A stretch of 50,004 nucleotides of DNA, taken from NCBI GenBank assembly GCA_025454525.1, contig JALOOG010000025.1:1-50004 (forward strand), in the 5' to 3' direction. Under the pieces are notes generated by a model. The model did no database searches and was not told the origin of the DNA. It worked only from the letters and a program-made list of their open reading frames with translations. Position 1 is the stretch's first letter, and each line of letters begins with the position of its first letter. Origin of the DNA: Anaerolineae bacterium (lineage in GTDB: Bacteria > Chloroflexota > Anaerolineae > Aggregatilineales > Phototrophicaceae). Positions 1 through 50,004 of this stretch are shown here, piece after piece. A program made the translations under genes and the position numbers.

Positions 1-133
1 TTTAACGTTCAAAAACGGCGATCCGTATGCGATTTATTTCACCCCTTTCGCTAAAACGATCCTCTCGGTTGATTGGCTACGGGATGACGATCCGTTTGAA
101 GATCGGGCAGAGCGTCGGCTATCCGACACCTGA
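1..133 (+). CDS. C-terminal end of a small membrane protein, cut by the window edge
   Basis: This is the 3' end of a gene that starts left of the window. The frame beginning at base 2 is open and reads TFKNGDPYAIYFTPFAKTI, then SVDWLRDDDPFED, and stops at a TGA at 131-133. The segment matches the C-terminal part of the frameshifted paralogue at 746-1581 and, more loosely, the end of the gene at 213-749 (FKTGDPYRLHYLPESL). Bases 1-91 are identical to 1482-1572, so the two copies were duplicated or converted recently. After the identity ends the tail differs (PFEDRAERRLSDT here, VH in the other copy). The family is not recognised. Its conserved C-terminal motif may form a small beta-rich cytoplasmic domain, but that is inference. 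Confidence 0.6.
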   Translation, partial: LTFKNGDPYAIYFTPFAKTILSVDWLRDDDPFEDRAERRLSDT

Positions 134-212
134 ATTGAGGTGGGCAGATCGAAAAGCTCCAAAAATCCCAACTTGGGGCTTACCTAGAAAGGAGCAAGGC
201 GCGCCGATTTCG

Positions 213-749
213 GTGAATAAAACCAAACCTGAAACGCTAAAGCATCCCCAAGCCCTCGCACAAGCCCTTCAGTTTACGGAGGAGGATTTAATCGCGAATC
301 AGCAAGGGATCTTAGGGGAAAATCAAATTAAGCGGTTAGGCGCTCAATTGAGAGAAAAAATTGTGTGGCTTTTTGGCATACCGTTGTTCTTCGCCCTGTT
401 GAGCATCTTTGCCCTGATCTTTTCTAATAATGGACTGGCGCGTTTCACGATAGCGATGTTGATGATTTCGATCCTCTCTAACCCTAACCGCTACCTTCAT
501 TTTTTCAAGTGGTATCGTGACTATCGTTTGCGGCAAGTTGTCACCGTTGAAGGTCTGATCGAATTAAAGATCTTACGAGGAGTTTACAGCGCACAGTTGG
601 GGGATCACACTTTTCGGTTGAAATCAAACGCCACGTTTGTCTTTAAAACGGGCGATCCGTATCGTTTGCATTACCTACCAGAATCGTTAACCTTACTTTC
701 AGCGGAATGGTTGCGCGGTGATAACCCATTTATGGAGAGTCCGCAATGA
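213..749 (+). CDS. Small two-helix membrane protein of a tandem paralogous family
   Basis: A 178-residue protein if the GTG at 213 is used. The reading frame stays open further upstream, but that part resembles no paralogue and overlaps the previous gene. The purine-rich GGAG at 191-194 is a weak ribosome-site candidate, some 18 bases away. In order it has a hydrophilic N-terminus with a helical motif (FTEEDLIANQQGILGENQI), two close hydrophobic segments (near WLFGIPLFFALLSIFALIF and FTIAMLMISIL), then a soluble C-terminal part with FKTGDPYRLHYLPESL. The same plan recurs in both flanking genes, giving a tandem array of at least three members. The stop codon overlaps the next start (ATGA at 746-749), so the genes are translationally coupled. 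Function is unknown. Confidence 0.65.
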   Translation: MNKTKPETLKHPQALAQALQFTEEDLIANQQGILGENQIKRLGAQLREKIVWLFGIPLFFALLSIFALIFSNNGLARFTIAMLMISILSNPNRYLHFFKWYRDYRLRQVVTVEGLIELKILRGVYSAQLGDHTFRLKSNATFVFKTGDPYRLHYLPESLTLLSAEWLRGDNPFMESPQ

Positions 750-1581
750 AACGTAAACCCGATGTGCATAAATATGGGCAGACCCTCGCGGCCGCCTTTA
801 ATTTTACCGAAGCGGATTTAGCGGCCAATCAGCGCGGAGAAATCACCCTGCGTCAAATCGAAATTTTAACCAAGAAACGCAATCAAAGCCGTTGGGCGAT
901 TCTGTTTTTTGGGTTATTCTGACCTTGATAACGATTAGTGGGTTAGTGGCTATCTTTATATTTCCCCCTTTTGGGTTTATTTTTTTTGTCATCGTGTTCT
1001 ATATCGGTCTGATAATGTTCATGCAATCGGATGCCCCTGAACGGGACTTAAAAACGCCACAGGTGCAAGTGATAGAGGAAATCGAAGAGGATTTAGAGGC
1101 CAATCAGCGCAGAAAGATCACCCTACATCAGATCAAAATCTTAATCAAAAAACGCATTCAAAGCCGTTGGATGAGTTGGTTTTCTGTGGTTATTTTGGCC
1201 TTGATGACGGTCGGTGGGTTGGTGGTTCTCTTTATATTCCCCCCTTTTGGGATTATTTTTCTGACCATCGTGTTCTATATGAGTCCAACGGTATTCAAAC
1301 AATTGGATGCGTTTGAACAGGACTTAAAAACGCCACAGGTGGATATGGTTGAAGGGATCGTCCATCTTGTTCAACGTAGCACCCGCACAACCAACCTCCG
1401 CAACACCTCCCAAACCAAAACCAGCATCTCCTATAGCGTTCAGATTGGCGATCGAAAGTTTATGGTCAACGAAAAAGTATTTTTAACGTTCAAAAACGGC
1501 GATCCGTATGCGATTTATTTCACCCCTTTCGCTAAAACGATCCTCTCGGTTGATTGGCTACGGGATGACGATGTCCACTGA
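746..1581 (+). pseudogene. Frameshifted two-repeat member of the membrane protein family
   Basis: Translation from ATG 746 gives MKRKPDVHKYGQTLAAAF, then DLAANQRGEITLRQIEIL, and stops after 58 codons at 920-922. The rest of the family sequence continues in the -1 frame to the TGA at 1579-1581. The intact ancestor would have about 278 residues and contains the helical motif plus hydrophobic pair twice: about 785-1065 and about 1085-1345. Aligning the two internal copies, the first is one base shorter between the GTTGG at 891-895 and the GGGTT at 939-943, so a single-base loss is the simplest cause. The T6 run at 905-910 lies inside that stretch. Alternatives are a sequencing error or slippage at T6. 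The 3' end overlaps the convergent AraC gene by 50 bases. Confidence 0.7.
1482..1572. repeat. 91-bp exact direct repeat of bases 1-91
   Basis: Bases 1482-1572 are identical to 1-91, and the left copy may extend beyond the window. On the plus strand the repeat encodes the family C-terminal motif. Bases 1532-1572 of the right copy also encode, on the minus strand, the last residues of the AraC-type regulator. The right-hand boundary is sharp: 1-91 continues with ccgtttgaag, while 1482-1572 continues with gtccactgaa. Confidence 0.85.
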
Positions 1582-2302
1582 AGGCGCTAAATTCGCGAGA
1601 AAAATGGGCGAGATCGTAATAGCCAAGGTCTAACCCGATCTCAGTAAGAGATCCGCCACGTTTGATCCGGCGGAGCGCTTGCTGAAAACGCACAATCCGC
1701 GCATAAAATTTCGGCGAAAAACCGTAATACTGCCCGAACAGCCGATCCAATGTGCGCGGAGAATACCCAAATTCTCTTGAGAGGGTTGGAATAGCGATCG
1801 TACCGCCCATTTGTCGCACCCGATCCGCGATCCGATCGGTAAGCCGATGCGCGTCTCGCACCAGCAATCGTCCCATAAAAAAGCGGTTGAGCAGCTCTAC
1901 TCGTCGCTCATCCGGTTGATGATACAGCGCCAATTGCAGATCATCCTCGCTTCGTCCGAACACCGCACGCAGATCAACCGTGAGATTAGAGATCTGAAAC
2001 ACCGGAATGGTGGTAAACGCGGCTAATCCCCCCACCCGAAAGCGCACGCCGATCAAGTCAATATTTCCGGTTTGCTGGATTTTGAGCGGATATTGACGTT
2101 GACCATCCAAGTTAGAGGCGGTCAACTTTTCCCCCGTGCTATAGAGCGGCCCTCGCTCATAGGCGCTCCCATAATTCAACAACAGATCCGCTTGACCATC
2201 GACCACGAATTGATGATACAGTTCATGATCGGTCTGAAGCGTCCAATAGTTTTCAATATAAGGGCGTAACGGCTCACAGGGATAATAAATCTGGTAACTC
2301 AT
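1532..2302 (-). CDS. AraC/XylS-type transcriptional regulator
   Basis: 256 residues. The N-terminal part (about 1-130, starting MSYQIYYPCEPLRPYIENYW) resembles the ligand-binding domain common in short AraC-like regulators. The C-terminal part carries the two helix-turn-helix units: one around TIAIPTLSREFGYSPRTLDR, the other around LTEIGLDLGYYDLAHFSREF. DNA binding is expected from the family; ligand and targets are unknown. It is the last gene of a five-gene minus-strand run (kinase, receiver, receiver, membrane unknown, AraC) and starts 4 bases after the preceding stop. After FSAFSG the tail (HRHPVANQPRGSF) is encoded by the antisense of a 91-bp repeat, so the original C-terminus was probably replaced. 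The second helix-turn-helix is complete, so the protein may still work. Confidence 0.85.
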   Translation of the reverse strand: MSYQIYYPCEPLRPYIENYWTLQTDHELYHQFVVDGQADLLLNYGSAYERGPLYSTGEKLTASNLDGQRQYPLKIQQTGNIDLIGVRFRVGGLAAFTTIPVFQISNLTVDLRAVFGRSEDDLQLALYHQPDERRVELLNRFFMGRLLVRDAHRLTDRIADRVRQMGGTIAIPTLSREFGYSPRTLDRLFGQYYGFSPKFYARIVRFQQALRRIKRGGSLTEIGLDLGYYDLAHFSREFSAFSGHRHPVANQPRGSF

Positions 2303-2306
2303 GGCT

Positions 2307-3110
2307 TTACGGATGAACGCGCCCGCTGATCACTTCAACCCGCAGATCCGACACCACTTGACGCATCCACGCGATCGCTTGTTCCCGGACGCTCATCGTC
2401 TCAAAATCCACCCGATCAAACGCACGATCTAAACGCCGAATGATGCGGATCACGATCGGATCTGCGCCGATTTGAGCATGGATCGTCGCACCGTTTTGCA
2501 TCAGATCGGCGATCCCGCCGTCCGCAAAGGGGATTGTAAGGAGAAACTCTCGCGCTTCTGCGTCTCCAAGCTGATACACGCCTTCTAAGTAGACCGTCAC
2601 ACGGCTAAGATCGACCTCGGTGGGCATAAAGCGAGTGGTTTGATCCGATGCTTTGCGCGCCATAACGTAATGGGTTTGACAATAAGCCGATTGGTGGACA
2701 ACCCGTGTATCCCATTCGATCAAGGCCGGAGTCAAGAGCGACTCAACTAACGAGTAACTGGTTTGCGCTTCATCGGGATCAACCGCATGATCGGCATATA
2801 CCGTCATTCCACCGAACAGATCTTGCCAAAAGGGGTGATCATGTTCACATGGGAGCGCTTGTGCGCTATAGGAGAGGACATACCCGCGCCGCAACTGCAC
2901 CGTGTAACCTAAGGCCGTGGTGATCTGCCAAGCGTCCGCTAGGCGAAGTGCATCGCCGGTCTCCCATGCCAATTGATAGTGAATCTGGCCGGTGACAGGC
3001 GGTTGAGCGCGATCCCATAACACCACCATACCCGACATCAACCAGATCACCCCTAGCACGATCAACCACCGACGATAGCGTCCCCGTTGGGTCAAGTGCG
3101 GCGCGTCCAC
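2307..3110 (-). CDS. Membrane-anchored protein of unknown function
   Basis: 267 residues from a GTG start at 3110, which overlaps the 3' end of the upstream receiver gene by 19 bases. After a short basic N-terminus there is one hydrophobic segment (WLIVLGVIWLMSGMVVLW, about residues 15-32). The rest is predicted to lie outside the membrane, probably extracytoplasmic. It contains two cysteines (ALPCEHDH, SAYCQTHY), which could pair. The sequence around VDLSRVTVYLEGVYQL and TIPFADGGIADLMQNGATIH has the alternating pattern of beta strands. No family is recognised. Its place between the receivers and the AraC gene suggests a role in the same signalling circuit, for example as an envelope output or input protein. 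That is inference from position only. Confidence 0.65.
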   Translation of the reverse strand: MDAPHLTQRGRYRRWLIVLGVIWLMSGMVVLWDRAQPPVTGQIHYQLAWETGDALRLADAWQITTALGYTVQLRRGYVLSYSAQALPCEHDHPFWQDLFGGMTVYADHAVDPDEAQTSYSLVESLLTPALIEWDTRVVHQSAYCQTHYVMARKASDQTTRFMPTEVDLSRVTVYLEGVYQLGDAEAREFLLTIPFADGGIADLMQNGATIHAQIGADPIVIRIIRRLDRAFDRVDFETMSVREQAIAWMRQVVSDLRVEVISGRVHP

Positions 3111-3511
3111 AATGACCCCGTGTTGATTGCATCGGCCACTTGACGCGGAAACCGATCAAAATCAATGGGTTTTCCGATCAATCCGGCGAATCCATAGGAC
3201 ATCACCCGACTCAACGCAACCGACGCATCCATCGCGGACACGGCCACGATCGGCAGGTCATTAAAACGTCCATCGGCGCGGATCTTCTGAAAGATCTCAA
3301 AACCGTTGGTGTTATTGGGCAACATCAGATCCATCAAGATCACGTCTACGGGCATAAAGGCCACTAAGCGATTGATCGTATCAATGCCCCAGCGATCGAG
3401 TCCAATTTTTGCGCCGTGCTGTTCTAACAACATCTGCATAATGGCGCGATTTTCGAGGTTATCTTCTACAATAAAAATCCGGCGATCCGCAAGCAACATC
3501 GTTTCCATCAT
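3092..3511 (-). CDS. Stand-alone response regulator receiver (second of pair)
   Basis: 139 residues, a single receiver (CheY-like) domain without an output domain. Visible landmarks are the acidic pair in FIVEDNLENR, the phospho-acceptor aspartate in VDVILMDLMLPNN, the Ser/Thr position in IVAVSAMDA and the conserved lysine in IGKPIDFD. The start ATG at 3511 has an AGGA six bases upstream. It lies 8 bases behind the first receiver and belongs to the operon headed by the large kinase. With no DNA-binding or enzymatic output, it should work by protein contact or as an intermediate in a phosphorelay. The two receivers may take phosphate from the same kinase in different states. The HGAKIGLDRW stretch differs from the usual pattern but lies outside the active site. 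Confidence 0.9.
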   Translation of the reverse strand: MMETMLLADRRIFIVEDNLENRAIMQMLLEQHGAKIGLDRWGIDTINRLVAFMPVDVILMDLMLPNNTNGFEIFQKIRADGRFNDLPIVAVSAMDASVALSRVMSYGFAGLIGKPIDFDRFPRQVADAINTGSLWTRRT

Positions 3512-3519
3512 GTTTGATC

Positions 3520-3930
3520 CTAATAGGTAATGCGCCAGACTTCTTCGCCGCGCAACAAACGTTTGAGGGTATCGGCAAAGGAGTCAATATCGACAGGTTT
3601 ACTGATCACGCCATTAAAACCAGCCCGCTTGAGTTGTAACACTTCCTCATTCATCACACTCGCCGTTAAAGCCACAATCGGCAAATGACGATACACCGGA
3701 TGTTCACGGAACAACGCTAACATCTCAAACCCGTTGAGCGGTTCCATGTGAATATCTAAAAAGATGATGGTTGGTTTGGGGTCAAACGCATCTACACGCA
3801 TGACCAGATCTTCGCTGCTATCAAGGATAAACACATTGGGAATCCCCATTTCCTCATAGAGCATCACCCGCATCACCTCGCGGCTTTGCGGATCGTCTTC
3901 AATATATAGGACTACGGGTTGATCAGTCAT
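3520..3930 (-). CDS. Stand-alone response regulator receiver (first of pair)
   Basis: 136 residues, a single CheY-like receiver. Key positions are the acidic pair in VLYIEDDPQSRE, the phospho-acceptor aspartate in TIIFLDIHMEPLNG, the threonine in IVALTASVM and the lysine in VISKPVDID. Its ATG overlaps the stop of the sensor kinase gene by 4 bases (3927-3930), so it is very likely co-translated with that kinase and is its direct partner. There is no output domain. It shares general receiver features with the next gene downstream but only limited sequence, so the pair is not a fresh duplication. Confidence 0.92.
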   Translation of the reverse strand: MTDQPVVLYIEDDPQSREVMRVMLYEEMGIPNVFILDSSEDLVMRVDAFDPKPTIIFLDIHMEPLNGFEMLALFREHPVYRHLPIVALTASVMNEEVLQLKRAGFNGVISKPVDIDSFADTLKRLLRGEEVWRITY

Positions 3931-6509
3931 TCCGTTATCTCAATCTCTGACAGACTTGGGACAAGTAAATCCGAATGGATCGGGATAGTGAGGTGGAAGG
4001 TGGCCCCTTGCCCGAATTGGCTTTCGATAGTGATGGTGCCGCCATGTGCCTCCACCAGACTTTTACTGATCGGCATCCCTAGTCCCGTACCAGTGCCTTG
4101 CCGGAGTCCGGTTGCCGTTTGTTTAAATGCCTCAAACACCGCCGCTTGATCTTCGGGTGCGATCCCCGGCCCGGTATCGGTCACGGACAGACGGATCAAT
4201 TCCTGATCGCGTCGGGCCTTGATCGAGATCGCGCCAGCTTCGGTGAACTTGCAAGCGTTCGACACAATATTCAACAAAACTTGTAACAAGCGTTGTTTAT
4301 CCCCAAGGATCAACGGGAGTTGTTCCTCAACTTCTAAACGCAACTCTACAGGTTTATCTACTAACATTCCGCGGGCGGTTTCGGCCGCGCTCTCGATGAT
4401 CTCATAGAGATTCACATCTTCTTCCACAAACAAGATCAACGATCCCGATTCGATCTTAGAGATGTCTAACACGTCGTTGATCAAGTTCAACAAATGTTTG
4501 GCGCTGTTGATCACGGTGTTGAGGGTTTCCTTTTGACGATCAGTCACCGGCCCCATCACCCCCCGCGCCACAAATTTAGTGAAGTTGATCACCGAATTAA
4601 GCGGGGTGCGTAATTCGTGTGACATACTGGCCAAAAACATCGATTTTACTTGGCTGGCTTGTTCGGCCTCTTGGCGAGCCTTCTGCACATCATCAAACAG
4701 TTGTGCATTACGGATCGCACTAGCGATCTGTTCAGAGAGCAACTTTAAGACTTGCAAGTTTTCCGCCCCAAACGCATTCACTTCAGTGGCATAAAAACTC
4801 AACGCGCCGATCAACCGATCACCAAAGGTCATCGGCATCGCCAATTCCGCACGAGTCAAGGGCAAACGCGGATCAGCAACATAATCTTCCAACTTAGCCA
4901 CGTCATTACAGATCACCAGATCACGTAAACGGGCGGCTTTCGCGGCCAAGCGACCGCTATCTAACGCAAATTCTTGGGTTTCATTGGTGCCTTGGGTATT
5001 GGCGGCCATCTGAAGGGTATTGCTTTTTTCATCGTAGATATAGACCACCACATCATAAAAGTGACCGCTTTGTTGAGTCAGCGAGACCACTCGTTTGAGC
5101 AATGCCTCACGATCGACCTCACTCACGATCTGGCGCGAAGTCTCCATCGCTAGTTGTAATTCGCCCGTGCGCTCCGAAACGCGCTCCTCCAAAGTCTGTA
5201 ACAGGCTTTGATTTTCCCGCTCAACTGTTACCCGTTCTGTGACATCCACCGCCACACCGATTGCACCGATCACCTCACCCGTATCCCCCCAGATCGGCAT
5301 ATAGGTGTTATCAAAGATCACCCGACCCAGATCGCTGATAAAATGCGCGGTTTTCCCCTCATACACCCGACGGATGTTGTCTACTATCACCGGATAAGCC
5401 TTCATCACCTCAAAAATATTGACACCGATGATCTGTTCAGCGGTATAACCTAAACTCCGTAGCGCCCGCCCTTGTGAGAGCGTGATGATGCCCTCCCGAT
5501 CTAGGCTAATTAGGATCAATGGCGCGTTCGAGATCGTGGTACGCAGCAATTCCTCACTCCGGCGTAACGCCTCGTTAACAGCACGTTGTTGGCTGATGTC
5601 ACGAGTCACCGCGATCAAATGGGTTGGTTCTACGGTAAATGGATCTAACACGACGCGGGCGTTCGTCTCACACCAGATCACTCGGCCTTGCCGATGCCGC
5701 ATCCGATACACAATCGGGATGTCCAGATCAGGATGTTCTACCGCACGTTGGAGTCCGCTTAATAACAGCGCGTGATCCTCACCGATAAACAGTTCCTCAA
5801 TTGACAAACTGACCATTTCATCGGGGGTATATCCCAACAACCGCCCAGAGGACGGTGAGACATACGTATACGCCCCGTTTAACCCGTGCATCGAGAGCAT
5901 ATCGCCGATATTTTCAGAAAGTTGACGATAACGCTCTTCGGTGGTGTTCATCGCTTCCATCACCGAACGCTCTAAACGCTCAAAAAAACGCATATTCTCA
6001 AAAATGGGGATCAACAGCGTGATCATCTTTTCGATCAATGTCCATTGTTCTTGACTAAAGGTTTGTGGGGTATCCCACACCAGCAACAGCAACCCGATCC
6101 AACGTCCATCGCGCAACAGCGGATAAAACAGCGCGGTTTGAGCGCCTAACGACTCAGGTGCAGGGGTGAGTACCGCCGCTTGATGATCCTGATAAAAACG
6201 ATAACAGGGGTCTTGATCCACCCGTTGACGTGAGCCGATCATCTCCCCATTCGATACCCCGAAAACCGCCGAAACCTCTAACCACTCTGGTTCACCTTGA
6301 ACATCCATATCCACCTGAAACAACCTCCCGGCGGTGGGATGCAGTGTATCGCGCAGAGCATGGAGCAGTTCGGTCGGATTTTGAGCGGTATTACACAGAT
6401 GATTAAAAGCGGTAATCGTCCGTTCTTGCGCGAGAGCGGTTTCCAATTCTTGGATCTTGCGTTGTGCTTCAACTAATGTTATTTGGACAGAATGGGTTTG
6501 TTCATTCAT
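3927..6509 (-). CDS. Soluble multi-domain sensor histidine kinase (GAF-PAS-PAS-GAF-HisKA-HATPase)
   Basis: 860 residues from the ATG at 6509. A GTG four codons upstream is also possible, but the GGAG that overlaps it sits six bases before this ATG, which favours 6509. No membrane segment or signal peptide is seen, so it is cytoplasmic. In order: a GAF-like domain (about 30-175), PAS (about 195-310, ERYRQLSENIGDML), PAS (about 315-430, TTISNAPLILISLDREG), a linker helix, GAF (about 450-600), HisKA with phospho-acceptor His631 (SMSHELRTPLNS), and HATPase with N box NIVSNACKF and G boxes DTGPGIAPED and GTGLGMPIS. The signal is unknown; GAF and PAS can bind small molecules or cofactors. It heads an operon with two receivers, the nearer one overlapping its stop codon. 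Confidence 0.93.
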   Translation of the reverse strand: MNEQTHSVQITLVEAQRKIQELETALAQERTITAFNHLCNTAQNPTELLHALRDTLHPTAGRLFQVDMDVQGEPEWLEVSAVFGVSNGEMIGSRQRVDQDPCYRFYQDHQAAVLTPAPESLGAQTALFYPLLRDGRWIGLLLLVWDTPQTFSQEQWTLIEKMITLLIPIFENMRFFERLERSVMEAMNTTEERYRQLSENIGDMLSMHGLNGAYTYVSPSSGRLLGYTPDEMVSLSIEELFIGEDHALLLSGLQRAVEHPDLDIPIVYRMRHRQGRVIWCETNARVVLDPFTVEPTHLIAVTRDISQQRAVNEALRRSEELLRTTISNAPLILISLDREGIITLSQGRALRSLGYTAEQIIGVNIFEVMKAYPVIVDNIRRVYEGKTAHFISDLGRVIFDNTYMPIWGDTGEVIGAIGVAVDVTERVTVERENQSLLQTLEERVSERTGELQLAMETSRQIVSEVDREALLKRVVSLTQQSGHFYDVVVYIYDEKSNTLQMAANTQGTNETQEFALDSGRLAAKAARLRDLVICNDVAKLEDYVADPRLPLTRAELAMPMTFGDRLIGALSFYATEVNAFGAENLQVLKLLSEQIASAIRNAQLFDDVQKARQEAEQASQVKSMFLASMSHELRTPLNSVINFTKFVARGVMGPVTDRQKETLNTVINSAKHLLNLINDVLDISKIESGSLILFVEEDVNLYEIIESAAETARGMLVDKPVELRLEVEEQLPLILGDKQRLLQVLLNIVSNACKFTEAGAISIKARRDQELIRLSVTDTGPGIAPEDQAAVFEAFKQTATGLRQGTGTGLGMPISKSLVEAHGGTITIESQFGQGATFHLTIPIHSDLLVPSLSEIEITE

Positions 6510-6831
6510 CAAGGACTCCACGAATCGACAGTTATATGATTGCGTGATAATTAGTGATCGTAACGCGCAAAAGTCACTTTGTCACGTTACATTTTGTTAT
6601 CTTTTAAATGATGCGGATCATTTCCGAATATTACCACAGAGTTGCATCAAAATAAACGGATCAAGGCTTAAAATTGATGCGACAACTCTCACCAGTCCAT
6701 CGTCTAACGCTGTCATCACATAATTTTAATCGCAATAGGGCTATAAAAAAGACCATTTTGTACTATTTTGTAATAGCCTGACCCCTGATCGCGTCCAATA
6801 AACGCCAGTGATCACACAAAGGATCTGCCTC
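6510..6831. promoter_or_regulatory. Divergent intergenic region with an inverted repeat
   Basis: About 320 AT-rich bases separate the kinase operon (-) from the cyclase gene (+), so both promoters should lie here. The clearest structure is an inverted repeat at 6639-6688: gagttgcatcaa on the left and ttgatgcgacaactc on the right, pairing over 12 bases with a three-base bulge. It could be an operator or an RNA hairpin. No confident -35/-10 pair was found. The cyclase ribosome site is the AAAGGA just before its ATG. Confidence 0.4.
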
Positions 6832-7953
6832 ATGACCGACATCAACACGGCCCGCCTCGATCAAGCTTATGGGCAATTACAAGCGCATCTTGCCCGTGAT
6901 CCCCAATGGGACATGCCATTTTACCAATACTTGACCACCCATACCAATACCGATCTACAACATATCAATGTGCCACAATTGGCCCAAGCATGGCAGACCA
7001 CCCAACGCGCCTTGATTGTGTGGATGTTGTATGCGACTCGCGTTGGGGTGTTGGATCTGTATTGGGAGAGTCATTGCCCACATTGTCAAAACTTAAATCA
7101 GATCACGACTCGTATGGGAGACCTTACGCCTGATACCAGTTGTGGTATATGCCATGCCCAATTTCAGACGCACGCCGATCAAAACATTGAAGTGCGTTTT
7201 AGCGTGAGTACCGCGATCTTCCCGGAACGTGAACTCTTGATCGAACGCATCCCTTTACCCACATTACCCGCCGATTTTGACTTTAGCCAACCGTTTCCAG
7301 TGGTGTTCAAACCGAGCATTTCTGCCAAAGATGTGATGTTAATACCAGAATTTAAGTTGATCTTTGGACAAGAGATGCTCTCGCAACGCGAAAGCCTCAA
7401 TATCCAAAGTTTGACCTTTTTGTTTACGGACATCACCGGTAGTACCGCGCTCTATCAACAATTAGGGGATGTGCGCGCCTATAACTTGGTGCGCGATCAT
7501 TTTGATGTGCTGTTCCGTGCGATCGATCAAAATCAGGGGAATGTGGTCAAGACCATTGGTGATGCGGTCATGGCGGTGTTTGCCACACCAGAGCAGGCAC
7601 TTAAGGCCGCGTTGTCGGTACAGAAAAGTATCCGGGAATTTAATGCAGAACGCACGGTCGAAAATGGACGGGTATTAGTCAAGATCGGACTTCACCATGG
7701 GGTCACGATCGCGGTGAACCTCAATAATACACTTGATTATTTTGGGAATACGGTAAATATGGCCGCACGCATTCAAGGTCAGAGCCGGAGCGAAGAGGTG
7801 TTATTTTCAGAAGAGATCTATCGTGATCAGGGGGTGCAAGCGGTATTGAAGGATGATCCGCAACTCCAAGTCAGCCATAGCCTATTTGATCTGCATGGCA
7901 TCGGAGAACGACAACTCTATAGTGTCATGCTAGGGGCAAAAACCAAGCGATAG
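6832..7953 (+). CDS. Class III adenylate/guanylate cyclase with N-terminal zinc-ribbon domain
   Basis: 373 residues from ATG 6832, chosen because AAAGGA lies nine bases upstream; an in-frame GTG at 6808 lacks a site. The first half (about 1-180) is helical and then carries a zinc-ribbon-like set of cysteines (HCPHC near 82-85, CGIC near 104-107), as in DUF5939-type regulatory domains fused to cyclases. The C-terminal catalytic domain (about 195-365) has both metal aspartates (FLFTDITGST, D200; TIGDAVMAVF, D244) and the transition-state Asn/Arg pair (NTVNMAARI, N309 and R313). A working enzyme making cAMP or cGMP is therefore expected. It is monocistronic and divergent from the kinase operon. 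The substrate cannot be fixed from what I can see; cAMP is more common in this family. Confidence 0.9.
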   Translation: MTDINTARLDQAYGQLQAHLARDPQWDMPFYQYLTTHTNTDLQHINVPQLAQAWQTTQRALIVWMLYATRVGVLDLYWESHCPHCQNLNQITTRMGDLTPDTSCGICHAQFQTHADQNIEVRFSVSTAIFPERELLIERIPLPTLPADFDFSQPFPVVFKPSISAKDVMLIPEFKLIFGQEMLSQRESLNIQSLTFLFTDITGSTALYQQLGDVRAYNLVRDHFDVLFRAIDQNQGNVVKTIGDAVMAVFATPEQALKAALSVQKSIREFNAERTVENGRVLVKIGLHHGVTIAVNLNNTLDYFGNTVNMAARIQGQSRSEEVLFSEEIYRDQGVQAVLKDDPQLQVSHSLFDLHGIGERQLYSVMLGAKTKR

Positions 7954-8352
7954 ACAGCATTAATCACTCATTTTACGCAGTCCACGGTTCCCCTCTCATA
8001 TATTGGGAGGGGTAGGGTCTAACGGCTCACATAGGTTCTTTTTTCGATTCTCAACAATCTCACCACCCATGGGCAGCTCATCTTACGCGGGCCAGTTCCT
8101 TCCCCATGCATGGGTGAGGTTAGACGCAAAAAACTTTTTTGTACCTATTTCTCTTGATGTTCTCTAGATCCTTTTTAAGTAACACAGGCTTTCCTTTCCT
8201 GTGCGTTTTCCTGACCAAAATTGTCGCCTTGTGAGTCAAAAACGGAGAAAGGAATTGTTTTGTTACGATTGATAAGAGATCCCGATCCTGTTCTTGTAAA
8301 AAAGGAGAGGATCGGGAATGACGTGGCAAAAGCCCACAAGACTTTGCGGTAC
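7954..8352. other. Convergent intergenic region with repeat debris and a hairpin
   Basis: About 400 bases between the cyclase (+) and the aldo/keto reductase (-). The left part (about 7980-8136) holds degenerate copies of the dispersed repeat annotated separately. The right part contains an exact 10-base inverted repeat, tcccgatcct at 8280-8289 and aggatcggga at 8308-8317, around an 18-base loop. It may end transcription, but no T run follows on either strand. Short open frames here overlap the repeat and are not credible genes. Confidence 0.5.
8046..8136 (-). repeat. Dispersed intergenic repeat, inverted copy
   Basis: Read on the minus strand this stretch gives a T-rich lead-in, cctcacccatgcatgggg, then gaactggcccgcgtaagat and cccatgggtgg. 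The same blocks appear in the same order on the plus strand at 25181-25345. The core is a 12-base perfect palindrome CCCATGCATGGG at 8103-8114. A more diverged piece (cccctctcatatattggga followed by ggggtagg) lies at 7990-8014. No reading frame is associated. Confidence 0.75.
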
Positions 8353-9396
8353 TTACTTGGCCGGATAGCCGCGGTGATTATCGATCCGGTCATAGGTTTG
8401 ACCAAAGATATATTCGCGAATCCCGCTTCCTTCCACAAAACTACGTGGGAAACCGTAATCGATCTGGCTCACGTTATTCAGGCGCGTCATCTGATCGTTT
8501 TCGATCTCAAAATCCAGACAAGCGAGATTATCGCGCAATTGATCTAAAGTACGCGCTCCTAAGATCGGGATCATTTGTGCGCGGGCCTGTTGTTGCCGCA
8601 CCCAGTTGATCGCGATTTGGGACGGGGTGCGACCCAATTCATCGGCCACTTTGCCCACCTCATCAACGATCTGTTGGGTGCGCTCATCTAATACCCGATC
8701 GCCTTGCCGCTTAGGTTCATGGTTATCGGCGCGATACTTGCCTGTGAGCAACCCACCGCCTAAAATTCCCCATGGCAACACCCCCATGTCCCAGTGTTTA
8801 GCCATTAACAATTCCGCACGTTCCGCAGTGCGATTTAACAGCGAATACGGGATCTGTAAACCGATAAAACGAGACCACCCGCGCAAAGTGGCTAAGGTAT
8901 TACATTCCGCGACAATCCACGCTGGCGTATCTGAGATCGCGATATATTGGACTTTGCCAGACGAAACCAGATCATCCAACCCGCGCAAGATTTCTTCCGT
9001 AGAGGTGGTGTAATCCCAGACATGCAAATAGAGGATGTCTAGGGTATCGGTTTGCAAACGACGGAGACTGCGCTCCACAGTTTGCCGCATATTTTTACGG
9101 TTATTGCCACCCTGATTAGGATCGGTTTGTCCGACGGTGGTGAGGGTGTACTTGGTAGCGATCACAAAGTAATCACGATTGGCTTTCAAACAATCGCCGA
9201 GGATCTTCTCGCTAGATCCTTCCGTATAATTGGTGGAGGTATCGATAAAATTTCCACCCGCTTCAGCATAAAGGTCAAAGATCGCCCGTGAAGTCTCCGC
9301 CGATGCGCCCCAACCCCAATCTTCACCGAAAGTCATCGTTCCTAAGCATAATTCTGCAACGCGCAAGCCGCTACTACCCAGTAACTTATAACGCAT
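8353..9396 (-). CDS. Aldo/keto reductase
   Basis: 347 residues from ATG 9396 (MRYKLLGSSGLRV), the usual start of the family. A longer frame exists upstream, but AGAGGAG sits ten bases before this ATG. It is a soluble TIM-barrel NAD(P)H-dependent oxidoreductase. The catalytic tetrad is visible: Asp and Tyr in FIDTSTNYTEGSSE, Lys in VIATKYT and His in LYLHVWDY. The C-terminal cofactor region is GARTLDQLRDNLACLDFEI. It belongs to the aryl-alcohol dehydrogenase/YajO-like group of reductases acting on aldehydes or ketones. The true substrate is unknown. It stands alone: convergent with the cyclase gene, and 78 bases downstream of the CcdA-like gene on the same strand. Confidence 0.93.
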   Translation of the reverse strand: MRYKLLGSSGLRVAELCLGTMTFGEDWGWGASAETSRAIFDLYAEAGGNFIDTSTNYTEGSSEKILGDCLKANRDYFVIATKYTLTTVGQTDPNQGGNNRKNMRQTVERSLRRLQTDTLDILYLHVWDYTTSTEEILRGLDDLVSSGKVQYIAISDTPAWIVAECNTLATLRGWSRFIGLQIPYSLLNRTAERAELLMAKHWDMGVLPWGILGGGLLTGKYRADNHEPKRQGDRVLDERTQQIVDEVGKVADELGRTPSQIAINWVRQQQARAQMIPILGARTLDQLRDNLACLDFEIENDQMTRLNNVSQIDYGFPRSFVEGSGIREYIFGQTYDRIDNHRGYPAK

Positions 9397-9474
9397 GATT
9401 TGCTGGCTCCTCTGTTGAATATAAAGAACAAGCTTACCGCGCACCGCTCATTTCTGCCAAAAATGGACCCTTTC

Positions 9475-10143
9475 CTAAGCGATATTCGGTAAAACTTCCA
9501 CCACGATTCCATATATACCGATCAATACCAGCAGCACGCCAGAAAGACGGGTGAGCAGGGTATAATGTTGTGTCAACCATTGTGTAAAACGCCGCTGTAA
9601 GGGGAGTGCCAAAAATGGCAACAAAACGAGTACCCAGCCGAATCCTAATCCGAACGCTAAAAAGTAGAGCAGGCCATCGATCAAGAGTTGTGAGCTGGCC
9701 GCTCCCACGACAAACGCACTCGTGATGATCGGCCCAGTACAGGGCAGAGTCATGGGCCCCAGCAACAAGCCATAGACATAAGCAGTCGCATACGGGTTAC
9801 TCAACACGGGGGCTTGAATCATGGACATTCGTTGAAATGGGTTGATCCCGAAGATCATCAGGCCCCCTAAGACGATCACCATCGCGTAGATCAACGGCAA
9901 TAACCAGATCAAGGTTTGGCCAAAGGTCGCTTGCACCAAGTAAAGGATTAAACCCACCAGTAACATCATCGACAAGATCCCCGCTAAGACCAACGCGCCT
10001 AACCAACGAGTCGCGTTTTGACGGGTTGCATCTTGAGCATTCGCGGCCAAAAATGCGATCATGCCGGGGTATAACGGCAACAAACAGACATTGGTGAAGA
10101 TCGCGCCGTTCCCTAGCAAAAAGGCGTTGATCAACTCATTCAT
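9475..10143 (-). CDS. CcdA/DsbD-like thiol-disulfide membrane transporter
   Basis: 222 residues from ATG 10143, which overlaps the stop of the TlpA-like gene (ATGA). The frame is open further upstream, but that region is inside the other gene. About six hydrophobic segments are visible. Two cysteines sit in the expected membrane contexts (TNVCLLPLYPG near residue 20, and GPMTLPCTGPIITS later), matching the pair that carries electrons across the membrane in CcdA and the DsbD core. The role is to move reducing equivalents from cytoplasmic thioredoxin to an extracytoplasmic partner. The partner is almost certainly the lipoprotein encoded immediately upstream. Uses include cytochrome c maturation or disulfide repair; no cytochrome gene is nearby to decide. 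Confidence 0.88.
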   Translation of the reverse strand: MNELINAFLLGNGAIFTNVCLLPLYPGMIAFLAANAQDATRQNATRWLGALVLAGILSMMLLVGLILYLVQATFGQTLIWLLPLIYAMVIVLGGLMIFGINPFQRMSMIQAPVLSNPYATAYVYGLLLGPMTLPCTGPIITSAFVVGAASSQLLIDGLLYFLAFGLGFGWVLVLLPFLALPLQRRFTQWLTQHYTLLTRLSGVLLVLIGIYGIVVEVLPNIA

Positions 10144-10802
10144 GCGCCGCCGACCTGTTGCAAGATCTGATCTACGGTTTCGATACCTGTGATCAATGGG
10201 CCCACAGTGCCGTCCGGTTGGATGATAAAATGCGGCGTAGACGGCGGATTGGTGATTGTGCGACCAAAAGCAAGAGTCAACTCGGTTAACAGTTCCGGCG
10301 TAGCGACCGCAAAAATCCAATCAAAGCCATGGGTATCGGCGTATTGTGCCAGATCTGCCGCGCTCAAATTGGTTTCAACGCTGATCCCGATAAACACCAC
10401 ATCATCGCGGTTTAATTGAGCGCGTGCTTCACGCACATTGTTAAGTTGTGAGCGGCAATTGGTACACCAAGTCGCCATTGGTTCAACAAATACGGTTTTT
10501 CCACCAAAGTCGCCAAGCGTGAAGGGGCTGCCTGTGCGGGCATCGGTGAGCGCGATCGTCTGCCATGGGGCCAAGGCGGAGGCAGTGTTAACCGGAGGGG
10601 GGATTACCTCGGTGGCGACTTCTGGGGACGGGGGGATTACCTCGGTGGCGACTTCTGGGGACGGAGGGATGTCGGTTGCGATTTCAGCGGGCGGGGTCGC
10701 GGTTGCAAGTAACGCGATTTCAGGAGTGGGTGAAATCTCAACATTCGCCGCCCCACACGCGGTTAAAATCCCGATCAATAAGCCGATGATCGATCGATAC
10801 AT
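10140..10802 (-). CDS. TlpA/ResA-like thioredoxin lipoprotein
   Basis: 220 residues. A signal peptide with lipobox LTAC (Cys16) predicts a lipid-anchored extracytoplasmic protein. A Pro/Thr/Glu-rich linker follows, containing PPSPEVATEVI twice. The thioredoxin-fold domain (about 78-215) has the redox motif WCTNC (Cys113, Cys116) and a cis-proline region near NPPSTPHFII. It should reduce disulfides in exported proteins or apocytochromes, recharged by the CcdA-like protein encoded next. The ATG at 10802 has AGGAG ten bases upstream. It is divergent from the sugar-binding lipoprotein gene across a 187-base gap. TlpA, ResA and other AhpC/TSA-like thioredoxins cannot be told apart here. Confidence 0.9.
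   Translation of the reverse strand: MYRSIIGLLIGILTACGAANVEISPTPEIALLATATPPAEIATDIPPSPEVATEVIPPSPEVATEVIPPPVNTASALAPWQTIALTDARTGSPFTLGDFGGKTVFVEPMATWCTNCRSQLNNVREARAQLNRDDVVFIGISVETNLSAADLAQYADTHGFDWIFAVATPELLTELTLAFGRTITNPPSTPHFIIQPDGTVGPLITGIETVDQILQQVGGA
10597..10662. repeat. Two tandem 33-bp units inside the TlpA-like gene
   Basis: Units 10597-10629 and 10630-10662 are identical. Each encodes one PPSPEVATEVI block in the linker of the thioredoxin lipoprotein. The 33-bp length keeps frame, so copy number can change without breaking the protein. Confidence 0.8.
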
Positions 10803-10989
10803 ACTGGTATTACTCCTTATGTGTTGTGTTTACCTCTCATGGATACCCTAAAAATCTTGCAAAACTGTTACAAACACTTAGAAATTAACATTTATTAATC
10901 TCATGAGAATAGGTAAAAAATCTTTTGCAAAGTTACATCCGTGTTGTACCATTTAACTAGCTTTAATCTAATCTTTAGGAGTACCCTGC
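10803..10989. promoter_or_regulatory. Divergent promoter region with a repeated TTGCAAA..GTTACA motif
   Basis: This gap drives the redox pair (-) and the sensory trio (+). Two similar sequences lie in direct orientation 65 bases apart: cttgcaaaactgttacaaa at about 10856-10874 and cttttgcaaagttacatcc at about 10922-10940. They may be binding sites for one regulator, for instance an output of the adjacent two-component system. Promoter hexamers are not clear. The plus-strand ribosome site is AGGAG eight bases before ATG 10990. Confidence 0.4.
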
Positions 10990-11943
10990 ATGTATCGGAT
11001 CGTGATCTTCATCGTTCTCACTTTGATCTTAGTCGCTTGTAGTCCTGCTGCTGCCCCGACCAATACCCCGGCTCCCACCGCTACCCCGATCCGAGTCGCA
11101 TTGGTGATGAAAACCTTGACCAATCCGTTTTTTGTGGAAATGGAACGCGGCGCACGCCGAGCTGAACAAGAATTAGGCATTGAGTTGATTGTGCGAACAG
11201 CCGCTCAAGAAACGTCGATCGAACAACAAATTGAGATCGTCGAAGAATTGATCCAAGAAAACATTGACGCGATCGTGATCGCCCCCGGTGACTCGGTAGA
11301 GTTGATCCCGGTTTTAAAACGCGCCCAAGATGCGGGCATCGTGGTGATCAACATCGATAATCAGTTAGATCCCGAATTTGCCGCCTCTAATAACCTCACC
11401 AACGTGCCGTTTATCAGCGTTGATAATGAAGAAGCGGCTTATCAGGCCGTGATCGCCTTTACCGCCGACATCACTGAATCGACCCAAGCGATCGTGATCG
11501 AAGGTATTCGCGGGGCAAAAAATGCCGAAGACCGTAAAAACGGTGCGTTGCGCGGCTTTGCCGAAAATCCTAATATCACGGTGGTCGCTAATGAAACCGC
11601 CAACTGGTTGATCGATGAGTCTTATGAAGTCACCCGCACCTTATTTGAGGCGCATCCGGAGGTGAAATTGGTGTTTGCAGCCAATGACATTATGGCCTTA
11701 GGGGCGATCCGCTATTTGAGTGAGAGCAACCGTACCGATGTGTTGGTGGGTGGTTTTGATGCCTTAAGCGATGCTAAAGAAGCGATTCGGGCGGGCGATC
11801 TGGTGGTGACGGTGGATCAACAAGCCGCTGAACAAGGCTATACCGGAGTCCAATATGCCGTGCGCGCCTTAAATGGTGAAACCTTACCGGCCGAAACGAT
11901 GATCGATGTGTTGATTGTGACCGCTGATAATGTAGGGGAATAA
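10990..11943 (+). CDS. Sugar-binding lipoprotein (ribose/xylose-type periplasmic binding fold)
   Basis: 317 residues with a signal peptide and lipobox (LVACSP, Cys17), then a short Pro/Thr linker. The mature protein has the type I periplasmic-binding fold: first strand IRVALVMKTLTNPFFVEM, then IDAIVIAPGDSVELIPVL, VINIDNQLD and, near the end, VFAANDIMALGAIRYL. This matches Peripla_BP_4 proteins such as the ribose or galactose binders. No ABC permease or ATPase gene is adjacent. It is followed 6 bases later by a Cache-type histidine kinase and then a receiver. It is therefore better read as a ligand sensor that reports to the kinase than as a transporter part. The ligand is probably a sugar or autoinducer-like molecule; which one is unknown. 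Confidence 0.9.
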   Translation: MYRIVIFIVLTLILVACSPAAAPTNTPAPTATPIRVALVMKTLTNPFFVEMERGARRAEQELGIELIVRTAAQETSIEQQIEIVEELIQENIDAIVIAPGDSVELIPVLKRAQDAGIVVINIDNQLDPEFAASNNLTNVPFISVDNEEAAYQAVIAFTADITESTQAIVIEGIRGAKNAEDRKNGALRGFAENPNITVVANETANWLIDESYEVTRTLFEAHPEVKLVFAANDIMALGAIRYLSESNRTDVLVGGFDALSDAKEAIRAGDLVVTVDQQAAEQGYTGVQYAVRALNGETLPAETMIDVLIVTADNVGE

Positions 11944-11949
11944 CCCGTA

Positions 11950-13845
11950 ATGTTCACCATCGCACAGCGTTTACTGCTCTACCTGATGTTGATCAGTGTG
12001 ATCCCGCTGTTATTATTGAGTTTACTCTCCTATACCATCTCATCCGACCTGCTGTTGGATGAGGTGCAAATTTATAATCAACAGCGCGTGATCAATGAGA
12101 GCCAAGAATTAGACGGCCTTTTAGAGCAGATCGAAAGTTTGATCTTTAATTTGTCCGGCGTGGCGGAGATCCGCGATGTGATCCAGCGCGATAGTGTCGC
12201 GGATGATGCGTATACACGTCTCGCAACCCAAGCCGAGATTGGTGAGATCCTCAATAGTTATTCGAGTATTCGCGGTCTTGTGTCGATTGATATTTTCACC
12301 ACTTCTGGCGCACATTATCACGTCGGTGATACGCTGAATGTCGATAACATCAGCGAAGACAACCGCCTCTCGATCCAACAGCAAGTTGAGGCCGCCGATC
12401 AGAGTATCGTCTGGGTGGGGGTGGAACGTAATGTCAATGTGGCTTCGGCATATCAAAATGTGATCACCGCCGGACGATTGTTAACCAGTCTCAACCGCGA
12501 GACGATGGAAACCGAGGTGATCGCGCTGTTATTGGTCAATTACAGTACCGAAGAATTGGCCACTTTGTTGTATGAGCCGCAGTTTACCAATACAGGTGAT
12601 TTGTTGGTGATCGATCACGACGGCTTATTTATCGCGCATCCTAACGCAACACGGATCGGGACACCTGCGGAACCGACCTTGATCGAACAATTTAGCCAAG
12701 ATAGCGCGACGTTTACCGCCACTTACGAACAAACGAATGTTTCGATCAGCTACGCCCGATCGGGACTCACTGATTGGGTGATTGCCAGCGTGATCCCGAT
12801 CGCAACCCTTAACGCTAAATCGACTGGTATCGCCTCTACTACCTTGATCGTCTTGATTGGCATTTTAGCGATTGTAGCGGTGGTCGGGTATAGCTTAAAT
12901 CGTGCGGTGATCTGGCCGATCGAAACGATTAGCCGTCGTCTGGTGGAACTCCGTAGCGGTAAGATTGATCGGAGTATGCAGATCCAACAGCATAGCCAAG
13001 ACGAGATTGGCGAATTGATCCAGGGTTATAATCTTTTGCTGGATAATCTCGCCATGCGCCAACAGATCGAACGCGAACGCGAACAATTGATCCAAGCTTT
13101 AGAGATCGCCAAAACGCAAGCAGAAGAAAGCGCACGCCTAAAATCAGAATTTTTAGCCACGATGTCGCATGAGTTTCGTACCCCTCTGAACGCGATCGAA
13201 GGGTTCACCGGAATTATGCTGAATGGGTTCGGCGCGGAGATTAATGAGGACACGCGCCACATGCTAGAACGAATTGCATCTAATAGTCGGCGCTTGCTAT
13301 TCTTGGTCAATGACTTTTTAGATCTTTCGCGGATCGAATCTGGGCGCTTTCAGATCCAACATCATCCATTTTCGCCGCGTGAATTGTCGGAACATTGGTA
13401 TAAACAGATGAGTGGGTTAGCCGACAAAAAAGCGATCACCCTTGCCCTAGAGATCGCCGATGATGTACCGATCACCCTTTACGGGGATGAAGAAGCGCTC
13501 TCCAAGGTGGCGATTAACCTCTTGGGCAACGCGATCAAGTTTACCCATAAGGGCCAAGTCACGTTAGCGATCCAACGGCGTGAGAATCATGTCGCTTGGA
13601 GTGTGAGTGATACTGGAATCGGCATTCCCGCCGAAGCGCAAGTGTACATTTTTGATGAATTTAGACAGGTTGATCAATCGTCCAAGCGCCTTTACGGAGG
13701 CACCGGTTTAGGGTTGGCGATTGTCAAGAAATTGGTGTTAGCGATGGGCGGTTCGATCTCGTTACACAGCGAGATTGGAGTCGGCAGCACTTTTACTATT
13801 CTACTCCCACTTCACACAGATTTAATGAAGGAAGCGACCTCATGA
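11950..13845 (+). CDS. Membrane sensor histidine kinase with extracytoplasmic Cache domain
   Basis: 631 residues. Membrane segment 1 (about 10-32), an extracytoplasmic region of about 255 residues with a double-Cache pattern (LVSIDIFTTSGAHYHVGDTL; GDLLVIDHDGLFIAHPNATR), membrane segment 2 (about 292-315), HAMP, a coiled coil, HisKA with His407 (TMSHEFRTPLNAIEGF) and HATPase (N box NLLGNAIKF, G boxes DTGIGIPAE and GTGLGLAIV). It should autophosphorylate when the external domain or the binding lipoprotein encoded just upstream senses a ligand. Its stop overlaps the start of the receiver gene by 4 bases, so kinase and receiver are a pair. All catalytic boxes look intact. Confidence 0.93.
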   Translation: MFTIAQRLLLYLMLISVIPLLLLSLLSYTISSDLLLDEVQIYNQQRVINESQELDGLLEQIESLIFNLSGVAEIRDVIQRDSVADDAYTRLATQAEIGEILNSYSSIRGLVSIDIFTTSGAHYHVGDTLNVDNISEDNRLSIQQQVEAADQSIVWVGVERNVNVASAYQNVITAGRLLTSLNRETMETEVIALLLVNYSTEELATLLYEPQFTNTGDLLVIDHDGLFIAHPNATRIGTPAEPTLIEQFSQDSATFTATYEQTNVSISYARSGLTDWVIASVIPIATLNAKSTGIASTTLIVLIGILAIVAVVGYSLNRAVIWPIETISRRLVELRSGKIDRSMQIQQHSQDEIGELIQGYNLLLDNLAMRQQIEREREQLIQALEIAKTQAEESARLKSEFLATMSHEFRTPLNAIEGFTGIMLNGFGAEINEDTRHMLERIASNSRRLLFLVNDFLDLSRIESGRFQIQHHPFSPRELSEHWYKQMSGLADKKAITLALEIADDVPITLYGDEEALSKVAINLLGNAIKFTHKGQVTLAIQRRENHVAWSVSDTGIGIPAEAQVYIFDEFRQVDQSSKRLYGGTGLGLAIVKKLVLAMGGSISLHSEIGVGSTFTILLPLHTDLMKEATS

Positions 13846-14270
13846 CTACCCTTGATCAAAATACCCTCAAAGGTTGGATCGTCGTCGTGATCGATGATGA
13901 GGACGACAGCTTATTTGTGGCCACACATATGTTACGTCATTATGGAGCAACGGTTCACACCGCACAAAATGGTCAAGACGGTCTTGAAGCCATTCGCACA
14001 CATCGCCCGCGCTTTGTGATCTCGGACATATCGATGCCGATAATGGATGGTTGGGATTTGATCGAACAACTTCAAACAGATATTGCCTTACGAGAGATTC
14101 CGGTGATCGCGTTGACCGCTCATGCGATGTTCGGGGATCGCGAACGGGCGATCGCCGCGGGTTTTTACAATTACCTGACCAAGCCGCTCACCCCCGCTAC
14201 ATTTATCCATGATCTGTTGCGTTTGCTGGTCAAGATCCCAGAATTTGCGGAATTACTGCCACAACCTTAA
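13842..14270 (+). CDS. Response regulator receiver, partner of the Cache kinase
   Basis: 142 residues, one CheY-like receiver with no output domain. Landmarks: acidic triad in IDDEDDS, phospho-acceptor Asp in FVISDISMPIMDGWD, Thr in VIALTAHAM and Lys in YLTKPLTPATF. ATGA overlap (13842-13845) with the kinase gene shows coupling. As with the receivers at 3092-3930, the signal must be passed on by protein contact or to a further phosphotransfer protein. The gene ends two bases before the stop of the convergent kinase gene, so transcription from the two sides meets here. No terminator hairpin was noticed. Confidence 0.92.
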   Translation: MTTLDQNTLKGWIVVVIDDEDDSLFVATHMLRHYGATVHTAQNGQDGLEAIRTHRPRFVISDISMPIMDGWDLIEQLQTDIALREIPVIALTAHAMFGDRERAIAAGFYNYLTKPLTPATFIHDLLRLLVKIPEFAELLPQP

Positions 14271-14272
14271 CC

Positions 14273-15508
14273 TTAAGGGAGCGTAAACCAAAAGGTCGTG
14301 CCGCGCATGGGGGTGCTTTCGACTCCGATCTCACCGCCATGCGCGACCACAAACCCGCGTGCGATCGCTAGTCCGAGTCCCGTCCCCCGATCGCCGGTGG
14401 GACTCGATGCCCGTGAGGCCTCTCCGCGATAAAAACTCTCAAACAAACGTGAGGTGTCTTCAGGGGCGATCGCGCTTCCGGTGTTATGCACCTTCACATA
14501 AACGTGAGAGCCTTCACGTTGGGCGGTGATCGTGATCGAACCGCCCTTAGGGGTGTATTTCAGCGCGTTATCCAATAGGTTATATAACACCCGTTGGATC
14601 TTGTCTGCGGCAAGGTTCACCAAGCCTACCTGTTCACTGACTTGCCCGCTTAAGGTGATCTGATCGCGTTCTGCTTGTGCCATGAGACTTCCGATCGTAT
14701 CGGAGATCAAGTCATGGAGTGAGGTTGGCTCACACGTCAGCCGAAAGTGGCCGGTATCTAATTTGCTAAGCTCAAACAGATCGTCGATCAACCGGGTGAG
14801 GTGTTGCGTCTCGCGTTGGATGTTATAGGTATATTCGGCGATCGTCTGGGGATCGGCGACCACACCGTCAATGATCGCCTCATTCATAGCGCGGATCGCG
14901 GCCAATGGAGTGCGTAGATCATGCGAGACCCACGCGATCAGATCGCGGCGGGTTTGTTCAAGCTGTTGTTTTTGCCGATCCACCGCTTGCAAGGCTTCGG
15001 CCATCATGTTAAAGGTTTGTCCGAGTTGTGCTAACTCGTCATTGCCTTGTACCACAATTCGGGAATTGAGATCGCCACGCGCTAAGCGCTCAGCGGCGCT
15101 ACTGACTTCACGAATCTGCATGATCATCGCACTGGCGATAAAAAACATCGACACGACCGAGACGATCCCCGCAAAAAATAACAACGCGGTGGTGAGGATC
15201 AAGTCATGTTCGCTGATAAACATCAATTGGGCCGTATACCACACATTGGCAAACGTGAGGATCACGGTCAGCGTGATCGTGGTGACCAAGGCCCACCGTA
15301 AACTTTTGAAACGTTGGATCAAGCGCCAACGATAAAACCCATAAGCGGCGGCGATCGTGGTCAGGCCGGAAGTGAGCATAAACACAAACAACCAGATCAC
15401 ATCGATCAGCGGTGGATTAAGCAAACTAACCACCAAAGAAAGCGAAACCACAAAGGCGAGGATCAAACCTCCGATTAAGAACCACGGTGCGAGATTTCGA
15501 TCATTCAT
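14273..15508 (-). CDS. Membrane histidine kinase with HAMP, no adjacent response regulator
   Basis: 411 residues. Four hydrophobic segments lie in the first 130 residues (near 10-30, 37-58, 71-92 and 103-128), with very short loops, so the input domain is intramembrane. HAMP follows (about 125-180, ERLARGDLNSRI), then HisKA with His196 (WVSHDLRTPLAAIRAM) and HATPase (NLLDNALKYTP; GTGLGLAIARG). In the G1 box the usual Asp is Asn (VHNTGSAIAPED), a change found in some of these kinases, so it need not be dead. AGGAG lies twelve bases before ATG 15508. It follows the glycan operon by 38 bases on the same strand and may be co-transcribed with it. That would link it to envelope state, but this is inference. 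Confidence 0.9.
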   Translation of the reverse strand: MNDRNLAPWFLIGGLILAFVVSLSLVVSLLNPPLIDVIWLFVFMLTSGLTTIAAAYGFYRWRLIQRFKSLRWALVTTITLTVILTFANVWYTAQLMFISEHDLILTTALLFFAGIVSVVSMFFIASAMIMQIREVSSAAERLARGDLNSRIVVQGNDELAQLGQTFNMMAEALQAVDRQKQQLEQTRRDLIAWVSHDLRTPLAAIRAMNEAIIDGVVADPQTIAEYTYNIQRETQHLTRLIDDLFELSKLDTGHFRLTCEPTSLHDLISDTIGSLMAQAERDQITLSGQVSEQVGLVNLAADKIQRVLYNLLDNALKYTPKGGSITITAQREGSHVYVKVHNTGSAIAPEDTSRLFESFYRGEASRASSPTGDRGTGLGLAIARGFVVAHGGEIGVESTPMRGTTFWFTLP

Positions 15509-15546
15509 CAGTACCGATAACTCCTAATTATCAGCATCTTTGTGTC

Positions 15547-16812
15547 TCACGAACGCCGATCGATCTTGCCCTGACTCTGACGCACATCGGCATAAAGATC
15601 GGCGTAACGTTGTGCGATCTGTCTGACATCAAAGCGATCGATCGTGTCTTGACGCGCTTGGGCCGAAAGCCCCGCCCATCGCTCTGCATCTTCGATCACC
15701 CAGTTGATCCCACGCCCTAAATCCAGCGGATCAAACGCCCGTGCCAGATATCCATTGCTTTGATGTGTGATCATATCCGGCATCCCCCCGACATCAAACG
15801 CCACACACGGCACACCACAGGCCATCGCTTCCATCACGGTATTCGGTAAATTGTCCTGTAGCGAAGGCGCGACAAATACATCTACCGCCGAATATAACAA
15901 TGCCAACAAACGATCGTCTTGCAATGTACCGACATAATGCACCGGAACCCCCATCGGCGGGAGCGGGTGACTCTCACCGAACACCACCAAGGCTACATCG
16001 CTTCGATCTAATTCCGATAAAGAAGCCAAGGCCGCTTGTAGGTGATGAAACCCCTTGCGTTCATCATCCACCCGATACGCCCCGAATAAGATCAACTTTT
16101 TCGACGAATCGGCTAAATTGAGGACTTCACGGGCAAACCCCTGATCAAAAGGGCGATACACCTTCAGATCGATTCCATTCGGGATCACCTCAATCCGAAA
16201 CGCACCCATCAACAAGCTTGCGCGGGCGCTTTCGGCCAACCAATGACTCGGCGCAACCAACGTCAAATCTAACCCGAACCAATAACGCCGCTTTTGAGTC
16301 ATCGTCCAACGGCTTAGATCGCGCAAGGTTGAAGATCCCAACTGTGGACACGCGCCACACATTTGATGAAAGCGATCACAGCCCCCAGTGTAATGACAGC
16401 CGCCCGTCAACGGCCACATATCGTGCATTGTCCATACGATCGGCCCCGGCAATTGCGCGATCGATTCGACCGAGAGATACCCATCGCCCACCCAATGCAA
16501 ATGAACGATCTCCGGTTGTTCACGCAAGGCAAATTTCGCAACCGGTGCGGATAACCAACCCACTGACCACGGAGTCCCCTGATAATTTGGGTAACGCGAA
16601 AGTGAGGGGCGTTCAAAACGCACAGTACGACGGCGGATCGTCTGTTGGAGGCGACTCATCGGCAAGGTGATCACGTTCGGATCACGACTGGTCTTACGTA
16701 ACACCACCATTTGTGCGTCGAGTCCCGCCGCACGTTGTCCCTGATATAAACGATGAGCGGCCCGGGAAGCGCCGCCGTTCTGCTCATGGATATTGAGGTG
16801 TAAGACCTTCAT
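15547..16812 (-). CDS. Glycosyltransferase, GT4 family (colanic-acid WcaC-like)
   Basis: 421 residues from ATG 16812 (MKVLHLNIHEQNGGASRAAH), the natural family start; an 11-codon longer frame has no support. It has a two-Rossmann GT-B fold. The N-terminal acceptor domain includes IVHLHWVGDGYLS and a cysteine-rich loop (TMHDMWPLTGGCHYTGGCDR, then CGACP) typical of this subgroup. The C-terminal donor domain has IPNGIDLKVYRP, LILFGAY and the sugar-nucleotide motif PSLQDNLPNTVMEAMACGVP. It is a cytoplasmic retaining transferase adding a sugar from a nucleotide donor during glycan assembly. It is the last gene of the eight-gene glycan operon; sugar and linkage cannot be read. Confidence 0.9.
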   Translation of the reverse strand: MKVLHLNIHEQNGGASRAAHRLYQGQRAAGLDAQMVVLRKTSRDPNVITLPMSRLQQTIRRRTVRFERPSLSRYPNYQGTPWSVGWLSAPVAKFALREQPEIVHLHWVGDGYLSVESIAQLPGPIVWTMHDMWPLTGGCHYTGGCDRFHQMCGACPQLGSSTLRDLSRWTMTQKRRYWFGLDLTLVAPSHWLAESARASLLMGAFRIEVIPNGIDLKVYRPFDQGFAREVLNLADSSKKLILFGAYRVDDERKGFHHLQAALASLSELDRSDVALVVFGESHPLPPMGVPVHYVGTLQDDRLLALLYSAVDVFVAPSLQDNLPNTVMEAMACGVPCVAFDVGGMPDMITHQSNGYLARAFDPLDLGRGINWVIEDAERWAGLSAQARQDTIDRFDVRQIAQRYADLYADVRQSQGKIDRRS

Positions 16813-16850
16813 GGCACTCGCGCCTAATCGTATCCGACTTATCACTCGCG

Positions 16851-17681
16851 TTAAACATCAAAATGCGGGAAGATCTGAAACAACATACGCTCATGGTGGC
16901 GCACCCATGCCTTGAGTTCCGGCGTGTAGTATTTTTCCCACGTTTGATCTTCACTCCGCCCGCCTTCTTTGGGGAAGATCTTGCCATGGTTCGGGATAAA
17001 AGCGATCTCTTCTTGAGGATACCCCAACTTGAGTAGGAAATCGTAGAGTTGTTGATTAAGGTTATCGGTAAAGGTGAAATGCAAGTTGGGCCGCATGTCC
17101 TCACGGTAACGGTGTTCACGCAAGTAGGCCGCGTCAATCGTATTCATGCGACCCTGATCCCGATAGTAGTAATGGATAAATTGGGTGGTGTGCCGCCCTA
17201 GACGATCTTCTGGCCCAAAATGTTGGTTGGTATTGCCCAAGAAAAATGTATTCGAGATCTGGATAAAATCTGAAAATGTGATCTCTGGATAATGCGGATA
17301 GGCGGCCTTCAACGAGTCGAGATCTTCCGTAAAGGCCGTTGGGCGATGTCGCCACCATTGAAACTCATATTGCGAGACATAACGATCATAGGGATTACGG
17401 ATTGTGGTGAGGATCGGTTTATCCCGATGCTCTGGTGGGATCTGGTCAGTCGTCCCGTGTTGATTCCAATCGCCGTTTTCTTGTGGATTGATCAGGATCA
17501 AAAATTTTGGACGCGGGTTGATCCACCCCTTGATCGAAAAGCGACGCTTCGGGCTTTGATCGGCGCGACGTTCTTCGATCTGATCGCCGCGGGCTTCATG
17601 GATCTTGCGTAACAGGGTGCTGACAAACGTCCCGCCCGTTTTAGGCATGTGGACATAGACAAATTGTTCGGTAATGATCAT
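16851..17681 (-). CDS. Sulfotransferase (glycan sulfation)
   Basis: 276 residues, soluble. The N-terminal 5'-phosphosulfate loop is clear (VYVHMPKTGGTFVSTLL, about 9-24), as is the 3'-phosphate site (TTIRNPYDRYVSQY, about 92-105). These are the two PAPS-binding motifs of sulfotransferases in the Sulfotransfer/HS2ST-like group. The reaction is transfer of sulfate from PAPS to a hydroxyl or amine, here most likely on a sugar. The stop of the GT2 gene overlaps its ATG by 4 bases, and the GT4 gene follows after 38 bases. A second, different sulfotransferase is at 19350-20054, so the product may be sulfated at two kinds of position. Confidence 0.88.
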   Translation of the reverse strand: MIITEQFVYVHMPKTGGTFVSTLLRKIHEARGDQIEERRADQSPKRRFSIKGWINPRPKFLILINPQENGDWNQHGTTDQIPPEHRDKPILTTIRNPYDRYVSQYEFQWWRHRPTAFTEDLDSLKAAYPHYPEITFSDFIQISNTFFLGNTNQHFGPEDRLGRHTTQFIHYYYRDQGRMNTIDAAYLREHRYREDMRPNLHFTFTDNLNQQLYDFLLKLGYPQEEIAFIPNHGKIFPKEGGRSEDQTWEKYYTPELKAWVRHHERMLFQIFPHFDV

Positions 17682-18532
17682 AGTTTCCGCCGTAAGCGAC
17701 TCAAGAGCGCATTGGTTTTAGTAGGTTCGGTGGGTGGTTGAAGTTGGGCGCGTTTTTGGGCTAACTTGGCCTCTAATTCCGGTGGAAATGCTTGATCCAA
17801 GGTCGAGTCGATCCCATAGTAAGCGCGGGTGTTGAGTGTTACCGCCCGATAATGGATCACCACCTCTTGATAGCGATAAGCGAGATCATCGGCCTTGGTC
17901 ATGGGATGCCACGGATGATAGATCTTGATCGCGGGATGCCACATGATCGCGAGTCCAAGGTTTTTAAAGCGGGTGTTGACATCGAGTCCGTTGGCATGAA
18001 ATCCTGTGCCGAATACCGGATGCTGTTCATAGCCGTTGATCGCCATGAGCCATTGTTTTCGCACGGTCAAACACGCCCCGAAATTTGACGGACTCCGCAA
18101 ATAGCCCACCCGCCGCAAATGATCCAATGTCACGACGCTGGCATGTTGATCTTCCGGTTCTTCATAGCGAAACAGGTACATCACCAAGCGCTCATTGCGT
18201 TGATGTTCGTCCCAGACCGTTTCCAACAGATCTGGCTCAACCACCAGATCTGCATCTGGGATCAAGATCAATTCACCTTGACTCGCCGCGATCCCCGCAT
18301 TAAAACAATACGATGAGTGATATTCCCCTGTGCGCCCTAAGGTGATCACCCGCGCATGGGGGTATTTGGCGATCTCCGCGGCTAACTTAGGATCGACTCG
18401 ATCATAATATTCCACCCAGATCAATTCGTAATCGGTGGGTGGTAAGGTTTGCTGACAGAAAAAATCGATGGCGTGGTAGCTCTCCCGAAAAGAACCATCC
18501 ACCATCACAATACTGAGTCGTGGTGTCATCAT
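17678..18532 (-). CDS. Glycosyltransferase, GT2 family
   Basis: 284 residues with a GT-A fold. The nucleotide-binding start is PRLSIVMVDGSFRESYHAID. The metal-binding DXD-type motif is LILIPDADLVVEPD (about 91-104). The acceptor region includes FGACLTVRKQWLMAINGYEQ, with the acidic GLDVNTRF further on. No membrane segments are seen, so it acts on the cytoplasmic side. It overlaps the neighbours on both sides by 4 bases (FkbM gene upstream, sulfotransferase downstream). Inverting transfer of an unidentified sugar is expected. The basic C-terminal tail (NALLSRLRRKL) could touch the membrane. Confidence 0.9.
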   Translation of the reverse strand: MMTPRLSIVMVDGSFRESYHAIDFFCQQTLPPTDYELIWVEYYDRVDPKLAAEIAKYPHARVITLGRTGEYHSSYCFNAGIAASQGELILIPDADLVVEPDLLETVWDEHQRNERLVMYLFRYEEPEDQHASVVTLDHLRRVGYLRSPSNFGACLTVRKQWLMAINGYEQHPVFGTGFHANGLDVNTRFKNLGLAIMWHPAIKIYHPWHPMTKADDLAYRYQEVVIHYRAVTLNTRAYYGIDSTLDQAFPPELEAKLAQKRAQLQPPTEPTKTNALLSRLRRKL

Positions 18533-19353
18533 TTCAACCTATCTTTGAGCCATTGACGAATCCGCGCCGGCCATGATGCGGCCCCAGGAGAGGCGATCTC
18601 CGCTGGCACGTTGACACGATAGCCGTTGGCCAACGGTTCAGTATTATACGCCGGCCCGAAGGGATGTGGCGTGCCTTGGATCTGACAATCGATCGTGATT
18701 GCTCGCAAGCGCTCCACATCGGCCCGATCGCGCACATAAAAATTGTTCACCCCCCGACGACGGGCGAACTGATACCCGCGTGACTCTAGATAGCTATTCA
18801 TCGCGTCGCGTTCAGCGGGGGTATTGGTTTCGATCACCAACACTCGCGCCGGATACCGTTCTAAGTCGAGTCCCTGTAATACAGCTAATTCCGTGCCTTC
18901 AACGTCAATTGAGATAAAATCGATCGGCGTGTGCGCGGGCAAATGATCCGCGAAAATCTGATTTAGAGTCATCGCGGGGACGGTGATCGACTTAAACCCG
19001 TCAAATTGTAACCCACGTCGTTCGTAGCGACGGCGCACATCTTCTTCCCGATCGCCCTGAATGCCAGAGAGTAAGCCGAGTGGTTCGGTGTAAAAGGTGA
19101 CAGAGGTGGCCGTTTCATCTCCGACACACGCCAGATTTAAGCAGATCGCACGCCGTAATTCTTGCAATAATGCGAAGGTGACTGGATGTGGCTCTAAGCA
19201 GATCCCTTTCCAGCCGCGCAACTCAAAGGCGTAAGTATTGCTGACATGCCGGCCGTCAAACGCCCCGACATCGACATAAAACCCATTGGTTTTGCCTTCA
19301 AAAAATGTCCATAAGAGACAATCTTCGCCGTGTTGACCATAAAATCCGCTCAT
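18529..19353 (-). CDS. FkbM-family SAM-dependent methyltransferase
   Basis: 274 residues from ATG 19353 (MSGFYGQHGEDCLLW). A longer frame extends into the upstream gene and is rejected because this ATG overlaps that gene's TGA in the common ATGA way. The SAM motif is FYVDVGAFDGRHVSNT (about 25-40), and the FkbM signature IDFISIDVEGTELAVLQGLD follows at about 145-165. Members methylate hydroxyls, often on sugars of exported glycans. Here it would O-methylate the glycan built by the operon. A nearby YGQHGEDCLLW segment is typical of FkbM proteins in polysaccharide clusters. Confidence 0.9.
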   Translation of the reverse strand: MSGFYGQHGEDCLLWTFFEGKTNGFYVDVGAFDGRHVSNTYAFELRGWKGICLEPHPVTFALLQELRRAICLNLACVGDETATSVTFYTEPLGLLSGIQGDREEDVRRRYERRGLQFDGFKSITVPAMTLNQIFADHLPAHTPIDFISIDVEGTELAVLQGLDLERYPARVLVIETNTPAERDAMNSYLESRGYQFARRRGVNNFYVRDRADVERLRAITIDCQIQGTPHPFGPAYNTEPLANGYRVNVPAEIASPGAASWPARIRQWLKDRLK

Positions 19354-20054
19354 GTTAGCGCATAACCCCGCGCTTGCAACCAATCCCCGTAACGCGCAAC
19401 GATCAAACTCGCTTGCTCCGTGGTGAGCGAGTCGCGCCATTGCCCCACTTGGCCTTGATGTTCACTGATATGATTTTCGTGTAAGAGGTGATGCTTGTCG
19501 AAAATCGCTTTTTCGTTGACCACCTGCACTTCACGAGCGTTTTCGATCCGTTCGATCTGTTTATCAACCGCATACTCCGCCGCGATCCGATCCGCTTCGA
19601 TCGCATCGATCGGGATCTCTAGGTGAGTCGCGATCCGTCGGACTTCACCGGCGACATCTTCCATTAGGGTTTCATAACGCGAGACCAACACCTGCGGATG
19701 TGCCGTCCAGAGGTCATATTGTTCGATCAATTCGCGTAAGATGTCTCGTTTCCATAAGCGATCGAACGGGGCCTCTTGTTTATACATAAACGACACAAAC
19801 ACATCGCGCAGATCACGGTAGACATACAGACCTTTGGCCGCCCCCCGCGCCATTTCTGCCCCGATCGCTGCCTCATAATTGTGATTTTTGTAGACTTTCC
19901 ACCCCTTGATCCCAACTGCTTGAGCTTGCGCGTCACTAAAGCGCTCTGTCCACCCGATTCGCTGACCTAATTGGGCCAACTCGACCAGATGCGCGGTGAG
20001 TTGATATTGTAAAGTTGAACCGGATCGTTTCATACCACAGCAAATAATCCACAT
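19350..20054 (-). CDS. Sulfotransferase, second type
   Basis: 234 residues from ATG 20054 (MWIICCGMKRSGSTLQYQL), with AAGGAG eleven bases upstream. The 5'-phosphosulfate loop is GMKRSGST (7-14) and the 3'-phosphate motif is YVYRDLRDVFVSFMY (about 77-91). Its sequence differs from the other sulfotransferase in the operon, so the two are not recent duplicates and probably have different acceptors. Proteins of this shape occur in bacterial and cyanobacterial glycan clusters. It follows the Wzt-like ATPase after 8 bases and overlaps the FkbM gene. Alternative: a sulfotransferase-fold protein with another acceptor, such as a lipid. Confidence 0.85.
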   Translation of the reverse strand: MWIICCGMKRSGSTLQYQLTAHLVELAQLGQRIGWTERFSDAQAQAVGIKGWKVYKNHNYEAAIGAEMARGAAKGLYVYRDLRDVFVSFMYKQEAPFDRLWKRDILRELIEQYDLWTAHPQVLVSRYETLMEDVAGEVRRIATHLEIPIDAIEADRIAAEYAVDKQIERIENAREVQVVNEKAIFDKHHLLHENHISEHQGQVGQWRDSLTTEQASLIVARYGDWLQARGYALT

Positions 20055-20062
20055 GATGTCGT

Positions 20063-21355
20063 TTACTCCTTGGTCATTTCGACCACTTGCCACGGTAACA
20101 TCGGCGCAACCAGACCCGGACGCTTACGGACGACAAAATCCTCATTCGGCACATCAAAAGTGACATGCACATTCAATCCGCGCACATCTTTAATATACCA
20201 CTCGGTTTTATGCACACCCGCCAACGGATCGATGCTAAACGTGCCACGATTCAAAGTGCCGGCCGGGATCACCGCCCGCAATTTGATCACCTGACCGCGG
20301 ACGGCTTCTGGAAGGATCTCACCGAGATCATTGTGGTGCGATCGAAACACGGTGATGTCCTCTGATGTTTTGAGGTCAAACCCGATCTTCAAAAAGCGCA
20401 CCGACTCGCGTAATAAGAGGTCAAATTCGATGATGATCGGGGTATGGCTGATAAATTGTGAACAGATCCGCCCGTCTTGATCCAAGGTTCGCATCGCGAT
20501 CAATTGGATCGGCGCATCCACTGCCGGATCTTCTGGGAAAAATTTTTCGCCTTCAACATCCGAATCGGACGCGGTATTGCTCTGAAGGTAATTGGAGACC
20601 ACTTGCAACGGTTCACCCACCTCGATCAAGCGTCCTTTGTTGATCCACATCACCCAGTCGCAATGGGAGAGGATCGCCGAGAGTTTGTGGCTCACCAAGA
20701 TTACCGTGCGCCCTTCATTGGAGACTTGCGATAAACGTCCGAGTCCACGCTTTTGAAATTCCGCATCACCGACCGATAACACCTCATCCACCAACAAGAC
20801 TTCCGGCTTAAAAAACGCCGCTACCGAAAACGCCAACCGCACGCGCATCCCGCTAGAATAGCGCTTGACGGGGGTATCTAAAAATGCACCCACCCCCGAA
20901 AATTCGACGATCTCATCATAGACCGCGTTGATGTCCCAACGAGACATGCCCAAGATCGCGCCATTCAGGTAGATATTTTCGCGTCCGGTCAATTCGGGAT
21001 GAAACCCCGTCCCCACCTCTAACAGTGAACCGACCGCGCCATTGATCCGGGCGACCCCTTCGGTAGGATGCGTGATCCGGCTCAAAATTTTCAGCAGGGT
21101 CGATTTTCCCGACCCATTCGATCCGACAATGCCCACGACATCCCCACGTTTGATCTCAAACGAGATGTCTTTCAGCGCCCAGATCGTCGCATCGGCTGCA
21201 AACGGTGATTTACGTTGTAAGGCCAACGCCAAGCGCCGAGCCGGAGAAGTCAGGCTATGGATCATCGCGGGCAGCATCGCCCGTTTAACCTCGCTTGCCC
21301 CTACATGATAGAGTTTTGATAATTGTTCAACTTGGATCGCGATTTCAGGGTTCAT
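20063..21355 (-). CDS. Wzt-like ABC transporter ATPase with C-terminal glycan-recognition domain
   Basis: 430 residues from ATG 21355, whose A is also the last base of the sulfatase TGA. The ATPase domain (about 5-245) has Walker A GSNGSGKST (78-86), signature YSSGMRVRLAF (about 166-176), Walker B VLLVDEVLSVGD (about 187-198) and the switch His in ILVSHK. The extra domain (about 270-430) has the beta-sandwich pattern of Wzt C-terminal domains, which in O-antigen exporters bind the finished chain end. With the ABC-2 permease at 22746-23582 it should flip and export the completed glycan. The end-recognition domain suggests the terminal modification (methyl or sulfate from the operon's own enzymes) marks chains ready for export. 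Confidence 0.92.
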   Translation of the reverse strand: MNPEIAIQVEQLSKLYHVGASEVKRAMLPAMIHSLTSPARRLALALQRKSPFAADATIWALKDISFEIKRGDVVGIVGSNGSGKSTLLKILSRITHPTEGVARINGAVGSLLEVGTGFHPELTGRENIYLNGAILGMSRWDINAVYDEIVEFSGVGAFLDTPVKRYSSGMRVRLAFSVAAFFKPEVLLVDEVLSVGDAEFQKRGLGRLSQVSNEGRTVILVSHKLSAILSHCDWVMWINKGRLIEVGEPLQVVSNYLQSNTASDSDVEGEKFFPEDPAVDAPIQLIAMRTLDQDGRICSQFISHTPIIIEFDLLLRESVRFLKIGFDLKTSEDITVFRSHHNDLGEILPEAVRGQVIKLRAVIPAGTLNRGTFSIDPLAGVHKTEWYIKDVRGLNVHVTFDVPNEDFVVRKRPGLVAPMLPWQVVEMTKE

Positions 21356-22749
21356 CAGTTGGTCTTTTGTCCTTCGGCCGTGCGACATTCCGCCCCCGCG
21401 CAATTCAAGATCGCGTCTAATTGTCCTTCAAGGTCAGCGATCAAGGCCGGATCGGCGCTATGGATGATATTCTCTAATTGATCCGGATCAGTGATCAGAT
21501 CATATAACTCACGCTCACCGTTATCATGTTCCACATACAGGTAGCGCGTGGTACGCAATGCCTGATAGCGATCGGAATTGATCACCAAGCGCTCCCGCCA
21601 TGCGACCGACTCTGATCCCCATAACGGGATCAAGGATGTGCCGTCTACCCATTCCGGCACGGTGACTCCGGTCAAAGCGGCGATCGTCGGTGCGAGATCG
21701 CCGATCGTCACCAGTTGATCGGAGCGCATTCCCGCGGGAATACTAGGGCCGCGGATGATCAACGGGATACGAATTTCGGTTTCATATGGATCGCCTTTGC
21801 CACGCGGTTCACGATGCAAGCCCCAATGATACCCGTTATCGGTGAGGAACAAGACATAAGTGCGTTCCGTCGCATCGATTGTCTCTAGCGCGGTGAGGAT
21901 CTGATCGATCAGCTCATCCACCGCCTGTAAGCTGCGGAGGTGATCGCGATAATACGCGGTCAAATCGGTGATCTGATCCGCTGTGAGCAGCGGGCGATCT
22001 TGGATAAACGACGGTTTATCGCTTACATCCGCTTCATTAAACGACGGAGGGCGCGGTAAGGGTGCGTCGGTAAACAGGTTTTGATGACGCGGCGCGGGGA
22101 TCACCGGCCCATGCGGTGCAAAGGGCGCAATATACAAAAAAAACGCTTGATCCCGTTGATCGCGGATAAAATTGACTGCATGTTGCGCTAAAACATCGGT
22201 GGAATAATCGGACGGTTGATCGCCATAGGCTTGATCTTGACCGTTTTCATTGATCCGATACCGATAATAACCAAAGAGCGGTTCATCATTGCGCGGAATC
22301 CACCACCCAAACCATTGATCCCACCCTTTCGGCACATAGGTCACGTCATTCGCTGACGGATAGCCATTGAGATACTTCCCGATCAACGCGGTGCGATAAC
22401 CGGCCGCCCGTAGCCAAGTCGCTAAGGTGGAATCTTCTAAGCGGAGTTCCTGAAAGCGCTCAAAGCCCCCATTCGGGGGTTGATTCATCCAAATTTGATG
22501 ATTGTGCGTGTACTGACCGCGTAATAAGGATGTGCGTGCCGGACAACACTTTGAGATCGTGGTGAAGGCCTGTTCAAAGGCGATCCCCTTAGCGATCAAT
22601 TCCCGTTGCAAGATCGGCATCATCGCGATCGTCTGGTAATTTTGATCGTCGGTGATGATCACGATGATATTCGGGCGCGATGCAGCTGATTCGATCGGCG
22701 CACAACCGATCAAGCCCAGCAATAACCCTAACAAGAGGATCGCTCTCAT
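21355..22749 (-). CDS. Sulfatase, lipoprotein, formylglycine type
   Basis: 464 residues. A signal peptide with lipobox LIGCAP (Cys16) places it outside the cytoplasm on a lipid anchor. Family marks are the first metal aspartates (VIITDDQNY), the C-x-P-x-R site KCCPARTSLLRG (Cys68, to be converted to formylglycine), the Lys in ALIGKYLNGY, and the Asp-Asn pair VLFLTDNGYHWG. It should hydrolyse sulfate esters, like arylsulfatases and glucosamine-sulfatases. It needs a maturation enzyme (FGE or anSME) not present in the window. It is nested between the two subunits of a glycan exporter and overlaps both by 1-4 bases. Editing of sulfate on the exported glycan, rather than nutrient scavenging, is therefore the likely job (inference). 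Confidence 0.92.
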   Translation of the reverse strand: MRAILLLGLLLGLIGCAPIESAASRPNIIVIITDDQNYQTIAMMPILQRELIAKGIAFEQAFTTISKCCPARTSLLRGQYTHNHQIWMNQPPNGGFERFQELRLEDSTLATWLRAAGYRTALIGKYLNGYPSANDVTYVPKGWDQWFGWWIPRNDEPLFGYYRYRINENGQDQAYGDQPSDYSTDVLAQHAVNFIRDQRDQAFFLYIAPFAPHGPVIPAPRHQNLFTDAPLPRPPSFNEADVSDKPSFIQDRPLLTADQITDLTAYYRDHLRSLQAVDELIDQILTALETIDATERTYVLFLTDNGYHWGLHREPRGKGDPYETEIRIPLIIRGPSIPAGMRSDQLVTIGDLAPTIAALTGVTVPEWVDGTSLIPLWGSESVAWRERLVINSDRYQALRTTRYLYVEHDNGERELYDLITDPDQLENIIHSADPALIADLEGQLDAILNCAGAECRTAEGQKTN

Positions 22750-23582
22750 ATCACGTCCGCGATCGTCGGTTCAAGGCGTTTGAAGTTGAGCGCACCTAAG
22801 ATCAATAGGAAGATCGCGATCCCACTGGCATAAGCGATACTCTCTAGCGACGGCACATTGCCCACGCCCAAGAGTGACCAACGAAACCCTTCGATCACCA
22901 CCGCTAACGGATTCAACTGATACAGTTGATCCCACGGCGCGGGTAACAATTGACTCGAATAGACCGCCGGAGTCAAGAAAAATAACCCTTGTGTGATCAA
23001 ACGCACCAGATAGAGCGTATCGCGAAAGCGCGCATGAAATGGCGCAAACCATAAGCCAAGTCCGAGTCCGGTCACGATCGCGATCATCAGGAACACGGGC
23101 GCGGCGATCACATTGGCTGATGGCGGGACTCCGTAGATCAACATCATCGGGAGCAAAATCAAAAACGCGATCGCAAAGTTGACCAAGGCCATTGCCACGA
23201 TGATCAACGGGAAGATCAGATGCGGGACATAGATCTTCTGGATCAAGGCGCTGTTGGTGAACAGACTGGTAGATCCCTCGGTGACGATCGTGGTAAACAG
23301 CGTCCAAATGATCAAGGCGCTATAGCTGAAGATCGGGTAAGGGATGTTGCCGTCGGTCTGCACATTGAGCAACCCGCCGAGTAAGATCGTGTACCCTAGC
23401 ATGGTCATCAGGGGGGTGTAGATCGCGTAGATCGGCCCGCCAATGGTTTGACGATATTGGACTTTAAAATTACGCCCGACCATGTTGGTAATCACCGCAC
23501 GATAGCGCCATACCTCACGGAGATTCGGTAGCGCGAAGCCGGTTTGCGGTTGGATCACCGTTATGGGTTTGTGTGTGTTCAT
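22746..23582 (-). CDS. ABC-2 type permease for polysaccharide export (Wzm/TagG-like)
   Basis: 278 residues with about six membrane segments after an N-terminal amphipathic stretch (NLREVWRYRAVITNMVGRNF), a hallmark of Wzm/TagG permeases. The motif FKVQYRQTIGGPIYAIYTPL and the late FFLTPAVYSSQLLP and NPLAVVIEGFRW are standard for the family. It forms the channel with the Wzt-like ATPase. It is the first gene of the operon; its promoter must lie in the 172-base gap upstream. The stop overlaps the sulfatase start by 4 bases, and this splits the usual permease-ATPase gene pair. Confidence 0.93.
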   Translation of the reverse strand: MNTHKPITVIQPQTGFALPNLREVWRYRAVITNMVGRNFKVQYRQTIGGPIYAIYTPLMTMLGYTILLGGLLNVQTDGNIPYPIFSYSALIIWTLFTTIVTEGSTSLFTNSALIQKIYVPHLIFPLIIVAMALVNFAIAFLILLPMMLIYGVPPSANVIAAPVFLMIAIVTGLGLGLWFAPFHARFRDTLYLVRLITQGLFFLTPAVYSSQLLPAPWDQLYQLNPLAVVIEGFRWSLLGVGNVPSLESIAYASGIAIFLLILGALNFKRLEPTIADVI

Positions 23583-23701
23583 AGGGCCTTAAGATCAGTC
23601 TGAAATTGATGACGATTGCATTGTAAACAGACCCGATCAAACGATCAACCCACAATTACCTTGCGTTGTTTGTTAGATTCTCCGAAGAGTCCGCACCGCT
23701 G

Positions 23702-23745
23702 AAAAAAATACAAAGCGCATCAATCGCTCCATCTGACACGCTTTG
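23702..23745 (-). terminator. Rho-independent terminator of the propeller gene
   Basis: On the minus strand caaagcg (23739-23745) pairs with cgctttg (23711-23717), followed by TATTTTTTT (complement of 23702-23710). It lies 10 bases past the stop of the 23755-24984 gene, which it should end, separating it from the glycan operon. Confidence 0.65.
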
Positions 23746-23754
23746 CATGAGTGT

Positions 23755-24984
23755 TTATGGTGCCACGGTGAACGGTGTCACCTCAATTGATGACAGCGGA
23801 GTCGTCCAGATCAGATCCCAAAAACCGCCATTTTCAGCGACTTCCGTTGACCATAACGGAGTCGTCACCCCGTCGCTGACCCACTCTAACGTATACGATG
23901 AGCCGTAAGTTTCCATATCAAAGGCCGTGTTTAACGAGACAAACCCCGCGGGCGCATTCTCCACACTGATAAAATTAAGCGTGTTCGGGATCATTTCTTC
24001 TAGACTCCCGTCACGTCCCAACGCCACCCAACGCAACGTCTGTGGATTTTCCGCTTGTTCTGGGTCAAAATTGCCCAAAAGTTGCAAGGCCAACGCTTGA
24101 CCATCCTTGATGAAGGCCATGGACACCACGATCTCATCGCTGTTCACATAGATCGGGTAGACATTGCCGTCCGCGTTGACGATGTTCACGGTGTTGGTTT
24201 GTGGGAGCGGGCCGCCGGGATTGGCCGCGGGCAAGTCCGGATTCAAGGAGGTAAACACAAATTCGCCAGTGTCCGGCAGGTAAACCCCGCTCGTATTGCC
24301 CCAATAGTCCACCGTGCTGATCGTGTCGTTGGTTAGATCCCATTGATAGGCAGGGACTTCAGGTGCGCCTCCAGTGAACCAAGGTTGTACGGTGAATAAG
24401 ATCGACTCGTCGGTGTGAACGCGGACATCGGGCATCAACGCCCCAAAACCCACCTCGTTAATCGGCGTGGCGATCGTGCTATCCGCGTTCAATTCCTCTA
24501 ATACTTCCCCGGTGTTGGTATCGATCACCAACAATGCCCACGCGGGTAACTCGGAGTCCACGTTCGGATCGCCAAGGAAGTAATAGATCACACTCAAAGT
24601 TACACGACTCACATTCGCATTAAACCCCGCATCTCCGACTCGACACGCGGACGGCAATCCGAGATCACGCTCCACCAAGTTTTGACCGTTGATCAGATCG
24701 CGCACGATCAACAGGGCGCTTTGTGGAATCGCTTCGGCCGTATAGGTCATCGCACAAAAGGCGACGATGGTACCGTCAGGGCTAAAAGTGAGGTCGCGTC
24801 CGTTGGTTTGTGCGCCTTCTGGTAGACCTAACGGGTAATTTTGGGTGCTACCGTCGGCATACACGCGCAACAACGCATTGGTGCTGCTGTTAAACAAGTA
24901 AGCTGACCAAGTATCCGCTTGAGCCAAGCTCAACGCGCTCATGATCCACAGCGTCAATAAGATGACAAGATGTTTCAGTTTCAT
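23755..24984 (-). CDS. Secreted beta-propeller-like protein
   Basis: 409 residues from ATG 24984, with AAAGGGG five bases upstream. A cleavable signal peptide (about 1-23, ending SLAQA) sends it out of the cytoplasm. The mature part has repeated strand patterns like TolB/WD40 propellers: YLFNSSTNALLRVYADG, LTFSPDGTIVAFCAM, LVIDTNTGEVLEEL and others. Function is unknown. Such proteins in this lineage often scaffold or bind in the envelope. It has its own terminator, so it is probably not part of the glycan operon. The single FSPDG motif is the clearest propeller mark. Confidence 0.7.
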   Translation of the reverse strand: MKLKHLVILLTLWIMSALSLAQADTWSAYLFNSSTNALLRVYADGSTQNYPLGLPEGAQTNGRDLTFSPDGTIVAFCAMTYTAEAIPQSALLIVRDLINGQNLVERDLGLPSACRVGDAGFNANVSRVTLSVIYYFLGDPNVDSELPAWALLVIDTNTGEVLEELNADSTIATPINEVGFGALMPDVRVHTDESILFTVQPWFTGGAPEVPAYQWDLTNDTISTVDYWGNTSGVYLPDTGEFVFTSLNPDLPAANPGGPLPQTNTVNIVNADGNVYPIYVNSDEIVVSMAFIKDGQALALQLLGNFDPEQAENPQTLRWVALGRDGSLEEMIPNTLNFISVENAPAGFVSLNTAFDMETYGSSYTLEWVSDGVTTPLWSTEVAENGGFWDLIWTTPLSSIEVTPFTVAP

Positions 24985-25180
24985 AGTGTCCCCTTTCAAA
25001 AATACCCCACCATGATACACCGACTTGTCTTAGCGTAGCGATCTTGTAGGGCAATCGTTTAAAAAACAGAGTCCGCTCCAGATTCGTGTGCGGCGGTGAC
25101 GGTAGCGGCAAAGCGAAAAAATTTATTCGGCGACAGCGGCAACGTGGTTAGGTGGATCGTAAGATTGGTAGGATAGGAAC

Positions 25181-25345
25181 GTTTGTTGCGTCCAACCCCA
25201 CCCTAGCCCTCACCCATGCATGGGGAGGGAACTGGCCCGCGTGGCATGGGGAGGAACTGATGTGATGTGCATAGCATGGGGCGGGAACTGGCCCGCGTAA
25301 GATAGGCTGCTCGGTCTCCATGGGTGGAATACTTTTCTGAGGTTC
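25181..25345 (+). repeat. Dispersed intergenic repeat, long copy
   Basis: It begins gtttgttgcgtccaacccca and continues with a CCCATGCATGGG palindrome (25213-25224). A block of the type gcatggggagggaactggcc is then repeated about three times in slightly altered form, and it ends in tccatgggtgg and tacttttctgagg. The same order of blocks appears at 25505-25592 (shorter) and, inverted, at 8046-8136. It has no coding potential. Confidence 0.75.
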
Positions 25346-25485
25346 TCATTCATTCTATTTTCCTTAGGGTGAATCACGGTCGTATTGAATCGAGGATAGC
25401 ACAGATGAGCGGGAAAATCGTAACATTTGTCTGTATTTTTAGAGAAAATAATAGAAAATAAAAGAAGGAAAGGGAAAGAAAATCA

Positions 25486-25598
25486 CAGAAGTAACCTCAG
25501 GAAAGTTTGTTGCGTCCAACCCCACCCTAGCCCTCAATTATGTATGGGGTGGGTTGATCGGTCTCCATAGGTGGGATACTTTTCTAAGATTACTTCTG
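25486..25598 (+). repeat. Short repeat copy bounded by imperfect inverted termini
   Basis: The core (25505-25592) repeats the start and end blocks of the 25181-25345 copy without the middle. The outer 20 bases at 25486-25505 (starting cagaagtaacctcag) and 25579-25598 (ending gattacttctg) are inverted copies that match at about 16 of 20 positions. This gives the layout of a small non-autonomous element. No target duplication is visible. Confidence 0.6.
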
Positions 25599-25739
25599 CG
25601 TTCTCTGTATCCTCTGTAGTTTCAAGCGCTTTCCCTATACCTAAACACGGGGTTTCATCTTCGCATTATTTAGCACGTTCACTGCGCGATCTTGCGTTAT
25701 ACTAACCCTGTAGACGGATCATCACGGGATCATCATTTT

Positions 25740-28601
25740 ATGGAATACCTTGACTTTATCATCAGCACGCTGAAATTCGGGAAGGGCAGACCGGGCTACG
25801 AGACGCTTAAAGCCTTGATCGAAGCACATTATCACCTTGCCAACTTGGAAGCTGACTGGGAGTCGCGCATTCAACGTGACGGTTTGCAAGAAAATTTTGA
25901 TAAACTTCAAGCGAGTCCAAAGATCAAGATCCTAAACGCTGCCCGTGATCTGCTTGATCAATTTCCCGATGATCCCGTCACCGATCAACTTAAAGCCTCT
26001 GAATTGTGCGGCGAGATCTACCGCAACTTGATTAACGCCTTACTCCCACCGTCTGATCCGGCTCAAATCGAACGCCAAGCGCAAAGCGCCTTGACCCTCG
26101 CACAAACCGAACGCCAAGCAGCGCTTTACCGTCCCCGATCGACCGGACGCGAGATCGGCCGGCCGATTTACGATCAAAATCAGCCTTTTTATGGGCGCAC
26201 GGATGAACAAACCGCGATCCTCACCGCGATCGCTCACCGTACACCCTTAATCGTGATCCATGGTCGCCCCGGCATTGGCAAAACCGGACTCGCCGCTAAG
26301 CTCTGGTGGACGCTCCAAGCGCACCCCCACCGACCGGACGGCATGATCTACATCGGCGTGAGCGATCAAGGCGCGGAGGGGATCACGGTGCCGGGGATCT
26401 TAAGCGATTTTGCGAAACTGTTCCCACCCGATCACCCGTTTAACAGGCTCATGCAGACCCAAGAACCGCCCAAGGTCAAGCTCAAAGCGTTGTTTGAGAC
26501 GATTCGGGACGGGTGGTATCTGTTGGTCTTGGATAACTTCGAGACCTTGCAACACGACGATCACACCGTGCGCGATGCGGACTTGCGCGGACTTTTCCAG
26601 ACCGCCCTCACCCAGTCAAGTTTGACGATCCTGATCACCTCACAAAAACCGCTGATCTTAGACGGGTTAAATCAGGGTTGGATCACGTCATTCCTGCTCC
26701 AGGAAGGGCTGGATTCGTCCAACGCGATCGCCTTTTTACGCGATCTGGATAACGGTACGCCGAAAATACTACCGGAGTCCGATGCACCGTTGCAAGGCTT
26801 GATCCAAAACACCCAAGGCTTCCCACGCGCCTTAGAGGCCGCGATCGCCTTGTTAAAACGATCCGCGACCGTGACCTTGACCGATCTACTCCAGAATGTG
26901 GACGGCATGTTGACGAATGAGGTCAACAGTTACATCGTGTCCAAAGCGATCGAAGCGCTCCCCCCCGAACAGATCCGCATTTTAGAAGGTTTAGCGGTGT
27001 TCAATAAAGCGGTGGACTTGGCCCCCTTACAATACTTGCTTGCGCCCTATCTGGACACCCGTGACCTGAAACAGCAATTGGATCGTTTGGTGAGGGAGCA
27101 GTACGTCTCGTTTGAACCGAGCGGACGGCGTTATGGCTTGCATTCGTTGGATAAAACCTATTGCCTTCAGCGCATTCCAGCCGGATCGAAAGCGGATGTG
27201 CCTGTTAGAAACGAATTTGAAGAATTGATGCGATCTTTCCGAAATGAACCCCCGCCTTCCTTAGACTATCCTTACACCTATCACGGCCTTACAGGTCGAA
27301 TCAGTGAGTTTTACCAAAAACAACGCAAACCGCAAAAGGAATGGCGCTCCTTAGACGATCTGCAACCGCAATTGGAAGAATTTGAATATCGTCTGCAATT
27401 AGAGGATTACGACACGGCCGCGCAATTGTTACGGGGTATTGACTTTGATTATCTGCTCTTATGGGGTCATGCCGATTTGACCCGCCAACGGCATGAGCGT
27501 CTCCGGGACAAGATCGGCGATGCGCGGTTGAAAGGGCAGCATTTAACCCATTTAGGTTTGGCTTATGGGGAGTTAGGACAAGTCAACAACGCGATTGAAT
27601 GTTACGAACAGGCGTTGAAGATCTTTCGGGAGATCGGCGATCGGCGCGGCGAAGGGGCGGATCTTGGCAACTTAGCCGTTGCGTATGCCGCTTTAGGGGA
27701 GGTGCAACGCGCCATCGACTATTATCAGCAACAGTTGACGATTGCACGGGAGATCGGCGATCGGCGCGGCGAAGGGAATGCGCTTGGCAACTTAGGGAAT
27801 GCATATGCCGCTTTAGGGGAGGTGCAACGCGCCATTGACTATTATGAACAGGCCTTGAAGATTGATCGGGAACTCGGCGATCGGCGCGGCGAAGGGGCGG
27901 ATCTTGGCAACTTAGGTCTTGCGTATGCCGCTTTAGGGGAGGTGCAACGCGCCATCGACTATTATCAACAATGCTTGACGATTGCACGAGAGACGGGCTA
28001 TCGGCAAGGCGAAGGTATTGCGCTTGGTTACTTAGGGAAGGTGTATTGCGATTTAGGGCAATTTGAGCAAGCGATTCAAACGCTCCGAGAGTCCGTGAAG
28101 ATCGTCACCGAAATCCGCGCTACAAGGCTTCAAAATCATGCCAATTCTTATTTAGCACGCGCTTACCTGCTCAAAGGCGATCTCGATCTAGCCGACACCC
28201 ACATCCGCACCGCCCGTCAACACGACACCCCTCAAAATAACCACTACGCGGCCGCCTTACACGGCGTGATCCGGTTGCGACAAGCGGATCGCGCTTACGC
28301 CCAAGCAGCCTTTGAGGATGCGATCACCCACGCCGATCAGATCCTCGGCCGCACCCCAAAGTATTACAGCGCACTCTACACACGGGCCTTAGCGCGGGCG
28401 GGACTGGTGGTGATCCGCGGTGATGATCTCACCCCCGCCCAAGCAGATTATCAGGCGGCCATGGACCTTTTCGACGGTGCAGGCAGCCTCCAACAGGCGA
28501 TCACATTGATCGATCAGTTGCTGCGCGGTGAGGGGGGCGAACGGTTGGCTCCGGTGCGGGCGTTGTTGGCACAGCGTTTAGCGAATCGCCCGCCCGTTTA
28601 A
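25740..28601 (+). CDS. STAND-type (NB-ARC-like) ATPase with TPR repeats
   Basis: 953 residues from ATG 25740. An in-frame TTG at 25692 overlaps a -10-like TATACT and is rejected. The N-terminal region (about 1-125) is helical and unassigned; it may be a recruiting or effector-associated domain. The ATPase follows: Walker A GRPGIGKT (175-182), Walker B YLLVLDNFE (D265), sensor-like ILITSQKP and the GxP-type motif TQGFPRALEAA. Then a winged-helix region and a helical linker. TPR units run from about 600 to 800, each near IGDRRGEGADLGNLG plus AYAALGEVQRAIDYY. STAND proteins act as ligand-triggered switches, often in defence or regulation. No nuclease or other classic effector is recognised here. 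It ends in a 4-base overlap with a convergent gene. Confidence 0.88.
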   Translation: MEYLDFIISTLKFGKGRPGYETLKALIEAHYHLANLEADWESRIQRDGLQENFDKLQASPKIKILNAARDLLDQFPDDPVTDQLKASELCGEIYRNLINALLPPSDPAQIERQAQSALTLAQTERQAALYRPRSTGREIGRPIYDQNQPFYGRTDEQTAILTAIAHRTPLIVIHGRPGIGKTGLAAKLWWTLQAHPHRPDGMIYIGVSDQGAEGITVPGILSDFAKLFPPDHPFNRLMQTQEPPKVKLKALFETIRDGWYLLVLDNFETLQHDDHTVRDADLRGLFQTALTQSSLTILITSQKPLILDGLNQGWITSFLLQEGLDSSNAIAFLRDLDNGTPKILPESDAPLQGLIQNTQGFPRALEAAIALLKRSATVTLTDLLQNVDGMLTNEVNSYIVSKAIEALPPEQIRILEGLAVFNKAVDLAPLQYLLAPYLDTRDLKQQLDRLVREQYVSFEPSGRRYGLHSLDKTYCLQRIPAGSKADVPVRNEFEELMRSFRNEPPPSLDYPYTYHGLTGRISEFYQKQRKPQKEWRSLDDLQPQLEEFEYRLQLEDYDTAAQLLRGIDFDYLLLWGHADLTRQRHERLRDKIGDARLKGQHLTHLGLAYGELGQVNNAIECYEQALKIFREIGDRRGEGADLGNLAVAYAALGEVQRAIDYYQQQLTIAREIGDRRGEGNALGNLGNAYAALGEVQRAIDYYEQALKIDRELGDRRGEGADLGNLGLAYAALGEVQRAIDYYQQCLTIARETGYRQGEGIALGYLGKVYCDLGQFEQAIQTLRESVKIVTEIRATRLQNHANSYLARAYLLKGDLDLADTHIRTARQHDTPQNNHYAAALHGVIRLRQADRAYAQAAFEDAITHADQILGRTPKYYSALYTRALARAGLVVIRGDDLTPAQADYQAAMDLFDGAGSLQQAITLIDQLLRGEGGERLAPVRALLAQRLANRPPV
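27601..28080. repeat. 120-bp tandem repeats encoding TPR units
   Basis: Four consecutive 120-base units inside the STAND gene, the first three nearly identical (for example cggcgatcggcgcggcgaag recurs at exact 120-base steps). Each encodes a 40-residue TPR module. High nucleotide identity points to recent expansion or gene conversion. Long antisense open frames over this area are a by-product of the repeat. Confidence 0.85.
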
Positions 28602-29560
28602 CGATCCGAGACCACCCCGCGATAGAACCACAGATTTTCGCGGGGCGTATCATAAAACGGGATCATCAGATCCAATTCTTCCGGTAACACGTTGAAGATC
28701 TCGGAATTGGACTCACCGAATAGGCGCGGGAAGGCCGGTAGATCGGTGCAAGTGGTCTCCACCCCCAACACTTGCACCCAGCCGAATCCTGTGAAGCGTT
28801 GGATGCGATACCACGATCCGGTTTCGTTGATCCCGACGATCTTCACCTGTTCCCCGTTGCCATAATACCCGATGATCGTGAAGCCGGTGCCGGTCCCGCT
28901 TCGCACATTGAGCGAGTTTTCCCCGATCGCGTTGATCGTGCCGGGGCAGCTTAACAGATCGCCGATCAAGGTGGCCGCATGATACGGCGCAGCTAACGTG
29001 ACGACCCGCGCCTCTGGTAAGGTGAAAAAGGCCCGTTCGGCCTCCACTTCCCAGCGTTGATCGTCATAGGTGAGCGTGGCCATGCCGATCGCACTGGTCA
29101 ACACCGGAGTCCCCTCAAAGTCTGACCAGACCGCAAAGTGATCCGACGGGTGGATCGCTTCGGCCGTGCCAAAATGCAAGCGATATGCCATGTGATCCGC
29201 GTCATGCGTGCGTTGGATCAGGTGTCCGTCTAGCGTAAGTTCGACCTCCACGTCCGTTTGATCGGTGCGCCTAAACTGATCGATCGTGAGCGTGCTGGTC
29301 GGCATCAGCAAGACCTCAAACCGATCCAAGAAGCGGATCAAGGCCCGGCCGCGTGCATCCGCCCGGACATGATCTCCGGTGCCGATCACCGCGATCGCGC
29401 CTTGTGGTAAGGCGATCCATGCCTCGGTATCGACTCGCAAGATCTCAATCCCAGGTTCATGGATCGTGATCACCGCAGCGTAAGCGTCTTGGGCTTGGAT
29501 CGTCATAGGGAAAACGAGACAGACGATCCACAATAGGACACGGTATAATCGACGGTTCAT
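28598..29560 (-). CDS. Secreted FecR-like plus SH3b domain protein
   Basis: 320 residues. A signal peptide (about 1-23, ending TIQAQ) is followed by a FecR-like region (about 28-100): GIEILRVDTEAWIALPQGA, GTGDHVRADARGRALIRFLD and LMPTSTLTID. These match the usual pattern of a bound-charge motif, threshold motif and strand motif. An SH3b domain (about 208-270, NSLNVRSGTGTGFTIIG; GSWYRIQRF; GFGWVQ) may bind cell-wall or glycan. Its start overlaps the CHASE2 kinase stop by 4 bases. FecR domains next to CHASE2 sensors are a known pairing, and the protein may be the external partner or ligand carrier for the kinase. Its C-terminal tail is unassigned. Confidence 0.8.
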   Translation of the reverse strand: MNRRLYRVLLWIVCLVFPMTIQAQDAYAAVITIHEPGIEILRVDTEAWIALPQGAIAVIGTGDHVRADARGRALIRFLDRFEVLLMPTSTLTIDQFRRTDQTDVEVELTLDGHLIQRTHDADHMAYRLHFGTAEAIHPSDHFAVWSDFEGTPVLTSAIGMATLTYDDQRWEVEAERAFFTLPEARVVTLAAPYHAATLIGDLLSCPGTINAIGENSLNVRSGTGTGFTIIGYYGNGEQVKIVGINETGSWYRIQRFTGFGWVQVLGVETTCTDLPAFPRLFGESNSEIFNVLPEELDLMIPFYDTPRENLWFYRGVVSDR

Positions 29561-32169
29561 GACGACTCCTCGCGTGGAAATTCGACAAAGAAGCTACTTC
29601 CGACGTTTTCTTGGCTATTGACCCAGATCTGCCCGTCATGCGCTTCTACGATCGATTTGACCAGGCTCAGGCCGAGTCCGGTGCCGGGGATACCGGCTGT
29701 CGAAGCGGTCTTGACGCGATAAAATTCGGTAAACAGTTTCGCTTGTGCCTCTTCCGAGATCCCGTAACCCGTGTCTTTGACCTCTAAACGTAAGCGGCCC
29801 GTCTTGGTTTGATAGACAAATAATTTCACCGCTCCGCCTTCCGGGGTGTATTTGATCGCATTGCCCAACAGGTTACTGATCACTTGGGCGATATGCGTCG
29901 GGCGACCGCGCATATGGGGCAGATCATGGGTGATCCCATACTCAAAGGTTTGACGTTTCGCCTCTAATTCCGGTTGATGACGGGTGATCACATCAAACGC
30001 CAAGTCGCTTAGGCTGATGCTTTCCATCGGAAGTTCTGTAGAGCGCAATTGTTCAAGGTTGAGGATCTCCTCAATCAAATGGTGCATGAGATCGGCTGCC
30101 TTGCTGATGCTCTTGACATAGCGTGAGTGTTCCGGGCTGAGCATGTCCTCATCCATCAGTAACAAGCTGCTATACCCCATCACCGTAGACAGCGGGTTTT
30201 TGAGGTCATGCGAGGCCATCCGGATCATCTGGGTTTTAAGGCGATTCAAGTCGGCTAACGCGCTGACATCGCTCATGATCACCACCCATAGCCGATAATT
30301 CGGCAAGAGATCTGCGTACACATTAAAACTTTGCGCGCCGATCTTGATCTGCTCTTGAAAATCGCGTTCGGCCTGAAAGCGACGGGTTAAAGTGGTATAG
30401 GTGTCGTCTGATAGCCCGTTTTCTCGCAACAACGCTAACAGATCTTGGTGTTTGAGGTCAGTCTTGATCCATTGGATAAACGCATCGTTGCCTAACATCA
30501 CGGTGCGATCGGCCCGCAACACCACACTTAAGGCCGGCGATCCGCTTAAGATCGAGTCTTGCATCAATTTTTGACGACGCATCTCATCATATAAGATCGC
30601 CACTTGCAGAGTCGGCGCGATCTGATCGGCCAGATCGGTCAAGAGGCCGCGGGTCTCGGTGTCGATCGGTTTCGCGCTCTCTAAGGCGATCACGCCGATC
30701 GGTTGCTGATTCCACCGGATCGGGAAAGCCACTTGTGCGCCTTCGATCACCCATTGTTGTTGCGCCCGATCGATCAACGGCCCTAAATCCGCGTGATCCG
30801 ACGGGAAATGATAACGCTGTTCGGGCAGGGCGATCGTGCCAAAACGGGCCGGCAAGATCCGTTGCACATCCGCAGCGATCCGAGGCAATAATTTCGCCAG
30901 ATCCATGCCTTGATCGGTTGCACCGACCACGCTGTCTAACAAGAGTTCCGTTTTACGACGGCGATTGATCTCATTGGTGGTATCAATGCCAAGCCCGATG
31001 ATCGCGGGCAAGATCAGCGCGAGGATCGGATAAAACAGATTGATCACCAAGTTGTCATTGTCAAAATAGACCGAGGCCACCGCAAAAAACAGCACGATCA
31101 ACACAGGCGCTAATAAGATCTTGCCATACCAGATCAATTGTGTGTAGATCAACGCCGCCCCAACCGAAAAGATCACGATCAAGATAAGTTGGGTGGAAGT
31201 GGCTTGTTCGCGCAGCGGGGTATCGCTGATCAAGCTTTGCAAGGCGTGGGCTTGAATTTCGACCCCGTACATCGTCTCTCCGGTGGGTGAGGACGGCACA
31301 TCATAGCGATCGGTTGCGCCTTGTGCGCCATATAACCCGACCAGCACGATCTTACCAGTGAAAGTTTGCGGTGCGACCTCACCGTTGATCACCGCTTGTA
31401 ACGAATAAACCGGAAAGGCCTCTCCCGGCGGCCCAAAATAGTTCTGTAACCACAATCCCTGTTGATCCACCGTCAACAGGCGTTCGGCGACCTTGAGGCC
31501 ATCGGGGGTATCGACCACGATTTGATCGAAGGCGGCCATAGGAACGCGCAAATAAGCGAGGTAAGTCGTCAAGGCAAACGAGAGCGTTTCATCTTCTCCA
31601 ATCAGAAAGCGTGAAGGTTGTCGACGAATCGCCACATCGACATCGCTCACCGTGTTCACAAAGCCGGTGTAAACGCCCGTTTCAGCCAAGAGCGATACCG
31701 GCCGCAACGCCCCATCATAAGCGAGTCGCCCGATCCCCGTCGCCCGCAGATCACCTGCGCCGGCCGCTGCTAAAACCGTGCGGGTTCCGGTATCACTTTG
31801 ACGGGCCGCGAGGATCGCCTCCGCTAAGATCGAGTCGTCCTCTGTCGCTTCCACAAACAAGAGATCAAACGCGATCACCCGCGCCCCATCCCCAGACAAG
31901 ATCCCGATCAAATCCGCGTAAATGGTGCGTGACCATTCCGCCGGAGAACGCCCATACGCACTCAAACTTTGATCATCCAACGCCACAATCACCACCTCAT
32001 CTGACCGGATCAGGTTGGTGAAGTAGGCATCGTTCAAGCGTAGGCGAATGCCCGCGAACAGATTCAAAAAGAACAGCCCACACACCAACAGCGCGGTGAT
32101 CCCACCGATGAGCGCGCCTTGTCGTAAGCGTTGACGACGACTGACTCGGATCGATTGTGGTGTGGTCAT
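29557..32169 (-). CDS. CHASE2 sensor histidine kinase
   Basis: 870 residues. One membrane segment (about 18-40), an extracytoplasmic CHASE2 domain (about 45-325, with VVIVALDDQSLSAYGRSPAE, ARVIAFDLLF and TFTGKIVLVGLYG), three further membrane segments (about 330-400), a GAF-like domain (about 420-530), a PAS-like domain (about 540-640), HisKA with His654 (MASHDLKNPLSTVMGY) and HATPase (NLLGNAIKYTP; DTGYGISEEA; GTGLGLSLV). All kinase boxes look intact. The ligand of CHASE2 is unknown in general. It sits between two FecR/SH3 protein genes (3-base gap and 4-base overlap), so the three are one transcription unit. No response regulator is adjacent. Confidence 0.92.
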   Translation of the reverse strand: MTTPQSIRVSRRQRLRQGALIGGITALLVCGLFFLNLFAGIRLRLNDAYFTNLIRSDEVVIVALDDQSLSAYGRSPAEWSRTIYADLIGILSGDGARVIAFDLLFVEATEDDSILAEAILAARQSDTGTRTVLAAAGAGDLRATGIGRLAYDGALRPVSLLAETGVYTGFVNTVSDVDVAIRRQPSRFLIGEDETLSFALTTYLAYLRVPMAAFDQIVVDTPDGLKVAERLLTVDQQGLWLQNYFGPPGEAFPVYSLQAVINGEVAPQTFTGKIVLVGLYGAQGATDRYDVPSSPTGETMYGVEIQAHALQSLISDTPLREQATSTQLILIVIFSVGAALIYTQLIWYGKILLAPVLIVLFFAVASVYFDNDNLVINLFYPILALILPAIIGLGIDTTNEINRRRKTELLLDSVVGATDQGMDLAKLLPRIAADVQRILPARFGTIALPEQRYHFPSDHADLGPLIDRAQQQWVIEGAQVAFPIRWNQQPIGVIALESAKPIDTETRGLLTDLADQIAPTLQVAILYDEMRRQKLMQDSILSGSPALSVVLRADRTVMLGNDAFIQWIKTDLKHQDLLALLRENGLSDDTYTTLTRRFQAERDFQEQIKIGAQSFNVYADLLPNYRLWVVIMSDVSALADLNRLKTQMIRMASHDLKNPLSTVMGYSSLLLMDEDMLSPEHSRYVKSISKAADLMHHLIEEILNLEQLRSTELPMESISLSDLAFDVITRHQPELEAKRQTFEYGITHDLPHMRGRPTHIAQVISNLLGNAIKYTPEGGAVKLFVYQTKTGRLRLEVKDTGYGISEEAQAKLFTEFYRVKTASTAGIPGTGLGLSLVKSIVEAHDGQIWVNSQENVGSSFFVEFPREESS

Positions 32170-32172
32170 CGC

Positions 32173-33114
32173 TTACGCTTCGGGAGTCGCTTCAGGTGTG
32201 GCTTCCGCTTCAGCCGGATCGGGATCGGTCGCTTGCCCTTCAAGGTAATCATCCGTAAATTGACGCAAGCCCGGGCAACCTTCTTCGATCACCGCCGTGC
32301 TAGACAAGATCCACCCAAAACCCCCCTCAAACGTGATCCGATACCATGAACCGCTTTCCGTAACTCCAAAGAAGCGATTGATGTCCTCAGCACTGATCAA
32401 GCCGATCACTTCGGCCTCGCGATTCGGCCCTTGACGGATGTTGATGCTCACATCATCCAACGTCGTCACCGTCGCGGAGCAACCGTCCAAGGCTGAATCC
32501 AATTCATCAAAAGTGGCGGCCCGCACCACATCGCTCAACGTGCCGTTTACCCCACCGCGAATCCCAAATTGAGCGGGGACTTGGGCGGTGGTTTCTTCTT
32601 CACCAGTCGCTTCTACTTCGCCTTCTGTCACCAACATACCAGAGCGACCGCTATCTTCTACGCGGATCGTGAAGGCCGTGCCGCGTGCTGTGAGTGACAT
32701 CGCCGGGGTGCTGACATCATAATTCGAGTTGGCATCTAAGGCCCGCCCGATCCGTTGGATCGTTTGGCCGGCGATCACCTCCACCGACAGGTTAAATGAA
32801 CTTTCGCCCGTGCTTTCAAAGCGCACGATCCGATATTCCGTATCGGGTGTGAGTTCCGTATCGATCCCGTCAGAGAAAAACGTGATGCGGGCGCGTCCAG
32901 TCGCATCGGTGCGGATCAGATCCCCCACGCCGACGATCGCCTCCACCTGCACCGGAATCCAGTTAGCGGTGTTGACCCGTTGCACTTCCACACCCGCATC
33001 TAACACCTCTAATGTAGCCGCTAGATCGTTGCTTTGTGCCTGTGTCACCAAAAATGAGAACGTAAAGATTAGGACGATCATCAATGCCGGGAAGTACCGA
33101 TGTTTCTGGGACAT
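32173..33114 (-). CDS. Secreted FecR-like plus SH3b domain protein, first of operon
   Basis: 313 residues from ATG 33114, just after a G6 run acting as the likely ribosome site. A signal peptide (ending VTQAQS) is followed by a FecR-like domain (about 35-150): GVEVQRVNTANWIPVQVEA, GVGDLIRTDATGRARITF and a later LTARGTAFTIRVEDSGRSGM, which is a classic FecR stretch. An SH3b domain follows (about 215-285: SINIRQGPNREAEVIGL, GSWYRITFEGGFGWI), then a Glu/Ala/Pro-rich tail (about 292-313). It shares architecture with the protein at 28598-29560 but is diverged. It is probably exported and part of the same envelope-sensing unit as the CHASE2 kinase. Confidence 0.85.
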   Translation of the reverse strand: MSQKHRYFPALMIVLIFTFSFLVTQAQSNDLAATLEVLDAGVEVQRVNTANWIPVQVEAIVGVGDLIRTDATGRARITFFSDGIDTELTPDTEYRIVRFESTGESSFNLSVEVIAGQTIQRIGRALDANSNYDVSTPAMSLTARGTAFTIRVEDSGRSGMLVTEGEVEATGEEETTAQVPAQFGIRGGVNGTLSDVVRAATFDELDSALDGCSATVTTLDDVSINIRQGPNREAEVIGLISAEDINRFFGVTESGSWYRITFEGGFGWILSSTAVIEEGCPGLRQFTDDYLEGQATDPDPAEAEATPEATPEA

Positions 33115-33150
33115 AACCCCCCCAAAATTTAGAAAATTCAAACTGAGTCT

Positions 33151-33179
33151 ATGTTACGTCAAGTCGAAACTTGTGACAA
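33151..33179 (-). promoter_or_regulatory. Sigma-70-like promoter of the FecR/CHASE2 operon
   Basis: On the minus strand TTGTCA (complement of 33174-33179) and TAACAT (complement of 33151-33156) are 17 bases apart, matching five and four of the six consensus positions. The start codon is 36 bases beyond the -10. The -35 is embedded in an 11-base palindrome cttgtgacaag at 33170-33180, a possible operator. Confidence 0.5.
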
Positions 33180-33263
33180 GCTTTCACTTCAAGTTCAAAT
33201 TGTTTCCACTTTAGGATCCCCTCATCTCAAGTATTACAAATTACAAACCATAACGATCACCAC

Positions 33264-33292
33264 TTGAATTTACACAACTTTAATGTTATGTT
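33264..33292 (+). promoter_or_regulatory. Candidate promoter for the 33439-36099 gene pair
   Basis: TTGAAT at 33264-33269 and TATGTT at 33287-33292, 17 bases apart, each matching four of six consensus positions. This would leave an untranslated leader of about 140 bases. The stretch 33115-33438 contains no gene; apart from this and the minus-strand promoter I see only AT-rich sequence, with the word actttaggat at about 33208 and again at about 33342. Confidence 0.3.
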
Positions 33293-33438
33293 TGTATCAG
33301 ATGCTTAATTCAGAACAATGGGTAAAATTAAGGTTAATCGAAACTTTAGGATAACCCTTTTTTATGGAGTGATGTAACCGTTCATATCCATTTTAAATCG
33401 ATATTGTAAGCATTAACCCAATTTTGGTGAGGAAGAGT

Positions 33439-34746
33439 ATGCCACGCACGGCTCATTACCTTGAGCAAATCCAACAGTTAAATATTGACGGTATTCGCCG
33501 CAGTTTGGCCTACATGCCAGACTGCCCCTACAAACAATTAAGTCAGTGGTTGCTCCTTCATCGTCAAGATGACTGGCTACAATTGATCGGGATCAGCAGT
33601 TTAACCCGCCTAACCTTTCAATCACTCTATGGCATCGTACCGGAGGCGGCCTTAGATCGTTTGTTACCCTATGCCGTGCCGATGAATATCTCTCAGATGT
33701 ATGAGGTGGTGTCGGATAACTTGGCATTAGGCTTAGGCGATGCGTCCCCTTTGGACAATCAGGCGAAGAGTCGGCGCAAAGTGTTGCGGGTGTTTAATGA
33801 CGCGGTGATCTTGGGGATCTTACACGTCAACGGCACTTCACAATCCGCAACGCGTTTACTCACCTCCTTTGAGTCGTTGATGCGCCCGATCTCGCTATTT
33901 GAGCAAAGCCTAAGCGCGGATAAACATCGTCAACTGATCCGTGCGTTTTTAGACGAACATCCACATATCCCACCGGAAGCCTTAGAATATGCCGTTCACC
34001 CAAATTTGATCGTGAACTTGGAAACGTGTCTTGAGGTGATTCGTACCTTAGACGGTTATGCTACAAAGTCGATTGTTAATGAAGGCTTACTACGTCGTTA
34101 CCACGCGGTAAATTGTCTGTTGGAAGCCGATGATCTCTCACAAACCACCCTGTTAGAAGTGAGTACTGACGCGATCATGGTGATCCCCACCTTGGCTTAT
34201 TATATCGCGGTGATCGCAGAGTCGGTCTATCCGATGAAACGCTATCATGCGACGCTGATGAGTGGCAGCCTGATGCCCATTTTAGAAACGGCGGCGTTAT
34301 TGGTGCGCTTGCTGAATGACATGGGAACGACGCTGCTTCAACAATCGGTCGGAGAAAATTGTCGCTTGATTGAGCAGTTACGCGCTTATCAACAACGTCA
34401 TCAATTTGACTCTTTTAACGAATTGCTGTTGAGTGCGGCCACCTTACATAGCGGAGTCTTAAATCGTTTACAAAAAGATTGCCGTTTTGGGGAATTTAAC
34501 GTCGGATTGCATCAAGCTCGACGCATGACCACCGTAGAAGATGCGCTTAGCACCTTTGAGCAACAAGTGTTCACCTTAGCGACTTTGTATCAGACAGAGC
34601 GCGAACGTTTAGAACGTGATCTCCGTTCACTCACTTTCCAACTGCAAGATCCGACGATCGCCCGATTGATCGCCCGGTTCGTTAAGTTCCATGAACAAAC
34701 CTATAGCCATACCTTTACCGATCCTTTAGGCGAATACGCCGTTTAG
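33439..34746 (+). CDS. All-helical protein, possibly terpene-synthase-like
   Basis: 435 residues from ATG 33439, five bases after a GAGGA-type site. No signal peptide is seen, and the sequence looks almost entirely alpha-helical. No family is recognised with certainty. One hint is LLVRLLNDMGTTLLQQ at about 287-302. Its N-D-x-x-T-x-x-x-Q pattern fits the second metal motif of class I terpene synthases (N-D-x-x-S/T-x-x-x-E) with Gln replacing the final Glu. A matching Asp-rich first motif is not convincing: FLDEHPH near 171 or ADDLSQ near 230 are poor candidates. A cytochrome P450 gene follows after 3 bases, which is the usual partner of a terpene cyclase. The assignment stays tentative. Confidence 0.6.
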   Translation: MPRTAHYLEQIQQLNIDGIRRSLAYMPDCPYKQLSQWLLLHRQDDWLQLIGISSLTRLTFQSLYGIVPEAALDRLLPYAVPMNISQMYEVVSDNLALGLGDASPLDNQAKSRRKVLRVFNDAVILGILHVNGTSQSATRLLTSFESLMRPISLFEQSLSADKHRQLIRAFLDEHPHIPPEALEYAVHPNLIVNLETCLEVIRTLDGYATKSIVNEGLLRRYHAVNCLLEADDLSQTTLLEVSTDAIMVIPTLAYYIAVIAESVYPMKRYHATLMSGSLMPILETAALLVRLLNDMGTTLLQQSVGENCRLIEQLRAYQQRHQFDSFNELLLSAATLHSGVLNRLQKDCRFGEFNVGLHQARRMTTVEDALSTFEQQVFTLATLYQTERERLERDLRSLTFQLQDPTIARLIARFVKFHEQTYSHTFTDPLGEYAV

Positions 34747-34749
34747 TGA

Positions 34750-36099
34750 ATGGGAGTTACCCGAATGACTCTGCCCGGACGTTCTCCAGCGACCGTGATC
34801 TCCGATCTCCGGTGGTTTCGGCGCGATCCGCTCAATTTTGTACGCTTTTTACAATCGGAATATGGCGAATTTGCGCGCTTTTACATCGGGCCTTTTCAGG
34901 CGTGTTTGGTGACACAGCCCGAAGCGGTCGGTACGATCTTACAAAATGCCGATGTCTATGGCATGGATTGGCTGTTACAAGGAGTGTTGCGTCCTTTTGT
35001 GGGCAATGGGATCATCACCACCAACGGAGCGGAGCATCGCCATGCCCGTAAGTTGATCGCCCCCGCCTTTCATCATTCCCGTTTGCATCAATACACTGAT
35101 TTTATCGTGCAGTACGCGCAAGAAACGATCGATGAATGGCAAGAGGGTCAAGTTTTGCATCTGCAACAAGTGATCCCTAACCTTACCTTTCGTGTGGTGG
35201 TTAAGGCGCTGTTTAACGCGCATCGTGAGGATGTCGGCAATCCATTTGACGCGCTCACTCGCACGATACAGATTTTCGGTGAGACTTGGCGACAACCCGT
35301 CCCGTTACCCCCCTGGATTCCAACCAAAATTAACCGCGATACCAAACGGATCATCCACCAATTAGATGAAGTGATCATGGCGATCATCCGTAAACATCAG
35401 GACGGGCAGGATCACGGTGATCTGATCTCCACGCTGTTGAATGCGGTCGATCAAGACGGGAAACCGCTCTCACATCGTCAGATCCGCGATGAAGTGATGA
35501 CGATGTTTGTCGCCGGACAAGATTCGACTGGCTTCACCTTAAGTTGGGCGCTGTATCATTTAAGCCAAGATCCGGCCGTTCAGGAACAGGTCGAGGCTGA
35601 AGTCGCTGAAGTATTAGGTGGGCGCGCCCCTACATTTGCCGATCTACCACGCCTCACCTATACGCAAATGGTGATCAAAGAGGTGTTACGCTTGTATCCG
35701 ATCGCATGGATGACCAGCCGTGCGCCGAATCAGGATGTTGAATTAGGCGGATATACGTTTAAGAAAAACACCTTGTTTTATGTCAGCCCGTTTTTAAACC
35801 AACATCGCCCAGACTTCTTCCCAGATCCAGAGAGTTTCCGGCCGGAGCGCTTTGCCGATGAAGCGGAGAAAAAGTGGCCCAAGTACCGTTACTTCCCCTT
35901 TGGGGGTGGGCCACGTATCTGCGCCGGGCAAGCGTTGGCGATGTTACAAGCGACCTTGATCTTAGCGATGATCGTGCAGCAATTGGACTTGACGCGAGTT
36001 GAATCGACTCCTGTGCGGCCACATGCAGTCGCTGCCTTAGGATTCGATCGTCCGATCTTAATGCGCGTTCATCACCGCGAACGCGCATTAGCTTACTAG
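34750..36099 (+). CDS. Cytochrome P450
   Basis: 449 residues from ATG 34750 (a second ATG at 34765 is possible). Full-length, no membrane anchor. Conserved parts: I-helix oxygen-binding motif MFVAGQDSTGFTLSW, the ExxR in IKEVLRLYP, the PERF region ESFRPERF, and the heme loop FPFGGGPRICAGQALA with the proximal cysteine near 391. It resembles bacterial class I/CYP110- or CYP4-like enzymes acting on fatty acids, alkanes or terpenoids. Redox partners are not encoded nearby. It starts 3 bases after the helical protein gene, so the pair probably works in one pathway. Its stop codon overlaps the convergent gene's stop by 4 bases. Confidence 0.95.
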   Translation: MGVTRMTLPGRSPATVISDLRWFRRDPLNFVRFLQSEYGEFARFYIGPFQACLVTQPEAVGTILQNADVYGMDWLLQGVLRPFVGNGIITTNGAEHRHARKLIAPAFHHSRLHQYTDFIVQYAQETIDEWQEGQVLHLQQVIPNLTFRVVVKALFNAHREDVGNPFDALTRTIQIFGETWRQPVPLPPWIPTKINRDTKRIIHQLDEVIMAIIRKHQDGQDHGDLISTLLNAVDQDGKPLSHRQIRDEVMTMFVAGQDSTGFTLSWALYHLSQDPAVQEQVEAEVAEVLGGRAPTFADLPRLTYTQMVIKEVLRLYPIAWMTSRAPNQDVELGGYTFKKNTLFYVSPFLNQHRPDFFPDPESFRPERFADEAEKKWPKYRYFPFGGGPRICAGQALAMLQATLILAMIVQQLDLTRVESTPVRPHAVAALGFDRPILMRVHHRERALAY

Positions 36100-36686
36100 C
36101 GTGCGTGTTGCTTAGCGCTCACAAATGCCTCATCTCCCCAGAGGATCTCAAAGGTAGTCGGTTGTTCTGGGGAGGTTTTAGGAAGGGCGATGATAAAAAA
36201 CACATCGTCCGCTTTTTTGAGGCGATTGGTGATACCCCAGATATATCCGTAGATCGAATCATCGGGGATCGGGGTGTTATTGGTAAGATGGAGATGTCCT
36301 TCTTCGATTTTGGTGACGGGATAGCCAAATTCGGGAGGGACATTTTTTACATTGACATGACGTGAAACGTAATCCATCATCGCCAAGCCCTTTTCTAACG
36401 TATCAATTTCGGGTGGAAAGGGGGCGCTGGTTTCAACGCCGCGAATCCCAATGGCGATCAAATCTAAGGTGACTCCGCTCTGACGGTCGACAATATCGCG
36501 AAACACATCTAAGAAGATTTGCATCGGATACCAGTGATCCGCTTTAATTTCGGTAAGGCCGTGTTTGGCCAAGATCGGACGCAATTCTTCGGTGCGAATA
36601 TTCGACAATAGCGCTTGCATCGGCGCACCTAATTGTAAGGCATCCGGTGACGGTGAAACAAACATTTGAGCGACATAAGGCGGCAT
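36096..36686 (-). CDS. Uncharacterised 196-residue protein at the end of the ubiquitin-like operon
   Basis: 196 residues, soluble, with no signal peptide. The N-terminal half is helical (SNIRTEELRPILAKHGL, WYPMQIFLDVFRDIVDR). The C-terminal half has beta patterns (EEGHLHLTNNTPIPDD, DDVFFIIALP, TTFEILWGDE). The last pattern, ending in a FEI-W strand, loosely recalls small bacterial sensor domains that end in a C-x-Y/F-E-I-x-W strand, but the cysteines are missing and I do not assign it. It lies 60 bases after the amine oxidase, on the same strand as the E2-JAB-E1 genes. It could be a target, effector or sensor of that system. The C-terminus (SAKQHAR) lacks the Gly-Gly ending expected of a modifier. 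Confidence 0.65.
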   Translation of the reverse strand: MPPYVAQMFVSPSPDALQLGAPMQALLSNIRTEELRPILAKHGLTEIKADHWYPMQIFLDVFRDIVDRQSGVTLDLIAIGIRGVETSAPFPPEIDTLEKGLAMMDYVSRHVNVKNVPPEFGYPVTKIEEGHLHLTNNTPIPDDSIYGYIWGITNRLKKADDVFFIIALPKTSPEQPTTFEILWGDEAFVSAKQHAR

Positions 36687-36746
36687 AAATATTCCCCTTC
36701 AAGAACTGATTAAGACTTTACATATCTTGAATTGTAACCGATGCAC

Positions 36747-38153
36747 TCACATTTCCATAATTTCATCTGCGGCACGCCATCCGCTTTCGATCGCACCGTG
36801 TACTGTGGCCGCACGTTCCATGTGTGTGGCTTCTCCCGCAAAATAAAGCGATCCCACCGACTCGGCCAACACCTCACGATATTCAGAACCGTCCACCGGT
36901 ACATAAGAATAGCCCATTTTCGAGAATCGATCCCCACCCCAATTGATAAAGCGGCCTTCTACTAACTTATCGCGTAAGTTCTGCACTTGGAAGATCGCCT
37001 CTAGATCACGCAAGGCAGCGGTGATCACCTCTGCTTCACTCATCGCCTCAAAGCGTTTCGCAGCATCCCCACCGACCAACGCGGTCAAGATCGACGCTTC
37101 GTCTTCACGCCCATAGCCCGGTCTCCACCAGATTTGTGTGTCTTGGATCGTGGCGATCACCGCAAAATTGATCTCCCAAAACGGTTCACTAAATTTAAGG
37201 ATGATCTTATCGACATGGCCTGCGCCAAGCGCATCGATCGCCTCTTGTTTGTCATCGGGTAGCGGCGGGTCAAATTCGACATCACCGGCCTGCAACACTC
37301 CTAAGGGCAAGGTGACGATCACGTAATCGGCTTCGATCTGATCGTCATCTTCGGTATAGACGATCGCGCCTTCATCATCCCATTCGACATAATTCACGAT
37401 CTTATTGAGGCGAATCTCTAAGTTTTCGGACATGGCTTCTAACAACGGGGTATAACCGTCCGCGAGTTGGCCGTCATATTCGCTATCATCGCCTTCGTAG
37501 CTCTGTTCAATGAAGCCTAATACGCCGAGGTCTTTGAGATCCGCGCCATAATCCGAGGCCATATCGTTGTTTAACAGCTTACGCACATCGGGGTCGAGAT
37601 CGATCTCATGTTCATCTAACAATTCTGCGAGGCTCAGATCGCTGTCTTCTTCTTCATACCACGACTCAGCTAAGCGATCCAATTCATCGTCATCGATCAA
37701 GTTGATCCCGTCGATATTGGCCCATTGATCCGGGCTAAGTACGCCTTGTGAGGTGAATAGGTATAATTCGGCCTCATCCCCGATTTCACGGCTGGCAAGC
37801 CCGTATTCATCTGCCAGATCCCAAGTGATCACGTTATCGCCATGGACAAATTCCGCACCCAATTCCACTGGATGCGATGCAAGCGTGCGATCGGTTAAGA
37901 CGCGCCCGCCGATGCGATCCCGTGCTTCTAACAAGATCACTTTGTAACCTTCCGCTTGAAGATAGGCCCCGGCGGCGATTCCGGCCGCCCCCGCGCCGAT
38001 GATCACCACCGTTTCGCGATCCGAATCATCATCATTTTGATCTTGCGCGTGCAATAGGCGGGCATGAAAGGCCAAGGCGGCCATCGTGCCACCTAATAAC
38101 AACGCTTGTAAAAAAGCACGTCTGGTGAAGGCATGTTGAGCGGTTGTGGACAT
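36747..38153 (-). CDS. FAD-dependent amine oxidase with Tat signal
   Basis: 468 residues. The N-terminus has a twin-arginine signal (FTRRAFLQALLLGGTMAALA), so the folded flavoprotein is exported. A low-complexity acidic stretch (NDDDSD) precedes the FAD-binding start VVIIGAGAAGIAAGAYLQ. The family motif ARDRIGGRVLTDR follows, and later VELGAEFVHG and the C-terminal FAD motif SLYFAGEATHMERAATVHGA. It resembles polyamine/monoamine oxidases that oxidise amines with release of hydrogen peroxide. The gene is 15 bases behind the E1-like gene. An exported oxidase in a cytoplasmic protein-tagging operon is unexpected; co-expression may be fortuitous or functional. Confidence 0.92.
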   Translation of the reverse strand: MSTTAQHAFTRRAFLQALLLGGTMAALAFHARLLHAQDQNDDDSDRETVVIIGAGAAGIAAGAYLQAEGYKVILLEARDRIGGRVLTDRTLASHPVELGAEFVHGDNVITWDLADEYGLASREIGDEAELYLFTSQGVLSPDQWANIDGINLIDDDELDRLAESWYEEEDSDLSLAELLDEHEIDLDPDVRKLLNNDMASDYGADLKDLGVLGFIEQSYEGDDSEYDGQLADGYTPLLEAMSENLEIRLNKIVNYVEWDDEGAIVYTEDDDQIEADYVIVTLPLGVLQAGDVEFDPPLPDDKQEAIDALGAGHVDKIILKFSEPFWEINFAVIATIQDTQIWWRPGYGREDEASILTALVGGDAAKRFEAMSEAEVITAALRDLEAIFQVQNLRDKLVEGRFINWGGDRFSKMGYSYVPVDGSEYREVLAESVGSLYFAGEATHMERAATVHGAIESGWRAADEIMEM

Positions 38154-38168
38154 GCGTATATCGATCCT

Positions 38169-39059
38169 TTAGGGTTGATTAGATTCAATGGTAAGGCCAG
38201 CAGTTCCGGCCAAGTCAGAGAGCGAAAATTTTTGGGTTTCATCAAATTCATCGCGGTTGATCAATTCGCCACACACTAAGCAATAGGGATCGCGTGGCAC
38301 ATCCACCCACAAAGAAGAATGCGGCGGACTCTGTTCACCGTCTACGATCTCCATGGCCGCGTTCGCAATGATGATCGTGTTGGCAGGGTACGGGGGGCGT
38401 ACCCCTTTAAGCAGTTCGGTCAGGGCAAAATCACTTTGAATCGCGGCCACTTTGGCCACATGCAGATAAAGGCCCGGTTCTGCGTCCAACGTGCCTTGCT
38501 GATTGATCATACCGTAATCCAAGTTTTGCGAAGCGGTCGGTTGAAAGAGGCCTTCACGCAATTCCGCCGCCCAACAGGCATAACACGGGCCATTCCCCGG
38601 ATCGATCCGCACCACGTCACCGCCTTCCCCGCGTTCATACACGCCCGCGTAAATGGCGGTGAGATCGCGCTCTACGCACGCCTCATTCAGGATATACTTG
38701 GTGTTCTCGTTATCGACCCCGACGATCAACAGATCAACCCCGTCTAACAGGTGAAGGTGACTTTCGATCTTGTCCTCGATCACTTGGATCTGGGCGTTGG
38801 GGTTGCGATGTTTGATCAGATCAGCAACGGCCGCCGCTTTATTCCAACCCAAGTAACGCCGATCGGCCACATGCCGGACAAAGTTGGACTCTTCTAACGT
38901 ATCATTGTCCACCAAGATAAAATTCCCGACTCCGCTCATGGCCAAAGTGAGCGCCACAAACCCGCCGCCTGATCCTAATCCGGCGATCACGACTCGCGAA
39001 CGCCCCAACCGTGCCAAATTTTCGCTACCAAATAATCGTTCTACCCGATCCCAACTCAT
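38169..39059 (-). CDS. E1-like (ThiF/MoeB family) activating enzyme
   Basis: 296 residues, one adenylation domain. It has the ATP-binding loop IAGLGSGGGFVAL (25-37), the ribose/Mg region LVDNDTLEESNFVRH (49-63), LGWNKAAAVAD with the conserved Asn-Lys, and GVDNENTKYILNEAC (114-128) with the catalytic Asp116. Two CxxC pairs (Cys159/162 and Cys260/263) bind the structural zinc. It would adenylate the C-terminus of a ubiquitin-like protein. The only other cysteine (Cys128) is the structural one common in ThiF, so no clear cysteine for thioester transfer is present in the expected loop (about 165-195). It is the third gene of the E2-JAB-E1 set (9-base gap to JAB). No fused modifier or E2 domain is seen. 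Confidence 0.9.
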   Translation of the reverse strand: MSWDRVERLFGSENLARLGRSRVVIAGLGSGGGFVALTLAMSGVGNFILVDNDTLEESNFVRHVADRRYLGWNKAAAVADLIKHRNPNAQIQVIEDKIESHLHLLDGVDLLIVGVDNENTKYILNEACVERDLTAIYAGVYERGEGGDVVRIDPGNGPCYACWAAELREGLFQPTASQNLDYGMINQQGTLDAEPGLYLHVAKVAAIQSDFALTELLKGVRPPYPANTIIIANAAMEIVDGEQSPPHSSLWVDVPRDPYCLVCGELINRDEFDETQKFSLSDLAGTAGLTIESNQP

Positions 39060-39068
39060 TTTAGCCCT

Positions 39069-40169
39069 CTATTCATCGGTTTCATCTTCAGGTTCATCGC
39101 GGATCACGATTTCGTCAGCGGTGGGGATTTTAGGCCGCGGAATGCCAAGGTGATCTTCTAACGCATGAAGGTATTCGATTAAGTATTTTTCGCTATCCCA
39201 AGTCCAATCCGGCGGATCTTGGACTTTTTCGGCTTTTTTCCAATGGCGCTCAAAGATCGCATGAAGATCATCATCAGGATGCCCCGGAACATAAGAGGCA
39301 AGATAAGCTCGCGGCGCAGATTTAGGATAATCGACCTCAGTCGCAACCAATAACATTTTAGAAGATCCCTCACGCCCAAACATAAAGGCGATCTCTAGTG
39401 GGCTATCCCCGTCCAGATCATATTGGATCGGGCCAAACCGGATCACTTGGTCATAATCCAATTGGTTGATCTCTAAGGTGGTGCGCGTTTCATCGATCAA
39501 ATGCCAAGGATACGGTGCAAATTTTGGCAATTGATCATCGGGATAGATCACCGGGGTGATCGGCAAAAAGACCGGGACATCCCGTTGAATATACCACCAA
39601 TCGATCCGGATGCTGGTGCCGTCTTTTTGGGGGATCGTGAGGTAATTGGCATTGGTGGCGCTGTTGCTTATGGTGGACTCGTGGCCGATCGTGAGAATCG
39701 GCACCAGCAGAAAATCGCGTGGCGAGTCGGGATCATCCATAAAATCTAAAGCCGATCCGAGATCCCCGCCGCTAGGGGCGATCATGTAACCGGGTTGTTT
39801 ATGCCAATCCCCAACATGATCCAGCGGTGTGTCCCATTTTCCGGTTTGTGGGGACTTGCGATAATGGGCGCGTTGCACTTCCCAGTTATCCGCTAACCAC
39901 AGCAAGATGTCCCCTTGCACCTCATCCCCTTGCACAAACATATACATTTCGCGTTCGGCGCTTTCATCTGGGGCGATCGTGTCTAGTACGTAAATGGTGG
40001 GAATCCCACCGGTAAATTTACCCTGTTCCACCAAGCCGATCATCGCCTCTCCGGTTTCATCGGCGATAAAGTGCTTGGATGCGGCCACCATTTTGTTGAT
40101 CACACGCTGCGCGATCACCAGATTCGGCACTACAATACCCTGAATGTTGGTCAAGAATTTCCTCCACAT
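39069..40169 (-). CDS. JAB/JAMM-like protein with altered metal motif
   Basis: 366 residues. The N-terminal domain (about 10-165) follows the JAB/MPN layout: the glutamate motif ETGEAMIGLVE (Glu38), a strand with YVLDTIAPD, then VGDWHKQPGYMIAPSGGDLG. The spacing matches H-x-H-x(10)-D exactly, with His123 and Asp136, and Ser133 is present. The second His position is Gln125, so one zinc ligand is changed. JAB enzymes in such operons trim or remove ubiquitin-like modifiers. Here activity may be weakened, or the Gln may still coordinate. The C-terminal half (about 170-366) is unassigned, with an acidic tail (EPEDETDE). It lies 3 bases after the E2 gene and 9 before the E1 gene. Confidence 0.8.
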   Translation of the reverse strand: MWRKFLTNIQGIVVPNLVIAQRVINKMVAASKHFIADETGEAMIGLVEQGKFTGGIPTIYVLDTIAPDESAEREMYMFVQGDEVQGDILLWLADNWEVQRAHYRKSPQTGKWDTPLDHVGDWHKQPGYMIAPSGGDLGSALDFMDDPDSPRDFLLVPILTIGHESTISNSATNANYLTIPQKDGTSIRIDWWYIQRDVPVFLPITPVIYPDDQLPKFAPYPWHLIDETRTTLEINQLDYDQVIRFGPIQYDLDGDSPLEIAFMFGREGSSKMLLVATEVDYPKSAPRAYLASYVPGHPDDDLHAIFERHWKKAEKVQDPPDWTWDSEKYLIEYLHALEDHLGIPRPKIPTADEIVIRDEPEDETDE

Positions 40170-40172
40170 AAA

Positions 40173-40640
40173 CTAACGACGGCGCGGGGGCAAAGGGGTA
40201 TTCGGGTTCGCGCGTTCTTCTAGACCCGGCCAATCTCCGGTTGCGCGCCAAGTGTAATAAGCATAGAGCCATTGAATCGCCCAAGCGGTGACAGTAACGG
40301 CCGTAGACCGACTCGGATTCCAACCGTAATGCTCACCGTCTTTGGGGTTAAATAAACACAATTGACCGTCTTCGTATTGATGTTTTTCGCTATAGATGCG
40401 CGGACGTAAGATATAAGCCTCGGCCGGGCGATTGGGATATTCGCTAGGGTAGACGATCTTTAAATTGTGTTCACGCACCCGTAAACGCGCTAAGTTGACC
40501 TCTACTTCACCTTCCCAATACAATAGACCATGCGAGGGGACAACTAATTTAAAGGTATTACCAAAGGTTGCGCGCATCGCCTCAACTTCTAAACGCATCC
40601 GCGGTGACACATTGCTACGTGTTCCCCACCATTCCGCCAT
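40173..40640 (-). CDS. E2-like (ubiquitin-conjugating fold) protein
   Basis: 155 residues. The E2 core is visible in order: the strand pair LYWEGEVEVNLARLRV, the proline-rich KIVYPSEYPNRPAEAYILRP (61-80, compare YP..YP..P in E2s), the flap SEKHQYEDGQLCLFNPKDGE with His87 and the likely catalytic Cys95, and the C-terminal helix with AWAIQWLYAYYTWRATGDWPG. This His...Gly-x-Leu-Cys-Leu arrangement is typical of bacterial E2-like proteins. It should take a modifier as thioester from the E1-like protein and pass it to a target. AAAGGA lies nine bases before ATG 40640. It is the first gene of the operon; the 260-base gap upstream holds its promoter. Confidence 0.88.
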   Translation of the reverse strand: MAEWWGTRSNVSPRMRLEVEAMRATFGNTFKLVVPSHGLLYWEGEVEVNLARLRVREHNLKIVYPSEYPNRPAEAYILRPRIYSEKHQYEDGQLCLFNPKDGEHYGWNPSRSTAVTVTAWAIQWLYAYYTWRATGDWPGLEERANPNTPLPPRRR

Positions 40641-40900
40641 AAGTGACTTTCCTTTTACTGGGTGATCCTTGCATTTTATCTATTTTAAGCGAAACCGTGC
40701 CGGCCTCCAACTGTGATTACGCGAATCCGCTCATCAAAGTTGTAACGCGGCCTCATCCACTCCCTACCCACTGATTCAGATCCGTTCACAGCGCTTTCAC
40801 CCGATTTTTCAATTGCTTAATTACTATGTTTATAAAATAAACCGTGACTGGACACCATTTTTAGGAGGTTGTTGGTTTGAGGTAGAAAGCACGGTGTGGT
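40641..40900. promoter_or_regulatory. Divergent promoter region, ubiquitin-like operon / PD40 gene
   Basis: 260 bases between the E2 gene (-) and the propeller gene (+). A plausible plus-strand promoter is TTCAAT (40808-40813) and TATAAA (40831-40836), 17 bases apart. On the minus strand a -10-like TAAAAT lies about 40 bases before the E2 ATG without a good -35. No small gene that could be a ubiquitin-like modifier was found here. Confidence 0.35.
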
Positions 40901-41806
40901 ATGGTGAAGTGGCTGTTAAAGAGCTTGAGTTTCACGTTTGTCTTCAGTTTAGCGTTGATCGTCTGTATGATCGGGTTGGGGCGCACGCATCACACCGATC
41001 GCTTGGCTTATTCAGCCGTGAGCGCGGGAAACGCCGATCTACACTTCTACGATGTGGATTACCGCTTAGTCGCTAAATTTGATCACGGGATCACAGACAA
41101 ATATGCGCCCACTTGGTCACCCGACGGGACGCAATTGGCCTATATTTCTAATCAGACGGGTTTACATCAGATTTATGTGTTGGATCTGACCACCCGTATC
41201 GAACGTAAATTATTGGGGGATCATGACCTCAAAGCACAGGCCGCGCCCGCTTGGTCACCAGACGGCCGCACGATTGCCTTTATCGCGGGTTATCAGTACA
41301 ACCGCGATATTTACCTCTTAGATCTGATCACACAAGCACTTACGCATCTGCAAACCGATTATTTTGAGTTGGACGTGGAATGGTCACCGGATAGCCAACA
41401 GATCGCATTTTCGGCGTATGATGAGGGTGGCAATTATGACCTGTTTATCCGCAATCTGTTCAGTAACACGGTGACGCGCCTCACCAATACCACCGATGCC
41501 CGTGAATATTCGCCTGCTTGGTCACCGGACGGCGCATGGATCGCCTTTGTGCGCGAGGCGGAACAAAATCGAGATCTATATGTCTGGGAGATCGCAACTG
41601 CAACCGCTTATCCGTTGGTGGTGACACCTGAAAGCCATGAGTATCTGCCTGCTTGGTCTCCGAAGGGTGAGGAGATCGCCTATATTTCGGAAGTAAACAA
41701 GCGGAGCGATCTGTATTTGGCTTATCTGGATCACCCCACGCAAGTCAGAGAGATCGTGAAATTAAGCTATGGAGACGCGATCGAACGGTCGCCCGTGTGG
41801 AAATAG
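40901..41806 (+). CDS. TolB-like (PD40) beta-propeller protein, membrane-anchored
   Basis: 301 residues from ATG 40901, which has no strong ribosome site close by; an AGGAGG at 40863-40868 is too far. The N-terminus is a signal anchor or uncleaved signal (LLKSLSFTFVFSLALIVCMIG). Five propeller blades follow, each with the PD40 motif: APTWSPDGTQLAYIS, APAWSPDGRTIAFIA, DVEWSPDSQQIAFSA, SPAWSPDGAWIAFVR and LPAWSPKGEEIAYIS. A sixth incomplete blade (RSPVWK) ends the chain. It is related to TolB and the propeller domain of DPP-type proteins. It probably binds a partner outside the membrane. Its terminator is shared with the convergent protease gene. Confidence 0.88.
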   Translation: MVKWLLKSLSFTFVFSLALIVCMIGLGRTHHTDRLAYSAVSAGNADLHFYDVDYRLVAKFDHGITDKYAPTWSPDGTQLAYISNQTGLHQIYVLDLTTRIERKLLGDHDLKAQAAPAWSPDGRTIAFIAGYQYNRDIYLLDLITQALTHLQTDYFELDVEWSPDSQQIAFSAYDEGGNYDLFIRNLFSNTVTRLTNTTDAREYSPAWSPDGAWIAFVREAEQNRDLYVWEIATATAYPLVVTPESHEYLPAWSPKGEEIAYISEVNKRSDLYLAYLDHPTQVREIVKLSYGDAIERSPVWK

Positions 41807-41814
41807 CGATCAAA

Positions 41815-41845
41815 AACGCCGCGGATCATCTTGATCCGCGGCGTT
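41815..41845. terminator. Bidirectional rho-independent terminator
   Basis: A perfect 14-base inverted repeat, aacgccgcggatca at 41815-41828 and tgatccgcggcgtt at 41832-41845, around a 3-base loop. It sits between two convergent genes, 8 bases past the PD40 stop and 20 past the protease stop. On the minus strand it is followed by a T run (complement of caaaaa), the stronger direction. Confidence 0.9.
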
Positions 41846-41865
41846 GGGTTATTGGGCCTTAACGA

Positions 41866-44800
41866 TTAAGGCATCGGGATCAGCGGGGCAGCGGGTGAGC
41901 GCACCAAGCTGATGTCGTCGAAGTAGGCACGGCCCGTCGTATTCCGACTCCAGAACAGCACGCGGATTTGTACCACATCCGAACGGTTCAAGCTGGCAGC
42001 ATTGTAGCGGATTTGGACACGTTGAGCCGATCCATCGGCGTAGTTGACGATGACGCGGATACGGAAGTTCGGCGCACCGGTTGAACGAGCGAACCCGTTG
42101 AAGGTCAAGACATCACCTGTATTGAAGGCGGTGAATTGCGTGAGATCGACACGTTGTTGCAGGATGCTGTCTTCCACGGCACCACCACCGACAAACATGA
42201 ACGAACAGATCCCCGTGCGGGCCAAGCTTGCGTCACAGACACGACGTTCACCAGAGCCGTTACGGATGCCCCAGAAGTCGGCTACGCCATCAGCAGGGTT
42301 GGTATCGTCCTCGAAGCTACGGTTACGGAGCAGTTCTACCGCGCTTGGATCGGGGGTATTGGTCGCAGTCGGTGGGACTGGCGTATTCGTGGCCGTCGGT
42401 GGGACGGGGGTATTCGTCGCCGTTGGGCCAACCGGAGTTTCAGTCGCAGTCGGTGGGACTGGCGTTTCAGTCGCAGTCGGTGGGACTGGCGTTTCAGTCG
42501 CAGTCGGCGCGTCCGGTGTATTGGTTGCGGTCGGCGGGACGGGTGTTTCAGTCGCAGTCGGCGGGACTGGCGTTTCAGTGGCCGTCGGTGGGACGGGTGT
42601 TTCAGTCGCGGTCGGCGGGATCGGGGTGATCGTCGGGCCGGTAGACGTGAAGTCAAAATTAATCGTGTAGCTCACATCGGCAGCAGTGGTGGGAGTGCCA
42701 GACCAGCGCACGAGGTGGATGTAGTAGGTGACACCGCCTGTTACCGCAATATCCACTAGGAGCGATGAAGCACCATTACCCGATTCATCATCGCAAGCCA
42801 CTTGTGTCAAACTGCCATGCGTGCCGGTGAACACCGCGATGACGGTATCTAAGGGTGAGACTCCAGCCACGCTACCGTTGCTGTTGACATCCATCAACCC
42901 GTTTGAATTGGGGGTGAAGCGATACCAAACACCATTTGTTCCGGTGCGTGGGAAAGCGGTAGTACAATCGCCCATGATGCTGATCGAAGGATCACCTGCT
43001 TCAATACTCGCATAACGGACATTGGGTTCAACATGGGTGTAGGGCATGGTTGCCGCGTTATCGGCGTTGACCCATTGATTATGATGCGGCGCGAGATCGC
43101 AACCCAACGGTTCAATGGTGACGATGTTGGAGTAAAGGCCAAAGGTCATCGTACCGCTGTTATAGGCGCGCACACGATATTGATAAATCTCGCAAGTCAA
43201 CCCAGTATTGCTATAGGTCAAGGTTGGCGCTGTTACTACTGCAAGTTGAGTGAAGCTTCCCGTCAAAAGCGGTTTACGTTCTACGCGGTATTCGGTCGCA
43301 CTGGGGGCAGCCGTCCACGAGAGATCGATTTGGCTGTTGGAGGGTGAGGTTCCGCTCAAAGTCGGGGGCAATTCAGCCAAGGCAAAGTTCACCACCAACG
43401 TCCCGTTATTGGTCATAGGGCTATTGGCCCAACGCCCCACAACGATGTAGTAGGTGACATTGGGTTGTGCATTGAAACCGCTGACCCGCGAGAGGAAGTT
43501 GGTGCCACTAATATCATCGTTACAGGCGACTTGCGTTAATGAACTGGGAGTCCCCGTGAAGATCCCGATGATCGTGTCATTCTCAAGGGTGCTAGGGGCA
43601 AGAGTCGATCCGACAGTATCGACCGTTAAAGCGACACCGGTGGATGAATTAAAGGTATACCAAAGGTTGTTTGATCCGACTCGCGCTCCACCAAAAGCAC
43701 AGCTTAAGGTAGGATCACCCGCCGAAGTGGAAGCGTAACGGATGTTGGGTTCAGTGTCGGTAAAGGCGGCGGTGACCACATGCGCGTTTTGGATCAAGTC
43801 ATTGTCTGGAGCGCAGGGGCTGACTTCAACCACATTCGAGTACGCCGAATTATCGCCACCACGAACTGCACGCACCCGGTAGTCATAGAACGCACAAACC
43901 ACGGTATCGGTGAAGGTGACGGTATTGGCAGGTAAAGCGCTCAACAACGTCCAAGGCCCGTCGTCAACCGAACGTTCCAATTCATAACCGGTTTCGTCGG
44001 TCGCATTGTCTTGCCAATTCAATTGAATTGAGGTTTGGCTTAAAACCGTGGCCGTGAGATTGGTTGCAGCCAACGGACAGGCGCGAGCGGTATCGGTATC
44101 CACATTCGAGAAGTTCGAGAAGGTGGGGCCGCTGGTGTTGGTCGCACGGACGCGATACGAGACCGGGCCGCAGGGTGCGGTCATATCACTGTAACTGGTC
44201 GAGTCAGCGGGTAATGTGGCGATATTCGACCAATTGAGACCATCGATTGAGCGTTGTAAGTTGTAATTGGTTTCCCCCGCGATGTCATCCCACGTCACAT
44301 TGATTTGCGTGGACGAAGCGGTGGTCGCATTCAAATTGGTCGGAGTCGGCAAGGTGATCGCCAACGATGCAAAGGCCGAGAACGCATCAATACGCGGGTA
44401 AACCACGCTGTTACGATAATCCGTCACCGGATCGCCCGTGTTTTCGATCAAGTCTTCCAATTGAGTCGGGGTCAAGCTGGGATTGTATTGTAATAACAGC
44501 GCCGCAATACCGGCCGCGGTAGGAGTCGCCATTGACGTACCGCAGATCGTATCGGTAGCCGTGGTGCTGCCCACCCATTCGGCGGTGATCGTACAACCGG
44601 GGGCCAAAATATCGACCAATTCACCCACGCCTTGTGTAGCAGTGGCGTTAGAGAAGCAGGTCACTTTGTCCGGTTGGCCGTTTTCGGTACAGTTGCTGAA
44701 TGTGGCGGTAAAGACCGCATCGCTGACCGAACCAACACCGATCGCGCCCGTGACGCATCCCGGTGCGCTGACATCAACGATCGACGCATCGTTCCCAGTG

Positions 44801-45687
44801 GCGACAAAGATCGAGATCCCCAAAGCGTTGATGTTCGAGAACGCGGTGACATAAGCGGCGTTATCCGCATCACAGGCCGCTTGCGTGGCATAGTTACCGC
44901 CGCCCAAACTCATGTTGACGACGTTGGTTTGCCAAGTCGCATCGTTAGAAACGATCGCGTTCAGCGCGTTGAGGATGTTGGTGTCGCTTGTACTACCAGT
45001 GGTGAACACCTTCAGCGCGATAATTTCGGCATCTGGCGCAACACCATCGCCACCCGTGATGATCCCGCTCACATGCGTCCCGTGACCGCCTTGGTCTTCA
45101 GCACTGGTCGGGCCACCGGGGCAGTCGTTTTCGGTACGGAAACAGGCTTGCGCGAAGAGGTCATCTGCTAAGTTGACATGGGTGGTATTGATACCAGAGT
45201 CGATCACCGCTACACGAGTCCCAGCCCCGGTATAACCGGAGGATTGTACATCGGGGGCGCGGGTCAACGCATCCGATTCAGCATCCAGCATATAGCGTGT
45301 TTGATCAAGGTTGATCGCCCGCACATTGGGATGTTTGATCAGTTGTTCAAGGGTTTCGTTTTGCGTAGTGAGTGATAAAGCGGCAATATGGCTATAACGT
45401 GCATTCAAGGTGTAGCCTTGTGGATCTAGCGCACTTAACACGCTGTTTTGAGCATTGGCTACCGAGACCGAAAGTTGATTAATGTCACCGGGCATCACCG
45501 CGGTATTTAAATTCAAGGTGATGATCACGCGGGCCGAGCCGGCTTTCATCGCTTGATAGACGCTTTCGCTCACATACGCGGGCATCGTCTTAAAGGTTTG
45601 TGCGTCGGCCGTTTGCACAGATGGACGCATAAAACCAATTGCCAAAAATGCCAGCATTACGACTGGCAAGAAACGTACAAATTTCAT
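41866..45687 (-). CDS. Secreted multi-domain subtilisin-like (S8) protease
   Basis: 1273 residues. Signal peptide (about 1-30), an I9-like propeptide (about 50-133, ARVIITLNLN ... VRAINLDQTRYML) and the S8 domain (about 150-440). The catalytic triad is complete: Asp163 (VAVIDSGIN), His202 (GGHGTHVSG) and Ser385 (CGTSMATPTAAG), with oxyanion Asn299. Two fibronectin III-like domains follow (about 445-630), then a beta-sandwich domain (about 635-780), another Fn3 (about 785-865) and a second copy of the sandwich domain (about 870-1015, sharing EPNVRYAS with the first). A Pro/Thr linker (about 1020-1115) and a C-terminal carbohydrate-binding-like domain (ELLRNRSFEDD ... AYFDDISL) end the protein. 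It is an extracellular endopeptidase, likely glycan- or surface-bound. Confidence 0.93.
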   Translation of the reverse strand: MKFVRFLPVVMLAFLAIGFMRPSVQTADAQTFKTMPAYVSESVYQAMKAGSARVIITLNLNTAVMPGDINQLSVSVANAQNSVLSALDPQGYTLNARYSHIAALSLTTQNETLEQLIKHPNVRAINLDQTRYMLDAESDALTRAPDVQSSGYTGAGTRVAVIDSGINTTHVNLADDLFAQACFRTENDCPGGPTSAEDQGGHGTHVSGIITGGDGVAPDAEIIALKVFTTGSTSDTNILNALNAIVSNDATWQTNVVNMSLGGGNYATQAACDADNAAYVTAFSNINALGISIFVATGNDASIVDVSAPGCVTGAIGVGSVSDAVFTATFSNCTENGQPDKVTCFSNATATQGVGELVDILAPGCTITAEWVGSTTATDTICGTSMATPTAAGIAALLLQYNPSLTPTQLEDLIENTGDPVTDYRNSVVYPRIDAFSAFASLAITLPTPTNLNATTASSTQINVTWDDIAGETNYNLQRSIDGLNWSNIATLPADSTSYSDMTAPCGPVSYRVRATNTSGPTFSNFSNVDTDTARACPLAATNLTATVLSQTSIQLNWQDNATDETGYELERSVDDGPWTLLSALPANTVTFTDTVVCAFYDYRVRAVRGGDNSAYSNVVEVSPCAPDNDLIQNAHVVTAAFTDTEPNIRYASTSAGDPTLSCAFGGARVGSNNLWYTFNSSTGVALTVDTVGSTLAPSTLENDTIIGIFTGTPSSLTQVACNDDISGTNFLSRVSGFNAQPNVTYYIVVGRWANSPMTNNGTLVVNFALAELPPTLSGTSPSNSQIDLSWTAAPSATEYRVERKPLLTGSFTQLAVVTAPTLTYSNTGLTCEIYQYRVRAYNSGTMTFGLYSNIVTIEPLGCDLAPHHNQWVNADNAATMPYTHVEPNVRYASIEAGDPSISIMGDCTTAFPRTGTNGVWYRFTPNSNGLMDVNSNGSVAGVSPLDTVIAVFTGTHGSLTQVACDDESGNGASSLLVDIAVTGGVTYYIHLVRWSGTPTTAADVSYTINFDFTSTGPTITPIPPTATETPVPPTATETPVPPTATETPVPPTATNTPDAPTATETPVPPTATETPVPPTATETPVGPTATNTPVPPTATNTPVPPTATNTPDPSAVELLRNRSFEDDTNPADGVADFWGIRNGSGERRVCDASLARTGICSFMFVGGGAVEDSILQQRVDLTQFTAFNTGDVLTFNGFARSTGAPNFRIRVIVNYADGSAQRVQIRYNAASLNRSDVVQIRVLFWSRNTTGRAYFDDISLVRSPAAPLIPMP
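42353..42624. repeat. 27-bp tandem repeats encoding the PTATxTPVP linker
   Basis: About ten units of 27 bases encode the nine-residue linker module in the S8 protease. Adjacent units such as 42451-42477 and 42478-42504 are identical. Multiples of three keep frame, so length can vary by slippage. Long open frames on the plus strand over this area come from the repeat. Confidence 0.9.
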
Positions 45688-45795
45688 CGCTGTATTTCCC
45701 CCACAGAACTAAAAAATATTAAACGAACATGAGTAGCGGTGTTGCCCTCTAAGCCGAATAACCTCCTTTGTGGATGAACTGATGATGAGCAGGTG

Positions 45796-45824
45796 TTAAA
45801 GTTGGGCTTAGCACCAATTATAAT
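45796..45824 (+). promoter_or_regulatory. Candidate sigma-70 promoter with perfect -10
   Basis: TATAAT at 45819-45824 lies 17 bases after TTAAAG at 45796-45801, a weak -35. It points toward the short open frame at 45851 and the frameshifted gene at 46152. Confidence 0.45.
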
Positions 45825-45850
45825 TTACCTGAGAACATTTTAAAAAGCAA

Positions 45851-46054
45851 ATGAGAAACGAACTCTTTTGGATATTATCCATAATATTATTTATATCATT
45901 AGGGTTTGTAGACTTATTTCTTATTTCAACAATCTTCATTTCTTCGCAAGGCTATAGACAAGGAAGACACTTTTTTGTGACTGAGCGTGCAGGCGGCAAT
46001 AATTTCCTCCCAACCCATCCATTAAGATTCTTTACGAGGCTATCCGAAATTTGA
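45851..46054 (+). CDS. Possible small membrane protein
   Basis: A 67-codon frame starting 27 bases after a perfect -10 box, so its transcript would have a leader of about 20 bases. The N-terminal 35 residues are strongly hydrophobic (FWILSIILFISLGFVDLFLI, then STIFIS), giving one or two membrane helices, followed by a basic tail. There is no clear ribosome-binding site. Base composition is AT-rich and contains none of the GATC words frequent in neighbouring genes. It may be a small real protein, a remnant or chance. The rest of the 45688-46151 gap shows nothing I can name. Confidence 0.3.
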   Translation: MRNELFWILSIILFISLGFVDLFLISTIFISSQGYRQGRHFFVTERAGGNNFLPTHPLRFFTRLSEI

Positions 46055-46151
46055 TGCGTTTGCCCTATTTCTGAGATTGCTTAAGTTCGCGCATTCAACC
46101 GTTTCGCTCTATAGTCATCATGATGCTGATTTCAGAGAGAAGGGTTAGACC

Positions 46152-48207
46152 ATGCGTCGTATCGGGTTGCTCACATTAATCGGAATCGCCGTACTCGTGT
46201 TAATCGGGGGGATCGTCAATTCGTCGCTCACCGTGTCCTCTACCCATGCCCAAGATCCCGCTACACCAGAAGTGGCCGCACCCACTTTCGGCCCATTGTT
46301 CAATTTGGCCCGCTACCTGCCCCGCGGAACACAGGTCTACTTTTCGATCCGTTCCGATCAAGTTACGGTAGATACACTCAATGGCTTGTTCACCCAAGTC
46401 CAACGCTCACTTCCGATCGCGATCCTGAATCAACTCGGCACGAATGAGGTGATCCCGTTACAAACCGTGTTCGATCGCTTCGGCAAACTTAGGACGCGAT
46501 TATCAAAACGAGGTGCGCCCATGGTTAGGCGATACGATCGGTTTTTCGATCCTGAACTTTGATGCGAGTTTAAATCATCTCTATAACACCCCGGAAAACC
46601 TGCCGATCTTGTTGATGGCCGAGATCACCGATCGCGAAACGGCCGCGGCCTTTGCCGCCGAATTATTAGCGGATGCCGTCCCGTTTTACACTTGGGATCG
46701 CATCGATACCGAAACTTACACTTGGTTCACCGCGTCGAGAGAAGCCTCTGCTCCGGCGCTGTTGATCACTGATCGGGTGATGATCTTCGGTTCATCTGCG
46801 TCGATCCTTCCGTTCAATGGGCCGATCGAACACAATTTAACCACCGATCCGTATTTTAACACCGCGATCGGGCGCTTAAATTCGGGGGAATACGGCGCAC
46901 TCGCTTATGTGGATGCCCCGACGATCTTGTCGTATCTGTTGGGCAATAATCGCCGCATGGCCAGCACCGATCGCCTGTTGCTGATGGCCTTACTCAAGAG
47001 TGTGGGGCCGATCGCTTTTGGCGGCGCGGTGATCGAGTCGTCGCTGGTATTTGATACAGTGATCACCGTCGGCAATTTAAGCCCGCTAGAGTCGTTAGGA
47101 TTATCTACGGGCGGCACGGTGCAGTTAGATCCGAATTTCATGCGATTCGTGCCGCGTGATGCTGCCTTTATCGTGCATGGCACCCAATTGCCCGGCATGG
47201 TGAACTTAGCCGAAGAAAACTTGGGCGGGATCTTTAACCTGATGCTTTTGCAAGATAATGAAGCACCGATCGGGCGGGATCTGGCGGCCCTGTCACGGCA
47301 ACTATCCGGCCATCTGGCGAATATTTTTGCGACGAATATTACCGGATTAGCCTTGCCCACCGAGTTAGACAATTGGCTAAGTCGCGATTTTGCGGTGTAT
47401 GTGCGTGGTAATAGCGTGTATGTGCCGGAGATCGTGCCGAATCCGATCGAAGGGGCGATGATCTTTCAGACGCGGGATGGTGCGCTTTCACAAGTGGCGA
47501 TCGCCCGCTTAATCCGCGATCTTCCGTTGACCTTACGTTCAGTCGGATTACAGGGGGTGCGCTTTTCCGAAGAGACGCATTTCGGCGCGCCCGTCTTGGT
47601 GATCGCTTATGATGAGCCAAGTTTTTATAGTGATGACACTTGGCAACCGGATTGGGTGTTTGCCGTCAGCGCTAATCAACAGGTGTTGACTTTTGGCACT
47701 TACAGCGCGGTGATCGATACATTGGCCGTTTCGCAAACCCCCGAAGGCAGCGCGATTCATCGCACTTTGCCTGTGTTAGATCAGCGCAGTTTAGCGCTCT
47801 ATTGGAACTCCACCGGAGTCGCGCCGTTGTTCAGCACCTTGTTATTGCCACGAGTCAACAATGATGTGCAGTTTCGTCCACTGGTCGAACGCAGTTTGTT
47901 AGCAATCGGGGACGGCACGATTAGCCTCGCATTTAATCCGCAAGGTGATACCTTGATCCGGTTCGCGTTAACGATCCCAACGGAGTTAGAGGTGAATAAC
48001 GGGACGTATTTGATTGCGACGGAGGCCGCGCAAATCGCACCCACCTTAACCCAAGCGGTGCAACAAGCGCAACTCACCTTAACGGCACAAATGTCCGGAT
48101 ACGATGCGATCGCCACGCAAGTTCAATTGGATTTTGCGTTGACGGCGAGTGCGCCCGCGGTATTTAGCACACCAACCCCATTTCCAACCCTAACTCCGCC
48201 TCGATAA
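46152..48207 (+). pseudogene. Frameshifted DUF3352-like secreted protein
   Basis: ATG 46152 has AGAAGGG upstream and opens a protein with a signal peptide (LTLIGIAVLVLIGGIV) and LARYLPRGTQVYFSIRSDQV, the usual N-terminus of DUF3352 proteins. The frame runs on to 46562, but the family sequence shifts to the +1 frame: IASANLGRDYQNEVRPWLGD and TIGFSILNFDASLNHLY continue to the TAA at 48205-48207. One extra base in about 46465-46485 (around gtgttcgatcgcttcggc) would explain this. The rejoined protein has about 685 residues and a Pro/Thr tail (STPTPFPTLTPP). All the rest of the long second frame is intact, which favours a recent mutation or a sequence error over old decay. Function of the family is unknown. 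Confidence 0.75.
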
Positions 48208-48219
48208 AAACGCTGTGTC

Positions 48220-48246
48220 CGCGGGGGTGAGTTGATCGCCCCCGCG
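48220..48246 (+). terminator. Possible terminator hairpin after the DUF3352-like gene
   Basis: cgcggggg (48220-48227) pairs with cccccgcg (48239-48246), 13 bases past the stop codon. No T run follows, so termination without Rho is uncertain. Confidence 0.4.
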
Positions 48247-48257
48247 ACTCAGTGGAC

Positions 48258-48286
48258 TTTCCGAATTGTAAATCGCTCATTATAAT
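48258..48286 (+). promoter_or_regulatory. Candidate promoter of the CrtA-like gene
   Basis: A perfect TATAAT at 48281-48286 lies 17 bases after a poor -35 (TTTCCG, 48258-48263). The start codon of the next gene is 36 bases downstream. Confidence 0.4.
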
Positions 48287-48321
48287 TTAGCGTGTATCCA
48301 TCAAAATTAAGCGATAAAACC

Positions 48322-49026
48322 ATGAAACTATTTACCTTCCACCTTGCAAAAATAAGGATAGATACGGCGGTCAAGGCACTCTTGCGCCCACCAAATCAAG
48401 ACCAAGTCCGCGGCCTCATCCACGCCGAATGTATGTCGAAAATGACGCTTGGGGCTCCGATTCTGTCGCCAGCACGGATGCAACTCCGCCATTTGGTCAT
48501 GTTTGCAGCGTGGGAGAGTCATACTGCAATTGACGATTTTCTTGACGGTACCTCCCTTGGTCAAGCGCTTTCCACGGGCTGGCATGTGCGATTAGCGTTC
48601 CTGCGACGTTGGGGACACATTACGGAATTCGCTGGACTTCCTGAAAGGGTCGGTGAACAGGATTCCGAAGCTCCGGTGGTTGCAGTGACCTTGGCACGGA
48701 TGAAACTGACCCAAGTCCCGCGCTTCATTCATTGGGGCAAGCCAGTTGAAGAATTTGTGCGTGATCACCCAGGTACAACCTTTGCAACAGCTGCCATGAG
48801 GCCACCCCGCACGGTGTCAACCTTTTCAGTGTGGACTTCCCAACGAGAAATGATTCAGATGGTGCGTGGACATAGCTCCGTGCCTCAACCAAAGCGCCAT
48901 GCTGCCGCAATGGTCGAACGCGAACGTAAAGATTTTCATTTCGAGTTCACAACGCTTCGCTTCAGGTCAATTGCCGAGTATGGAGAATGGGAAGGGCGTA
49001 CCCAGATTGTGCCGACTCATGGCTGA
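48322..49026 (+). CDS. CrtA-like (spheroidene monooxygenase family) protein
   Basis: 234 residues from ATG 48322 (MKLFTFHLAKI), soluble. The pattern follows the spheroidene-monooxygenase-like family: LVMFAAWESHTAIDDFLDG, LSTGWHVRLAFLRRWGHI, VVAVTLARMKLTQVPRFIHW, FATAAMRPPRTVSTFSVW (near 155-172) and a final FEFTTLRFRSIAEYGEWEG. Characterised members oxidise carotenoids; many relatives outside phototrophs have unknown substrates. No carotenoid genes are visible here. It contains only one GATC (48763-48766) in 705 bases, while most genes in the window have many, and its codon use differs (for example more mixed Leu and Arg codons). This suggests acquisition from elsewhere. Confidence 0.75.
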   Translation: MKLFTFHLAKIRIDTAVKALLRPPNQDQVRGLIHAECMSKMTLGAPILSPARMQLRHLVMFAAWESHTAIDDFLDGTSLGQALSTGWHVRLAFLRRWGHITEFAGLPERVGEQDSEAPVVAVTLARMKLTQVPRFIHWGKPVEEFVRDHPGTTFATAAMRPPRTVSTFSVWTSQREMIQMVRGHSSVPQPKRHAAAMVERERKDFHFEFTTLRFRSIAEYGEWEGRTQIVPTHG

Positions 49027-49420
49027 ATATGACACCATAACTGAAACTTTTGTAAAGATAAACAGAAAATAGCGTGGAGAACAAAAACAGACGAACCCAA
49101 GTTCATCCGTTCGACTCAAGTCTTAAACAGTGAGCTTTCTAGGACACAAATCGAACATCATTCACAGTTAAATCCACGTAACCCCGTACAATTTACACAG
49201 AGCATTGTGTTTCCTCAAAATGAAAAGTTAAAGCGACTCGTTCCGCATTGAGAATGACTTTGCGGTGCAGATGAGGGAGACGAGTCCACCCTCATCACAC
49301 CTTGAAGTACCGTTGCGGAGGAAGCCTCCGGTACTCCCGTCTAAAACTATAACATGGGATAGCAATCGGGGGGTTCGCGAACGGTCTTAGCTTATCTTTA
49401 GTCGTTTGCGGAGGAACAAT
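49027..49420. promoter_or_regulatory. Non-coding leader before parA with two hairpins
   Basis: About 390 bases with no gene and no GATC. Two inverted repeats lie close together: gatgaggg (49270-49277) with ccctcatc (49289-49296), and agtac..cggagg (49306-49321) with cctccggtact (49325-49335). The second resembles an RNA hairpin. They may be terminator, attenuator or binding sites of the partition system. Ribosome site GGAGG lies nine bases before ATG 49421. Confidence 0.4.
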
Positions 49421-50004
49421 ATGACTCGTGTTTTTGTATTCACAAATTACAAAGGGGGCGTGGGAAAATCTACGTCCGCCACCAATACCGCGGTCGGGAT
49501 CGCGGCCGTGTTACGTCATGCGGGTGCCAGTAATTCTCGTGTGTTACTGGTCGATACGGATAGCCAAAGTCACGCCACGCTGGTCACCACGGGACGGAAA
49601 GATTACGGCGTGGACAACAGCTTGTACGCGGTGTTGATGGCAGATCGCCAAAATGCGGCACAAGTGCTGGCGAATTGTATTGTCCCTAGTACCTGGGATG
49701 CAGATCTGCATGTCCTCCCTGCTTCAGCTCTACTAGAAGGCGCAGAGCGCGAGTTGATGGGGGTAGCAGGTGCGCCGTACCGCTTAGCAGACCCCTTGAG
49801 TCGGATCGCCTCACATTATGCTGCTGTCATCATCGATACCCGTCCTTCGTTCTCGTTGCTGACGGAGATCGGGCTGATTGCAGCAACTGACGCGATTGTC
49901 CCCGTTGAACCCCGCTATCTGGAAACGGTCGGGTTGATGAGTGTCATCGGCAAGATCAACGAGATCCGCGAAGGGTGGCGACATCCCAACTTGCGGATCA
50001 GCGG
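49421..50004 (+). CDS. ParA-type ATPase, 5' part, runs off the window
   Basis: From ATG 49421 the frame stays open for 194 codons to the window end. It begins MTRVFVFTNYKGGVGKST with the deviant Walker A motif (KGGVGKST, with the signature lysine Lys11). Then come VLLVDTDSQSHAT (motif with the catalytic Asp region), VLPASALLEGAERELMG, AAVIIDTRPSFSLLTEIGLI and DAIVPVEPRYLETVGLM. This is the standard order for ParA/Soj/MinD-like partition ATPases. It may belong to chromosome partition, a plasmid or an integrated element; a ParB gene would be expected just past the edge. It contains about eight GATC in 584 bases, so unlike the CrtA-like gene it looks native in composition. Confidence 0.92.
   Translation, partial: MTRVFVFTNYKGGVGKSTSATNTAVGIAAVLRHAGASNSRVLLVDTDSQSHATLVTTGRKDYGVDNSLYAVLMADRQNAAQVLANCIVPSTWDADLHVLPASALLEGAERELMGVAGAPYRLADPLSRIASHYAAVIIDTRPSFSLLTEIGLIAATDAIVPVEPRYLETVGLMSVIGKINEIREGWRHPNLRIS

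What the first reader, a model, noticed from the sequence alone, without database searches (positions are those of the whole stretch)
39069..40169. JAMM motif with Gln replacing the second zinc-binding His
The protein keeps Glu38, His123, Ser133 and Asp136 at exact JAMM spacing, but the H-x-H pair reads H-K-Q (Gln125). In known JAMM peptidases both histidines hold zinc. This one may be a binding-only protein, have reduced activity, or use Gln as a ligand. In an operon without a visible modifier this hints at an altered or non-cleaving role.
Basis: partly seen in the sequence, partly recalled or inferred. Interest (0 to 1): 0.55.

Follow-up and report, generated by a model that had tools for sequence, protein, structure and literature searches.

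The report
Ubiquitin-cutting enzyme with swapped metal ligand
A bacterial enzyme of the ubiquitin-removing JAMM type carries glutamine where a zinc-holding histidine normally sits; its relatives in one bacterial order carry only glutamine or histidine there and leave the rest of the active site untouched, so this is probably a working, inherited variant and not a broken gene.

Summary
The 366-residue protein (39069-40169, minus strand) has Glu38, His123, Gln125, Ser133 and Asp136 at exact JAMM spacing, and its model has the JAMM/MPN fold (Z 15.6 to BRCC36). The Gln is not private. In 122 non-redundant orthologues, by inference all from the order Aggregatilineales (Chloroflexota), position 125 is Gln in 110 and His in 12, never anything else. 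His123, Ser133 and Asp136 are invariant (122/122), as is Glu38 (121/121). His marks one family (11/11 read) and one divergent genome; whether the residue changed once or more is not settled. The 30 best-scoring other JAMMs of the phylum all have HxH. This argues against a decayed, non-cleaving protein and for a metal site in which Gln stands in for His; activity is untested. The operon E2-JAMM-E1 is vertically inherited. The apparently missing modifier may be c7, a small, largely unfolded protein with a near-invariant C-terminal block. It lies next to E1 in 54 of 63 genomes, but on another contig in this one. c7 as modifier is only a lead: away from E1 it keeps a methyltransferase and/or NUDIX neighbour. 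New variant of a known kind.

The parts
40173..40640 (-). E2 (ubiquitin-conjugating)-like protein, 155 aa; invariant Cys95 and, eight residues before it, His87
   Evidence: PADLOC E2 models, best E 8.3e-18; Cys95 and His87 invariant in 19 of 19 aligned; profile matches solved eukaryotic E2s such as UBE2L3, E about 1e-5; UQ_con in 13 of 19 members, best E 0.0029
39069..40169 (-). JAMM/MPN-domain protein, 366 aa, with Gln125 in place of the second metal-binding His
40056..40058 (-). codon of Glu38 (expected general base)
   Evidence: E in 121 of 121 readable orthologues
39801..39803 (-). codon of His123 (first metal ligand position)
   Evidence: H in 122 of 122
39795..39797 (-). codon CAA of Gln125 (second metal ligand position)
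   Evidence: Q 110, H 12 of 122; codons CAA 29, CAG 81 versus CAT 9, CAC 3
39771..39773 (-). codon of Ser133
   Evidence: S in 122 of 122
39762..39764 (-). codon of Asp136 (third metal ligand position)
   Evidence: D in 122 of 122
39147..39491 (-). C-terminal domain of the JAMM protein (residues about 227-341), probably an RWD/E2-like fold without the catalytic Cys
   Evidence: predicted order helix, four strands, helices; conserved YPxxxP; weak profile match to the operon's E2 family in the YP register, E 0.0011, probability 20 percent; no Pfam hit of weight; fold not searched on its own
38169..39059 (-). E1/ThiF-like activating enzyme, 296 aa; two CxxC pairs; conserved C-terminal tail with SLxxL
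   Evidence: PF00899 E 3.9e-35; invariant C159, C162, C260, C263, S279, L283 in 17 of 17; closest solved relatives by sequence MccB and MoeB

Best explanation
The protein is the deconjugating or processing peptidase of a vertically inherited bacterial ubiquitin-like conjugation operon (E2, JAMM, E1) that is present in most, though not all, families sampled of the order Aggregatilineales. Gln125 is a fixed lineage trait and not a lesion. It most likely takes the place of the second metal-binding His (directly through its side-chain oxygen, or through a water), together with His123 and Asp136, while Glu38 activates the water and Ser133 stabilises the intermediate, so that the enzyme still cleaves, perhaps with a different metal preference or a lower rate. 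Shown here: conservation, the restriction of position 125 to Gln or His, fold, gene order. Inferred: metal binding, cleavage, substrate. The modifier is unknown; the best candidate is c7, a small, largely unfolded protein with a near-invariant C-terminal block.
For: Position 125 is Gln 110, His 12, nothing else in 122 orthologues, although the median column of the JAMM domain has 8 residue types and the median identity of 1936 sampled pairs is 47.5 percent. E38, H123, S133 and D136 are invariant, also within the Gln-only set. Both residues occur in one orthologous operon: His in 11 of 11 members of family f94 and in G493, which the genome taxonomy puts in the window's own, otherwise Gln-type, family. 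Model: H123 and Q125 on strand 117-125, D136 on helix 134-145, the AfJAMM layout (His67 and His69 on beta4, Asp80 on alpha2; PMC300881, passages). JAMM protein found in 95 of 98 family genomes, 63 of 63 of those at least 90 percent complete and at most 5 percent contaminated.
Against: Gln is not a usual JAMM ligand: the 30 best-scoring other JAMM proteins of a phylum survey are all HxH. In BRCC36 a His-to-Gln change (H122Q) is used as a DUB-null mutant (PMC8481630, passages), though as I read the motif that is the first His. Repeated switching between His and Gln is not established: two E1+E2 trees need 2 changes, but an AU test does not reject all 12 His rows as one clade (p 0.744, and that tree scored better than the free one), so one single change is possible. 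No metal or activity data exist for this family. Invariance would also fit a metal site that is only structural or used for binding. The cell has two other Prok-JAB matches, so this need not be its only working JAMM.
Confidence: 0.55

Rival explanations
1. Pseudoenzyme: the Gln weakens or abolishes metal binding and the protein serves as a reader or binder of the modifier.
For: A His-to-Gln change inactivates BRCC36 (PMC8481630, passages); the 30 other JAMMs read keep HxH; CSN6 (4qft, listed) shows that the fold can be kept without catalysis (its MPN-minus status is recalled). If the His-to-Gln change happened only once (not excluded), there is less evidence that the two residues are exchangeable.
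Against: Glu38, His123, Ser133 and Asp136 stay invariant through 110 Gln proteins, and within them position 125 never drifts; a pseudoenzyme would be expected to let some of these go.
Confidence: 0.26
2. The Gln-type protein is a metalloenzyme with another job, for example hydrolysis of a small adduct (as Mec does on CysO-cysteine, recalled) and not of a protein conjugate.
For: JAMM proteins outside ubiquitin systems exist (recalled); ThiS/MoaD-like proteins are encoded in all 5 genomes sampled.
Against: The gene sits between an E2 and an E1 in 63 of 65 loci. ThiS-like proteins also occur in G735, where neither the E2 nor the JAMM gene was found, so they do not track the operon.
Confidence: 0.12
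3. Private mutation or sequencing error in this draft genome.
For: The window comes from an assembly of 230 contigs.
Against: Gln in 110 of 122 orthologues.
Confidence: 0.01

Closest known systems
Bacterial operon type 6d of Iyer et al. 2006 (Ub-like, JAB, E1-like, E2-like, helical protein; I recall that this kind is now called Bil)
   Same: Separate JAB, E1 and E2 genes in one operon (PMC1779556, passages)
   Different: 6d has a beta-grasp Ub-like gene, a JAB with an extra N-terminal domain and a sporadic distribution. Here no beta-grasp gene was recognised in the operon, the extra domain is C-terminal, inheritance is vertical within an order, and the second ligand His is Gln in most members.
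CsRpn11 (Caldiarchaeum JAMM deubiquitinase)
   Same: Same fold (Z 14.8), same spacing of the active-site positions; it trims a modifier precursor and removes conjugates (PMC6043591, passages)
   Different: CsRpn11 has His83 and His85; here HKQ, with Lys between, plus a C-terminal domain; no modifier known
Cap3 / BRCC36 (bacterial and eukaryotic JAMM peptidases)
   Same: Fold (Z 13.0 and 15.6)
   Different: Canonical HxH in the motif (recalled; for BRCC36 also implied by the H122Q work)
Operon of G540 (L163; same class, another family)
   Same: JAB with a YPxxxP-like C-terminal part, E2 and E1
   Different: Its JAB has canonical HSH; the E1 has an extra N-terminal part; similarity is low (JAB 36.5 bits)

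Membership tests
JAMM/MPN+ metallopeptidase | MPN fold | tested here: met
   AlphaFold2 model pLDDT 89.6; VIA Z up to 15.6 over 166 residues
JAMM/MPN+ metallopeptidase | Glu, first His, Ser and Asp at EXnHxHx7SxxD spacing | tested here: met
JAMM/MPN+ metallopeptidase | second ligand His | tested here: not met
   Gln125 here and in 110 of 122 orthologues; His in 12. Hence filed as a JAMM-fold variant, not as a canonical JAMM.
JAMM/MPN+ metallopeptidase | Ser or Thr between the two ligands | tested here: not met
   Lys 120, Arg 2 of 122, Lys in the 12 His forms too. The cited paper says that Asn occurs in distant relatives, so this feature is a soft one.
JAMM/MPN+ metallopeptidase | zinc binding and peptidase activity | not testable with these tools
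   needs protein
Bacterial ubiquitin-like conjugation operon | E1-like and E2-like genes linked to the JAB gene | tested here: met
Bacterial ubiquitin-like conjugation operon | E2 catalytic Cys | tested here: met
   Cys95 in 19 of 19
Bacterial ubiquitin-like conjugation operon | linked beta-grasp modifier gene | tested here: inconclusive
   Of the neighbours in 20 loci clustered only clusters c4, c7 and c8 were read; none looked like a beta-grasp modifier. c7's low-confidence model (pLDDT 68.5, pTM 0.36) shows no beta-grasp. The other neighbouring ORFs were not searched.
Iyer type 6d / Bil | JAB with an N-terminal alpha+beta domain | tested here: not met
   The JAMM fold starts at about residue 10-14; the extra domain is C-terminal

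The most novel reading that the evidence does not exclude
A bacterial ubiquitin-like pathway with a modifier that is not ubiquitin-like: c7, a largely unfolded, Pup-like protein whose near-invariant end ...LRKRRAWY is freed by the Gln-type JAMM from a short variable tail, adenylated by a MccB/MoeB-like E1 that has no conserved cysteine beyond two CxxC pairs, passed to the E2 cysteine and put on targets; prophage scaffold proteins and an RHS-like protein that carry a similar motif would be exploiting or mimicking it.
Probability: 0.17. Interest if true: 0.9.

Novelty: new variant of a known kind. Interest (0 to 1): 0.54.

Why it matters
JAMM peptidases are drug targets (recalled) and are judged active or dead by whether both histidines are present. 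A natural lineage in which one ligand position is Gln in most members and His in some, within one orthologous operon, is a ready-made test of whether that rule holds, with His-type relatives as built-in controls. It also marks a ubiquitin-like system that is core genome in part of an order and not a sporadic island, with no recognised modifier, which makes the search for that modifier concrete.

Tried and rejected
Private mutation: rejected. Mobile or viral origin: no relative of the JAMM protein in plasmids at E<=0.01 or, by pattern scan, in viral contigs. ThiS/MoaD family as the modifier: two matches in the own genome, one of them a MoaD-MoaE-like fusion by eye, but such proteins also occur in G735, where neither E2 nor JAMM was found; kept only as a weak rival. 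Ribosomal protein L27 as a second host protein with a processed aromatic motif, after the Firmicutes precedent (recalled; related papers seen only in the listing): five L27 proteins have no N-terminal extension. Relatives of two of the phage-like scaffold proteins: none in viral contigs; for the first also none in phage records. c7 in viral contigs: two hits, but in a recombinase-like ORF (by eye) around a short shared stretch, taken as chance. Fold of the C-terminal domain: the PDB second look covers residues 10-216 only, so an RWD or E2 match was neither shown nor excluded. Solved structures by sequence: the JAMM protein alone gave none at E<=10 and its profile only two at E 0.14. Papers: neither a Gln-type JAMM nor this system in Aggregatilineales was found by the searches, which cover open-licence papers only. 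I saw their listings and opened only PMC8481630, PMC300881, PMC6043591 and PMC1779556, for passages.

Results against my reading: the claim that His and Gln switched at least twice did not survive a check. Two quick trees need 2 changes, but the AU test does not reject the 12 His rows as one clade (p 0.744); I lowered the main confidence from 0.58 to 0.55, the novel case from 0.18 to 0.17, and raised the pseudoenzyme rival from 0.24 to 0.26 for this. c7 is not matched at E<=0.01 in four family genomes that have the JAMM gene (G418, G427, G461, G477). In nine fetched regions where c7 is away from the JAMM gene it has a PIMT and/or NUDIX neighbour (9 of 9; in G494 the separation may be only a contig end), so its tie may be to those genes. 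The co-absence of c7 and JAMM lies almost wholly in three families and may be one event. Rows dropped before the 122 count: of 220 loci with a JAB match, three under 100 bits (L163, L004, L164) and then 94 whose residues 60-150 repeat another row; of the 123 left, one partial protein (L161) had no motif region. Locus L082 has the E2 but no JAB match in the stretch fetched.

Full report
What is there. The ORF at 39069-40169 (minus strand, 366 aa) lies in a tight operon: E2-like protein 40640-40173, JAMM protein 40169-39069, E1/ThiF-like protein 39059-38169. PADLOC models match all three (E2 best E 8.3e-18, JAB 3.4e-6, E1-E2 1.5e-25) and Pfam names the E1 (ThiF, E 3.9e-35).

Fold. A model built from the window protein and 46 orthologues has pLDDT 89.6 and pTM 0.86. 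Its residues 10-216 are a JAMM/MPN domain: VIA Z 15.6 to the BRISC chain 6h3c_B, which I take as BRCC36 (rmsd 3.5, 166 aligned), 14.8 to CsRpn11 (6fnn_B, rmsd 3.0, 150 aligned), 13.0 to Cap3 (9ild_A, rmsd 2.8, 142 aligned). His123 and Gln125 lie on the strand 117-125 and Asp136 on the helix 134-145, the arrangement of the zinc ligands His67, His69 and Asp80 in AfJAMM (PMC300881, passages). Residues 227-341 follow the order helix, four strands, helices, with a conserved YPxxxP. A profile comparison with the operon's own E2 family aligns the two YP motifs (E 0.0011, probability 20 percent). I infer an RWD/E2-like domain without the cysteine; it was not tested by a fold search of its own.

The Gln is a lineage trait. 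The JAMM protein occurs in 95 of 98 genomes of the window's family, in 63 of 63 of those at least 90 percent complete and at most 5 percent contaminated. A class-wide profile search of 346 genomes hit 30: 27 in the same order and 3 weakly outside it. A search of 61 genomes of the order hit 47. The order's name is inferred: titles of relatives in genome contigs say mostly Chloroflexi or Anaerolineae and, for L075, Aggregatilineales (80 of 133 loci kept there; one title, L103, says Bacteroidetes). NCBI places Aggregatilineales in Anaerolineae, Chloroflexota. Of 220 loci with a JAB match, three fell under 100 bits and were dropped, and rows that repeat another over residues 60-150 were dropped; 123 were aligned (62 from genome contigs, 60 from the genome search, and the window) and 122 could be read at the motif: Glu38 121 of 121, His123 122 of 122, Ser133 122 of 122, Asp136 122 of 122; position 124 Lys 120 and Arg 2; position 125 Gln 110 and His 12. 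Gln codons are CAA 29 and CAG 81, His codons CAT 9 and CAC 3, one base apart. The median column of the domain has 8 residue types, and the median identity of 1936 sampled pairs is 47.5 percent.

His or Gln, and how often it changed. His is found in all 11 members of family f94 that were read and in G493, the most divergent member of the window's family. On a quick tree of E1+E2 (49 rows, JAMM gene left out) at least 2 changes are needed, and f94 is a clade with SH-aLRT 100; without the distant outgroup the count is still 2 (48 rows). But the AU test does not reject all 12 His rows as one clade (p 0.744; that tree even scored better than the free search). G493 has a long branch. So repeated switching is suggested by the genome taxonomy, which puts G493 and f94 in different families, but it is not shown. 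The outgroup L163 has HSH, which fits His as the older state. What is shown is that position 125 holds one of two residues able to bind a metal while everything around it stays put.

How unusual. I read the 30 best-scoring Prok-JAB matches of a survey of 301 genomes of the phylum: 22 by a first pattern and the other 8 by a looser one, all HxH. A His-to-Gln change (H122Q) is used as a DUB-null mutation in BRCC36 (PMC8481630, passages). The Gln variant therefore departs from the rule, which is why an active Gln enzyme would be of interest and why a pseudoenzyme stays a serious rival.

The rest of the machine. E2: Cys95 and His87 invariant in 19 of 19, and the profile reaches UBE2L3 and other solved E2s. 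E1: the only cysteines invariant in 17 of 17 are two CxxC pairs; no further cysteine that could carry a thioester is conserved. Its closest solved relatives by sequence are MccB and MoeB. MccB activates a short linear peptide (recalled), so an E1 of this kind need not be tied to a beta-grasp partner.

The apparently missing modifier. In 54 of 63 genomes with at least 700 bases downstream the gene after E1 is c7, a protein of about 75-125 aa (start codons not verified) with a disordered-looking N-terminal part and a block RLERLGGEPAPxITPEEFARLQxxGQVxIDxRGRVRTxRR...AGVSLRKRRAWY followed by a tail of zero to about thirty variable residues. Pfam gives nothing of weight. In the window's genome c7 is on another contig (C162:44515-44811), followed by a PIMT-like methyltransferase gene and a NUDIX gene (the two names are by eye). 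Across 61 genomes of the order JAMM and c7 agree in 59: 46 have both, 13 neither, G809 has c7 alone, G813 JAMM alone. The E2 is found in 46, missing from the same 13, from G809 and from G795. Twelve of the 13 double absences belong to families f95, f137 and f138, so this may be one event. Within the family 93 of 98 have c7. Against c7 as modifier: in nine fetched regions where it is away from the JAMM gene it has a PIMT and/or NUDIX neighbour (9 of 9; in G494 only a contig end may part them); its model is poor and shows no beta-grasp (pLDDT 68.5, pTM 0.36); and four family genomes have the JAMM gene but no c7 match. I put c7 as modifier or processed substrate at about 0.3, and the full Pup-like pathway at 0.17.

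Most likely working. E1 adenylates the C-terminus of a small protein, the E2 cysteine takes it over, targets are modified, and the Gln-type JAMM trims the precursor or removes the modifier, with Glu38, Ser133, His123, Gln125 and Asp136 in their usual places. Fold, conservation, gene order and co-occurrence are shown; each chemical step is inferred. As core genome of a lineage the system looks like housekeeping and not a sporadic defence island, though protection from phage is not excluded.

Comparison. The nearest described arrangement that I read of is operon type 6d of Iyer et al. 2006 (PMC1779556, passages). Ours differs in lacking a recognised beta-grasp gene, in the position of the extra JAB domain, in its vertical inheritance and in the ligand. 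I file the protein as a JAMM-fold variant because one defining residue was tested and not met.

Noticed in passing
L331:9201-9917, L333:7110-7865, L330:1031-1756: Three proteins of phage-like gene clusters begin with a stretch like the C-terminal block of c7 (xRRxxAEAxISLxKxRxWY) before an acidic linker; motif E per genome 3.4e-4, 8.3e-4 and 0.11, the last at chance level alone. Two match PHROG head scaffolding families (E 0.0025 and 1.2e-8); the third resembles them by eye. It recalls phage scaffolds with a host protease site; a chance likeness to a MerR-type helix-turn-helix is the sober reading.
   Followed up: partly
L334:3937-5070 and L332:6933-7574: The same motif (GRIRVGRxD..GASLRRRRAWY; SLRQRRAWY) lies inside an ORF with RHS-like repeats (by eye) just before its C-terminal part, and near the start of a small ORF without Pfam match (E 1.3e-6 and 2.2e-6).
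   Followed up: partly
L281:6752-8812 (G000 contig C162): The c7 gene of the window's genome, followed by a PIMT-like methyltransferase and a NUDIX-like gene; relatives of these follow E1 within 3.5 kb in 22 and 35 of 63 genomes.
   Followed up: yes
38169-38230 (end of the E1 gene): The E1 family ends in a conserved SLxxL stretch beyond its second CxxC pair, perhaps a docking tail (S279 and L283 invariant in 17 of 17).
   Followed up: no
36747-38153: Flavin amine oxidase with a twin-arginine-like start follows the E1 gene after 15 bases, in the place where relatives have c7; it clustered with no gene of the 20 other neighbourhoods compared.
   Followed up: no
41866-45687: Large secreted subtilase-like protein (by eye) with a long PVPPTATETPV-type repeat before its C-terminal domain.
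   Followed up: no
39798-39800 (residue 124 of the JAMM protein): Lys (or Arg) replaces the Ser/Thr between the two metal ligands in all 122 orthologues read, in the His forms too.
   Followed up: partly
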